From an uncultured Flavobacteriales bacterium (GTDB taxonomy: Bacteria > Bacteroidota > Bacteroidia > CAIKAF01), in contig CAILUT010000018.1 in assembly GCA_903837495.1 (NCBI GenBank), positions 1 to 47,232 on the forward strand: a stretch of 47,232 nt of DNA, given 5' to 3'. The notes under the pieces were generated by a model. The model worked only from the letters and a program-made list of their open reading frames with translations, did not search any database and was not told where the DNA came from. Position 1 is the first letter of the stretch; the number at the start of each line of letters is the position of its first letter. Both the position numbers and the translations under genes were made by a program. Below, in pieces: positions 1-47,232 of this stretch.

Positions 1-60
1 CTGGAATCGTTGAAAACAAAGGGCGGAAAGCGGACAAAAAATCAACCGTTTCTTGGAACG

Positions 61-235
61 AAAAATGGGAATGACGTATTCAGCCCAAAAACCGCGCTAC
101 CGATTCGGCCCCCCAGGGGGGGAAACGGCCCCCCACTACAAAGGTACGACCGCGCACCGCAATTATCCGTTCGGTAAACGTTTAACAAACGTTTAAAAAC
201 GGATAATCCCTGAAAGCCCTGCGGCAAAAGGAAAA
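61..235 (+). repeat. Dispersed repeat family C, copy 1
   Basis: This stretch downstream of fabD resembles positions 31437-31635. Both carry a GGGGGAAACG..CCCCCCA block, then a segment with the octamer AAACGTTT and a near copy (AAACGTTTAAC-AAACGTTT here). Here the arms ATTATCCG (161-168) and CGGATAAT (200-207) enclose the octamers and can form a hairpin. The other copy forms an equivalent stem from different bases. No convincing protein is encoded; the minus-strand reading frame across it looks like a by-product. The first 60 bases of the window hold nothing I can assign. Confidence 0.55.
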
Positions 236-299
236 GCCGAGCACAAGCACAGAGCACTTTTTTCTGTTTTTACCCAGCAAAATCGCAAACAAGCCGAAA

Positions 300-1175
300 T
301 CAGCCGGCCGCCGTTTCAACCTCAGGAACAATTTTACGAATCAAGCCTTGAAGCACATTCCCCGGGCCGGCCTCCACAAAACGTTGAATTCCATCGGTCG
401 CCATGGCTTGAATCGATTGGGTCCACCTTACTGGACCGGTCAGCTGGGCAATCAAATTAGACCGAATTTCTTCGGTATTGGTAACGGCACAGGCCACTAC
501 GTTTTGATAGACCGGACAGCGCGGAGCAGCAAAATCTGTAGCGCGGATGGCCGCCTCAAGCCGTTGACGTGCCGGCTCCATAAGCGGAGAATGAAAAGCC
601 CCCCCCACTTTCAAGGGCAGTGCCCTTCGTGCACCCGCCTCCTTTAGCCGAATGCAGGCCTCTTCAATGCCCGCATGGCTTCCCGAAATAACCAATTGGC
701 CCGGGCAATTGTAGTTGGCCGGAACCACCACCAACGCGGATATTCCCCGGCAAACCTCTTCCACCTCATGATCCTCTAATCCCAATACCGCCGCCATTCC
801 GCCCGGTTCGGTTTCGCAAGCCAATTGCATGGCTAAGGCCCGCTCCTGAACCAGCCGCAATCCGGAATCAAACGACAAAACGCCCGAAACCACCAAGGCC
901 GAAAATTCGCCCAAGGAATGCCCCGCTACCGCATCAGGCAGGTGCCCGTTTTGCAGGGCTACCGCCACCGAATGAACAAAAATAGAAGGCTGGGCATAAC
1001 GTGTTTCGGTTAGGTCTTCGGCCGAGCCCTCGAACATGATGTCGGTAAGCCGGAAACCCAATATGTCGTTGGCACGCTCAAAGAGCTCTTTGGCCTTGCC
1101 TCCCTGTTCAAACAATTCCTTTCCCATTCCGGGGGTTTGGGCACCCTGCCCAGGAAAAACCAATGCTGTTTTCAT
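300..1175 (-). CDS. fabD: Malonyl-CoA:ACP transacylase
   Basis: FabD moves the malonyl group from CoA to acyl carrier protein, supplying the extender unit for type II fatty acid synthesis in the cytoplasm. The 291-residue product has the N-terminal FPGQGAQ motif (residues 7-13), the nucleophile elbow GHSLGEF with Ser87, the Arg of the QERA motif near residue 112, and the catalytic His195 in GAFHSPLM. Length is normal for the family. The open frame extends 37 codons further upstream, but the ATG at 1175 begins directly with the conserved MKTALVFPGQG start. A promoter box TATCTTCG (1200-1207) lies 24 bases upstream. The gene diverges from the RimK-like gene at 1295. Confidence 0.96.
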   Translation of the reverse strand: MKTALVFPGQGAQTPGMGKELFEQGGKAKELFERANDILGFRLTDIMFEGSAEDLTETRYAQPSIFVHSVAVALQNGHLPDAVAGHSLGEFSALVVSGVLSFDSGLRLVQERALAMQLACETEPGGMAAVLGLEDHEVEEVCRGISALVVVPANYNCPGQLVISGSHAGIEEACIRLKEAGARRALPLKVGGAFHSPLMEPARQRLEAAIRATDFAAPRCPVYQNVVACAVTNTEEIRSNLIAQLTGPVRWTQSIQAMATDGIQRFVEAGPGNVLQGLIRKIVPEVETAAG

Positions 1176-1199
1176 AGTTATTAAAACCGATTTCAAAAG

Positions 1200-1207
1200 C
1201 GAAGATA
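1200..1207 (-). promoter_or_regulatory. -7 promoter box of fabD (TATCTTCG)
   Basis: On the minus strand TATCTTCG lies 24 bases before the fabD ATG. It differs at one position from the Bacteroidota housekeeping box TAnnTTTG. The same TAnnTTCG variant occurs before recA (45538) and before the divergent gene (TAGATTCG at 1271-1278). No clear -33 TTG was seen. Confidence 0.45.
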
Positions 1208-1270
1208 ACCGATTTGATATTTGAAAACGAAATGCATACCCCGCCCAGGGGATTCTATTCAAAAAGATTG

Positions 1271-1278
1271 TAGATTCG
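1271..1278 (+). promoter_or_regulatory. -7 promoter box (TAGATTCG)
   Basis: TAGATTCG lies 16 bases before the ATG at 1295 and matches the TAnnTTCG variant seen at fabD and recA. It would drive the RimK-like/retropepsin gene, divergently from fabD. Confidence 0.4.
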
Positions 1279-1294
1279 TAGTCCATCGCCGACT

Positions 1295-2476
1295 ATGAAA
1301 AGGTCAAAATCCGCCAAAAATTCCGATCCAAATACGCCGGAACTGGTTCATTTTCTGGTTTTAGAACAACGCGAAAAATTGCGGTCAGGCACCTTGGCCT
1401 TGGTTGATGCCCTTGAAAGAAAAGGGCGAAAAGTCCTGTTTGCTCCCGCCCATGAATCGGAGTTTGTTCCAAAAAACAACGGCGGAGGCCTCCTGGTTTT
1501 TCAAGGCCGAACCCATTCCCTTCGACCCAAAAAAACGCTGGTTATCGCCTGCACCGATTCCTTAGACGATCTCGGTTGGAGGCGCTGGATGCAGCTGGAA
1601 CAGGCCAAATTGCCCGCATTAAACAATTCTGCCGCCATACGCTTGTGTCAAGCCCCCCATGCTTTACAGGCGGCCCTGCAGTTCCGCGGATTGCCCACCG
1701 TTGAAGCCTCGAACAATCAATCCTGCGCCCGATTTTGGATTTTTGCCCAACGTCAAGGGTTGGTGCGCCGCGAACAAGTGCTGCTGCACGCTTCCCTGCC
1801 CAGCAACTGGACAAATGAAATGCGGCAAGAGGCCGAGCGCATGGCCAAAGAAGCCGCAAAATATACCTTCTGCATCTGGTCTGAAGTATTGGTGGCTAAA
1901 ACAGAGGCACAACTCGCCATTCTGGCGGTGCATCCACAACCTTCTACTTTTCCCAGCGATGCGCCCGATTTGCCCCAAAGCCTGGCCGATATTCTAGTCC
2001 GCCGAAACCATGCCCCCCTGCCCAAATCCTGCATTGGGTTTCGCGAATGTGTTTACATTGAAGGCATTGGAGAGCTCGTGGCAAAATTTGATACCGGAAA
2101 CGGGGCCACGGCTTGTTCCCTGCACGCCGATAAGATTGTTGAAAAAGACGGATATCTACACTGGAGCCTAGGCAATGTTCAATACAAACAACCTATTGTT
2201 GGGCATTCGTTTGCCGAGGTTGGGCATGCTGTACACCGCCGACCGGTGGTGCTGCTTACCGTCCGCTTTAATGGATTGGAATACAAAAAAGTGCGCTTTG
2301 CCTTGGTCAATAGAACCGTGAAAAGCACCCCCGTTTTGGCAAACCGCCAATTTATGCGGCTCGCCGGACTGCTTGTTGACCCCGCCGAAGAATTTATGGT
2401 ATCAACCCGCCCAGAAGGATATTGCCCCAAAGGGGCCAAAGGAATTTCCTCGGCTGGAATTGTTGCCTTGGGTTGA
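1295..2476 (+). CDS. RimK-like pseudo-ATP-grasp fused to a retropepsin-like (RimK/LysX-type) protease domain
   Basis: The 393-residue product has two parts. Residues about 245-393 look like the retropepsin-like 'ATP-dependent zinc protease' family (PF05618): KFDTGNGATACSLHA carries the Asp-Thr-Gly motif at 266-268, followed by RRPVV and a PVLANRQFM segment. Residues about 16-220 resemble a RimK-type ligase: the NNSAAIRLCQAP and GLPTVEA segments fit the pre-ATP-grasp domain, and ERMAKEAAKY plus LAILAVHPQPS fit the last part of the ATP-grasp fold. The central nucleotide-binding block appears to be missing between about residues 140 and 146, and the metal-binding EVN motif reads AVH. I infer a non-catalytic ligase domain tethered to an aspartic-type protease. 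The substrate is unknown. The gene diverges from fabD. Confidence 0.72.
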   Translation: MKRSKSAKNSDPNTPELVHFLVLEQREKLRSGTLALVDALERKGRKVLFAPAHESEFVPKNNGGGLLVFQGRTHSLRPKKTLVIACTDSLDDLGWRRWMQLEQAKLPALNNSAAIRLCQAPHALQAALQFRGLPTVEASNNQSCARFWIFAQRQGLVRREQVLLHASLPSNWTNEMRQEAERMAKEAAKYTFCIWSEVLVAKTEAQLAILAVHPQPSTFPSDAPDLPQSLADILVRRNHAPLPKSCIGFRECVYIEGIGELVAKFDTGNGATACSLHADKIVEKDGYLHWSLGNVQYKQPIVGHSFAEVGHAVHRRPVVLLTVRFNGLEYKKVRFALVNRTVKSTPVLANRQFMRLAGLLVDPAEEFMVSTRPEGYCPKGAKGISSAGIVALG

Positions 2477-2531
2477 GCCGGCCTCCCTTAGTCTGGAACA
2501 TCACACCCGCGGGTTTGGGATTGTTTTTTGC

Positions 2532-2683
2532 GGGCGGCAGACGGGCTTTCTGGGCTACTCCGCGGCCCAAAACCGGGCCAGCCCACGCCCGGCAGTAGCT
2601 CCTCGCGTCGCTCTGCCAGGCGGGGGCTGACTGCCGGTTTGGCCCTTGCGGGGTAGCCTCATCAATCCCTGCCGCAAGCCCCC
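2532..2683 (+). repeat. Giant-hairpin repeat family A, copy A1
   Basis: A G+C-rich intergenic element after the RimK-like gene. The ends match copies A2-A4: GGGCTTTC near the start and ATCAATCCCTGCCGC at the end. The middle folds into one hairpin: 2567-2576 pairs with 2634-2642 (CCAAAACCGG / CCGGTTTGG), 2579-2589 with 2619-2629, and GGCAG 2591-2595 with CTGCC 2613-2617. The apical loop at 2596-2612 is TAGCTCCTCGCGTCGCT. Open frames crossing it are by-products. The gap 2477-2936 otherwise holds the direct repeat and promoter box listed next. Confidence 0.8.
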
Positions 2684-2800
2684 CTTAAAATTTTATGCCC
2701 TGCTCAACCTTCAAATTAATCTGCTTCCTTGCCTACCCAAAATCAACACGCCCTAAAAACCAAGGTCGAATCCGCACAAAAACACCCACCAAACCTTACA

Positions 2801-2822
2801 TGGAGTTTAAGTGGAGTTTAAT
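2801..2822 (+). promoter_or_regulatory. Tandem 11-bp direct repeat, PhoB/OmpR-type box candidate
   Basis: TGGAGTT-TAAG-TGGAGTT-TAAT: a 7-bp word repeated after a 4-bp A/T-rich spacer, giving an 11-bp period. PhoB-family response regulators bind this architecture. It lies about 115 bases upstream of the T9SS protein start and about 90 bases before its -7 box, further out than a classic activator site. The regulator is unknown. Confidence 0.4.
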
Positions 2823-2911
2823 CCCCCTCATGCGAAGCAGAAAACCCAATAAGCCCACTTTTAATAACTATAACGTAATAATTGCTTAACCAACCAACCT
2901 TGGCCCTGACT

Positions 2912-2919
2912 TACTTTTG
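2912..2919 (+). promoter_or_regulatory. -7 promoter box (TACTTTTG) of the T9SS protein gene
   Basis: TACTTTTG is a perfect TAnnTTTG match, 17 bases before the ATG at 2937. The nearest good upstream TTG (2882-2884) is 27 bases away, longer than usual, so an activator may be needed. Confidence 0.5.
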
Positions 2920-2936
2920 TGCAAAACAAATAAAAA

Positions 2937-4589
2937 ATGAAACATTTCTTACACGCTGCCTCTTTCCTTTTGGGAATTTCAGTAGTCGGAGCCCAAACGG
3001 TTGCCGTTACTGATGCCGACATCAATGCCGGCCAAACCGTAAACTGGGTAAACACCAACACCTATCTGTTGGACGGCCCTGTTTATGTTGAAGCTGGAGC
3101 CGCCCTCAACATTCAGGCTGGAACCGTAATCAAAGGAAAAGCTCAATCTCAAGGAGCTCCTGCCTCTGCCTTGTTTATTTCTCGCGGAGGTAAAATCAAT
3201 GCGGTGGGTACTCCAACCCAGCCCATCATCTTTACCGCCGAAGTAGACGATGTTGCTAACCCGGCCGACTTAGACGAAACCGACCGCGGATTGTGGGGCG
3301 GTGTGGTTGTTTTGGGTTATGGTCGTGCCAAAAACGGAGGGGTTGACACCTTTCAAGTGGAAGGCGTAGCCGGCAACGAGCCACGTGCACTGATGGGCGG
3401 AACAAACAATGCCGACAACTCAGGTACGCTAAAATACGTTTCAATTCGCCATGCCGGGTTTGAAATTGGCCCCGGAAACGAATTGAATGGATTGACTTTA
3501 GGCGCCGTTGGCTCTGGAACAACCTTGGAATACATCGAAGTATTTGCTTGTTCTGACGATGGCTTCGAGTTTTTCGGTGGAGCTATAAATTTGAAGTACG
3601 CTGTATCTTCTATGAATTCAGACGATTCTTTTGACTGGGATTTGGGATACCGCGGCAAAGGTCAGTTCTGGTTTGCCATTCAGGCTTCCGATGAAGGCAA
3701 CCATATGTTTGAAGTAGATGGGGCCATTCCTGATGGAGGCCCTGTTTGGTCTCAACCCACTGTTTTCAACGCTACCCTGATTGGTTCAGGCGCCAGCAAC
3801 ACCACCAACGCTAACAATACCATTGGTATGTTGTGGCGCGATGCTACCGGAGGCTACCTAAACAACTCAATTGTTTTTGATTATGCCCGCAAAGGCGTTG
3901 AGGTTGAAGATTTGGCTGCCGCTTCTGGTATCGATTCATACAAGCGCATGCAAGACGGCGAATTGGCCTTCAACAATAACGTTTGGTATGCTTTCGGTGC
4001 CGGAAACACCCTTGATACTGCAGGCTTTATCAAAGTTACGAATGTTTCTTCTTCTGAAGACGGTGATTGTTCTGATTTGATTGCCCACTTGGGCTCTAAA
4101 GGAAATGCCGTTGCCGACCCAGGTCTTTTGAGCATTGGCCGCACTTCCAACAACATGTTGGATCCTCGTCCAGACGGAAACGTAGCTCAAGTAACTTCAA
4201 ACTTGTTCGCTTACCCCAACAACGATCCTTTCTTTACTCCTGTAACCTACAAAGGTGCTTTTGCTCCCAACGGTACAGAGTGGTTGCGCGGTTGGACTGC
4301 TTTGGATCAAAACGGATACTTGAAAGTAAACTCTTCCATCGAAGTAGCTCAAAACCAAGTTAACGTTTATCCAAACCCAGCATCATCTGTGGTAACCGTT
4401 TCTTTGAACGGAACGGCTCAATCTGCTCAGGTTGTACTTAGCGACATCGCTGGAAAAACGATCCTAACTGCCAACGGAAATACCCAAGGCATGAACCTTG
4501 ACCTGTCAACCGTTCCTGCGGGCATGTATGTGTTGAACGTACACACCGCTACTGGAACCGGTGCAGTTAAATTGGTTGTGAATCATTAA
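2937..4589 (+). CDS. Secreted protein with parallel-beta-helix-like repeats and T9SS type A sorting domain
   Basis: A 550-residue exported protein. An N-terminal signal peptide (about residues 1-19, ending VVGAQ) is followed by a glycine/asparagine-rich region with motifs such as GAALNIQAGTVIKG, GLWGGVVVLG and DDGFEFFGG, common in Bacteroidota cell-surface proteins encoded next to TonB-dependent receptors. The last ~80 residues (VNVYPNPASS ... DIAGKT ... PAGMYVLNV) form a T9SS type A sorting domain, so the protein should cross the outer membrane and be released or anchored to the surface. It sits immediately upstream of a TonB-dependent receptor, separated by a terminator. I infer a partner role in capture of a nutrient; the ligand cannot be told from sequence. 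Confidence 0.85.
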   Translation: MKHFLHAASFLLGISVVGAQTVAVTDADINAGQTVNWVNTNTYLLDGPVYVEAGAALNIQAGTVIKGKAQSQGAPASALFISRGGKINAVGTPTQPIIFTAEVDDVANPADLDETDRGLWGGVVVLGYGRAKNGGVDTFQVEGVAGNEPRALMGGTNNADNSGTLKYVSIRHAGFEIGPGNELNGLTLGAVGSGTTLEYIEVFACSDDGFEFFGGAINLKYAVSSMNSDDSFDWDLGYRGKGQFWFAIQASDEGNHMFEVDGAIPDGGPVWSQPTVFNATLIGSGASNTTNANNTIGMLWRDATGGYLNNSIVFDYARKGVEVEDLAAASGIDSYKRMQDGELAFNNNVWYAFGAGNTLDTAGFIKVTNVSSSEDGDCSDLIAHLGSKGNAVADPGLLSIGRTSNNMLDPRPDGNVAQVTSNLFAYPNNDPFFTPVTYKGAFAPNGTEWLRGWTALDQNGYLKVNSSIEVAQNQVNVYPNPASSVVTVSLNGTAQSAQVVLSDIAGKTILTANGNTQGMNLDLSTVPAGMYVLNVHTATGTGAVKLVVNH

Positions 4590-4611
4590 TGTTTTTCATT
4601 CAGGTGTATGG

Positions 4612-4649
4612 AAAAGAGGCGGGCTTCGGTTCGTCTCTTTTCTTTTTTT
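4612..4649 (+). terminator. Intrinsic terminator between T9SS gene and TonB receptor gene
   Basis: A 13-bp stem (AAAAGAGGCGGGC pairing with GTTCGTCTCTTTT, including three G-T pairs) with a TTCG tetraloop is followed by CTTTTTTTA. It lies 23 bases after the upstream stop and ends 11 bases before the receptor ATG. Partial read-through would give more surface protein than receptor. Confidence 0.8.
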
Positions 4650-4660
4650 ATTCAGGAATT

Positions 4661-7645
4661 ATGAAAAAATCCGTGTTTCTTTTGATTTCTTGGATTTGCC
4701 TTTGGGCCTCCCAAAACGTTCAAGCTCAGGTGGCGATGAATTCGGCGCCGCCCGCCACCGTAACCGGGAAGGTGTTTGACCAAATAACCGGCGAGGAGGT
4801 GCTTTTTGCAACGGTTCAGCTGCAAGGCAGCCCGCTCATTACATCGACCGACATGGACGGCCGGTTTTTGTTTTCAAAAGTGCCTGCCGGAAACTACACC
4901 CTGGTCATCTCTGCCGTAGGATATCAAAAGCTTAGCGTAACCAACATGGAAGTTGCGGCAGGATCTACGGTTGAAAAAATTGTTTCAATCAAGCCGGCCG
5001 TCATGGAAATACAGGAGTTTACGATGGAGGCAAAAAAGGTGAACAACACGGAAGGGGCTTTGTTGGCTATGCAAAAGAATGCCGATGCGGTGCAAGATGG
5101 GGTTTCCAGCCAAGAATTGGGACGCTCAGGAGCGGGCGATGCCGGAGCCGCCATGAAGTATGTTACCGGAGCCAGCGTTGAAGACAATAAATTTGTGGTG
5201 GTTCGGGGATTGGGCGACCGCTATTCGGTCACCTCGCTGAATGGGATTACTACCCCCAGCTCGGACCCCTATCGAAATTCTACCTCCTTAGATTTGATCC
5301 CTTCGGGAATGCTGGACAACATCGTTGTACGAAAAACCTTTACTCCCGACCAACCCGGCAACTTTACCGGGGGCAATGTCGATATTACCACCAAGTCCTT
5401 TCCAGAACGGTTTTACTTTAGTTTTGGAACGGGAATTTCGGTGAATACCCAATCTTCGTTTCGTTCCGACTTTTTGTCGGAATCGGGGGGCTCCCTAGAT
5501 TTTTTAGGCATGGATGACGGCACCCGCGCTTTGCCCGAAATTTATAAAGACCCCGCCACCATTGCTTTAATGAACGACATTTTCTATTTGAAGGTGCGCT
5601 CCCTGAATTCCTCGGCAGGAATCCGCGACACCTTCAATCAAACCGCCAGGGGACTGCGGAACAATTTTGTGCCGATCGAGAAGTTTACGCCCATGAACCA
5701 TGCCTTTAATTTGGCGGTGGGCAATGTGTTTGATTTTAAAAACAAGAACGAATCGAAACTGGGGTATTATGTTGGCGTAAATTACGACCGGACCTACAGT
5801 TATTATTCGGGAGCGGTTTTGGGCGCATATCGATTGATGGATACCTCGGCTTCAGATTTACAGGAATTTTTTGATTTTTCAGACCGACGGGGGCAAGAAA
5901 CGGCAACATTGGGCGGAATGGGTTCTTTGACCTACCGCATCAATGCGGGCAACGAAATTTCGGCAAATCTGGTGTACAATCAGTCGGGCGAGCAAACCAG
6001 TCAAATTAGCAGTGGAAGCGCCCCTCAGATTTTATCGGCGGCCGACAACGATTTCACAACCATGACCAACATGTACCAGCAACGGTCAATGTTGAACCTG
6101 CAATTAAAAGGCCGACACGCCGGAGGGGCTATGGGCCGATTTGAGGTGGAGTGGAACGGAGGACACACCTTGAGCCGCCAAGACCAACCCGACATGAAGT
6201 TGTTTGCCTATCAAACCGGACTAAATGGAGCCCGTTTTTTAGACAACGGTTCGTTTGACGACCCTTTTCATTATTACCGCAACCTCGAAGACCGAGCCTG
6301 GCAAGGCAAATTAGATGTGTCGATACGGCTCGGCAAAAAAACCGCCAACAAGCTGAAATTTGGAGGGAACTTCATGCATAAAGACCGCGATTTTACAGAA
6401 AAAAGGTTTCAAGTAACCTGGAACATGGGCAATGGGAACTACGTCGATTCGAACAATATATGGTATTCGCCTCAGGTCATTCGCCTAGAAATGGACCCCA
6501 CCCGCGAATTTTCTGGCTTTTTTAATCCATTGAACTTTGGAATTGTAGATACGTTGCAGGGCGGTCAGTACCCCCAAGGCGGGCGCTACATCCACAGCAA
6601 TTTTTTAAAGAATCAATCTCGTGCCACAAACGCGTACACCGGTTTTGAAACCATTACAGCCGTCTATGCTATGCTGAATTACGAATGGAAGCGCTGGAAA
6701 TTTATTGGCGGCCTAAGGGCAGAATATTCCGACATGTTTGTACAAAGCCAAGATACCTCCATTTCACAAGGGCAAATCCAAAAATGGAATGTATTGCCGG
6801 CCGCTAGCCTGCTGTTTAAAATCAACGACGAAATGAACATTCGAGCCGCCGCCAGTCAAACCCTGGCAAGGCCTAACCTGCGCGAATTGGCCCCCTTTGT
6901 TGCCTACGATATGATTGGAGCCCCAGCCTTTAACGGCAATCCAGACCTAAAAATGACCGACATTTTAAATCTGGACCTTAGGTACGAGTACTACTTCAAT
7001 CCGGGCGAAATGTTTGCCATAAGCGCGTATGCCAAACAATTTACCAACCCCATTGTACGCAGCTTTAACCCCATTACTGGCTCCTCAACCGGGGAATTTA
7101 AATTCACCAATGTACCCAGCGCACGGGTGGGGGGATTTGAACTTGATTTCCGCAGCAAATTAAGCAGCCTTCTAAAAAGAAAATGGGCCGACAACATCAA
7201 ATTTGGCATGAACGCTTCCTTGATTTTTTCTGAGGCCGACATCGACAGCGTGGAATTGTCCTCCATCTTGTCGGTGAATCCCGATTTTGGAACCACCCGC
7301 CCCTTCCAAGGGCAATCGCCCTACTTGTTTAACGCCTCTTTGGGATATTTGCCTCCCGCCTTGCGCATGGAAGCCACCTTGAGCTTAAATGTGTTTGGAA
7401 CCCGGTTGTCGGAAAACAGCCAAGCGGGAACCCCCGACATTTACGAAGTGGCCCGGCCTATGTTGAATTTAACCTTTACCAAGTGGTTGGGCAAAGACGA
7501 CAAACTGGCCTTGAAGTTGATGGTGCAAAACCTAACGAACGCCAATTTCCGAAGGGTTCAAACCTACAAAGACCAGGAATTTGTGGTTTCCGATTACCAG
7601 TTGGGCCAAACTTTTAGCTTTTCGTTGACGTATCAGATTAAGTAA
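4661..7645 (+). CDS. TonB-dependent outer membrane receptor
   Basis: A 994-residue receptor. The start at 4661 gives a clean signal peptide (MKKSVFLLISW... ending VQAQ); a longer frame from 4589 would run through the terminator hairpin. Residues about 35-115 form a carboxypeptidase-regulatory-like (CarbopepD_reg) domain (TGKVFDQITGEEV, VSAVGYQ-like segment). A plug domain follows (FVVVRGLGDRYSVTSLNG, DNIVVRKTFTPDQPGNFTGG). The rest is a 22-strand-type barrel with alternating aromatic segments, ending QTFSFSLTYQIK. Such receptors import large or scarce ligands using TonB-ExbBD energy. The neighbour upstream is the T9SS protein. Substrate is not evident. Confidence 0.93.
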   Translation: MKKSVFLLISWICLWASQNVQAQVAMNSAPPATVTGKVFDQITGEEVLFATVQLQGSPLITSTDMDGRFLFSKVPAGNYTLVISAVGYQKLSVTNMEVAAGSTVEKIVSIKPAVMEIQEFTMEAKKVNNTEGALLAMQKNADAVQDGVSSQELGRSGAGDAGAAMKYVTGASVEDNKFVVVRGLGDRYSVTSLNGITTPSSDPYRNSTSLDLIPSGMLDNIVVRKTFTPDQPGNFTGGNVDITTKSFPERFYFSFGTGISVNTQSSFRSDFLSESGGSLDFLGMDDGTRALPEIYKDPATIALMNDIFYLKVRSLNSSAGIRDTFNQTARGLRNNFVPIEKFTPMNHAFNLAVGNVFDFKNKNESKLGYYVGVNYDRTYSYYSGAVLGAYRLMDTSASDLQEFFDFSDRRGQETATLGGMGSLTYRINAGNEISANLVYNQSGEQTSQISSGSAPQILSAADNDFTTMTNMYQQRSMLNLQLKGRHAGGAMGRFEVEWNGGHTLSRQDQPDMKLFAYQTGLNGARFLDNGSFDDPFHYYRNLEDRAWQGKLDVSIRLGKKTANKLKFGGNFMHKDRDFTEKRFQVTWNMGNGNYVDSNNIWYSPQVIRLEMDPTREFSGFFNPLNFGIVDTLQGGQYPQGGRYIHSNFLKNQSRATNAYTGFETITAVYAMLNYEWKRWKFIGGLRAEYSDMFVQSQDTSISQGQIQKWNVLPAASLLFKINDEMNIRAAASQTLARPNLRELAPFVAYDMIGAPAFNGNPDLKMTDILNLDLRYEYYFNPGEMFAISAYAKQFTNPIVRSFNPITGSSTGEFKFTNVPSARVGGFELDFRSKLSSLLKRKWADNIKFGMNASLIFSEADIDSVELSSILSVNPDFGTTRPFQGQSPYLFNASLGYLPPALRMEATLSLNVFGTRLSENSQAGTPDIYEVARPMLNLTFTKWLGKDDKLALKLMVQNLTNANFRRVQTYKDQEFVVSDYQLGQTFSFSLTYQIK

Positions 7646-7657
7646 GGGATGAAGGAT

Positions 7658-7692
7658 GGGGATTGCCCTTCTGCGGCAATCCCCTACCTTTG
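7658..7692 (+). promoter_or_regulatory. Hairpin overlapping a promoter (TTG-N19-TACCTTTG) before the PIG-L gene
   Basis: A perfect 10-bp stem (GGGGATTGCC at 7658-7667, GGCAATCCCC at 7675-7684) follows the receptor gene. The promoter overlaps it: TTG at 7663-7665 lies 19 bases before a perfect -7 box TACCTTTG at 7685-7692. The ATG at 7697 is only 4 bases after the box, so the mRNA may be leaderless. There is no U-tract, so a terminator role is uncertain. Confidence 0.6.
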
Positions 7693-7696
7693 ACAC

Positions 7697-10153
7697 ATGA
7701 AGGCAAAAGCCCTATCCCTGTTTTTCCTGCTGCCGCTTTCCCTGTTGGCCCAATTCCCCCACAGCGGCGAAATTCTGCTGCAACTCCAACGCATAGCCAA
7801 CCCCCAACGGGCCTTGTACCTCGCCGCTCACCCCGACGACGAAAACACCCGACTGATTGCTTGGCTGGCCAACCACAAAAAGGCCGAAACGGCCTATTTA
7901 AGCCTGACTCGAGGCGACGGAGGCCAAAACCTGATTGGACCCGAACTGGGCGACGCCCTGGGCTTAATCCGCAGCCACGAATTGGTGCAAGCCCGGCGCA
8001 TTGACGGAGGCCAACAGTTTTTTAGCCGTGCCCGAGACTTTGGCTATTCTAAGTCCTACCAAGAAACCGAAGCCATTTGGAATGCCGATTCGGTGCTTCT
8101 AGACATGGTGCAGGCGCTCCGCGCATTCCGCCCCCATGTGCTTATTGCCCGATTTAGCCCAGAACCCGGCGGAACCCACGGCCACCATACCTCCTCGGCA
8201 AGGCTGGGCCTAAAGGCCGTTGAACTTGCTGCCAAAGCCAATTACCGCTCCGACCTGGGGCCTGCTTGGAGCGTAACCCGAACCCTATGGAATACGTCCT
8301 GGTGGTTTTTCCAAAACAACCCCGAAGCCCTGCAGTCCGATTCTTTCTCGGCCGTTTTTGTTGGGCATTACGTACCCGAACGGGGCCTTACCGTTCAAGA
8401 AATTGCCGCTTTGGCCCGCAGCCAGCACAAAAGCCAAGGATTTGGAACCATGCCCGCCATGCTCGATACCCTCGAATACTTTCAGGTGCTTCAAGGCCAA
8501 CCGTTCCAGAATGACCCGCTTGACGGCTTGCCGGCTTCCTTGGCGGAATTCCCGGGGGGACTCGCCCCCAAACAACTGCTTGACTCGTTGATCGATTCCT
8601 TTAACCCCCTGCAGCCCCAATTGTTGCTTCCCGGTTTGTTTCGGCTTAGAACCCTGTTGGGCAATTTAAAAGACAAGCCCTTGGCCCAACAAAAAATACA
8701 AGCCACAGAACAACTTATTCAACACTGCGCGGGAATTCGCTTGCGTGCTTTGGCCTCGAAACCCATAAGCAGCCCCGGCGATACCCTTGTTTTTACCCTG
8801 GATTATGGGCAAGGCCTTGCCGCCGACGTGCGCATTTCTCACATTCAATGGATGGGCGCTGCTTGGGAAACCCTGCCTGGAAAATATGCCCCTTTGGGAT
8901 TCCCGCTTCAGCCCCGGGGTCAATATTCCGTGAAAGCCATTGCCAAGCCAAACGCCAAGTTTGCTCAACCCTATTGGCTAGAAAAGCCCGGGAGCGAAGG
9001 AGCCTTTTATGCGGGCTCCGTGCAACAAACCCAAGCGCTGGGATCCTTTGAACCGGCCTGCCGGGTTCGATTGACTTGGAATGGAAACGAATGGGAACTC
9101 GTCCTTCCTGTGTCGTACGCCTCTAAAGATCCAGTAAAAGGAGAATTGGTGGATGCTTTTCGCCTTTTACCCAAGGTTACCTTAAACCCGGGCCTGCCCG
9201 CTGCCGTGGCCATGACATCAAATCGGGTTGAAATGCCCATGCTGCTTCAAAACCACAGCTCACAACCCTGTCGGGGCCGCTTGCTGTTGAGCGGCAATGC
9301 CCACTGGCAAATTAGCTCGGCCGACTCGGTAATCGAGTTGGCCCCAGGCAGCAAAAGAACCGTGGTGCTTGGATTAACCCCCAAGCGGTTTGACGGCAAC
9401 AAAACCGAAATCTTGTTTCGATTTGTGGACGAAGCCGGAAACGAATACAACAGGCAATGGACAGAGAGCCAATACGACCACATTGGCCGGGTGGGACTGT
9501 TGCCGGAGGCCCGCATACCGGCCTTGGCCTTGGCCGCTACAAAAATGCACCGGCGTATTGCCTTTTTGCCAGGGGCAGGCGAGGCAAGCCTTGAAATATT
9601 ATCGGGGGCGGGTTTAGACATTCAATCCCGTACCGAGCAGAACATCCTAGATGGGAAGGTAGATGCCGATGTGCTGTTGCTGGGGATTCGCGCTTTAAAC
9701 ATTAGTCCCCAACCCGAAGCATTAAAGTTGGCACTCTTGCGTTTTGCCGAACAAGGCGGGCATGTAATTATGCAGTACACCACCGTTTCGGGCTTAACGA
9801 ACAAAGAAATTTTACCCGGCTTAAAGCTTGGGCGGCAGCGCATTACCAATGAAGGCGCGCCCATCGCTGCCTACTCCACTCGGCACGCGTGTTTAATGCG
9901 CCCCCTCGCCATTCAAGAAAAAGATTGGGAGGGCTGGGTTCAAGAGCGGGGCTTGTATTTTGCCGAATCCTGGTCGCCCGAATGGTTGCCGGTTTTGCAA
10001 GGGGCCGACCCAGTAGAACCCATGCAGTCGGGAATGCTCTTGGTAAGGCCTTATGGAAAAGGGCAATTGGTGTACACGGGCTTGTCGTTTTTCCGGCAAT
10101 TGCCTGCGGCGGTTCCAGGAGCCTTTGCCCTAATGTTTAATTTGTTGCATTGA
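7697..10153 (+). CDS. Secreted PIG-L (LmbE-type) deacetylase with ThuA/GATase-like C-terminal region
   Basis: An 818-residue exported protein with a signal peptide (about residues 1-19). The PIG-L catalytic domain has the zinc motif HPDDE (residues 45-49) and the distal GTHGHH motif (159-164), typical of N-acetylglucosaminyl de-N-acetylases and bacillithiol/mycothiol-type enzymes. Long homologues in Bacteroidota carry an extended C-terminal half; here a beta-rich middle (about 350-590) is followed by a region (about 615-818) with segments such as EALKLALLRFAEQGGHVIMQYT that resemble a ThuA/type 1 glutamine-amidotransferase fold. I infer a periplasmic or surface sugar deacetylase. The substrate is unknown. 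The start codon is 4 bases after a perfect -7 box. Confidence 0.85.
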   Translation: MKAKALSLFFLLPLSLLAQFPHSGEILLQLQRIANPQRALYLAAHPDDENTRLIAWLANHKKAETAYLSLTRGDGGQNLIGPELGDALGLIRSHELVQARRIDGGQQFFSRARDFGYSKSYQETEAIWNADSVLLDMVQALRAFRPHVLIARFSPEPGGTHGHHTSSARLGLKAVELAAKANYRSDLGPAWSVTRTLWNTSWWFFQNNPEALQSDSFSAVFVGHYVPERGLTVQEIAALARSQHKSQGFGTMPAMLDTLEYFQVLQGQPFQNDPLDGLPASLAEFPGGLAPKQLLDSLIDSFNPLQPQLLLPGLFRLRTLLGNLKDKPLAQQKIQATEQLIQHCAGIRLRALASKPISSPGDTLVFTLDYGQGLAADVRISHIQWMGAAWETLPGKYAPLGFPLQPRGQYSVKAIAKPNAKFAQPYWLEKPGSEGAFYAGSVQQTQALGSFEPACRVRLTWNGNEWELVLPVSYASKDPVKGELVDAFRLLPKVTLNPGLPAAVAMTSNRVEMPMLLQNHSSQPCRGRLLLSGNAHWQISSADSVIELAPGSKRTVVLGLTPKRFDGNKTEILFRFVDEAGNEYNRQWTESQYDHIGRVGLLPEARIPALALAATKMHRRIAFLPGAGEASLEILSGAGLDIQSRTEQNILDGKVDADVLLLGIRALNISPQPEALKLALLRFAEQGGHVIMQYTTVSGLTNKEILPGLKLGRQRITNEGAPIAAYSTRHACLMRPLAIQEKDWEGWVQERGLYFAESWSPEWLPVLQGADPVEPMQSGMLLVRPYGKGQLVYTGLSFFRQLPAAVPGAFALMFNLLH

Positions 10154-10157
10154 CTAC

Positions 10158-10185
10158 GTAGAGACAGCCCATGGGCTGTCTCTAC
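10158..10185. repeat. GTAGAGAC...GTCTCTAC 28-bp perfect palindrome, copy 1
   Basis: Fixed 8-bp arms GTAGAGAC and GTCTCTAC enclose the self-complementary centre AGCCCATGGGCT, giving a perfect 28-bp palindrome just after the PIG-L stop codon. A second palindrome with the same arms and a different centre lies at 39786-39813. It could act as a transcription terminator for the gene before it. Confidence 0.85.
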
Positions 10186-10241
10186 AGCCCATTAACGCTT
10201 TTTTCACAACAAAACTCCTTGCCTTTTCGTATTATTGAACC

Positions 10242-10769
10242 ATGAAATATGTTTTACTGGCAATTTTATGCCTCCCCCTATTTGCAGCGGCCCAAGATGC
10301 GCCGCCCGCCAAGCCCTTAACCTGGTATTCTATTGAAGAGGCGTTAATCTTGAACGAAAAAGAACCAAGGCCTGTGATGATTGACCTGTACACCGATTGG
10401 TGTGGCTGGTGCAAAGTCATGGATCAACGCACCTTCTCGAATCCCGAAATCATTCGGCTGCTGTCAACCTATTTTTACCCAGTAAAATTCGATGCGGAAC
10501 AAAAACCCGAGGTGAATTTCAAGGGCCGCATTTTTAAGTTCGTACCCAGCGGACAACGGGGCTACCACGAACTGGCGGCGGCGCTTACCCAAGGCAAACT
10601 AAGCTACCCCACCTTGGTTTTTTTAGATAAAACCATGACTCCGCTTCAACCGCTGCCGGGCTACAAAACCCCCAACGATTTGGAACCCATCCTTAGCTTT
10701 TTTGGCACAGGAATTTACCTGACCCAAACCTTCGATGCGTTTATGAAGGAGTTCAAAAGCAAGCTTTAA
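10242..10769 (+). CDS. Periplasmic thioredoxin-fold protein with CGWC motif
   Basis: A 175-residue protein with a signal peptide (about 1-18, ending FAAAQ) and a thioredoxin-like fold. The redox motif WCGWCKVM has Cys54 and Cys57, followed by TFSNPEI and the cis-Pro region SYPTLVFLD, as in DUF255/thioredoxin_7-type proteins. The CxxC pair suggests a periplasmic thiol oxidoreductase or reductase. The start ATG lies 4 bases after TATTATTG, a one-mismatch -7 box. Its stop codon TAA (10767-10769) overlaps the convergent menE stop within the four bases TTAA. The partner protein is unknown. Confidence 0.85.
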   Translation: MKYVLLAILCLPLFAAAQDAPPAKPLTWYSIEEALILNEKEPRPVMIDLYTDWCGWCKVMDQRTFSNPEIIRLLSTYFYPVKFDAEQKPEVNFKGRIFKFVPSGQRGYHELAAALTQGKLSYPTLVFLDKTMTPLQPLPGYKTPNDLEPILSFFGTGIYLTQTFDAFMKEFKSKL

Positions 10770-11839
10770 TCGGCCTCCCAATTCCGCAAATAGCCCTCTA
10801 GGCCGCTGTTGCTGCGCACCACTTTTCCCGTTTCTGCATGGAAGTCGCTGGGGCGCAAAGCCCAATGCCGCGGGCGTTCTGAACCGTGCCATGCGGCCAC
10901 CCGCTGCCGCAGCTTTTGCCAATCTTCAGGGACGCTCTCCATCACCATCACCAAGCGCTGCCCATATACCGAATCGGCAATTCCCGTAAAATAAAACCGG
11001 GGCAGCCCTGGGCCATGCTCTTCCTGCAAACGGCTTTCTAATTCTTCGGGCCACACCTTTTTCCCGCCAACCTTCAACAGGCTATCCATGCGTCCAGTCC
11101 ATCGAAAAGAACCGTCTTGTTCAATTTCTCCGGCATCGCCGGTTTGAATCGGCTCGGCTTGCAAATCCGGGTGAAAGACCTTCAGTCCCAGCTCGGTCAT
11201 TTCCCATTGTATGCGGTTTGAAATGGGCCGAAACGCCGGCTCTGCTTTGGGATAAACCTCTAGTGCAGCAACATGGGTTAGGGTTTCGGTCATTCCATAG
11301 GTATGCCATATTCGGGTGTGGGCGGGCGCCCAATTCTGTATGGCCTGCTTCAATTCCGGGCTCAAGGGCCCGCCGCCCAGCAAAATTTCCTGCAAGGGAC
11401 TTAACCTTGAACGGGCCTCGGCATCTTGCAATACGGCATGCAACATGTTTGGAGTAAAGGAAACCAATTCGGCAGCTACGGCAGATTGAATAGGCTGAGA
11501 GGCCGGCGCCATTACCTGCAAGGGCGTTTGCGACACCAAAGCGCGGTACAACACCATTCGGCCGGCCACAAAGGTCAAGGGCAAGCAAAGCAGCCAGCGT
11601 TTGGCCTGTTGGGGCGACAACCATGCTTGGGTTAACTCAGCCGAAGCCCGAACTTGCTCCCGGCTAAATCGAACCTCTTTGGCCGCGCCCGTAGAACCCG
11701 AGGTAAAAAACGTCATCAATGGTTCTTCCGAAAACCAGTTCTCCCAAAGGCGGCAAAACAGCTCGTATTCGGGGTGCTCGGCAGAAAGCCGCCGTATTCC
11801 CTCTAGATTGGGCTCTAAAATCACTGGGGCCAAACCCAT
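10766..11839 (-). CDS. menE: O-succinylbenzoate-CoA ligase (AMP-binding enzyme)
   Basis: MenE activates o-succinylbenzoate to its CoA ester with ATP, feeding MenB. The 357-residue product belongs to the ANL adenylating superfamily: the P-loop-like FFTSGSTGAAKEV near residue 45, the YGMTET motif (WHTYGMTETLTH), the TGDAGEIEQDG segment, and the hinge-region RMDSLLKVGGKKVWPEELE. It is short compared with the usual 450-500 residues, as is common for Bacteroidota MenE. Identity rests partly on position: it is the last gene of menB-menA-menC-menE and overlaps menC by 19 bases. Its stop codon overlaps that of the convergent thioredoxin-fold gene. Confidence 0.88.
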   Translation of the reverse strand: MGLAPVILEPNLEGIRRLSAEHPEYELFCRLWENWFSEEPLMTFFTSGSTGAAKEVRFSREQVRASAELTQAWLSPQQAKRWLLCLPLTFVAGRMVLYRALVSQTPLQVMAPASQPIQSAVAAELVSFTPNMLHAVLQDAEARSRLSPLQEILLGGGPLSPELKQAIQNWAPAHTRIWHTYGMTETLTHVAALEVYPKAEPAFRPISNRIQWEMTELGLKVFHPDLQAEPIQTGDAGEIEQDGSFRWTGRMDSLLKVGGKKVWPEELESRLQEEHGPGLPRFYFTGIADSVYGQRLVMVMESVPEDWQKLRQRVAAWHGSERPRHWALRPSDFHAETGKVVRSNSGLEGYLRNWEAD

Positions 11840-12921
11840 GGCAAATCTGGATTAAACCGGAGCGCCGGCCCATCTAAATGCAAGGGACTTTGCAGGTTGT
11901 TGCGGTACAGTTGCCCAGTGCCTAGCCCTTGAGGCATCGGGTTTTGTTGGGTATATACCCACTGAGCAATGGCATTTAAACCTAAGTTGGACTCCAAGGC
12001 CGAGGTGGCCCACCAGTGCAATCCACATTCGTTCGCCACCTCAATCCATTCCTGAGCTTGGCGAAATCCACCCAACAAGCTGGGCTTCAAAATCAAATAC
12101 TGGGGCATTATGGCTTCAACCAAGTCCCGCTTTTCGTCCAAACTCCGCAACCCAATCAATTCTTCATCAAGTGCAATGGGCACCGGACTCCAACGGCACA
12201 AATCGGCCATGTCGTCCCACTGCCCAACGGCAATGGGCTGCTCTATGGAATGCACGGCCAAATCGCCCAGTTCGGCCAACAGGTCTTCAATTTCGTGGAG
12301 CTTAAAGGCCCCGTTGGCGTCCACCCGAACCTCTAAAACCTCGGGACCAAAATAGGAACGCAGGTTGTGCAGCAATTCCATTTCAGAAGCCCTATCGGAA
12401 GTGCCTATTTTCATTTTTAGGCAGGAATATCCTTCGTCTATTTTCTGCTGTATGGCCTCTGCCATTTCGTTGGGCTGAGCCATCCAAATCAATCCGTTGA
12501 TGGGAATCAAGTCGCGCCCATCGGTAAATTTGCTGGGAAAGGGTTTTTGTTTGCCCCCGGTTTCTAAATCCAACAGGGCTTGTTCTAAGGCAAACATGGC
12601 CGCGGGAACCCGTTCCAGCGGAGATTCCAGCATTTCTACCGCCAAATCGGGCTTAGCACAAATGTGGTCTAAGGCTTCTTCCACCATCGACATTCCCTCA
12701 ATGCTTAATCCGGGCAAAGGAGCCGCTTCGCCCCAGCCTATTTCATGGGGGCGGTCGGGATGCCATATTTTAAGGTAGGCCACCAGGTGTTCGTGCATGC
12801 GCCCCCTCGAGGTGCGGGCAGGATTCAAAAAATCCAAGCGGTGCGGAATCCATTCTGCCTGCAATCCCCGGGGGAATTCCAGGTTTCTCAACCGATCAAA
12901 TACATCCAATGAATCTGCCAT
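11821..12921 (-). CDS. menC: o-Succinylbenzoate synthase
   Basis: MenC dehydrates SHCHC to o-succinylbenzoate. The 366-residue protein is an enolase-superfamily enzyme: the KMKIG motif with the catalytic Lys, the metal ligands Asp in VRVDANGA, Glu in IEQPI and Asp in ALDEELIG, and the second catalytic Lys in LILKPSLLGG, all in the expected order. Length is near normal. It lies 9 bases after menA and overlaps the menE start by 19 bases, suggesting coupled translation. Confidence 0.92.
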   Translation of the reverse strand: MADSLDVFDRLRNLEFPRGLQAEWIPHRLDFLNPARTSRGRMHEHLVAYLKIWHPDRPHEIGWGEAAPLPGLSIEGMSMVEEALDHICAKPDLAVEMLESPLERVPAAMFALEQALLDLETGGKQKPFPSKFTDGRDLIPINGLIWMAQPNEMAEAIQQKIDEGYSCLKMKIGTSDRASEMELLHNLRSYFGPEVLEVRVDANGAFKLHEIEDLLAELGDLAVHSIEQPIAVGQWDDMADLCRWSPVPIALDEELIGLRSLDEKRDLVEAIMPQYLILKPSLLGGFRQAQEWIEVANECGLHWWATSALESNLGLNAIAQWVYTQQNPMPQGLGTGQLYRNNLQSPLHLDGPALRFNPDLPWVWPQ

Positions 12922-12930
12922 ACCTTCCTT

Positions 12931-13836
12931 TTACCAAGCCAACAATCCAGAAAAACCTAGCGCCATGCACAAGCAGGCCAATACCATTACCTTCAACCAG
13001 GTGTCGAACGAGGTGTAGTTCTGCGTCCGCATCACGCCTTGCAACTGAAACAAGGAAAGCACCGTTCCGGGGCCCAGCCACATCAAAGCCTGTGCTACCG
13101 AAAGTCCTTCAATCCAAACCAGGCTCCACCAGCCAATCAATCCCCAAAAAACCAAGAAAAAATGATAGGTTTTGCCCCCGGCCATGCCCAGGCGAACCGC
13201 CAGGGTGATTTTGCCCGAGGCGGCATCGCCCACTTGGTCGCGCATGTTGTTCATGTGCAGCACCCCCATGCTAAATCCAGCCATTCCCAGCGCCGGCGCC
13301 AAGGCAAGAACCTGAAATTCCAGGCTGTGCAGCCAAGCGGTTCCCAGCACCGCCAACAATCCGAAAAACAAGCCCACAAACACATCGCCAAGCCCAGAAT
13401 ACCCATAGGGATTTTTGCCCATGGTGTAATTAACGGCAGCCCACAGGGCGGCGGCGGCCAAGGCGATAAACAAAAAAGCTTCCAACCACTGCTGGGCCGG
13501 AAAAGCCAGGGCTATCACCGACAGGGCAAGAACGGCCGACACCACTCCGCTAATCCAAATGGCGCGAAGCATGGCCGCCGGACGAATCCGCCCCGACTGC
13601 AAAGCCCGTTCAGGCCCTACCCGTTGGTTGTTGTCGGTGCCCCGGGTAAAATCCCCATAATCGTTGGCCAGATTGCTCAAAATTTGAAGGGCCGCTGCCG
13701 TAGCCAGGCAAAGAACGGTAATCAAGGTGTTTCTGTGGCCCAAATGCGCCGCCAAGGCCGAGCCCGCCGCAATGCCCGAAACCGCCAAAGGCAGGGTGCG
13801 CAACCGCAACGCCGATATCCAGGCCTGGGCTTGCAT
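12931..13836 (-). CDS. menA: 1,4-Dihydroxy-2-naphthoate polyprenyltransferase
   Basis: MenA attaches the polyprenyl tail to 1,4-dihydroxy-2-naphthoate at the inner membrane, giving demethylmenaquinone. The 301-residue protein is a UbiA-family membrane enzyme with eight or nine hydrophobic helices. It shows the first Asp-rich motif in NLANDYGDFTRGTDN and the second in NNMRDQVGDAASGK. Both bind Mg-prenyl diphosphate. It starts 2 bases after the menB stop and is followed by menC after 9 bases. Confidence 0.94.
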   Translation of the reverse strand: MQAQAWISALRLRTLPLAVSGIAAGSALAAHLGHRNTLITVLCLATAAALQILSNLANDYGDFTRGTDNNQRVGPERALQSGRIRPAAMLRAIWISGVVSAVLALSVIALAFPAQQWLEAFLFIALAAAALWAAVNYTMGKNPYGYSGLGDVFVGLFFGLLAVLGTAWLHSLEFQVLALAPALGMAGFSMGVLHMNNMRDQVGDAASGKITLAVRLGMAGGKTYHFFLVFWGLIGWWSLVWIEGLSVAQALMWLGPGTVLSLFQLQGVMRTQNYTSFDTWLKVMVLACLCMALGFSGLLAW

Positions 13837-13838
13837 GC

Positions 13839-14660
13839 TTATGGGAAGCGAGGAAATTTAGAAAAATCCGGATCCCGCTTTTCCAAAAAGGCGTTTTTCC
13901 CTTCTTGAGCCTCCTCCAGCAAGTAATACATCAAGGTGGCGTCGCCGGCCATTTCCATGATGCCGGTTTGCCCATCCAACTCGGCATTCAAGCCCCGCTT
14001 TATCATGCGCACCGCCAAGGGTGAACGCTTCATGATGGTTTGGCACCATTCCACCACCGTATCTTCCAACTGCTCCAAAGGCACCACTTTGTTTACCATT
14101 CCCATTTGCTCGGCCTCGGCCGCGGTATATTGATTGCACAAAAACCAAATTTCTCGGGCTTTCTTTTGACCCACATGCCGGGCCAAATACGAACTTCCAA
14201 AGCCGGCATCAAAGCTGCCTACTTTGGGGCCCGTTTGCCCAAACCGGGCGTTGTCTGAAGCAACGGTTAAATCGCAAATCACATGCAACACATGCCCACC
14301 GCCAATCGCATAGCCATTCACCATGGCAATGACGGGCTTGGGCAAAGACCGAATCCGTTTGTGCAAATCCAACACATTCAACCGTGGAACCCCATCGGTG
14401 CCAATGTACCCTCCGGTGCCCTTTACGTTCTGATCGCCGCCAGAACAAAAGGCTTTGTCGCCCGTGCCGGTCAACACCACCACCCGAATGTCGCCCCGCT
14501 CACGGCAAATGTCCATGGCATCAATCATTTCCATGTTGGTCTCTGGCCTAAAGGCATTGTACACCTCGGGGCGGTTTATGGTGATTTTCGCAATCCCTTG
14601 AAATTCCTCAAATAGAATGTCGGTGTAGCTTTTTATGGGGGTCCAGCTGCGTTGGCTCAT
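13839..14660 (-). CDS. menB: 1,4-Dihydroxy-2-naphthoyl-CoA synthase
   Basis: MenB, a crotonase-fold enzyme, closes the naphthoquinone ring from o-succinylbenzoyl-CoA. The 273-residue protein shows the family pattern: [25 protein letters not shown], the oxyanion/active-site region [15 protein letters not shown], and [18 protein letters not shown], which distinguishes MenB from general enoyl-CoA hydratases. It is the first gene of the men run here. menF and menD, which often precede it in Bacteroidota, are not in the window. A weak box TACTTTAA occurs upstream; 14661-14814 holds nothing else recognisable. Confidence 0.95.
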
Positions 14661-14814
14661 GGTTTTATTCGTTTAATGAATTTGGGCTTGGGTTAAAGTA
14701 AATGGCGCATGCATAGAACATATAAGGCGGCGTTCGGGTTCTGAACCGGTCTTGCCTCAATTTGACCAAAAGCAAAAGAAACGCTGCGGTTGAATGCCAG
14801 ATTCCGCATGGTTC

Positions 14815-16014
14815 TTAAGCCTTAAGCCGATTGTAGGCGGCAATGCCCCTGGCCAAGCATTCCATGGCCTGTTCTAAATCGGTTTCATTTAATACGTAGG
14901 CGATGCGCACCTGGTTTTTCCCGGCACCCGGACTTCGGTAAAATCCCGCCGCCGGAGCCATCATCACGGTTTGATTGTTCCACTCAAAATCGGTCAACAT
15001 CCATTCGCAAAACGCCTCGGCATCTTCCACCGGCAGCTCGGCCACCATGTAAAACGCCCCCCCAGGCAAGGGTGCCTTCACCCCCGGAATGCCGGTCAGC
15101 AACCGGTGCGTCAGGTTCCTTCGGTGCACATACTCCTGAACCACTTCGGTAAAATACGAGGCCGGAGCGTCTAAGGCCGCTTCCGCGGCCACTTGCCCAA
15201 AGGTCGGCGGACTCAACCGGGCTTGGGCAAACTTCAAAGCCGCCTGATACACCTCGGCATTCCGAGTAATCAAGGCTCCAATCCGGGCTCCGCACATGCT
15301 GTAGCGCTTCGACACCGAATCAACCAAAATCAAATGCTGCTCCAAGCCTTCCAAGGCCAAGGTGCTGGTAAAAGGCTGCCCGTCGTACACAAACTCGCGG
15401 TACACTTCGTCGGCAAACAAAAACAAATCGTGTTCCAGCACCAAACCGCGCAGGGCTTTCAAGGCCGCTTCCGAATACACGGTTCCGGTCGGATTCCCAG
15501 GATTGCATATTACAATGGCCTTGGTTTTAGGTCCAATTTTTTCGGCAAAGGCCGCCGGCGACGGCAAGGCAAACCCATCATCAATATGGGCCGTAACCGG
15601 CACAATCTGCGCCCCGGCAGCAATAGCAAAGGCGGCATAATTCGCATAAAAAGGCTCTGGAATAATCACTTCGTCGCCCGGATTCAAGCAGCTCATTAGC
15701 CCAAACAACAGGGCCTCCGAGCCCCCGGTGGTAATCAATATCTGCTCGGCATCTACCTCTAAGTTCAATCCCCGGTAGTAGGCCGCCAATTTTTGGCGGT
15801 ACGAGGCAAATCCCGCCGAATGGCTGTACTCCACCACCGGCAAATCAAAGTTGCGTATGGCTTGCAGGGCCTGCACCGGCGTTTTTATGTCGGGTTGGCC
15901 AATGTTTAGGTGGTACACCTTTCGGCCTTTGCGCTTGGCCTCTTCGGCAAAAGGAACAAGCTTTCGTATTGGCGATGCGGGCATTAACATGCCCTTTTGA
16001 GAAACCGTTGGCAT
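14815..16014 (-). CDS. PLP-dependent aminotransferase, class I/II (aspartate aminotransferase-like)
   Basis: A 399-residue fold-type I aminotransferase. Visible motifs: GQPDIKTP near the start, the cofactor-contacting TTGGSEAL, VICNPGNPTGTVYS, FADEVYREFVY, and the Schiff-base lysine in VDSVSKRYSMCGARIG. It most resembles aspartate or aromatic aminotransferases; exact substrate cannot be fixed. I place the start at the ATG at 16014; a TTG seven codons upstream lies inside the promoter box TACTTTTG and is unlikely. It is transcribed alone on the minus strand, upstream of menB with about 150 bases between. Confidence 0.9.
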   Translation of the reverse strand: MPTVSQKGMLMPASPIRKLVPFAEEAKRKGRKVYHLNIGQPDIKTPVQALQAIRNFDLPVVEYSHSAGFASYRQKLAAYYRGLNLEVDAEQILITTGGSEALLFGLMSCLNPGDEVIIPEPFYANYAAFAIAAGAQIVPVTAHIDDGFALPSPAAFAEKIGPKTKAIVICNPGNPTGTVYSEAALKALRGLVLEHDLFLFADEVYREFVYDGQPFTSTLALEGLEQHLILVDSVSKRYSMCGARIGALITRNAEVYQAALKFAQARLSPPTFGQVAAEAALDAPASYFTEVVQEYVHRRNLTHRLLTGIPGVKAPLPGGAFYMVAELPVEDAEAFCEWMLTDFEWNNQTVMMAPAAGFYRSPGAGKNQVRIAYVLNETDLEQAMECLARGIAAYNRLKA

Positions 16015-16032
16015 AGGCGAAGGATTTATGCC

Positions 16033-16040
16033 CAAAAGTA
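16033..16040 (-). promoter_or_regulatory. -7 promoter box (TACTTTTG) of the aminotransferase
   Basis: A perfect TAnnTTTG on the minus strand, 18 bases before the ATG at 16014. A second TAnnTTTG match (TAGTTTTG) lies about 20 bases further upstream. This box argues against the upstream TTG as start codon. Confidence 0.5.
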
Positions 16041-16074
16041 GGCAATCTGCCGCAAAACTAGGCGGCCACAGCCC

Positions 16075-16485
16075 TCAATCTACCACCGTGCCGCTCACCT
16101 CAATCACATGCTTTTTATAAAGGGTCTGCCCATCGCTGTTTCGGCCATCTACCTCGTTGGTAGTCAGGGTAACAGTTTTGTTAAACGGGCCTTTGGCCTT
16201 GGCATCGTAGGTTATTTTTATTTGCGCACTTCCGCCAGGTTTCAGCGGTCCTTTCGGATAATCGGGCACCGTACATCCGCAAGAACCTTCGGCTGTGGTA
16301 ATCAACAAGGGCTGATTGCCGGTGTTTTTGTACACAAACACAGCGTCGTGCTTGCCGCCGGTTTTCACCGACTTAAAATCCACTTCCATTTCTTTGGCTT
16401 CAAATTTCGGTCCCAGCTCCATTTGCGCCAGCGCGGTATTGGCAAAAAACAGCAGGGGCAATGCAAAAGTCAACAGCGTTTTCAT
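16075..16485 (-). CDS. Exported DUF1573 protein
   Basis: A 136-residue secreted protein of the DUF1573 family, an immunoglobulin-like (ASH/PapD-like) domain common in Bacteroidota. The signal peptide is MKTLLTFALPLLFFANTALA. The mature part contains the family signature GSCGCTVPDYPKGPLKPGGSAQI and ends in a beta strand (HVIEVSGTVVD). Function is not known; such proteins are thought to be periplasmic or surface binding modules. The ATG at 16485 starts the signal peptide; a longer frame adds 18 unlikely residues. A -7 box lies 12 bases upstream. Confidence 0.88.
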   Translation of the reverse strand: MKTLLTFALPLLFFANTALAQMELGPKFEAKEMEVDFKSVKTGGKHDAVFVYKNTGNQPLLITTAEGSCGCTVPDYPKGPLKPGGSAQIKITYDAKAKGPFNKTVTLTTNEVDGRNSDGQTLYKKHVIEVSGTVVD

Positions 16486-16497
16486 GTTCTTTTTTTT

Positions 16498-16505
16498 CAA
16501 AGGTA
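16498..16505 (-). promoter_or_regulatory. -7 promoter box (TACCTTTG) of the DUF1573 gene
   Basis: A perfect TAnnTTTG on the minus strand, 12 bases before the ATG at 16485. It supports the short start over the longer open frame, whose extra codons would cross the promoter. Confidence 0.55.
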
Positions 16506-16567
16506 CAGCATTGCCCTTCAATTTGTTGGGCTTAAGCATGCAAAAAAGCTGTTAAAATGGGGTTTTT

Positions 16568-16717
16568 GGGCGGTTGCGGGCTTTCAGCGCTAGTCCGCGG
16601 TGCCGGGGCGCTGCGGCAGCGGGCCCAAGGTAGCTCCCAAGGTCGCTCCTTGGTCCGCGCGCCGCTGTGCCCCAGCCCCTTGCGGGCAAGCTGCTTCAAT
16701 CCCTACCGCTGCCCCCT
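16568..16717 (+). repeat. Giant-hairpin repeat family A, copy A2
   Basis: Ends match the other A copies: GCGGGCTTTC near the start and TCAATCCCTACCGC at the end. The hairpin pairs GGGGC 16605-16609 with GCCCC 16669-16673, GCGGC 16613-16617 with GCCGC 16661-16665, GCGG 16619-16622 with CCGC 16655-16658, and CCAAGG 16625-16630 with CCTTGG 16648-16653. The 17-base loop TAGCTCCCAAGGTCGCT (16631-16647) is identical to that of A3, although the stems are unrelated. It lies between the protease 3' end and the DUF1573 promoter. Confidence 0.82.
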
Positions 16718-16727
16718 AACACCGCTC

Positions 16728-18848
16728 CTAATGCAAGAGCCACTTAATGCCGGCACCGCCCTGCATAGGCACCAATGAATACAGGCCCGCCTCCAACCTA
16801 AACTCGGGAATTTCGGTGTAGGTTCCGGGCAGGGCCTCGAAGCTTCCACACAAACGGCCCAGGGCATCGAACACGCCTATGCTGCCCCCAACATAGCTGC
16901 CGGGCAAATAAAAATAGCCGGCTCCCGCCGAAGGATTCGGAAATACAAAGGGCTGCTGCCCCGAGCCCGGAAGCGGTTGGCAAAAGTTTTTGTCGCTCCA
17001 ACCCTGTTCGGCATTCCAAACCTGCACCTGCCCGCCCCCGCTCAGAACAATTTCTGCCCCCAGTATTCCCTGCGGATTCTCGTGCCAATCCGGAAAACTT
17101 ACATTCAAACAGGCTATGCCCAAGCACAAGGTGTCGGCACTGCTGTTGCTCAGCGAGTCGCTGCTGCGTCGTTTCCAAACCAATTCGCCCTGGGCGTTTT
17201 GTATGCGCAACTCCGATTTCTTTAATTCGGCATGGCTGTATTGTAGAATGTTGACCGGCCCCGACTGCACCCGAATTCTGCCCTTACGCCGGTTGTCGCC
17301 GGGCTGCTGGTCCGTCAGGTTTCCTGGCAATTTCAGTTCCAGTTCTACGCTGTCGCTGCCCTGTTGCCCCGCCAACCTGTCTTTTATATCTATCCATAAG
17401 GTGTCTGAAAACCCTAGGCTTTCTAAAATCCACCACGATTGGGTTCCTTGCCCATGCCGCAGTTCAAGCCTCAGCGAATCGGCACTGTTTTGTCCCCAGC
17501 GCACCAGCCCCGCCCAAATGGCTTGCCCTGGGCAATAGGGGCGGTCTTCGGGCATCAACACTTCAAAATCCAGATTAAATGCGGGCCGGGGATAATAGCC
17601 TCCGGCCAAAAAGGCATTTCCATTTTGGGCGGGGTCCAACCAATAACCCAGGCTTTGGGCCGTATCGATGTGGTTCCAAGAGGCAAACAAGCCCCCATAG
17701 TAATCTTCCAGGTTGTTGGAACAAGCGGCATAGCCTCCGCGCAGCTGCCCAACCACGGCATGGGTTCCCATGCGTATCAGGGGGCTTCCGCTGGAACCCG
17801 GCTCGGTGGTGCCCGATGTCCAGTTGTTCACCCGAACATAGGACCCGGTACCCGAAACGGCGCCCAAGTAGCTGCTGCGGCCAAGCCCGTTGGTTTCGGC
17901 GGTGGAATGTTTTAGCACATCGCCGCTGGGGTGGTGCAAGCCGTAGTAGCCCGCTCCAGGCAAGCTGTCGGCCCGGTCCCAACCGGCCCAAAAGGCTTTC
18001 CATTGGGGCAAAGGACTCCGGTCCAGCTTCCACAGTTCGGCATCGGCATTGGGGTTTGAGGCCAAGCGGCTGCCGCCTTGTATGGAGCGCAGCAAAGCGG
18101 CGTCGGGGCCGCCACAGCTGGGGCTGTAATAATCAAATACAAAAATGGCATCGGCCGTGGTGTTGCAATGCCGGGCGGTCAGCACCAAGGGGCTGCCGTC
18201 TTGGGCGGTGTTGTTCAATAAGGTTCCGGTGCAACGGCGCGCCCCGCTGGGCGACAACATTAAAACCAAGGCGTCTTTCAGGGGGTTGGGCGATACACAT
18301 TCCACATCGATGTTGCAGGGGCCGGAACTTCCAAATCCGCTTTTATCGGTTGGGCTTTCATACCACAAATGGCTCAAATGGGCTGTTGGGGCCTCAGGGC
18401 TGGCCGACTCCCAAATCAAGCACAGGGAATCGCCGGCAAGGGGAGGCACCGCAAAATCTCCGCGCACATTGGCAAATTCAGAACCAAAAGGCCCATAATG
18501 GCTTTGGTTTGAAACCAACCACAGGCGCTCTCCGGGCTTAGGAAAAAAACCGCTCAGCACCGGAATCAGGGCTTTGGCCTGACTTGCCGAAATGCCCATG
18601 CTGTGTTGAAAACCCTGGCCGTTGGCACGGCTTTTCCAAGCAGTTTGGTCCGGATTTAGCCCATGCACCTGGCCCCAATCGGCGTCCTTTTCGCTGCCCT
18701 CGGCCTTGGCGCTCGCCCCAGGAGCCAAGGGCAAAACCAGCCAAGCTGTACCGGCCGGAACCTTGGGCGCAGCTGCCTGCTGAGGAATCTGGGCCTTCAG
18801 GCTGGACACCAACCCCGCCCCAAGCAACAGGAAAAAATAGGCTTTCAT
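16728..18848 (-). CDS. Secreted trypsin-like serine protease with T9SS-type C-terminus
   Basis: A 706-residue secreted protease. A signal peptide (about 1-19, ending SLKAQ) and an N-terminal prodomain are followed by a chymotrypsin-fold domain with the triad: His in LVLTARHC, Asp in NADAELWKLD, Ser in TEPGSSGSPLI. The Cys-rich pattern (GPCNIDVECVSP, RRCTGTLLNN) resembles lysyl-endopeptidase/Achromobacter protease I relatives. A beta-rich middle follows, and the last ~75 residues (FVFPNPSAGAGYFYLP ... EAGLYSLVP) form a T9SS type A sorting domain. Likely role: extracellular protein degradation. The start codon is preceded by TATCTTTA with a 4-base gap. Transcribed alone. Confidence 0.88.
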   Translation of the reverse strand: MKAYFFLLLGAGLVSSLKAQIPQQAAAPKVPAGTAWLVLPLAPGASAKAEGSEKDADWGQVHGLNPDQTAWKSRANGQGFQHSMGISASQAKALIPVLSGFFPKPGERLWLVSNQSHYGPFGSEFANVRGDFAVPPLAGDSLCLIWESASPEAPTAHLSHLWYESPTDKSGFGSSGPCNIDVECVSPNPLKDALVLMLSPSGARRCTGTLLNNTAQDGSPLVLTARHCNTTADAIFVFDYYSPSCGGPDAALLRSIQGGSRLASNPNADAELWKLDRSPLPQWKAFWAGWDRADSLPGAGYYGLHHPSGDVLKHSTAETNGLGRSSYLGAVSGTGSYVRVNNWTSGTTEPGSSGSPLIRMGTHAVVGQLRGGYAACSNNLEDYYGGLFASWNHIDTAQSLGYWLDPAQNGNAFLAGGYYPRPAFNLDFEVLMPEDRPYCPGQAIWAGLVRWGQNSADSLRLELRHGQGTQSWWILESLGFSDTLWIDIKDRLAGQQGSDSVELELKLPGNLTDQQPGDNRRKGRIRVQSGPVNILQYSHAELKKSELRIQNAQGELVWKRRSSDSLSNSSADTLCLGIACLNVSFPDWHENPQGILGAEIVLSGGGQVQVWNAEQGWSDKNFCQPLPGSGQQPFVFPNPSAGAGYFYLPGSYVGGSIGVFDALGRLCGSFEALPGTYTEIPEFRLEAGLYSLVPMQGGAGIKWLLH

Positions 18849-18934
18849 GGCTTAAAGATACGAGGGTTGCACTAGAGTTCAAGGAATTTTACCCGCGGGA
18901 ATGCACTAAAATGAATGCACCAAATGGGCAAAAA

Positions 18935-18963
18935 CAAAAAAGGGGGCCGAAGCCCCCTTTTTT
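18935..18963 (-). terminator. Intrinsic terminator after the lipoprotein gene
   Basis: GGGGGC-TTCG-GCCCCC on the minus strand with flanking A and T runs, located 15 bases after the stop of the lipoprotein gene. The run of T on the minus strand makes it a strong terminator there. The A run on the other side means it could act in both directions. Confidence 0.85.
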
Positions 18964-18978
18964 GTTGGGTTTTACCCC

Positions 18979-19560
18979 TTAGTTGTTTTCCTCTTCAAAC
19001 TTCTTCATTTCGTCTTCAAACACCTCGCGGAATTTGCTGATTTCGAAGTCTTGTTTCAAAGCAGCGTTGGCCGAAATTTTGCCGGTTAAGCCGTTGTACA
19101 AGGTTTCTTTTTCAACCTCTAAGGCCACAAAAGTCCGGAAGTTGCCGTTGGGCAAAGCATTGGTTTGCTCGCAAGCAGTACGAATGTCAATCAAGGTTTG
19201 TTTTACCACTTCACGGGTAATGTTCTCCACTTTTTGGTCGAACTCAAACTTGTTTGAAATTTCACGCTCTTTGGCATAACGCTCGGTAACCGATTTGATT
19301 TTGGTTTCGATGCTGGCCGCCAATTGCTGACGGGTTAAGGTCAAGGCTTTTTCTTTGCTGAAGCTCATGTCCGAAGATTCTCCGCTCATAGAAGCCCGGA
19401 AAAATTTATCGTCGGTGGTGTACTTAGGTCCAGCACATGGAATTTTAATTTCTTTGCCAATGGCATCGGCGGCAACCGCGGTGCGGCTTTTGCAGGATGT
19501 CAGAGAAAACGATCCGGCCAGAATAAGGGCGGATGCGAAAAAAAGAATGGAACGATTCAT
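18979..19560 (-). CDS. Hypothetical lipoprotein
   Basis: A 193-residue protein with a lipoprotein signal peptide: hydrophobic segment 5-20 and lipobox LTSC with Cys23. The mature part is charged and mostly helical, with segments such as SKEKALTLTRQQLAASIETKIKS that resemble LPP20/DUF4384-neighbour lipoproteins, but I do not recognise a named family with certainty. It would be anchored in a membrane facing the periplasm. It is monocistronic, ending at a strong terminator. A possible -7 region (TTTACTTTGG) lies about 55 bases upstream. Confidence 0.75.
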   Translation of the reverse strand: MNRSILFFASALILAGSFSLTSCKSRTAVAADAIGKEIKIPCAGPKYTTDDKFFRASMSGESSDMSFSKEKALTLTRQQLAASIETKIKSVTERYAKEREISNKFEFDQKVENITREVVKQTLIDIRTACEQTNALPNGNFRTFVALEVEKETLYNGLTGKISANAALKQDFEISKFREVFEDEMKKFEEENN

Positions 19561-19666
19561 AAAATTTAGTTTTAATGGTTTGTTTCTCTGTGGGCATTCA
19601 AATCCTGTGCCAAAGTAAACAATATGGACTAAATTCGTGTATATTTAAGATAGAAAACACCGAGCC

Positions 19667-19828
19667 ATGTGGAAAAAACTCCTTCATTACGCCAATCCCC
19701 TCACGCTTTTCCGCAAATCTGAAGGCCAAGGGAACATCAACCTTAAGCTTATGCACGGCATTAACCGCATCAGCATTTTGATGTTTTTAATGGCCTTGAT
19801 TGTGATGATGGTAAAATTTTGGAGCTGA
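19667..19828 (+). CDS. Small membrane protein (DUF6728-like)
   Basis: A 53-residue protein: a basic, polar N-terminus (MWKKLLHYANPLTLF), the segment LMHGINRISILMF, and one C-terminal transmembrane helix (about residues 36-51). Short proteins with this layout and the MHGINRISILMFL-type motif occur across Bacteroidota; I recall the family as DUF6728 but cannot check it. Function unknown. The TGA stop (19826-19828) directly abuts the stop codon of the convergent M16 gene (19829), so the two transcription units end back to back. Confidence 0.7.
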   Translation: MWKKLLHYANPLTLFRKSEGQGNINLKLMHGINRISILMFLMALIVMMVKFWS

Positions 19829-21097
19829 TTAGCCGGCCGAGGCACTGACCCAGTGTTCCGGATTTATCCATTGCTGGGCTGCGGCCTGAATGTCGGCGGC
19901 CCCAATTTCAAATAGGCTTTGGTGCTGCATGGGCAGGTAATCGGCCGGATAGCCCAAGCCCTGAAATCCCATCAATCGGTCGTGCCGGTTTAAAACTCCG
20001 TCTAAGGAACGGGCCAAACTGCCCGCCATGTAATTTCGAACGGTTTCAATTTCTTCTGCGCCCACATCGCCCTGCATAAGCCGCTGGGCCTCCCGCCGCA
20101 TTTCCGTTAAGGTCTCTTCTTTCTTGCCTCCGTTAATTTGGGTGTTGACCATCCAATACGCGGTCGATTTTAAGCGGACGTAGCTGGCATTGATGCCGTA
20201 GGTGTAGCCCTTTTCTTCGCGGATGTTCTTCATCAATCGGCTGCCAAAATACCCGCCCCAAAGCACCAACATAAATCGAAATGTCAATTCCTCTTGCATC
20301 TGGGCAAAGGGAGCTGGCCCCGCCACCCGTATGGCCTGCTGCGACTTTCCGGGCATAGCAAAATGCAGGTCGGCCGCTGCCGGAATCGACCAAGGTCTGA
20401 TTTTTGTTTCCTGCTCAGCATGGGTAGGCAAGGAGGCCAAAAATGCGTTTAAGGGGGCAAGGTCGCCGGGTTCAATTCCAGAGGCAAAGGCCTCGGGCAT
20501 TTGCCCCAACATCAAGGCTTGGTACGAGGCCTGTACGTGTTCCAGATTCATGGCTTGAAGTTCAGGCAGCTGTTCTTCTTGAAACAACGGGTGCCCCTTG
20601 AACAGGTAGTTGGACGACAAGCGCCGGGCTTGTTCAGAAACCTGCTCGCTTTCTTGCATAAAATCGCTGATTTGCAGCTCTTTTTGCATGTCGAATTCAT
20701 CTTCGTTCAGGCTAGATTCCATGAGCATTTCGCGAAACAAGGGCAAAGCCTGAGCCAGGTTTTGGCTGCGGCAAACCAAGGAAAACACCAGGGATTCCCG
20801 GTTCACCGATTTTTGCACAAAGGCCCCACAGCGGTCCAATGCGGCGTTCCATTCTACCGCCGTTTTTTGTTCGGTGCCCTCGCCCAGCAGCTGCACCAAG
20901 GTGTTTAAAGGATAGGGCCTGCCCAGCCATTCCGGTCCAATCGAATACCTTAAGCTAAGTTTTGACAAGGGGTTTTGGCTTCGAGCCAGCAGGTTTAAAA
21001 CCTGCCCTGAAGGAAGGCGCTGCAGTTCAAATTCCGGAAAGTCGGGAGCCTGGCTTAAATCAATGGCAGGAGCCTGAAGAGGATAGGGATTTGGCAT
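19829..21097 (-). CDS. M16-family peptidase-like subunit lacking the zinc motif
   Basis: A 422-residue M16 (pitrilysin/insulinase-like) protein. It has the general M16 layout, including the C-terminal region LVLWGGYFGSRLMKNIREEKGYTYGINASY (first and last parts typical of the R/Y pair that closes the active site), but no HxxEH zinc motif near the N-terminus. This matches the non-catalytic partner in two-gene M16 systems, where one subunit carries HxxEH and the other the R/Y pair. I choose the ATG at 21097, 5 bases after the stop of the catalytic subunit; a longer frame would overlap it by 43 bases. Confidence 0.88.
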   Translation of the reverse strand: MPNPYPLQAPAIDLSQAPDFPEFELQRLPSGQVLNLLARSQNPLSKLSLRYSIGPEWLGRPYPLNTLVQLLGEGTEQKTAVEWNAALDRCGAFVQKSVNRESLVFSLVCRSQNLAQALPLFREMLMESSLNEDEFDMQKELQISDFMQESEQVSEQARRLSSNYLFKGHPLFQEEQLPELQAMNLEHVQASYQALMLGQMPEAFASGIEPGDLAPLNAFLASLPTHAEQETKIRPWSIPAAADLHFAMPGKSQQAIRVAGPAPFAQMQEELTFRFMLVLWGGYFGSRLMKNIREEKGYTYGINASYVRLKSTAYWMVNTQINGGKKEETLTEMRREAQRLMQGDVGAEEIETVRNYMAGSLARSLDGVLNRHDRLMGFQGLGYPADYLPMQHQSLFEIGAADIQAAAQQWINPEHWVSASAG

Positions 21098-21102
21098 GGG
21101 AA

Positions 21103-22350
21103 TCAGGCGTTGGTTTCGGTTTCGTACAACAGGGTTGAGCTGCATTCGGGCTTTAGGTAGCGGCGTACTGCGGCTTGCACGTCGGCCACACTAAGGCTGG
21201 CGTACTCATCCCATTCGGTGCTTAAGGATTCGGCTCCGCCCAGCCATTCGGCCATGGCCAAACGCAAGGCACGGTTCTGCACGTTCGCATCGCTAAAGGC
21301 GTTCGAGGTGGCCATTTTTTGGGTGGCTCGATGCAGGTCGTCGGCATGCAGGCGTTCTTCGGCTATTTCAAACAAAAAAGCTTGAATTTCTTGGGCCACT
21401 TCTTGGTTCTTTTTGCCCTCGCGCAAGGTGGCGCTAAACAAAAATTGACCGGGGTCGGCCGATCCGCTCACATAAAACCCGCCTTGATTTAGCAGTCCGC
21501 GCTTGCGAATCAGTTCGTCCATGGTATATCCCCCGGCCGAACCGGAAAGCACATCCGAGAACAAATCCAGGGCTTTAAAGTCGGGGTGGTTTCGGCCAGG
21601 CATGGGCCAGCCCATCCATAAGGCGGCTTCGGGTACGGGGCGGAACACCTGCTGAAGCCTAGCCTGAGTTTGGGGCGGTTCTGCCGGCAATGGTTTTTTG
21701 GGAAGGGCTCTAGATGGCAAGTCCCCAAACCAATATTCCACCTCGCGCAGGGCCTGCTGTGGGTCCAGGTTTCCGCTCAAAACCAAGATGCAGCGGTTGG
21801 GGGCATAATGCTGTTCGTAAAAGCCGCGAATCACCGAAACAGGAACCTGTTCAATGTGCTCAATGCTTTTACCTATGGTGGACCAGCGGTAGGGGTGTTG
21901 GGTGTAGCTTAGTTCTCGGGTCAGCGCCAGCAAATCGCCATAAGGCTGGTTTAAATACCGCTGCCGAAATTCTTCAATCACCACCTTGCGCTGCACTTCG
22001 ACCTTTTCTTCGCTTAGGTTTAGGTTGCACATGCGGTCGGCTTCCAGCCAAAGTGCAGTACGCAAATTGGCGGCCGGCAGCACGCAGTAATAATTGGTGA
22101 TGTCGTTGTTGGTAAAGGCATTGTTGATGCCTCCGGCCAGCTGCAAGGGCTGATCGTAGAAGGGGATGTGTTTGCTGCCCTCGAACATAAGGTGTTCCAG
22201 CAGGTGGGCCAATCCTGTCCATTCGGGGTCTTCGTCGCGGGCACCTACGTTGTACAGCAGATTGACGGCCACCATAGGGGTTTGGTTGTCGGGTTGTATT
22301 AGCACCCGAAGTCCGTTGGGCAGGGTGTGGCGTTCAAAGGGAAAATTCAT
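21103..22350 (-). CDS. M16-family zinc metallopeptidase, catalytic subunit
   Basis: A 415-residue M16 peptidase with the inverted zinc motif HLLEHLMFEG (HxxEH) near residue 50 and the downstream glutamate region (KVEVQRKVVIEEFRQ) that completes zinc binding. Together with the following zinc-less subunit it should form a two-chain clamp that degrades peptides. No signal peptide is visible, so a cytoplasmic place is likely. The ATG at 22350 overlaps the stop codon of the nitronate monooxygenase gene (ATGA, 22347-22350), which suggests translational coupling. Confidence 0.92.
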   Translation of the reverse strand: MNFPFERHTLPNGLRVLIQPDNQTPMVAVNLLYNVGARDEDPEWTGLAHLLEHLMFEGSKHIPFYDQPLQLAGGINNAFTNNDITNYYCVLPAANLRTALWLEADRMCNLNLSEEKVEVQRKVVIEEFRQRYLNQPYGDLLALTRELSYTQHPYRWSTIGKSIEHIEQVPVSVIRGFYEQHYAPNRCILVLSGNLDPQQALREVEYWFGDLPSRALPKKPLPAEPPQTQARLQQVFRPVPEAALWMGWPMPGRNHPDFKALDLFSDVLSGSAGGYTMDELIRKRGLLNQGGFYVSGSADPGQFLFSATLREGKKNQEVAQEIQAFLFEIAEERLHADDLHRATQKMATSNAFSDANVQNRALRLAMAEWLGGAESLSTEWDEYASLSVADVQAAVRRYLKPECSSTLLYETETNA

Positions 22351-23300
22351 GCGTTGTGTACTAAGTTGCCCATGCAAACAAGGGTTTGCTGGAATTCGGT
22401 CCAAATTTCATTTACAATATCTGCGGCGGGTTTAATGTCGTGAATCAAGGCGCTAACCTGACCAATTTCAAGTTCGCCTTGGTCTAGGTCGCCCTCGAAC
22501 ATGCCTTTTTTGGCACGGCCACGGCCTAAGATTTCGGCCAGTTTTTCGGGGCTGCTGCCCTGTTGATAGGCCTGAACCAGCTCTTGGAAAAAAGGGTTTT
22601 TAAGCAGCCGAACGGGGGTTAATTCTTTCAGGGTGAGCAGGGTGTCGCCCTCGCCGGCCGACAGCACCGCCGATTTAAAAGCGAGGTGGGCCGATGACTC
22701 TTCGGAAGCCACAAAGCGGCTGCCCACCTGAACGGCTTCGGCGCCCAGGGCGAAGGCGGCTGCCATGGCCCGGCCCGTTGAAATCCCCCCCGCCGCAATC
22801 AGGGGGACGGAGCACACTTGTTTTACCAAAGGCAGCAGCACCAGAGTGGTGGTTTCTTCTCGGCCGTTGTGCCCCCCGGCTTCAAACCCTTCGGCCACCA
22901 CAGCATCGACTCCCGCCGCCTGGGCTTTCAATGCGAACTTAGCCGAAGAAACCACATGCACCACGGTGATGCCCCGGGCCTTAAGTTTTTGGGTGTAGGC
23001 GGCAGGATTTCCGGCCGATGTAAACACAATAGGAACCTTAAATTCCAAAATGGAATCGATGTGTTGTTCAATGTTGGGGTAGAGCAAGGGCAAATTTACC
23101 GCAAAGGGTTTTGAGGTAGCGGCCTGGCATTTTTCCAGGTGCTGCCGCAGCACTTCGGGATACATAGAACCGGAGCCGATGATGCCTAGGCCACCGGCGT
23201 TGGAAACGGCCGAGGCGAGTTCCCAGCCTGAGCACCAGATCATGCCGGCCTGGACAATGGGTTTTTCAATGTTAAAGAGGGAGCAAATGCGGTTTTCCAC
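22347..23300 (-). CDS. Nitronate monooxygenase (2-nitropropane dioxygenase family)
   Basis: An FMN-dependent TIM-barrel enzyme that oxidises propionate-3-nitronate and other nitronates, thus detoxifying nitro compounds. With the GTG start at 23300 the protein has 317 residues, the family's usual length, starting VENRICSLFNIEKPIVQAGM. Motifs: the FMN phosphate-binding GGISTGRAMAAAFALGAEAVQVGSRF and the conserved His in EGFEAGGHNG. Some homologues are enoyl-ACP reductases of the FabK type, so substrate is uncertain. A perfect -7 box (TATCTTTG) lies 17 bases before the GTG and excludes the longer open frame, which would cross repeat A5. First gene of the operon with the M16 pair. Confidence 0.88.
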   Translation of the reverse strand: MENRICSLFNIEKPIVQAGMIWCSGWELASAVSNAGGLGIIGSGSMYPEVLRQHLEKCQAATSKPFAVNLPLLYPNIEQHIDSILEFKVPIVFTSAGNPAAYTQKLKARGITVVHVVSSAKFALKAQAAGVDAVVAEGFEAGGHNGREETTTLVLLPLVKQVCSVPLIAAGGISTGRAMAAAFALGAEAVQVGSRFVASEESSAHLAFKSAVLSAGEGDTLLTLKELTPVRLLKNPFFQELVQAYQQGSSPEKLAEILGRGRAKKGMFEGDLDQGELEIGQVSALIHDIKPAADIVNEIWTEFQQTLVCMGNLVHNA

Positions 23301-23317
23301 GAAAAAGCCTTTAAAGG

Positions 23318-23325
23318 CAAAGATA
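23318..23325 (-). promoter_or_regulatory. -7 promoter box (TATCTTTG) of the nitronate monooxygenase operon
   Basis: A perfect TAnnTTTG on the minus strand, 17 bases before the GTG start at 23300. It decides the start: codons further upstream belong to the repeat element. A palindrome GCCTTTAAAGGC follows it. Confidence 0.6.
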
Positions 23326-23351
23326 GGCAGTAGAAGTGGATATTTGGGATT

Positions 23352-23500
23352 GGGGCGCCCGCGCTCCGGATGGAGTCGGAAAGCCCACAGCCACAGTGCT
23401 GCTGCCGGCCGCAGCGAGGAGGCGACGCGAGGAGCCACCGCAGCGCGCAGCCGGCAGAGCACTGTGGCGAGGACTTGGAGCGACAGCCGGAAAAGCGCCC
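23352..23500 (-). repeat. Giant-hairpin repeat family A, copy A5 (subtype 2)
   Basis: Between two divergent promoters. In the minus orientation the ends are TTTTCCGGCTGTCGCTC and CTCCATCCGGAGCGCG, shared with copy A6 but not with A1-A4. GCCACAGTGCT (23390-23400) pairs perfectly with AGCACTGTGGC (23458-23468), and CTGCCGGC (23402-23409) with GCCGGCAG (23450-23457), 19 consecutive pairs. The central motif (23421-23436, minus strand GGCTCCTCGCGTCGCC) matches the apical loop of the other copies. Confidence 0.8.
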
Positions 23501-23541
23501 AAAAAAACATACCTTACCCAAAAAATAGCCACCTTTGAAAC

Positions 23542-24567
23542 ATGGAAAAACGGGAATGGAAATTGATGCGTGCGGGGCTGCCGGCGGGGCTGTGGGAGCT
23601 GCAGCGGCAGGAGTTGCGTGCAGAGCCGGGGGCGGGGATGTTGCGCATTGCAGTGCAGGCTTCGGGCATTAATTTTGCGGATGTGCTGATGATGCAAGGG
23701 CTGTATGGCGACGCTCCGCCGCCGCCCTTTGTGCCGGGCTACGAGGTGGTGGGGCGGGTGCTTTCGCTGGGCGAAGGTGCGCCGCAACAGCTTCTTGGAC
23801 AAACCATTATGGCTTTTACGCCCTTTGGCGGATTTTCATCGGTGCTGGATTTGCCTGCCAATCAAGTCGTGGTGGCTCCGTCAAACCTGCGTCCCGAGCA
23901 GGTTTGCAGCTTAGTAACTCCATACGTTACCGCTTGGTATTTGTCGGAAGTGCTTTGCAGCATTCAGCCGGGCGACCGGGTGCTGGTGCATTCGGCGGCA
24001 GGAGCGGTGGGGCGCGCCTTGGTAGAAACCGCTCTGCGGCAAGGGGCTGAGGTTTGGTTTAGCAGCCGAAGCGCAGAGAAATTGCAGTCCTTGTCCTTGG
24101 AATTTCCGGGGCAGCATGGGCTTTTGAATGCCGAGAAGCAGCCTTGGTGGACTCAGCTGCCGAGCGATGCGCGGTTTGACCGGATTTTTGACCCCTTAGC
24201 TGGGCGGCATTTGGCCGAAGGCTTGGGGCGGCTGCGAGCGGGCGGAGTTATACTTGCCTACGGCGCGGCGGTGCGGGCGGGGCGGCAATCCAAACTTAGA
24301 GATGCCCTGATGCTTTGGCAATCGGGGTTTTACAATCCAATTGGACTGCTCATGAAGTCTAAGTCGATCGCCACCCTAAACATGCTGCATGTGGGTCGAG
24401 AACGGCCCGAGTTGTTGATAAAGGGGCTGCGGCTGATGGCGGAGCGGGCGGAATTGGGCATTGTTCGGCCTCCGCTGGCACAAGCAGTGCGGGTGGAAGA
24501 GTTTGAAATGGCGATGCAGGCCTTTGCCCGGGGCGAGCGGCAGGGAAAGCTGGCCTTGGTTTGGTAA
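23542..24567 (+). CDS. Medium-chain dehydrogenase/reductase, quinone-oxidoreductase-like
   Basis: A 341-residue MDR-superfamily oxidoreductase without the structural zinc cysteines. It has SGINFADVLMMQGLY near residue 40, the GYEVVGRV segment, and the NADPH-binding Rossmann motif HSAAGAVGRALVETALRQGAEVW near residue 150. It most resembles quinone oxidoreductase/VAT-1-like proteins. A zinc-free NADPH-dependent reduction of quinones or enones is likely. The ATG at 23542 follows CACCTTTG by exactly 4 bases. It lies divergent from the nitronate monooxygenase operon, with repeat A5 in between. Confidence 0.87.
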   Translation: MEKREWKLMRAGLPAGLWELQRQELRAEPGAGMLRIAVQASGINFADVLMMQGLYGDAPPPPFVPGYEVVGRVLSLGEGAPQQLLGQTIMAFTPFGGFSSVLDLPANQVVVAPSNLRPEQVCSLVTPYVTAWYLSEVLCSIQPGDRVLVHSAAGAVGRALVETALRQGAEVWFSSRSAEKLQSLSLEFPGQHGLLNAEKQPWWTQLPSDARFDRIFDPLAGRHLAEGLGRLRAGGVILAYGAAVRAGRQSKLRDALMLWQSGFYNPIGLLMKSKSIATLNMLHVGRERPELLIKGLRLMAERAELGIVRPPLAQAVRVEEFEMAMQAFARGERQGKLALVW

Positions 24568-24660
24568 GAACAGGGGGGGCGGAGTGTTTTGCCGCAATAA
24601 TTTATCAAACATTTCAGCCAATCTCTTGCAGAAACGAAAACTAGGGCAGACCTTTGAAGC

Positions 24661-25545
24661 ATGGCAGAAACCGAATTAAAAAAATCGAAGCGGCGGATTC
24701 AATTTGCCCAATTTACCACCGTAGTGTCGGTAACCTTAGTTATGACAGTATTGGGAGCGTTGGGTGTACTTTTTTTGGTTGGGCAGCGCTTAAGTACGGT
24801 TGCCAGGCAACAGTTTACCCTGCAATTGGTGTTGGCCGACGACATCGACGTGGCGGGCATTCAACCCTTGATTTCGGGATTAAAAACCCAGCCTTTTGTA
24901 CGGGAAGTTCGCTACATTAGTCCAGAGGCGGCCGCCCAGGAATACCTAGAATTTTACCAAGACGACGTTCGGGAGGTGCTGGAAGTAAATCCCTTTCCCC
25001 ACATGGTGGAATTGGGTTTAAAGGCCGAATATGTACATGCCGACTCCTTGCCTAGGCTTGAGGCGGCCTTGTTAAAAACCTGGCCCCGGCAAATTGCAGG
25101 GTTGGAAAGCGACCCATTGAGTTGGGAGCAGGTTCGAAAAAACCTAGAATTGGCGGGTTGGGTATTGGGAGCGGTGCTGATGGTATTGACCTTAATCATG
25201 TTGTTTTTGGTGAACAACACCATACGGCTTAGCATTTACAGCCGCCGGCATTTGATTCGAACCATGCAGTTGGTGGGAGCCACGGCCTCTTTTATTCGCA
25301 AGCCTTTTTTGATGGCCGGTTGGTGGCAGGGACTCATTTCAACGGTGTTGGGGGTATCTGCAACCTGGCTGGGCGCCTTGTATTTGCTGCAACACGCTCC
25401 CGAACTTCAGCATCCCCAGTTTTTTCAAGGATTGGGACTGTTAAGTGGATTGATTGCGGTTTTGTCTTTTGCCTCGACCTGGTTGAGCACATGGATGGCG
25501 GTTCGGAAATTCTTAAGGCTATCGGCCAACCGCATTCACCTTTAA
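24661..25545 (+). CDS. ftsX: Cell division ABC transporter permease-like protein FtsX
   Basis: FtsX with FtsE forms an ABC-type complex that activates cell wall hydrolases at the division site. The 294-residue protein has the FtsX layout: a cytoplasmic N-terminus, one transmembrane helix (about 20-42), a periplasmic domain (about 45-165, with the typical ISPEAAAQEYLEFY), then three transmembrane helices (about 170-195, 220-245, 255-280) and the MQLVGATASFIRKPF loop. ftsE is not adjacent, as is usual in Bacteroidota. The order ftsX-DUF3098-uppP is a conserved arrangement. The start follows GACCTTTG by 4 bases. Confidence 0.92.
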   Translation: MAETELKKSKRRIQFAQFTTVVSVTLVMTVLGALGVLFLVGQRLSTVARQQFTLQLVLADDIDVAGIQPLISGLKTQPFVREVRYISPEAAAQEYLEFYQDDVREVLEVNPFPHMVELGLKAEYVHADSLPRLEAALLKTWPRQIAGLESDPLSWEQVRKNLELAGWVLGAVLMVLTLIMLFLVNNTIRLSIYSRRHLIRTMQLVGATASFIRKPFLMAGWWQGLISTVLGVSATWLGALYLLQHAPELQHPQFFQGLGLLSGLIAVLSFASTWLSTWMAVRKFLRLSANRIHL

Positions 25546-25556
25546 GAAGATTGGGT

Positions 25557-25564
25557 TATCTTTG
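25557..25564 (+). promoter_or_regulatory. -7 promoter box (TATCTTTG) before the DUF3098 gene
   Basis: A perfect TAnnTTTG, 21 bases before the ATG at 25586, giving the DUF3098-uppP pair its own promoter downstream of ftsX. Confidence 0.5.
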
Positions 25565-25585
25565 AACAATAATAAACGTAGGTAT

Positions 25586-25831
25586 ATGTCCACTCCAAAA
25601 GAAGAATCACCCAGCGGACGTCGGTTTCACCGCAACAATTTAATTTTCATGGTGCTGGGCTTGGGCCTTTTGGTTGGGGGCTTTGTGGCATTGAGCGGCG
25701 GGGGCACCGACAATCCGAACGAATTTAATGAAGCCATTTTTAGTTTTCGCCGCATAACCCTAGCACCCTTGTTGATTTTAGCCGGCTTTGGGGTGTTTGG
25801 ATTTGGCATAATGAAGCGCTTCAAGGCTTAA
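25586..25831 (+). CDS. DUF3098 membrane protein
   Basis: An 81-residue protein with two transmembrane helices (about residues 17-37 and 57-77) separated by the NEFNEAIFSFRRITLAP loop typical of DUF3098. Function unknown; the gene is regularly found between ftsX and uppP in Bacteroidota, suggesting a link to the envelope. The ATG at 25586 is chosen over a TTG at 25562, which lies inside the -7 box. uppP follows after 3 bases. Confidence 0.88.
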   Translation: MSTPKEESPSGRRFHRNNLIFMVLGLGLLVGGFVALSGGGTDNPNEFNEAIFSFRRITLAPLLILAGFGVFGFGIMKRFKA

Positions 25832-25834
25832 TTT

Positions 25835-26617
25835 ATGGAATGGTGGCAGGCGGTTTTAATTGCCATTGTTGAGGGGTTAACAGAGTTTCTTCCGATTTCT
25901 TCGACGGGGCACATGGTGTTGGTGGCGGCAGCCATGGGCATTCATGAAGACGCTTGGGTAAAGTTGTTTGAAATAGCCATTCAGTTGGGGGCAATTTTAT
26001 CGGTGGTGGTGTTGTACCGCAAGCGGTTTTTAACGTCAAATCCCGTTCCCTTTTACCGCAATTTATTCTTGGCATTTTTGCCTGCCGCGGTGTTTGGATT
26101 GCTTTTTAAAAGTTTGATTGACGAATTTTTGGAGTCCACCTTTATTATAGGTTGCACCTTGTTTTTGGGGGGGATCGTGCTCATTTATGTGGACAAATGG
26201 TTTATAAAGACATCGGATCAGCCGGCTAAGAGTGTTTCGCCGGCAAAGGCGGTTGTGATTGGGTGTTTTCAGGTTTTGGCCATGGTTCCTGGGGTAAGCC
26301 GTTCGGCAGCCACCATTATTGGGGGATTAAGTCAGGGTTTTGGGCGCAAGCAGGCGGCCGAGTTTTCCTTTTTTTTGGCGGTGCCAACCATGTTTGGGGC
26401 TACGGCAAAAAGCACCTGGGATTTGTGGTCGGAACACCCGGAGTTGTTTGATGCGGGGAATTTGGGTTTGCTGTTGATGGGCAATGCAGTGGCTTTTGTG
26501 GTGGCGGCATTGGCCATTCGCGGCTTTATTCAATACTTAACCAAGCATGGGTTTTACTGGTTTGGTTGGTACCGAATTGCCTTGGGGGCATTGGTTATTT
26601 ATTTTTCGATGGGCTGA
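25835..26617 (+). CDS. uppP: Undecaprenyl-diphosphatase
   Basis: UppP (BacA) dephosphorylates undecaprenyl diphosphate on the membrane, recycling the lipid carrier for peptidoglycan and other surface glycans; it also confers bacitracin tolerance. The 260-residue protein has seven or eight hydrophobic helices, motif 1 EGLTEFLPISSTGHM (residues 14-28) and motif 2 PGVSRSAATI, with the catalytic Glu, Ser, His and Arg. In many Bacteroidota truB follows this gene; here the synteny breaks and an A+T-rich stretch begins. Translation is probably coupled with DUF3098. Confidence 0.96.
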   Translation: MEWWQAVLIAIVEGLTEFLPISSTGHMVLVAAAMGIHEDAWVKLFEIAIQLGAILSVVVLYRKRFLTSNPVPFYRNLFLAFLPAAVFGLLFKSLIDEFLESTFIIGCTLFLGGIVLIYVDKWFIKTSDQPAKSVSPAKAVVIGCFQVLAMVPGVSRSAATIIGGLSQGFGRKQAAEFSFFLAVPTMFGATAKSTWDLWSEHPELFDAGNLGLLLMGNAVAFVVAALAIRGFIQYLTKHGFYWFGWYRIALGALVIYFSMG

Positions 26618-27164
26618 GGATTGCCGGTGTTGAGGCCGTTTGTTGCGGGGGACTGGAAATTGGATTTGATGCGGGTTGCAACGCGGTTTAAGGAGTATTG
26701 ATGGGGGGCTTTTGCGCGAAGAAACAGCAACTTAGATATTGCGAAACAAACATAGGCCTGTATAGCCAATTTTGGCGGATTGGGGTAGGTTTGAAGGGGC
26801 TGTATGGTTGTTGGTACCTCATAATAATAGCAATCAATACCAAACGTTCATTTTCAATCTTACTGACAATAATAAGTATCCATATAATCGCTGCACGGGG
26901 TTCGTTTTTCGAAAACATGAACTATTTGACAACAAGGGCAAATGCAATATCCTGCTTGGGCCAGACGACTCTGCAATGACATTATCAATTCTTTTAATCT
27001 CACTTTATTAGCCGAGGTTTGCCGCATAGCGTTTTGTTGACCTTTTCCTTGGGTTGCTGCATTGCGATTTAAAAGGGTAATTTAGCGCGGGAACTGGGGT
27101 TGCTTGACGAACTGGCGTTAGCAACCTTAGTAAAACGCCGCAGCAACAGATTAAATGTTAGAAT
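26618..27164 (+). other. 547-base gap with degenerate sequence before the methyltransferase
   Basis: No gene can be supported. From about 26700 to 27010 the sequence turns A+T-rich. A frame from 26772 to 27011 (GFVFRKHELFDNKGKCNILL) has a protein-like look without a convincing start or family, so it may be a decayed fragment. The right end (27062-27123) carries repeat D1. Confidence 0.4.
27062..27123 (+). repeat. Repeat family D, copy 1 (island edge)
   Basis: Shares with 39819-39893 the order TTGCGATT..AAA..GGGT, GCGGGAA.TGGGGT, and TTgGACGAAC.G.CGTTAG (consensus). Both copies sit just left of an A+T-rich accessory gene. Here GGTTGCT (27099-27105) can pair with AGCAACC (27120-27126) around the GACGAACTGGCGT core. 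The CGTTAG end recalls recombination sites such as attC, but no complete attC pair is visible. Confidence 0.45.
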
Positions 27165-28013
27165 ATGATAAAACAGATTTACAGATTTTTAAACCCAAAA
27201 TTTCAAAATTTATTTCTTGAGTATAAAGTGGATTTCAAACCAAGATATGGATATGGAAAACCAGCTCATCAGGATTTATACAAGATTATCGATTCAAATC
27301 GAGGCAACTACAAAGATTTAATTGAAAAAGCACTGTCATACAAGGATAAGTTATGGTCAATTCAAGATTCAATTAAAGAGACGGATTCAAAAAAACCAAC
27401 ATGGAATAACGGATTCTTGCCAGGACTTGATGTTGTTGGGATTTATACTATGCTTTCAGAGTTTAAACCTAAAAAATACATTGAGATAGGTTCGGGGAAT
27501 TCGACAAAAGTTGCATTTAAAGCAAAGACCGAGCAAAACTTAATGACGGAGATTATTTCAATTGACCCAATGCCTCGTGCCGAGATTGACAATTTAGCCG
27601 ACAAGGTTATAAGGGAACCCTTTGAAAATATAGATTTTAATATTTTAAACGAGTTAAATGAAAATGACATTCTCTTTGTAGATAATTCTCACAGAATTTT
27701 ACCGAATTCCGATTCAATGGTTTTTTATTTGGAGATTCTTCCAAAATTGAAAAAAGGTGTGATTGTACATATTCATGACGTCTATTTGCCATATGACTAT
27801 CCTCAGTTTATGTGTGATCGATTTTATTCAGAACAGTATGGATTAGCAATGTACTTATTAGCAAATCCAGAAAAATATGTTGCGATTTTACCAAATTACT
27901 TCATATTCGAGGACAAAGAACTTTCAGACCTTATTTCTCCAATATGGAATCACGACAATCTAAAAGATGTTGAGAAACATGGAGGCTCATTTTGGATAAG
28001 AATTAACAAATGA
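27165..28013 (+). CDS. SAM-dependent methyltransferase-like protein (Methyltransf_24 type)
   Basis: A 282-residue protein with a class I methyltransferase core: motif I EIGSGNSTK (about residue 104), the acidic loop ISIDPMPRAEI, and FVDNSHRILPNSDSM followed by VIVHIHDVYLP. This pattern fits the Methyltransf_24 group often found in surface-polysaccharide loci. No nearby glycan genes exist, so its target is unknown. Codon use is strongly A+T-biased compared with uppP and lipA on either side, and the gene stands alone, preceded by repeat D1, so I infer recent transfer. Confidence 0.82.
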   Translation: MIKQIYRFLNPKFQNLFLEYKVDFKPRYGYGKPAHQDLYKIIDSNRGNYKDLIEKALSYKDKLWSIQDSIKETDSKKPTWNNGFLPGLDVVGIYTMLSEFKPKKYIEIGSGNSTKVAFKAKTEQNLMTEIISIDPMPRAEIDNLADKVIREPFENIDFNILNELNENDILFVDNSHRILPNSDSMVFYLEILPKLKKGVIVHIHDVYLPYDYPQFMCDRFYSEQYGLAMYLLANPEKYVAILPNYFIFEDKELSDLISPIWNHDNLKDVEKHGGSFWIRINK

Positions 28014-28379
28014 AAAAGAACTACGGTTGCTAAAAAAACGATATGTCAAATGGGGTTTCGGAGCGGACAACAAGGTTTGCCCGCAGCAACGGCATCGGGG
28101 TTCGAAAGGAACGCAACCCGCTAACCACATCGGCTTATAGTTCCGTACCCTCAGCCTGCCAACCAACCCCCCATTTAAATATTTCAATTGTTTATAAAAT
28201 TCAGGCTGTTTATTGTCTGTTTTTCCCAAGCTGAATGAAACCTTGGTCTTATTTCGCTTAAATTGTTTAATCGAGCAACCGTTTGCTTTTGCGCTTGGCC
28301 AATAGGTAGGCTTACCCCTGCCTAAGTGCACATTCCCAAAATCCGTGTTGCTGCATTCTGAAACCTGCCCCAAACTTTT
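28014..28379. other. Intergenic stretch with hairpin-forming sequence
   Basis: Between the A+T-rich methyltransferase and lipA. The first part (about 28050-28160) is more G+C-rich and contains GCGGACAA..TTTGCCCGC (28064-28085), which can fold, and a block CATCGGGGTTCGAAAGG that looks like repeat sequence, but no second copy is in the window. No gene is supported; short open frames on both strands lack starts or known motifs. Confidence 0.4.
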
Positions 28380-28387
28380 TACCTTTG
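28380..28387 (+). promoter_or_regulatory. -7 promoter box (TACCTTTG) of lipA
   Basis: A perfect TAnnTTTG, 36 bases before the ATG at 28424. The TTG at 28385 that opens a longer frame is part of the box, so the later ATG is preferred. Confidence 0.5.
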
Positions 28388-28423
28388 ACTTTGGTTACTT
28401 TAAACAATCCCTTGTTGAAGCGC

Positions 28424-29293
28424 ATGTCGGAATCTACCTCTTCTACTCTTAGCGAAAAAAAACGCAAGCCGGAATGGCTTCGGGTTAAATTGCCCACGGG
28501 CGAGGAATACCGGAAAGTACGGCAGGTGGTGAGCGATCACAAGCTGCATACCATTTGCGAGAGCGGCAATTGCCCCAACATGGGCGAGTGCTGGGGTGCA
28601 GGAACCGCCACCTTTATGATTCTGGGGAATGTGTGCACGCGCAGCTGCGGCTTTTGCGCGGTGGCTACTGGAAAACCCGCCGAGGAAGATCCCTTTGAAC
28701 CCCTACGCGTAGCCAAATCCATTAAGTTGATGGGACTAAAACACGCGGTCATTACCAGCGTGGACCGAGACGATTTGAAGGACGGCGGCTCTACCATTTG
28801 GGCCAAAACCATCGAGGTGGTTCGGAAAATGAACCCCGGCATTACCATAGAAACCCTGATTCCTGATTTTCAAGGAAAATGGGAAAACTTGGCCCGCATT
28901 GTTGAGGCCAAACCCGAGATTGTATCGCACAACCTTGAAACCGTACGGCGCTTAACCAAATTGGTGCGGGTGCAGGCAAAATACGACCGTTCTTTAGAGG
29001 TGTTGAAACGCTTGGCCGATGCCGGCGTTACCACCAAATCGGGAATTATGTTGGGTTTGGGCGAAAGCACCGATGAGATTATGGAAACCCTTGACGACAT
29101 GCGGACGGTGGGCGTGCAGATTGTAACCCTAGGTCAGTACCTGCAACCGACTGCAACCCATTTGCCCGTTCAAGATTTTATTGCTCCCCAGCAGTTTGAA
29201 TGGCTGGGCGAACAAGCCAAGCAAAAAGGCTTTGCCTTTGTTGAGAGCGGGCCTTTGGTGCGGTCGAGCTACCACGCCGAAAAGCACATTTAA
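28424..29293 (+). CDS. lipA: Lipoyl synthase
   Basis: LipA inserts two sulfur atoms into octanoyl groups on lipoyl domains of pyruvate and 2-oxoglutarate dehydrogenases and the glycine cleavage H protein. The 289-residue radical SAM enzyme has the auxiliary cluster motif [12 protein letters not shown] and the SAM-cluster motif CTRSCGFC, plus the C-terminal RSSYHAEK with the serine ligand. Length fits the family. The start at 28424 (MSESTSS) is 36 bases after a -7 box. It is convergent with der, with repeat A7 between them. Confidence 0.96.
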
Positions 29294-29342
29294 ACGGAAA
29301 CGTTGAGGTTCGTGCTTCCTTGCGGCGCAGGGTACGAGTATT

Positions 29343-29395
29343 GGGCGAGGGATTGCAGTGGAAATGCCCGCAGGGCATTGGAGCGGAAAGCCCGG
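29343..29395 (-). repeat. Short relative of repeat family A (A7)
   Basis: In minus orientation: GGGCTTTCCGCTCCA, then a 6-bp hairpin ATGCCC-TGC-GGGCAT, then TTCCACTGCAATCCCTCGCC. The outer ends agree with A1-A4 (GGGCTTTCCGC and CAATCCCT), but the long stem and conserved loop are replaced by a small hairpin. It lies between the convergent genes lipA and der and may serve as a terminator. Confidence 0.6.
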
Positions 29396-29431
29396 TGCCA
29401 GCCCTTAGGCCGGCGCGCCCCCAAAAACCCC

Positions 29432-30736
29432 TTATTTTTGCCGAAAAAAGACTTCGATGGGGCTTCCCGTGAATTCAAATTTTTCGCGCAACTTGTTCTC
29501 TATAAACCGTTTGTATGGCTCGCGCAAGTACTGAGGCAGGTTGCAGAACATGGCGAAGGCCGGGTAAGCAATGGGCAGCTGGGTGGCGTATTTGATGCGG
29601 ATGTATTTGCCTTTGTACGCTGGGGGCGGAAAGGCTTCGATGATGGGCAGGATGTAATCGTTCAGCGCCCGTGTTTTTACTTTGCGGCTGCGGTTTTCAT
29701 ACACTTTGACGGCGGCTTCCAGGGCCTGGAAAACGCGCTGTTTTTCGGGCACCGAAGTGAAAATGATGGGCACGTCGCGGAAGGGTGCTATTTTGTTTAA
29801 AATGGCTTCTTTAAATCGGTCGGCGCTTTTGTGGTCCTTCTCGATCAAATCCCACTTGTTCACCAAAACAACCACGCCCTTGTGGTTTTTTTGAATCAGG
29901 TGAAAGATGTTTATGTCTTGACTTTCGATGCCCTGCGAAGCGTCTAGCATCAATAAGCACACGTCGGCGCGCTCGATGCTGCGCACGGAGCGCAAAGAGG
30001 AGTAGAATTCAAGGTCTTCATTGACTTTTGCCTTTTTACGTAGTCCGGCGGTGTCGATCAAGTAAAAGTCGAAGCCATAGGCGTTGAAGCGAACGTCAAT
30101 GGCGTCGCGGGTGGTTCCGGCAACGGGAGTTACGATGTTGCGGTCTTCGCCTAAAAACAAGTTTGTGATGGAGCTTTTGCCCACGTTGGGTCGGCCAACA
30201 ATGGCAATGCGGGGCAGGTCGAGTTCTTCGGGTTCGCTGAAATCGCCGAGCTTTAGCATAAGTTCGTCGAGCAGTTCGCCGGTTCCAGAGCCGCTGATGG
30301 AAGAAATGCCGAACACCTCGCCCAGGCCTAGGGCGTAAAAGGCGTGGATGTCGGCCAGGCGCTCAAAGTTGTCAACCTTGTTTGCCACAACAATCACTTC
30401 TTTTTTGCTGCGGCGCAGCAGGTCGGCCACCTGCTCGTCCAAATCGGTAACCCCGGTGGTGGTATCCACAAGGAAGAGCAGACAATCGGCTTCGTCGATG
30501 GCCAGGTCAACCTGTTTTCGGATTTCGGCCTCGAACACATCGTTGCTGCCGCGGACGTATCCGCCCGTATCGATGAGTGAAAAGGTTTTTCCTTGCCAAT
30601 CGGCTTTTCCATAATGCCTGTCGCGGGTTACTCCGCTAAATTCATCGACAATGGCCTGCCTGCTTTCGGTTAGGCGGTTAAAGAGGGTGGATTTGCCCAC
30701 ATTAGGCCGTCCGACAATGGCTACAATTTTTCCCAT
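29432..30736 (-). CDS. der: Ribosome biogenesis GTPase Der
   Basis: Der (EngA) is an essential GTPase for 50S subunit assembly. The 434-residue protein has two tandem G domains, each with GRPNVGKS (residues 8-15 and about 181-188), the DTGG/DTAG switch motifs and NKVD/NKWD specificity motifs, followed by the KH-like C-terminal domain (residues about 350-434) ending VEVFFRQK. Everything is standard for the family. A perfect -7 box (TACCTTTG, 30745-30752 minus) lies 8 bases upstream of the ATG. Confidence 0.97.
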
Positions 30737-30744
30737 ACTGGGTG

Positions 30745-30752
30745 CAAAGGTA
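30745..30752 (-). promoter_or_regulatory. -7 promoter box (TACCTTTG) of der
   Basis: A perfect TAnnTTTG on the minus strand, 8 bases before the ATG, implying a very short 5' leader. Confidence 0.5.
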
Positions 30753-30952
30753 CGGGATTTCGTGGGGATTACGGGCAGCTTAATTTTGGGCTTAGGTTTA
30801 TAGGCCGCCTATGCTGTGGATTTTCTCGATTTGAATTGTTCTTTGGGCTGTTTTTTCTGGGTTCGATGGATTGGAAAACCGGTATTTGGGCTTGGAGCTG
30901 TTCGGGCTTTGGCTTGTCAATGAGCTGGGTCATGGCATGGCCGGTATTTTTC

Positions 30953-30960
30953 TATTTTTG
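30953..30960 (+). promoter_or_regulatory. -7 promoter box (TATTTTTG)
   Basis: A perfect TAnnTTTG, 21 bases before the ATG at 30982; between them lies the purine-rich AAAAAAAAGGAAG, a plausible ribosome binding site. The rest of 30753-30952 holds nothing recognisable. Confidence 0.45.
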
Positions 30961-30981
30961 TTTAATTAAAAAAAAGGAAGC

Positions 30982-31395
30982 ATGGGGGCAAAAATGCTAT
31001 GCGGCATTCTGGCGTTTTGTTCAACAATGTGTTGTGGGGCTCAGGCAAACTGCCTGTTTAAAAATCCATTGTGCTTTTACAATTCGGACGTACTGACCTA
31101 TATGCAGGTGCTTCATAAAAATCAACAGTACACGAAGATGGCCGCCTTTTTTTATGGCCCCCTTCCGAACAAAACCACAAGGTCTAATTTGGCCAAGACC
31201 TTAAGTGATGTTGATTTTGGCTTCGCACTTAAACGGGTTGGAGTCAAAGAAACAGGCAAGAATACTTGGTCATTAACCTACCAACGAACCCTTTTGGGGA
31301 CACAAGAGAATTTTAAAATTGACTGCCTGCTGTTGGGAGACACGTGTAGGGTGTATTTAGATCAAAAATTGTGGAAGGTTTTGTTTGAGAGATAG
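30982..31395 (+). CDS. Hypothetical secreted protein
   Basis: A 137-residue protein not recognised. Residues 1-20 form a signal peptide-like segment (hydrophobic, ending CGAQ). The mature part has four cysteines in total near the start and centre, and a C-terminal pattern of alternating strands (NTWSLTYQRTLLG, FKIDCLLLGDTCRVYL, KLWKVLF) that resembles NTF2-like/DUF4864-type small proteins, which is only an impression. An A-rich ribosome binding site and -7 box precede it. It lies between der and a repeat, as a single gene. Confidence 0.65.
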   Translation: MGAKMLCGILAFCSTMCCGAQANCLFKNPLCFYNSDVLTYMQVLHKNQQYTKMAAFFYGPLPNKTTRSNLAKTLSDVDFGFALKRVGVKETGKNTWSLTYQRTLLGTQENFKIDCLLLGDTCRVYLDQKLWKVLFER

Positions 31396-31436
31396 GGATT
31401 AAGCAAAAAACGCCGAGGCAGAAGCCCTGTGCAGGA

Positions 31437-31635
31437 AAGAAAATGGGCCTTGATATAAACCCTGAACCGATTAAAAACGGGACCGAGCACAACAGGGGCA
31501 AAGGCAAAATTTCGGCGGCGGGTTTCGGCCCTTTGGGGGAAACGCCCCCCATGCAAAGGAGTGAACAGGCAGTCCGATGGTTTGTTCGGCAAGCGTTTGC
31601 TAAACGTTTAAAAACCGACAAATTTGGAAGGCTTT
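31437..31635 (+). repeat. Dispersed repeat family C, copy 2
   Basis: Partner of 61-235. Shared blocks: TTCGGCCC, GGGGGAAACG.CCCCCCAT, CAAAGG, GTTCGG.AA.CGTTT...AAACGTTTAAAAAC. In this copy the stem arms are TTTGTTCGG (31580-31588) and CCGACAAA (31615-31622), different from copy 1 but still complementary with one bulged T. The gap 31396-31737 contains this repeat and the next promoter; no gene is supported in it. Confidence 0.55.
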
Positions 31636-31725
31636 GCAAACAATGAGCTGCAGAGGGTTAAAATGGGTTGGGGAATACCGAACATGGAATGCCAATAAAT
31701 CCGATTCAATCCAAGCCCAACTGCC

Positions 31726-31733
31726 TATCTTTG
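31726..31733 (+). promoter_or_regulatory. -7 promoter box (TATCTTTG) of the broken outer-membrane gene
   Basis: A perfect TAnnTTTG ending exactly 4 bases before the ATG at 31738, the same spacing as at 7697. It shows that the original start was 31738. Confidence 0.5.
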
Positions 31734-31737
31734 GAAC

Positions 31738-32943
31738 ATGCCTCGCCGCCTTCTACTGTTGTTCTTGTTCCTGCCGGTTTTGTTGTGTGGGTAATCCAAC
31801 CAGCGCATCGTTCGCCTGTTGGCCGGAGAACAATGCTTTAGCGACCCCGCTAATGTGGTAATGTCTAGTCTGCAAATTGACGACTCGTCCTTTGCCGAGC
31901 GCAGCCTATGGCTTCCGGCTGCGGATGGGCAAGGGATGTGCCGAGTGCAAGCCCTTCCCGCTCCTGTTTCCCTTCGGTATCGAGTCTTTCCCTTTCCGGT
32001 GGCCGACATACTGCGCGACCAACTCTGGAAGCCCCAATCTGCCGACAGCCTTGGATTTCCAAGCTTTGAACTGCCCTTAAACTTGACCGAACTGGCGGTA
32101 AATCAAGTGTTCGCACCCGAAGATAAACTGCAAAAACGGGGCAGCTTGACTCGGGGGGTGGCGTTTGGCAATGCGAACAGCGCCTCGCTCATTTCAGCGT
32201 TTAATCTACAATTAAACGGGGAATTGGGTCAGGGCATTCGCATTGACGCATCGATTACCGACGAGAACCTGCCCATTCAACCGGAAGGAAACACCCAACA
32301 GCTTCAAGACTTCGACCAGGTTTTTGTGCGCTTGTCGAAGGGAAAACAACAGCTGACGGCCGGCGATTTTACCTTGCCCAATCCGAACACCTCGTTTTTG
32401 TCTTTGCGCAAGCGGGGGCAAGGTTTGATGGTTGAAGGGGAGCTGCCTTTGTCGGTGTTTGGTCTGAAAAGGTCGGCACGAAGCATGAAGGTTCAGGCGG
32501 CAGCGGCCGTGGCTCGGGGCAAATTCCGTAGGCAAGAATTCCAAGCCATTGAAGGAAACCAAGGCCCGTATCGCCTGAACTGCAACGACGGGGAAGCGTA
32601 TATTCTGGTGCTTTCGGGCACTGAAACCGTTTTTATAAACGGAGAAAAAATGACCCGTGGGCAGGAATTTGACTATACCATTGACTATTCTACGGCCGAA
32701 ATATCGTTTACCTCCCGCCGCATCATCACCAAAGACATGCGATTGGTGGTGGAATTTGAATACTCAGACCGGCGGTATCAGCGCTGGATGGTTCAGGCTG
32801 GACACGATGTGGATTGGGGCCCCCTGCAAACCCGGCTGCACTTTTTCACCGAATCAGGGGCGGAAATCGACCGAAGGCCCCATAATTCACATGGGCAATG
32901 CCCAGATTCGTGCATTTTTTTGATTTGGGTGTATGCGGTGTAG
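31738..32943 (+). pseudogene. Truncated outer-membrane-type protein with nonsense codon in the signal peptide
   Basis: Starting at the ATG 31738, the frame encodes a signal peptide (MPRRLLLLFLFLPVLLCG), a TAA at 31792-31794, then continues in the same frame (SNQRIVRLLAGEQ...) to a stop at 32941. A single change, such as CAA to TAA, would explain the stop. The readable body has LNLTELAVNQVFAPEDKL, QELTAGDF-like and DYTIDYSTAEISFTSRRIITKDMRLVVEFEYSD motifs. These belong to a Bacteroidota family of large surface proteins (I recall about 1000 residues or more). After about residue 360 similarity ends with RRPHNSHGQ, and repeat A6 begins. I infer a dead gene cut at its 3' end. Translation from the TTG at 31819 could still give a fragment without a signal. 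Confidence 0.7.
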
Positions 32944-33093
32944 CCGCCCGGGCCCCGGATGGAAGCGGCAGCCGCAGGTGGGCGGGGCGGTTGCGGCCCC
33001 GGCGCCGGGGCGACCTTGGGAGCCACCGGAGCAGGGCTGCTGCAACCTGCCTTGCCCGCCTGGGGCTAGAGCTGACAGCCGGAAATGGCCCCC
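32943..33093 (-). repeat. Giant-hairpin repeat family A, copy A6 (subtype 2)
   Basis: Abuts the truncated gene. Minus-strand ends TTTCCGGCTGTCAGCTC and GCTTCCATCCGGGGC match copy A5. Pairing: CAGGTGGGC 32975-32983 with GCCCGCCTG 33054-33062 (one G-T), GGTTGC 32989-32994 with GCAACC 33042-33047, CCGG 33005-33008 with CCGG 33026-33029. The loop 33009-33024 reads GGCTCCCAAGGTCGCC on the minus strand, nearly identical to A2 and A3. Confidence 0.82.
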
Positions 33094-33106
33094 TAAAAAA
33101 ACAAAA

Positions 33107-33493
33107 TCAGGAGCGCAACGACTCGGCCTCTTCTTGAATAAAACCCTGTATTTCAAGCCGCAACTGCACTTTGACCATGTTTAGCGTTTTGATTTTTTCG
33201 AGCACGGAATCAGTGCTGCGGTGCGGATGCAGGCTCATTTCGTTGAGCTGCCGGGCAGAATCGGCGTCGGTGAAAAAGGCCAAATGGCTGTAAGCCACAA
33301 TGAGGCTTTCGAGCGTGTCTAAATCTAAGCTGCCGCTTTGAATGCGAAAGGAGAGCAAGCTGCAAATGGCGAATTTGATGCGGGCTGCCGAGCAGGGCAA
33401 ATTTTCGACCGGTTGAAAGTACTGCCCTTCACGCGATAAGCGGATGATTTGGCTGTATTGTCCTACAATTCGTTGAGCCTCGGTAATGCGCAT
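33107..33493 (-). CDS. Hypothetical protein at the end of the beta-oxidation run
   Basis: A 128-residue, mostly helical soluble protein without signal peptide, starting MRITEAQRIVGQYSQIIRLSREG. Contains a few Cys (NLPCSAARIKFAICSLL) but no motif I recognise. It lies 50 bases after the acyl-CoA dehydrogenase gene on the same strand and may be co-transcribed. The open frame extends 6 codons further, but the ATG at 33493 gives a cleaner start. It is convergent with the broken gene, with repeat A6 between. Confidence 0.6.
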   Translation of the reverse strand: MRITEAQRIVGQYSQIIRLSREGQYFQPVENLPCSAARIKFAICSLLSFRIQSGSLDLDTLESLIVAYSHLAFFTDADSARQLNEMSLHPHRSTDSVLEKIKTLNMVKVQLRLEIQGFIQEEAESLRS

Positions 33494-33543
33494 GATGAAA
33501 TTCAGCAACAAAGTTCAAAGTTCGGCATTTAAATTGAAATGCA

Positions 33544-35334
33544 TCAATAGGGATAGCCGTTTTTTTCAAGGATTTCAGCGGCGAGGGTTCGCCGTGCATC
33601 GCGCGGAGAAATGGGCGTGGTTTTGGTAAAGCGTTTCAATCCCATGGTCATCATGCTGAGTTCGTCGCCGTTAGCGAAGCTGCACAGCGCGTTTTTGCCG
33701 CTGCACCAAAGGCGGTCGGCGGTGTCGAAAAACAACACATTCAGCAGTTGAATTTTGCTGGCATGGGCTTCAATTCCATCGCGGTCGATTAACTTTTGAA
33801 CTCGGAGCAGCGTGCTTTCGGCCACATAGGTTTCAATGGCCATGTCGGCGATGTCCATGAGAATTTCTTGTTCTTTGGCCAGTTCCATCATGAGTTTTTG
33901 AACGGCGGCGCCCGCCACCAGCAAAACGGCCTTTTTAAATTTCTCGGCGTACAGGTGGAAGGCTTGCAGGGGCTGCTCCAGGTTGGGCTCGGAAAAGTCG
34001 GGGATTTCGAGCAGTTCAGCGGCCACCCGTTGGGCAGGGCCCATCAGGTCTAGGCTGCCTTTCATGGCGCGTTTCAGCATCATATCAACGGTAAGCAGGC
34101 GGTTGATTTCGTTGGTGCCTTCAAAGATGCGGTTGATGCGGGCATCGCGGTAGGCGCGGTCCATGGGCGCTTCGGCCGAATAGCCCATTCCCCCAAAAAT
34201 TTGGACCCCTTCGTCCACCACATAATCAAGGGTTTCCGAGCCGTGCACCTTCATCATGGCGCATTCAATCGCGAATTCTTCAACGCCCTTTAGTTCTGCT
34301 TGATGCGGGGGCATTCCTGCCGCTTTGCGGGCCTCGATGGCATCGGTAATGTTTTGGCTGGCGCGGTAGGTGGCCGATTCGCAAGCGAAGGTGCGCACCA
34401 CCTGTTCGGCCAATTTGTAGCGAATGGCTCCGTACTTGGCGATGGGGCGGCCAAATTGCTGCCGTTCGTTGGCATACTGGGCCGAGCGGCCAACAATGGC
34501 TTTGCAGGCGCCAATGGAAGCGGCCGACAATTTTATTCGGCCAATGTTCAAAATATTAACGGCGATTTTGAAGCCATTGCCGCGTTCGCTCAGCAGGTTT
34601 TCGACCGGCACGGGGCAGTCTTCAAAAAACACCTGCCGAGTTGAAGAACCCTTGATGCCCATTTTCTTTTCTTCGGGATTCAGGCGGATGCCGGGGTAGG
34701 TTTTTTCAACAATAAAGGCCGACAGGTTTTCGTCGGCATCGATTTTGGCAAACACAACAAACAAATCGGCAAATCCGGCATTGGTAATCCACATTTTTTG
34801 CCCGTTCAACAGGTAGGTTTTGCCGTCGGGCGAAAGGGTGGCTTTGGTTTTTCCGGAGTTGGCGTCGGATCCGGCATTGGGTTCGGTTAGGCAATAGCTG
34901 GCTTTCCATTCACCGGAAGCCAATTTGGGCAGATAGGCTTGTTTTTGAGCTTCGTTTCCATACAGCACAATGGGCAGGGTTCCGATGCCGGTATGGGCCG
35001 AAATGGCCACGGCAAAGGAGTGGCCGGCGCCGGTTTCTTCGGCCACCAGCATGCCGGTGTTAAAGTCTTTGCCAAAGCCCCCGTAGGCTTCGGGAACAGA
35101 AACCCCAAGCAAGCCCAGCTCCCCCGCTTTGTCAAGCAAGGTCGGCATGAATGTTGGGTCTTGCATGCTGTCAATGGCCTCCAGGTGTGGGTACACCTCT
35201 TGTTGAATAAAATCCCGGCAGGTTTCACGAATCAGAATTTGTTCCTGATCAAAATCTTCGGGGATAAAAACGTCTTGGGCTCGGGTGGGGCGAATGAGCC
35301 ATTCGCCGCCGTTTATGCTGTTTTGCTTTTCCAT
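33544..35334 (-). CDS. Acyl-CoA dehydrogenase
   Basis: The first step of beta-oxidation: FAD-dependent dehydrogenation of acyl-CoA to trans-2-enoyl-CoA. The 596-residue protein is longer than short/medium-chain enzymes (~380) and matches the Bacteroidota group with a VLCAD-like C-terminal extension (about 430-596). Motifs: YCLTEPNAGSDA, MWITNAGFADLFVVFAK, IQIFGG-type GVQIFGGMGYSAEAPMDRAYRDARINRIFEGTNEI with the catalytic Glu in FEGT. Last catalytic gene of marR-fadB-thiolase-dehydrogenase, 17 bases after the thiolase. Electrons would pass to ETF, not in this window. Confidence 0.95.
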   Translation of the reverse strand: MEKQNSINGGEWLIRPTRAQDVFIPEDFDQEQILIRETCRDFIQQEVYPHLEAIDSMQDPTFMPTLLDKAGELGLLGVSVPEAYGGFGKDFNTGMLVAEETGAGHSFAVAISAHTGIGTLPIVLYGNEAQKQAYLPKLASGEWKASYCLTEPNAGSDANSGKTKATLSPDGKTYLLNGQKMWITNAGFADLFVVFAKIDADENLSAFIVEKTYPGIRLNPEEKKMGIKGSSTRQVFFEDCPVPVENLLSERGNGFKIAVNILNIGRIKLSAASIGACKAIVGRSAQYANERQQFGRPIAKYGAIRYKLAEQVVRTFACESATYRASQNITDAIEARKAAGMPPHQAELKGVEEFAIECAMMKVHGSETLDYVVDEGVQIFGGMGYSAEAPMDRAYRDARINRIFEGTNEINRLLTVDMMLKRAMKGSLDLMGPAQRVAAELLEIPDFSEPNLEQPLQAFHLYAEKFKKAVLLVAGAAVQKLMMELAKEQEILMDIADMAIETYVAESTLLRVQKLIDRDGIEAHASKIQLLNVLFFDTADRLWCSGKNALCSFANGDELSMMTMGLKRFTKTTPISPRDARRTLAAEILEKNGYPY

Positions 35335-35351
35335 GGTTTTTTCTGTTGGGG

Positions 35352-36527
35352 TTAAAGTCGTTCAATGATGCCTGCGGCGCCTTGGCCGGTTCCTACGCAC
35401 ATGGTTACCAATCCGTAGCGTTGATTTCGGCGTTCCAATTCGTTCAAAATTTGCACCGTAAGTTTGGCTCCGGTGCAACCCAAGGGGTGGCCCAATGCAA
35501 TGGCTCCGCCGTGTACATTGAGTTTGTTGGGGTCTAAATCAAGGGCCTGTTGAACGGCCAAGCTTTGGCTGGCAAAGGCTTCGTTGAGTTCAATCAGGTC
35601 TATGTTGTTTAGGGTTAAGCCGGCGCGTTTTAAAACGCCGGGTACGGCATGAATGGGTCCCATGCCCATGATGGCGGGTTCAAGGCCAACGGCGTGGTAC
35701 GACACAAATCGGGCTCGGGGAGTCAAGCCCAGTTCGGAGCGCATTTTTTCCGACATCAGCAAGACAAAAGCGGCGCCGTCCGAGGTTTGCGAGGCGTTTC
35801 CGGCGGTAACGGTGCCTTTGGCATCAAACACCGGCTTTAGACCCGCAAGGGCCTCAAGGGTGGTGTCGGCTCGGGGGCCTTCGTCCCGGTCAAACACCGT
35901 TGTTTTTAGGCGGCGTTTGCCATCGACAACCGAAACATCTTCGACCTCAATCGGCACAATGCCGCGTTGCAGCCAACCTTCTTCTTGGGCTTTTACGGCT
36001 TTTTGGTGCGAATTTAGGGCAAATGCATCTTGGGCTTCGCGTCCAATGTGGTATCGGCGGGCCACCTCTTCGGCGGTTAGGCCCATGCCCCAGTACCAAT
36101 CGGGATGCGCTTTGGCCACCTTGGGGTTTGGAACCAACCGCCAGCCTCCAAAAGGAATGGGACTCATGGTTTCGACTCCGCCGGCCACAATGCAATCGGC
36201 CATACCGCTTTGAATTCGAGCGGCGGCCAAGGCAATGGTTTCAAGGCCCGAGGCACAGTAGCGGTTTATGGTAAGCCCCGGCACCGCATCGGTGTTTAAG
36301 CCCATCAGGGAAATCATGCGGCCCAGGTTCAAGCCTTGTTCGGCTTCGGGGGTGGCGTTCCCCACCATCACATCGTCGATGCGGCTTGGGTCCAGTTGGG
36401 GAATTTTTGCCAGGAGCTGCCTAAGCACCTGGGCGCCCAAATCGTCGGCGCGTAGGTTGCGTAGGCTGCCTCGGGGCGCTTTGCCCACAGCACTTCGGTA
36501 TCCATCAATAATGTATGCGGTTTCCAT
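35352..36527 (-). CDS. fadA: Acetyl-CoA C-acyltransferase (3-ketoacyl-CoA thiolase)
   Basis: Last step of the beta-oxidation cycle: cleavage of 3-ketoacyl-CoA with CoA to acetyl-CoA and a shortened acyl-CoA. The 391-residue thiolase has all catalytic residues: Cys in NRYCASGLETIALA, the His of NVHGGAIALGHPLGCTGAK, and the second Cys in MCVGTGQGAAGII. Length is normal. It follows the fadB-like gene after 10 bases and precedes the dehydrogenase by 17 bases. It is likely cytoplasmic and in a complex with the hydratase/dehydrogenase. Confidence 0.96.
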   Translation of the reverse strand: METAYIIDGYRSAVGKAPRGSLRNLRADDLGAQVLRQLLAKIPQLDPSRIDDVMVGNATPEAEQGLNLGRMISLMGLNTDAVPGLTINRYCASGLETIALAAARIQSGMADCIVAGGVETMSPIPFGGWRLVPNPKVAKAHPDWYWGMGLTAEEVARRYHIGREAQDAFALNSHQKAVKAQEEGWLQRGIVPIEVEDVSVVDGKRRLKTTVFDRDEGPRADTTLEALAGLKPVFDAKGTVTAGNASQTSDGAAFVLLMSEKMRSELGLTPRARFVSYHAVGLEPAIMGMGPIHAVPGVLKRAGLTLNNIDLIELNEAFASQSLAVQQALDLDPNKLNVHGGAIALGHPLGCTGAKLTVQILNELERRNQRYGLVTMCVGTGQGAAGIIERL

Positions 36528-36537
36528 AGCCTTGGGA

Positions 36538-38913
36538 TTAATTGCGTAAAGGTTTTCCGGTTTTTAGCATGTGCTGAATGCGCTGTAGGGTAGGTTTGCT
36601 GCCCAGTAGGCTTAAAAACGCTTCCCGTTCCAAATCGAGCAAATACGATTCGCTGACCTGTTGAGGTTGAGAGAGGTCGCCCCCGCACATCACCCAGCCT
36701 AGTTTTTCCGAGATGCGTTGGTCGTGTTCGCTGATGTAATTTCCAGCCTTCATGCTGTTGGCTCCGGCGTAAACAATGCCAAGGCCTTCGCGGCCCAGCA
36801 CCAGAATGTCCTCGCGCATGCGTGGGCGCACGTACCCGGCTTCGGACAGCAACAGGGCCGTTTGCTTTGCCAGGCCAATGCGCTGGGCGGCGTTCATGGT
36901 AAACCGGTCTTGGCCTTTTCTGAAAATTCCCAGATCAAAGGCTTGCAGGGCCGATGTAGCCACCTTGGCCTGCCCAATGGTTAAAAACCGGTTGCGCAGC
37001 ACGTTGGTTCGAATGCCGCCCTCCCCAAATTCATCGGAGGCGCGCAGGGCGAACTCCTTGCTGCCGCCGCCGCCGGGAATAAGCCCAACTCCAACTTCCA
37101 CCAGACCGATGTAGGTTTCGGCGGAGGCCACAATGGCATCGGCATGCAGGCACATTTCGCAGCCCCCGCCCAAGGTAAGTCCGTGGGGAGCAAGCACCAC
37201 CGGAATGTCCGAATACCGAAGGCGCATGGTTGCTTTTTGAAAGGCCTTGACCGCAAAGTTGAGCTCGTCCCATTCCTGTTCCAACGCCAGCATTAAAATT
37301 AAAGCCAGGTTGGCTCCGGCCGAAAAGTTTTCGCCGTCGTTGGAAATAACCAGGCCGTTCCAGCCTTCGGCCTCGGCCATGTCGATGGCCTTGTGTATGC
37401 CCTGAATCACCTCGGCACCAATGGAATTCATTTTGGTGTGGAACGACAAATTGAGTACCCCATCGCCCAAATTGGTAATGCGGGTCCCAGAGTTGGACCA
37501 AAGGGTTTTGTCGGCGTACAGGTTCGAAAGCAGAATAAAGCCCTCTTTCCCCGGCACAGGAATGTCGGCGGCCCGAACAAAATCGCGGTAATGCGAGATT
37601 CCTTGTTGGCTTGAATAAAAATGTTTTTGCCCCGATTTTTGCATGTTTTCTATCCAGTTTGGGACAGGCAAACCGGCGGCTTTTTGCTCGGCAAGCACCC
37701 AATCGAACCCCAGGGCATCCCAAATTTCAAAGGGGCCATGGCTCCAGCCAAACCCAGCCTTTAGGGCTTCGTCGATTTTAAACACATCGCCCGCAATTTC
37801 GGGGAGTTGTTCGGCCGAGTACGAGAGCAAATCCAGCATCAAGAACTTAAAAAAGGGTCCCGGTTGCTCATTTGATTTAACCAAAAGGGATAGGCGTTCC
37901 AGCGGAGCGTCCAGCAGCTTCATGGAATCCAACAGCGGGCCCCGGTATTTTTCTTGGGGCCGGTATTCCATGCGGTTCAGGTCCAAAATATGGATGTCGC
38001 TGCTTCCATCAGGCTGTTTCACCTTTTTAAAGAAGCCTTGGCCGGATTTCTGGCCCAGCCAGCCCCGGTCCACCATAGAAGTCAAAAAATTGGGGAGCTG
38101 AAAAACCTGTTTTTCGCGTTCAGTAGTGGCCACAGAAGCCAGGCCCGAAGCCACTTTAATAAAAGTGTCGAGCCCAACCACATCGGCAGTGCGGAAGGTG
38201 GCCGATTTGGGTCGGCCAATCAAAGGGCCCGAAAACCGCTCAATGGTTTCGGGTAAAATCGACAGCAACTGCATTTGGTGCAGCAGCTGCATGATGGAGT
38301 ACACCCCAATTCGGTTGGCAATAAAGGCGGGCGTATCGCGGCATTCCACGGTGGTTTTGCCCAGAAATTGGCGGCCAAAGGCCAGGAAAAAATCCACCCA
38401 TTTCCGATCGGTTTGGGACGAGGGAATGATTTCCAGCAGGTTTAAGTAGCGGGGGGGATTAAAAAAATGGGTTCCCAAAAAGCAGGATTGAAAATCGGCC
38501 GAGCGGCCGTGGAGCAGGCTGCCAATGGGAATGCCCGAGGTGTTGGTGCTGATGGGGGTTCCGGGGCGGCGGTGGGCTTCCACCCGATCAAACAAAGCGA
38601 TTTTGGCTTCGCGCTGTTCCACAATGCACTCCAAAATCCAATCGGCCGCCGAAATCCATTCCAAATGTGCATCAAAATTGCCGGTTCGGATGCGGGATTT
38701 TAAGCTGGGGCTAAACAACGGGTCGGGGCTTAGCTTAAACGCGGCCTGCAGCGATTTGGCGGCGAGGTCGGTTTGGGGGCCCGATTCCGATTCAACAACG
38801 CGGTCGAGCAAATCTACCGAAAACCCAGCATTGGCAAGGTGGCAAGCAATTTGCGAGCCCATCACGCCCGAACCCAGAACAGCAATGCGGTTAATTTTCA
38901 AGGGAGAGTTCAT
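36538..38913 (-). CDS. fadB: 3-Hydroxyacyl-CoA dehydrogenase / enoyl-CoA hydratase fusion
   Basis: Bifunctional beta-oxidation enzyme: hydration of enoyl-CoA and NAD-dependent oxidation of 3-hydroxyacyl-CoA. The 791-residue protein has the dehydrogenase part first (Rossmann motif AVLGSGVMGSQIA near residue 11, GTHFFNPPR, and a second dehydrogenase-type domain to about 410) and the crotonase part second (GLVISNDGENFSAGANLAL, APHGLTLGGGCEM, GLVEVGVGLIPGGGGS). This order is reversed compared with E. coli FadB and is usual in Bacteroidota. The start ATG at 38913 lies inside the marR 3' end (23-base overlap); a longer frame adds 15 non-conserved residues. Confidence 0.94.
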   Translation of the reverse strand: MNSPLKINRIAVLGSGVMGSQIACHLANAGFSVDLLDRVVESESGPQTDLAAKSLQAAFKLSPDPLFSPSLKSRIRTGNFDAHLEWISAADWILECIVEQREAKIALFDRVEAHRRPGTPISTNTSGIPIGSLLHGRSADFQSCFLGTHFFNPPRYLNLLEIIPSSQTDRKWVDFFLAFGRQFLGKTTVECRDTPAFIANRIGVYSIMQLLHQMQLLSILPETIERFSGPLIGRPKSATFRTADVVGLDTFIKVASGLASVATTEREKQVFQLPNFLTSMVDRGWLGQKSGQGFFKKVKQPDGSSDIHILDLNRMEYRPQEKYRGPLLDSMKLLDAPLERLSLLVKSNEQPGPFFKFLMLDLLSYSAEQLPEIAGDVFKIDEALKAGFGWSHGPFEIWDALGFDWVLAEQKAAGLPVPNWIENMQKSGQKHFYSSQQGISHYRDFVRAADIPVPGKEGFILLSNLYADKTLWSNSGTRITNLGDGVLNLSFHTKMNSIGAEVIQGIHKAIDMAEAEGWNGLVISNDGENFSAGANLALILMLALEQEWDELNFAVKAFQKATMRLRYSDIPVVLAPHGLTLGGGCEMCLHADAIVASAETYIGLVEVGVGLIPGGGGSKEFALRASDEFGEGGIRTNVLRNRFLTIGQAKVATSALQAFDLGIFRKGQDRFTMNAAQRIGLAKQTALLLSEAGYVRPRMREDILVLGREGLGIVYAGANSMKAGNYISEHDQRISEKLGWVMCGGDLSQPQQVSESYLLDLEREAFLSLLGSKPTLQRIQHMLKTGKPLRN

Positions 38914-39400
38914 AGGTTGCAGATTTTGAGGGAAGGATGTTTTGATGGGAGGGAGCATGCTCCGCCCAGAAGACCGTGGTAAGTTCTGGCATTTGCTTCA
39001 GCATGTTTTGCAGCAATTCCCATTGTTCTGGGCTCCATTTTGATTGCAAAAAGCGGTGAAAGGCCTTTACGGTTTGGCTGGCTTCTTTTCGGCAGCGAAG
39101 GCCCAAGGGGGTTAAAAAAACGCGGACCATTCGTTTGTCTTGGGGGTCGGCACGCCGTTCAATCCAGCCCTTTTCTTCCAAATTGTTCAAGCTTCGGGAA
39201 AGGCTTCGGGAGCTAAGGCCTAGGGTGGGCCCCAGGTGGGTTACGGCCACGCCATTCTTGGGAACATTGAGCAGCAAAAAGCCGGTTGAACTGTTTATGT
39301 TTTTGCCCAGCCCCAATTGATTGTACATTCTAAAAATGGCATGCCAAGCGGTTTTAACCTGAAAGCATGCGGTTAATTTGTCGTCGGTTTGCTTTCGCAT
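38891..39400 (-). CDS. MarR-family transcriptional regulator
   Basis: A 169-residue winged-helix regulator. The core is LNVPKNGVAVTHLGPTLGLSSRSLSRSLNNLEEKGWIERRADPQDKRMVRVFLTPLG, the MarR recognition helix and wing (DPQDKRM). It is the first gene of the beta-oxidation operon and overlaps fadB by 23 bases, so it most likely represses this operon and is released by an acyl-CoA or fatty acid; that ligand is inferred from position. A perfect inverted repeat sits 27-44 bases upstream of its start. Confidence 0.9.
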   Translation of the reverse strand: MRKQTDDKLTACFQVKTAWHAIFRMYNQLGLGKNINSSTGFLLLNVPKNGVAVTHLGPTLGLSSRSLSRSLNNLEEKGWIERRADPQDKRMVRVFLTPLGLRCRKEASQTVKAFHRFLQSKWSPEQWELLQNMLKQMPELTTVFWAEHAPSHQNILPSKSATYELSLEN

Positions 39401-39426
39401 GTGGAAAGGTATAAAATCCCTTAATT

Positions 39427-39444
39427 CCGTATGCAGGCATACGG
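39427..39444. promoter_or_regulatory. Palindromic operator upstream of marR
   Basis: CCGTATGC-AG-GCATACGG: perfect 8-bp arms with a 2-bp spacer, flanked by AATT on both sides. Its 18-bp size fits a MarR dimer site. It lies 27 bases upstream of the marR start, between the start and the likely promoter region. The simplest reading is autoregulation of the marR-fadB-fadA-acyl-CoA dehydrogenase operon. Confidence 0.7.
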
Positions 39445-39563
39445 TAATTTTTACGAATTTTTCAGGGAAGGGGTTCAGGAGTTGGGGCTTGGTGTTTTGT
39501 GGGTTTAAGGCGGTTTTTGGGTGCGTTTCGTTCGCTTTTCTTTTTTATTTCCAATGGCAGTTT

Positions 39564-39706
39564 GGGCGGCGGGCGGGCTTTCCGCGCTACTCCGCAGTCC
39601 AAAACGGGCCGGCCCCCGCCCGGCAGTAGCTCCCAAGGTCGCTCTGCCGGTCCAGGGCCGGCAGCCGTTTTGTCCTTTGCGGGGTAGCTGCGTCAATCCC
39701 TGCCGC
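39564..39706 (+). repeat. Giant-hairpin repeat family A, copy A3 (cleanest)
   Basis: Ends: CGGGCTTTCCGCGCTACTCC and GCTGCGTCAATCCCTGCCGC; the ends themselves resemble each other as inverted repeats. Stem: CAAAACGG 39600-39607 with CCGTTTTG 39665-39672, GCCGGCCC 39608-39615 with GGGCCGGC 39655-39662, CCGGCAG 39620-39626 with CTGCCGG 39644-39650, all perfect. Loop 39627-39643 is TAGCTCCCAAGGTCGCT. The 635-base gap 39401-40035 also holds the operator, the palindrome at 39786 and repeat D2; no gene is supported in it. Confidence 0.85.
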
Positions 39707-39785
39707 GTTGTTCCGTTTGGGGTGTGGGGGTTGAAATTGGGTTTGATTCCGTTAACCTACATCCGAAAAATTTTGCGTCGTTACC

Positions 39786-39813
39786 GTAGAGACGCAAAAT
39801 TTTGCGTCTCTAC
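39786..39813. repeat. GTAGAGAC...GTCTCTAC 28-bp perfect palindrome, copy 2
   Basis: Same arms as 10158-10185, with the centre GCAAAATTTTGC instead of AGCCCATGGGCT. A partial copy (AAATTTTGCGTC, about 39764-39775) lies just upstream, as if half of a second palindrome remains. Perfect pairing despite a wholly different centre indicates that the structure is maintained or copied as a unit. Confidence 0.85.
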
Positions 39814-39818
39814 TTGTT

Positions 39819-39893
39819 TTGCGATTAAATGGGTTAATTTGAAGCGGGAAATGGGGTAAAAAAGGGAGTTGTTAGACGAACGGACGTTAGGGG
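39819..39893 (+). repeat. Repeat family D, copy 2 (island edge)
   Basis: Matches 27062-27123 in order and spacing of TTGCGATT, GGGT(T)AATTT, GCGGGAA.TGGGGT and GACGAAC.G.CGTTAG, with a 10-base insertion. It marks the left side of the A+T-rich island with the SecB-like gene and IS remnants. Confidence 0.45.
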
Positions 39894-40035
39894 TAAGTGC
39901 AAAGCACCACCCCACAACGGCAAGCGGACGGCTAAAAACTCAGAAAAAGGAAACCGTTTTGACAGGTGACCAAAGACAGAGAAACGCCACGTTTAGCGGA
40001 CCATTCGTAAAAATGCGCGCGCATCTAAATTGTAA

Positions 40036-40758
40036 ATGAGCATTTTTTATTGCGAACTAGATTTTAAAATGCTGAAAGGTCAGGTAGATGTGCCCAAAGA
40101 ATTTGAAACTGCAAATGTTGATGGACATCATTTGGACATTTCATTGCAATTGGGTTTTAACCTTGACGAACAACTCGTAAAAGCGGACTTTACGATTGAA
40201 ATAAAAACAGAGAGCAAAGGTCAAACAACCAAAGAAGCCAGCGGATATTTTCACTTGGTTTTTATCTATCTCGTACAAAACCTGAACGACGTAGCAAAAC
40301 CGGACGGCAAGAATCTAATTGAACTGCATCATGGATTGGCCAATGCACTTTCATCTGTAACCTATTCCACATCAAGAGGCATTCTTTTAACCCGACTGCA
40401 AGGCTCGGCATTGCAAAACTTGGTGTTGCCCATTATAAATCCGAACAAGCTTCTTCAGAACAATAAAAACCGCTACCTGAACCACATCCGCTCTAGCCGC
40501 CAACTCGAAAAGGAATGCAAACGCAATCTGGAACTCATGTGGCTCATGCGGGAACTTCAACCAGACCACAACACCATTGCCAACTTCCAAAAGAAAATCC
40601 CCAAAGCCATCAAACAGGTGTTCCGAGCCACAGTGCAGCTGGCTAAGCATTTTGATTTGATTGGCGGTACGCTCATTGCAGGAGACAGCACAAAACTGCG
40701 GGCACAGAACAGCAAGAAGAACAATTTTAATCCCAAGAAAATCGATTTGCACCTATAG
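40036..40758 (+). CDS. SecB-like protein fused in frame to a truncated IS1182 transposase
   Basis: A 240-residue chimera. Residues 1-140 resemble a SecB-like chaperone: alternating beta strands (LDISLQLGFNL, FTIEIKTES, SGYFHLVFIYLV) and the C-terminal block ANALSSVTYSTSRGILLTR...LVLPIINPNKLL, which fits the SecB end (SSLTSRGG..PINF). From residue 141 (NNKNRYLNHIRSSRQLEKECKRNLELMWL...) the sequence is IS1182-type transposase, entering past its N-terminal domain, until a TAG at 40756. The SecB-like part is nearly full length, so activity may persist with a foreign tail. Standalone SecB-like proteins in Bacteroidota have unclear clients. A+T-rich composition suggests transfer. Confidence 0.75.
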   Translation: MSIFYCELDFKMLKGQVDVPKEFETANVDGHHLDISLQLGFNLDEQLVKADFTIEIKTESKGQTTKEASGYFHLVFIYLVQNLNDVAKPDGKNLIELHHGLANALSSVTYSTSRGILLTRLQGSALQNLVLPIINPNKLLQNNKNRYLNHIRSSRQLEKECKRNLELMWLMRELQPDHNTIANFQKKIPKAIKQVFRATVQLAKHFDLIGGTLIAGDSTKLRAQNSKKNNFNPKKIDLHL

Positions 40759-41195
40759 CGCATCGATGAAAAACGGGAACAGTACAACCTTGAATTGGCC
40801 AAAGAAGATGGTGATGCCGTTTCCAAAACAGAGTCCCAGCAGCAAATCAAAAAATACCCAGAGCAGCGCAGCAAATACGAGCACGTGCAGCAAGAACTAC
40901 GGGGAAGCGGAGCCACCCAAATCTCCACCTCCGATCCCGACAGCTGGCAAATGATTGCCTGAAACCACATCACTGAGGTAGCCTACACCAGTCAAACTCC
41001 GTAGATGCCAAGCACAGCCTCCACAATGATTTTAAAGTTACCAATGAGAACGCTTACAAAGCTATGGGTGCCATGGTTCGCAGAGCCAATACCATTATAG
41101 GCAGTTCAGATTTTACAGCCCTATACGACAAAGGATACCACACCGGAACTGAGTTTGATTATGCCCACAAACAAGGTTTTGAGGTCATGGCGGCC
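40456..41195 (+). mobile_element. Degenerate IS1182-family transposase remnant
   Basis: Transposase similarity starts at NKNRYLNHIRSSRQLEKE and continues through AGDSTKLRAQNSKKNNFNPKKI, then a TAG (40756-40758), then in the same frame RIDEKREQYNLELAKEDGDAV... to a TGA near 40960, then a frame change around 40975-41010 and [20 protein letters not shown] to about 41190. The N-terminal domain and the C-terminal catalytic end are missing. It cannot encode an active enzyme. Confidence 0.82.
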
Positions 41196-41486
41196 TGAAC
41201 GCATTCGGATGGATAATGGTCCTGAGTTTATTGCAAAGATAATGGCAGACTGGAGCGAAGCTTATGGCATATAATTCATTTACATACAACCTGGCAAGCC
41301 GACCCAAAATGCCTATATCGAACGCTTCAATGGCAGCTATAGAAGAGGGGTGCTTGATGCCTACGAGTTTGAAAACTTAGAGCAGAAAGTGCCAAATGGG
41401 TCTACGACTACAACCATCATCGCCCCCACGATAGTTTGGAAAATATGCCCCCCGTAGTATACGCAGCCAAACTTCGCGGCAAATGA
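41196..41486 (+). mobile_element. Degenerate IS3-family OrfB (integrase core) remnant
   Basis: Reads [12 protein letters not shown] (second catalytic Asp region), then a TAA within [20 protein letters not shown] (third catalytic Glu), [14 protein letters not shown], a frameshift near 41390, and [23 protein letters not shown] ending in TGA. This is the C-terminal half of an IS3-type DDE transposase. It joins the IS1182 remnant directly, so the two were brought together by deletion or nested insertion. Confidence 0.82.
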
Positions 41487-41502
41487 GTTTTTTTAGGCAT
41501 AG

Positions 41503-41554
41503 CCACACAAAGAAAGAGTGCACACTTAAAGTATGCACTCCCCTTTCTTCGTGG
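41503..41554. terminator. Long imperfect inverted repeat after the IS3 remnant
   Basis: CCAC..AAAGAAAG and CTTTCTT.GTGG flank an inner hairpin GAGTGCA-CACTTAAAGTA-TGCACTC, giving a 52-bp near-palindrome. It probably is a bidirectional terminator or part of the insertion sequence end. The rest of the gap 41555-41814 is A+T-rich, with a small hairpin at about 41568-41593, and holds no supported gene. Confidence 0.6.
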
Positions 41555-41814
41555 TCAGTATCTATTCCTGGTGAGTTGCTCTCCAGCAGAGCTCACTTAC
41601 GCTTCGATACAGACAATGCCAATATCTCAACTATTTTTTATTTTTTCAACCTGTCCAATTTAAGGGAAGCCTACAGCCCCATTTTGACATTTCAATAATT
41701 AATGCCTTATATGCTTTTTATTTGCGAACTCCTCCTCTCCTCTTTAGTCAATAAAAATGAGCTCTTCTAAAAACAATTATGCTCCTGTTTTTGTTAAATA
41801 TTTTTAAGGTTAAT

Positions 41815-43155
41815 ATGCGGGCTATTTTACTTTTTTTCTGCTGTGTTTTTTCTGCCACATTATGTTTCGGGCAAAACGTAGGAATTGTTAGGAAAAACTA
41901 CTATTCCACGTATTTTGATTCCACATTAAATGTGTCAATCAATGTATTTGATTCTACTTCGATTCGCCTTGGAAGTGTAAACCCCTATTCCGGTGCCGTT
42001 AGCCATTTGAGTACCAATTCGTATTCACTCGCTGTGAACCTTACCGGTGCAACCATCGACCCCTATCAAAATCACTATTACATAGGAAGCGGGTTCAATT
42101 TACTGACCTTTGATATGAACTCAGGTGATTTGATCAACAATGTTCCAATTACAGGAGCCTTTCCGACGGCTTCGTTTCAGAATTATCGATTCAATCCAAG
42201 TGACTCCATTATTTATGGATTGGTTCCAAACAATTTTTATTCAAGCTATTTTGATAGCATCTCAATGACTACAATTGATGTACTTGATTCCACCCAAATT
42301 CGTTTTGCCTCCCTTAACCCGTTAACCGGAGTATACACCTTGATTGGAAATACATCGTTTAACAACCTTTACACGTTAGCAGGAAACTCCGTAGACCCTT
42401 TTCAAATGGTCTATTATTATTCCGCTGTTGACACGTTAATTGGAATTGATGTTTATAGCGGCTCCTTGCTAAGCGCTGTTCCAATTCAACTTCCACCCTA
42501 CGGCATTTTTGAAAACATAGCTTACAGTTGTGCCGACACAAGTATTTACGGCTTGACTCGCCAGAATTATACTTCACTGGTTTATGATAGTTTATACATG
42601 ATGTATCTTGAAGTAGTAGATTCAACGACTTTCCGGTTGTCTAAAATAAATCCGAACACAGGTTCCATAACGTTTGTTTCTCCAATTAACATCCAGGCCG
42701 GCGGCAATCTTACGGGTGGTGCTTACATCGACCCGAATTCAATGACTTACTTTTTTAACAACGGCAATCAAATTATTGGTGTTTCATTAAGCTCCGGACT
42801 TATTACTTCATCTGCGACGAAAAGCTATCCTTCAGGAGAAATTGCCATAGATATGATGCGTAGCAATTTGAATTGTTTTGGTGCTTCAAAAATACGATTG
42901 GATCCAGCCCTTGGAATTGAAGGCTCGTTGGAAGCCCCCCAAATTCAGCTTTTCCCAAATCCTGCACAATCAAATTTTTCGGTTCTAACTAATGCTCCAA
43001 TAAAAGAAATTGAGGTTGTAGATTTTATGGGCAAGGTGATACTAAGGTCTAGCCAAAAATCGATGGATATTTCAACCCTTCCAAATGGAATTTATTCCGT
43101 ACATGTCTATACCCAATTTGGAGCCGTGTTTGCTCGCAAATTAATCAAACTTTAA
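41815..43155 (+). CDS. Secreted protein with three internal repeats and T9SS sorting domain
   Basis: A 446-residue exported protein. The signal peptide (MRAILLFFCCVFSATLCFGQ) begins at the ATG 41815. The body has three ~115-residue repeats, each opening with a GIVRKNYYSTYFDS / GLVPNNFYSSYFDS / GLTRQNYTSLVYDS unit, then DVFDSTSIRLGSVNPYSG-like and DPYQNHYY-like units, suggestive of propeller-type blades. The final ~75 residues (IQLFPNPAQSNFSVL ... DFMGKVIL ... LPNGIYSVHV) are a type A T9SS sorting domain. Function unknown. Much more A+T-rich than nth downstream and located in the IS-rich island, so probably acquired. Confidence 0.82.
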   Translation: MRAILLFFCCVFSATLCFGQNVGIVRKNYYSTYFDSTLNVSINVFDSTSIRLGSVNPYSGAVSHLSTNSYSLAVNLTGATIDPYQNHYYIGSGFNLLTFDMNSGDLINNVPITGAFPTASFQNYRFNPSDSIIYGLVPNNFYSSYFDSISMTTIDVLDSTQIRFASLNPLTGVYTLIGNTSFNNLYTLAGNSVDPFQMVYYYSAVDTLIGIDVYSGSLLSAVPIQLPPYGIFENIAYSCADTSIYGLTRQNYTSLVYDSLYMMYLEVVDSTTFRLSKINPNTGSITFVSPINIQAGGNLTGGAYIDPNSMTYFFNNGNQIIGVSLSSGLITSSATKSYPSGEIAIDMMRSNLNCFGASKIRLDPALGIEGSLEAPQIQLFPNPAQSNFSVLTNAPIKEIEVVDFMGKVILRSSQKSMDISTLPNGIYSVHVYTQFGAVFARKLIKL

Positions 43156-43330
43156 ATTTTTTTTTCAGAAATAAAAATCAGATTTTTGAAAAAAGGCAAA
43201 AAAATCGGCCATTAAACAAGGTTGTTTTTTTTATCCAATTTGAACGGGCCCATATCCATCGCACCTAAGAACGCGCTGTACCTGGCCTTCTGCCCAACTT
43301 CAAATCTGATTTTCTAAACGGCCAGGAGCC

Positions 43331-43471
43331 GCGGCAGGGATTGACGCAGCTACCCCGCACAGGTGCCGAAGCCTGGCCCGCTAGGTGCGGAGGCGACTTT
43401 AGGAGCCCCCGCAAACCAGCTGGGCCAGCCTTTCGGCAGCTGCGGAGTAGCGCGGAAAGCCCGGCTGCCGC
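43331..43471 (-). repeat. Giant-hairpin repeat family A, copy A4
   Basis: In minus orientation the ends are GGGCTTTCCGCGCTACTCC and GCGTCAATCCCTGCCGC, identical to A3 over most bases. Stem pairs: TGCCGAA 43364-43370 with TTCGGCA 43432-43438, GCCTGGCCC 43371-43379 with GGGCCAGCC 43422-43430 (one mismatch), TGCGG 43386-43390 with CCGCA 43409-43413. The loop 43392-43407 is GGCTCCTAAAGTCGCC on the minus strand. It fills much of the gap 43156-43563 between the T9SS gene and nth. The T-rich stretch just after 43155 may end transcription of the former. Confidence 0.82.
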
Positions 43472-43544
43472 TCAGAATCAATCCTCATTAAACCCGACTC
43501 CTGCCTTGGGTGCCCAAAAGACGGCCAATTGCAGCTGGAATTAA

Positions 43545-43552
43545 TATCTTTG
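43545..43552 (+). promoter_or_regulatory. -7 promoter box (TATCTTTG) of nth
   Basis: A perfect TAnnTTTG, 11 bases before the ATG at 43564, arguing for that start rather than the longer frame from 43510. Confidence 0.5.
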
Positions 43553-43563
43553 AAACCAAAGCC

Positions 43564-44223
43564 ATGATACAAAAGGAACGATATGCACAGGTTTTGGGTT
43601 GGTTTCGGCAGCAAATGCCGACGGCCGAAACCGAATTGAACTACCGAAGTCCTTTTGAATTGTTGGTGGCGGTGGTGTTGTCGGCCCAGTGCACCGACAA
43701 GCGCGTCAATCAAGTTGTGCCTGCCTTGTTTGAGGAATTTCCAGATGCAGAAACCATGTCGAAGGCAAGCGTGGAGCAGATTTTTCAATACATCCGATCG
43801 GTGAGTTATCCAAACAACAAAAGCAAGCATTTGTTGGGTTTATCGACCCTGATTGTAGCGGAGTTTGGAGGTCAGATTCCAACAACGGTTGCCGACTTGG
43901 TGCGGCTGCCGGGAGTAGGACGAAAAACGGCGAATGTGCTGGTAAGTGTGTTGCATCAGCAGCCTGCCATGGCGGTTGACACGCACGTGTATCGGGTTTC
44001 ACGGCGCTTGGGCCTGGTTCCCCAAACGGCCAACACCCCATTAAAAGTAGAACTGGCGTTGATGAAACACATTCCCAAACACGAAGTACACCTTGCCCAC
44101 CATTGGTTGATTTTGCATGGCCGCTATGTGTGCATGGCGCGCAAGCCCGCGTGTTCGGATTGCGGCTTGGCCCATGCTTGCCGTACCTTTTCAAAAAATC
44201 CGTTATTGAATCCACACCCATGA
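43564..44223 (+). CDS. nth: Endonuclease III
   Basis: DNA glycosylase/AP lyase that removes oxidised pyrimidines in base excision repair. The 219-residue protein has LVAVVLSAQCTDKRVN, the helix-hairpin-helix LPGVGRKTANVLVS with the catalytic Lys, the catalytic Asp in AVDTHVYRVSRRLG, and the [4Fe-4S] ligands C-x6-C-x2-C-x5-C in YVCMARKPACSDCGLAHAC. Length is normal. Its stop overlaps the start of the next gene (ATGA, 44220-44223). Confidence 0.96.
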   Translation: MIQKERYAQVLGWFRQQMPTAETELNYRSPFELLVAVVLSAQCTDKRVNQVVPALFEEFPDAETMSKASVEQIFQYIRSVSYPNNKSKHLLGLSTLIVAEFGGQIPTTVADLVRLPGVGRKTANVLVSVLHQQPAMAVDTHVYRVSRRLGLVPQTANTPLKVELALMKHIPKHEVHLAHHWLILHGRYVCMARKPACSDCGLAHACRTFSKNPLLNPHP

Positions 44224-44939
44224 AGTTTTTACCCTTTTCTGTCCTATTCTTTGCACTGGTCGTGAGTCCCAACTATGGGAAAGCGCAAAACAAACCGGCC
44301 AACCAGTTTGTTAGCGAAACCGAAGGCTGGGGCTATGCTCCACCCTCTTTTTATCGGCTTGAACTGTGGTTAAGTGGCGAGGGGGCGAATGCAAGCGAAG
44401 CGGAAAAAAAAATAAAAAGCAAAGGCGATGCCATTGCCAAGAAAATGGGGGAGGGTTCTACCACCTCGTTTTCAAGCACCTATGGTGCGCCGATGTTTGG
44501 AAGCAGCCGGGGAATGCAGACCCCTCCGGGCGAGGTTAAATTGTTTCGTTCGTTTGGGTTTCCGGTAGCTCCGGCCGAACTGAACGGCGTGCTTACGCAG
44601 CTGTCGGAACTGCCCGGGGTGTATGTGCTGCGCATCGTGCCCTTGGCCGACCGGTCGGCCGCCGAAATTCAAGCCCAGCAAACGGCGCTTCAAAAATCTC
44701 AAACGTGGATAGAGGGGCTTAAAGGGCGGGGGCTTGTGGCCACCGACTTGGTTGTAAAAAGCATCGCGGCCAAGGGCTGCCAAGCCTATGCCCATTTTCC
44801 GGGCTGGAACGATTTTCCGGCCCTTCCGGTACCGGGGCAGCCCTTGGGCAGTCTGGCAACAGAAGCCGCTCCAATGGAAGCCCTGCCCGACATGATGTCG
44901 GTGCGCTGCACCTTGAGCGTTTCTTGGGAAAAGCCTTAA
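44220..44939 (+). CDS. Hypothetical exported protein (SIMPL/DUF541-like)
   Basis: A 239-residue protein with signal peptide (MKFLPFSVLFFALVVSPNYG, ending KAQ). The mature part starts with FVSETEGWGYAPPSFYRLELWLSGEGANASEAEKK, a pattern that recalls SIMPL-domain (DUF541) periplasmic proteins, with strand-helix alternation (ALQKSQTWIEGLKGRGLVATDLVVKSI) and a final strand MSVRCTLSVSW. I am not certain of the family. The ATG overlaps the nth stop, so the two are translated together. Function unknown. Confidence 0.7.
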   Translation: MKFLPFSVLFFALVVSPNYGKAQNKPANQFVSETEGWGYAPPSFYRLELWLSGEGANASEAEKKIKSKGDAIAKKMGEGSTTSFSSTYGAPMFGSSRGMQTPPGEVKLFRSFGFPVAPAELNGVLTQLSELPGVYVLRIVPLADRSAAEIQAQQTALQKSQTWIEGLKGRGLVATDLVVKSIAAKGCQAYAHFPGWNDFPALPVPGQPLGSLATEAAPMEALPDMMSVRCTLSVSWEKP

Positions 44940-44985
44940 CCTTTTTGGGCTTGCATTGTTATACCTTCATTAAAAGCCAGCAAAT

Positions 44986-45450
44986 ATGTCGCACTTAAAG
45001 CCTGGGGATGCCGCCCCTTTGTTTACGGCCCTAGACCAAAACGGAAATCCTTTTTCCTTGGAGTCCTTGCGTGGAAAAAAGGTCATCTTGTATTTTTATC
45101 CCAAAGACGACACTCCCGGTTGCACCGCTGAGTCCTGCGACTTGCGCGACAACTATGAGGCGTGGCTGGCGAAGGGTTTTGAAGTGGTTGGGGTAAGCAG
45201 CGATGGGCCGGCTTCGCATTTAAAATTCATTGGCAAATACAATCTGCCTTTTACCTTGATTGCCGATACGGATAAGGCGGTGCATGAACTGTATGGAACC
45301 TGGGTTGAAAAAAGCATGTATGGCCGAAAATACATGGGCACCGCCCGAGAAACCTTTGTACTAGATGAACAGGGTGTTTTGCTGTCGGTTTTTGAAAAGG
45401 TAAACACCAAGGCTCATTCTGAGCAAATTGCGGCGGCCTTGGCCGAATGA
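44986..45450 (+). CDS. bcp: Thioredoxin-dependent thiol peroxidase (peroxiredoxin Bcp)
   Basis: Reduces hydrogen peroxide and organic peroxides using thioredoxin. The 154-residue protein is a Bcp-type peroxiredoxin: YFYPKDDTPGCTAESCDLRDNY has the peroxidatic Cys (PGCT) and, five residues on, the resolving Cys. Further motifs are GVSSDGPASHLKFIGKYNLPFTLIAD and GTARETFVLD. No signal peptide, so cytoplasmic. It lies between the nth pair and recA with separate spacing; a weak TATACCTTCA region occurs upstream. Confidence 0.95.
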   Translation: MSHLKPGDAAPLFTALDQNGNPFSLESLRGKKVILYFYPKDDTPGCTAESCDLRDNYEAWLAKGFEVVGVSSDGPASHLKFIGKYNLPFTLIADTDKAVHELYGTWVEKSMYGRKYMGTARETFVLDEQGVLLSVFEKVNTKAHSEQIAAALAE

Positions 45451-45514
45451 CGTCTTTTTTGTCATTTTATTGTGCTGAATATCAGCCGCTTGTACACATT
45501 GTTAAAAACTTTAC

Positions 45515-45545
45515 TTGCGCCTTTTAAGTTATCCCCGTATATTCG
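45515..45545 (+). promoter_or_regulatory. Promoter of recA (TTG-N20-TATATTCG)
   Basis: TTG (45515-45517) and TATATTCG (45538-45545) are spaced 20 bases apart, close to the Bacteroidota consensus TTG-N19..21-TAnnTTTG. The ATG at 45567 follows 21 bases later. No LexA-type palindrome was recognised. Confidence 0.6.
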
Positions 45546-45566
45546 CATTCTAAATTGACAAGAAAA

Positions 45567-46571
45567 ATGGCATCTACAGAAAATAAAGAAAAGTTACAGG
45601 CTCTCAAGATGACCCTGGACCGCATTGAGAAGACCTATGGAAAGGGGACCATCATGCGGTTGGGCGATTCGGTGATTGAGCCAGCCGAGGTCATTTCCAC
45701 GGGTTCTTTGACCTTGGATTTAGCATTGGGCATTGGGGGATATCCGAAAGGGCGGATTATCGAAATTTACGGTCCCGAATCTTCGGGTAAAACGACCTTA
45801 ACCTTGCACGCCATTGCTGAGGCTCAGAAGGCCGGAGGGATTGCGGCTTTCATCGATGCAGAGCATGCTTTTGATCGGTTTTACGCTGAAAAGTTGGGGG
45901 TTGACACCGAGAATTTGCTGATATCTCAGCCCGACAATGGGGAGCAGGCCCTTGAAATTGCCGACAACCTAATCCGTTCAGGAGCCATAGACATCATCGT
46001 CATTGACTCGGTGGCGGCGTTGGTACCTAAAAGCGAATTGGAGGGCGAAATGGGCGACTCAAAGGTGGGTTTGCAGGCGCGGTTAATGAGCCAAGCCTTG
46101 AGAAAACTCACTGCAACCATTTCAAAAACAAACAGCTGCTGTATTTTCATCAACCAGCTCCGCGAAAAAATCGGAGTCATGTACGGTTCGCCCGAAACCA
46201 CCACCGGCGGCAATGCCTTGAAGTTTTATTGCAGCGTCCGCCTAGACATTCGCCGTACCGGTCAATTAAAAGATGGAGACACCCTGGTTGGCAACCGCAG
46301 CCGAGTGAAGGTGGTTAAAAATAAAATGGCTCCGCCGTTCAAACTGGCCGAATTCGATATCATTTACGGCGAAGGCATCTCTAAGTTGGGGGAGCTCATC
46401 GACATTGGGGTAGAAACCGATATCCTCAAAAAATCGGGGTCTTGGTTCAAGTACAACGACACCCAATTGGGGCAAGGCCGCGAGGCTGTCAAGTCCTTGT
46501 TGAAAGACAACCCCGAACTGTGCGAAGAAATCGAAGGAAAAATCAAAGAGGCGATTGCGGCGAAAAGCTAA
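45567..46571 (+). CDS. recA: Recombinase A
   Basis: RecA forms the nucleoprotein filament for homologous recombination and SOS signalling. The 334-residue protein has Walker [10 protein letters not shown] (residues 69-77), Walker B ([14 protein letters not shown]), the L2 loop with [28 protein letters not shown], and the C-terminal domain. The start ATG at 45567 is supported by the promoter; 4 upstream codons are left out. No intein or internal oddity. The stretch 46572-46800 after it is G+C-rich, with a repeated GGAAATCCAT word and small hairpins, but has no recognisable gene. Confidence 0.98.
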
Positions 46572-46828
46572 ACCGGAAATCCATTTTGTGCCTGCGCCTG
46601 CGGAGCGGAAATCCATGTTCTGCCGGTGAAACGGCGTTCCGTTTGGCCCGCCCCCTTGAATAAAAGGGCCAAGCAAGGGCTTGCACAGGCAATTTGAGCA
46701 GAGCGGGATCAACCCCCTATGCTCCCGAATCGCCCCCGCGGTTCTAATGCTCAATCTGCCTATTCGCCCAGGCTCCCTTAACGCAAACCAAAGCCATAGA
46801 CCTTACAACCCCCCCTGCTTTTCATACT

Positions 46829-47035
46829 TCAACACAAAGGTGCATTCCTCCGTGTACACGTAACTGTTTTTTGCCGCTGAAACTGAATCGGCGCACCCAT
46901 CTCGTTCTTCATGTACAATATGTAATTGTAAATCGAACGCTCCGACAAATCAAGCTCTTTGGCCAATTGCTTGGGGCTGCCTGTTTCCGCTTTTAAAATT
47001 AAATCATGCAGGTATTGAATAATCCGAATATCCAT
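46829..47035 (-). CDS. Small helix-turn-helix protein with frameshifted C-terminus
   Basis: A 68-residue product starting MDIRIIQYLHDLILKAETG, with an HTH_11-like helix-turn-helix (PKQLAKELDLSERSIYNYILYMKN) and the GAPIQFQRQK wing. The natural end seems shifted: after a run of six A (46867-46872 on the complementary strand) the frame goes to a short random tail. In another frame the sequence continues NSYVYTEECTFVLKYEKQGG to a stop at 46803-46805, typical of this family. One more A would restore it. Either a real truncation, slippage, or a sequence error. The remaining 47036-47232 holds no supported gene. Confidence 0.7.
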   Translation of the reverse strand: MDIRIIQYLHDLILKAETGSPKQLAKELDLSERSIYNYILYMKNEMGAPIQFQRQKTVTCTRRNAPLC

Positions 47036-47232
47036 AAATAGTGGAAGATAGATAGTGAGTATAAATACAATTGAGGAAGGTAAAACGAAATTGAAAGTGG
47101 TTGGGAATTTCAACAGTTTGTAAATATAGTTTAATGCGTTGAACTTTGCTACGAACTGAAACGGAAATGGGCTCTGCAGAGGTGCAACCCATCAGGGATA
47201 AGTTCGCCCGACGGAATGTCAAGTAAAAGGCA

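Follow-up and report, generated by a model that had tools for sequence, protein, structure and literature searches.

Hairpin elements in the window

The window, by which we mean the whole stretch of 47,232 nucleotides analysed here, contains copies A1 to A6 of a hairpin repeat. On the forward strand lie A1 (hairpin body at 2536-2677, 98 bits), with the tip GCTCC-TCGC-GTCGC at 2598-2611, A2 (16571-16711, 109.7 bits), with the tip GCTCC-CAAG-GTCGC at 16633-16646, and A3 (39568-39708), which has the same tip as A2 at 39629-39642. On the reverse strand, A4 (23359-23496, 63.2 bits; tip GCTCC-TCGC-GTCGC at 23422-23435) has the variant base CCGGCTGTC/TCCATCCGG, A5 (32948-33088; tip GCTCC-CAAG-GTCGC at 33010-33023) has orthologues in the compared genomes G005 and G002, and A6 (43329-43469, 145 bits; tip GCTCC-TAAA-GTCGC at 43393-43406) bears the amplified arm TGCCGAAAGGCTGGCCCAGC. 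A possible short relative at 29341-29400 on the reverse strand, which has the base only and neither the long arm nor the tip, scored weakly (21.1 bits, E 0.09) and is kept in G005 (L068:13812-13871).

The first-pass annotation had concentrated on the loop of A2 and reported it to be identical to that of A3 over 17 bases. Both 16631-16647 and 39627-39643 do read TAGCTCCCAAGGTCGCT, and the identity in fact extends to 19 bases, GTAGCTCCCAAGGTCGCTC; the tip that it gave for A1, TAGCTCCTCGCGTCGCT, is also present, and A4 to A6 carry GGCTCC..GTCGCC with the outer pair jointly changed from A..T to G..C. What was called a loop is, however, the apex of an imperfect hairpin of about 140 nt, with a fold energy of about -70 to -104 kcal/mol per element and, for A3 folded as DNA, z-scores of -5.9 and -7.2 on the two strands.

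Anatomy of the hairpin

Read from the outside inwards, each element consists of a T-run, a GGGCGG outer arm, the base, a short variable pairing, an AGTCCGC/GCGGGCT-like pairing, a variable stem and the tip. The T-run, mostly of 3-9 T, is found on one side only, 5' of the hairpin, and a hairpin followed by a U-run was seen on neither strand of the repeat. The tip is laid out as GGC-TC-C-N4-G-TC-GCC, in which ten fixed bases, GCTCC...GTCGC, flank four or five variable apical bases (TAAA, CAAG, TGAA, TAAC, TCAC and others). The conserved base reads GGGCTTTC...TCAATCCC and is laid out as GGGC-TT-TC / TC-AA-T-CCC, with pyrimidine mismatches in fixed positions. A TC/TC mismatch is therefore present in both tip and base, and read directly on the opposite strand it is a tandem G.A, which may have structural meaning in these two places. 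The stem between tip and base is variable but covarying: with 63 copies, RNAalifold predicted 26 pairs, and 22/26 had changes on both sides.

Copy number and distribution

The source genome, G000, is that of an uncultured Flavobacteriales bacterium (2.51 Mb in 67 contigs, completeness 100), and its closest named relatives are MAGs, for example K_DeepCast_35m, casp15 and LaPlata. Extraction of the tip pattern across this genome, as the first-pass annotation had proposed, gave 195 occurrences of GGCTCC-n-GTCGCC and 61 of AGCTCC-n-GTCGCT, against a single occurrence of the reversed pattern used as a control in each case, and in the window there are 3 exact GGCTCC-n-GTCGCC against 0.02 expected by chance. 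The frequency of the tip pattern in the window and in the genome is not due to chance. The repeat thus lies between genes in more than 250 copies in G000, and G005 carries about 190. Many G000 contigs begin or end within a copy (C3:5-20, C13:15-30, C22:10-25, C24:43-58, C25:2-17 and C34:9-24 are examples), from which it follows that the repeat breaks the assembly and that its copy number is probably underestimated. The compared genomes are likewise MAGs whose contigs break at the hairpin repeats, and each genome was read in part.

In a survey of 395 members of the class, the high-copy tip was limited to four of the six species of the genus of G000, together with two genomes of family f41 with 10 and 4 tip copies. 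The repeat had no match in Rfam 15 at the gathering score, and a relaxed threshold returned sub-threshold matches only, mostly to microRNA-precursor models. A plasmid collection queried with a protein of the window gave no match, and a literature search on the base sequence of the repeat showed no relevant paper among those listed.

Related hairpins with different tips are found in G001, G004, G014 and G055, and several of them have the same base (L073 7081 in G001, L237 7601 in G004, L085 4136-4276 and L077 136-277 in G014). Other tips are shared among these, for example GC-TTGCTGCGCTCC-GC in G001 and G004 and a larger one in G014, so that the type of tip seems to vary from lineage to lineage; since two species of the same genus have related hairpins with a different tip, this tip cannot be essential throughout the genus.

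Constraint on tip and base

When elements were detected by the base motif and the fold, leaving the tip unused, the exact tip was present in 65/65. Conversely, among the best 40 tip-less hairpins listed when 421 kb were scanned by folding, there were no members of the family. We then compared 13 orthologous pairs anchored by their flanks, and found changes at 1/130 positions in the tip (0.8%) and 1/208 in the base (0.5%), compared with 132/1234 in the stem (10.7%), 5/53 in the apical N4 and 915/4673 in the flanks (19.6%). Pairs changed on both sides numbered 24 versus 3.8 expected, and 20 of them still pair. This set of pairs is biased in that the tip was demanded in both species, and the comparison was repeated with targets detected by the base only: in 72/75 comparisons (reciprocals included) the tip was exact, and in the other 3 it had one mismatch. 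Taken together, these counts indicate that tip and base are fixed to about the same degree, and that the stem and the apical loop are free.

These results bear on the suggestion that the hairpin keeps only its tip constant, which was taken as the mark of a recognition signal and which a larger set of copies, with loops no more conserved than stems, would have contradicted. The loop is indeed conserved far beyond the stems in the ten bases around the apex, as expected of a recognition signal, but the true apical N4 is variable and the base of the hairpin varies as little as the tip, so the tip is not the sole constant part. Tip and base are probably recognised by something in the cell, although a constraint this strong could also reflect ongoing short-tract gene conversion without function.

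Conserved sites and replaced arms

At sites anchored by flanks of about 80% identity between G000 and G005, 17/17 and 16/17 were occupied, in the same orientation, and the single exception is half an element. Close species have the repeat fixed at most of its sites, and over that distance its movement is no longer detectable. Apparent flips of orientation between species proved to be mostly cross-assignments within facing pairs. In comparison with G002, about a quarter of the G000/G005 sites differ, being without the element; gain or loss therefore does occur, as in a mobile element. At such empty sites the insertion junction and target duplication were unreadable, the sequence beside the element being too diverged.

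At one locus (L119/L262/L290), the same base is found in three species with three unrelated arms, and A3 and its orthologue in G005 (L067:15379-15519) likewise share the base and differ in the arm, as do L028 and L102. The distal arm is thus replaced wholesale while the locus-specific base is kept. One 31-nt arm sequence is present in 28 copies in G000, 48 in G005, 3 in G002 and 3 in G003.

Most bacterial repeats of about 140 bp are explained by a transposase. The repeat might be a mobile element of the non-autonomous kind, similar to a REPIN or MITE, with a tip and base that are or were read by a transposase now lost from G000 or of a family beyond our searches, and its conservation would then reflect recent activity. 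The high copy number and intergenic location suit this explanation, as do the T-run abutting one end, which is a possible target, the difference at about a quarter of sites between species at about 75-79% identity and the recent amplification of one arm sequence. There are also 10 distinct close pairs, all of which face each other (+,-) at 41-86 bp. The spacers of these pairs are unrelated, however, so the pairs were not copied as units, and the amplified arm, where it could be traced, is in elements that the sister species already has. Near-complete sharing of sites between G000 and G005 also argues against mobility, and in the 13 unswapped pairs tip and base differ by less than 1% while the flanks differ by about 20%, when old immobile copies should decay.

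The enzyme expected in such a case is an IS200/RAYT-like (Y1) transposase, and the first-pass annotation had proposed a search for one tracking the element. The PF01797 (Y1) profile had no match in the complete G000 and none in G005, and no Y1 transposase was found in G014. A weak match in G000 (E=0.27) was rejected as RimP, which we take it to be from its sequence and its position in front of nusA. G001 and G004, of the same genus, have several Y1 genes and almost no exact tips, and a search of the flanks of the Y1/RAYT genes of the relatives for the base motif and strong hairpins showed no consistent flanking by the element. The proposed association is thus not supported, and a transposase of the IS200/RAYT kind was discarded as the reader of the tip. 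Overall we consider a mobile element a serious but rather doubtful explanation.

Position relative to genes

Gene context was obtained for 142 elements from ad hoc, heuristic gene calls. The elements lie between tandem genes in 77 cases, convergent genes in 41 and divergent genes in 24, compared with about 84, 27 and 30 expected by intergenic length. Between tandem genes, the median distance to the upstream stop is 31 bp and that to the following start 116 bp, and 41 elements are co-directional and 36 anti.

The clustering near stops and the mild excess between convergent genes, together with a very stable fold and conserved mismatches that are tandem G.A on one strand, are what would be seen if the repeat were an RNA element of 3' untranslated regions, acting as a stabiliser, terminator or processing signal, with an RNA-binding protein or RNase as its reader. 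Nevertheless, the lack of any orientation preference relative to genes makes a strand-specific RNA role or a terminator unlikely, and the elements between divergent genes, the sole T-run being 5' of the hairpin and the absence of an Rfam match at the gathering score also count against it. We therefore regard this explanation as improbable. An intrinsic terminator likewise has a GC-rich hairpin, often near a stop codon, but in our repeat the T-run is on the wrong side, the orientation is random and 24/142 elements lie between divergent genes. At one locus in G002 (L301 4082-4246), an element directly follows the T-run of an intrinsic terminator, and its counterpart in G005 (L089 4212-4372) has the terminator without the element.

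SbcD is a subunit of a palindrome nuclease, and none was found over the family cut-off in seven genomes that abound in long palindromes (G000, G001-G005 and G014), which gave weak partial matches only; its weakness or absence may help palindromes to persist. That the repeat is simply a selfish or neutral palindrome without function, homogenised by gene conversion and by each arm serving as the template for correcting the other, would agree with this, with arms that remain complementary and with arm swapping as a sign that conversion-like exchange happens, but it seems the least probable explanation, because correction between arms leaves the fixed mismatches of tip and base unexplained and because tip and base stay immobile while the stem and apical N4 change freely.

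Comparison with known repeat families

REP and REPIN families consist of hundreds of intergenic palindromes with compensatory changes, conserved blocks and a variable part, and facing doublets (PMC2817692, PMC3116915). Our repeat resembles them in its more than about 100 intergenic palindromic copies per genome (195 plus 61), in a pairing kept by compensatory changes (22/26 pairs; 24 versus 3.8) and in its inverted doublets, even if the spacers of the latter are unrelated. It differs in being about 140 bp long, compared with 20-40 bp for REPs, and in conserving tip and base, whereas REPINs conserve two REPs with a variable spacer between them. It also has no constant GTAG/GTGG tag at the foot of the hairpin; a GTAG-like block, paired with CTAC, takes the forms GTAG/CTAC, GTTG/CAAC and CTAC/GTAG. 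Furthermore, there is no RAYT in G000, and elsewhere no RAYT is flanked by two inverted copies of the repeat. With neither the tag nor the RAYT association, a several-fold greater length and a conserved tip, the repeat is a REP-like variant and not a RAYT-REP. Nor does it fit an IS200/IS605-derived MITE, for which a Y1 gene is expected in the genome and G000 has none, although a transposase from outside the genome or of another family may exist. CGTC-tagged palindromic repeats are abundant, have no flanking transposase and have been reported in Bacteroidetes too, but they are short with CGTC at one end (PMC3733652), and no CGTC tag was seen in the present repeat.

The attC sites of integrons are long imperfect hairpins with paired variable stems, fixed unpaired positions and one structurally distinct strand. 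In attC the tip is variable, while here it is conserved, and our repeat is singly interspersed and not in cassette arrays, without an integron integrase over the cut-off: TIGR02249 had no match over this cut-off in nine genomes and none at E<=1e-30 in G000.

Proposed evolution and role of the repeat

Our preferred reading, to which we give a probability of about one half, is a REP-like DNA hairpin of about 140 bp that is vertically inherited and replaces its arms, with tip and base read by a putative protein. The working form would be DNA and not RNA. Copies evolve by two routes: compensatory substitutions arise in the stem, and the whole distal arm is exchanged for another while the base peculiar to the locus stays in place. 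For the second route, the simplest mechanism would be gene conversion, with the base and tip shared by the copies as its anchors. The fixity of tip and base is most likely due to a protein that would bind there, either to the hairpin, extruded or single-stranded, or to the duplex. More tentatively, we suggest that these are host-maintained, genome-wide DNA hairpins with exchangeable arms, which present two modules, the tip and the base, to a putative chromosomal protein. Perhaps such a protein takes part in recombination or in the organisation of the chromosome by acting on hairpins that are extruded or single-stranded.

Hundreds of these hairpins per genome stay in place, their arms rewritten and their tip and base unaltered, and G000 lacks the Y1 enzyme that one would expect. 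Should a protein read them, this would be a new genome-wide system of DNA-hairpin recognition; should none do so, they would offer a clear natural example of arms being exchanged and corrected in palindromes.

Other palindromes

A separate family of small palindromes, GTAGAGACGC...GCGTCTCTAC, is present in the window at 39775-39800 and in G002 at L208 850-1400. Two of its copies are at or adjoining a RAYT-like ORF in G002, and consequently it may be the RAYT-cognate REP of this group. A similar hairpin, GTAGAGACAGC...GCTGTCTC, is found in G000.
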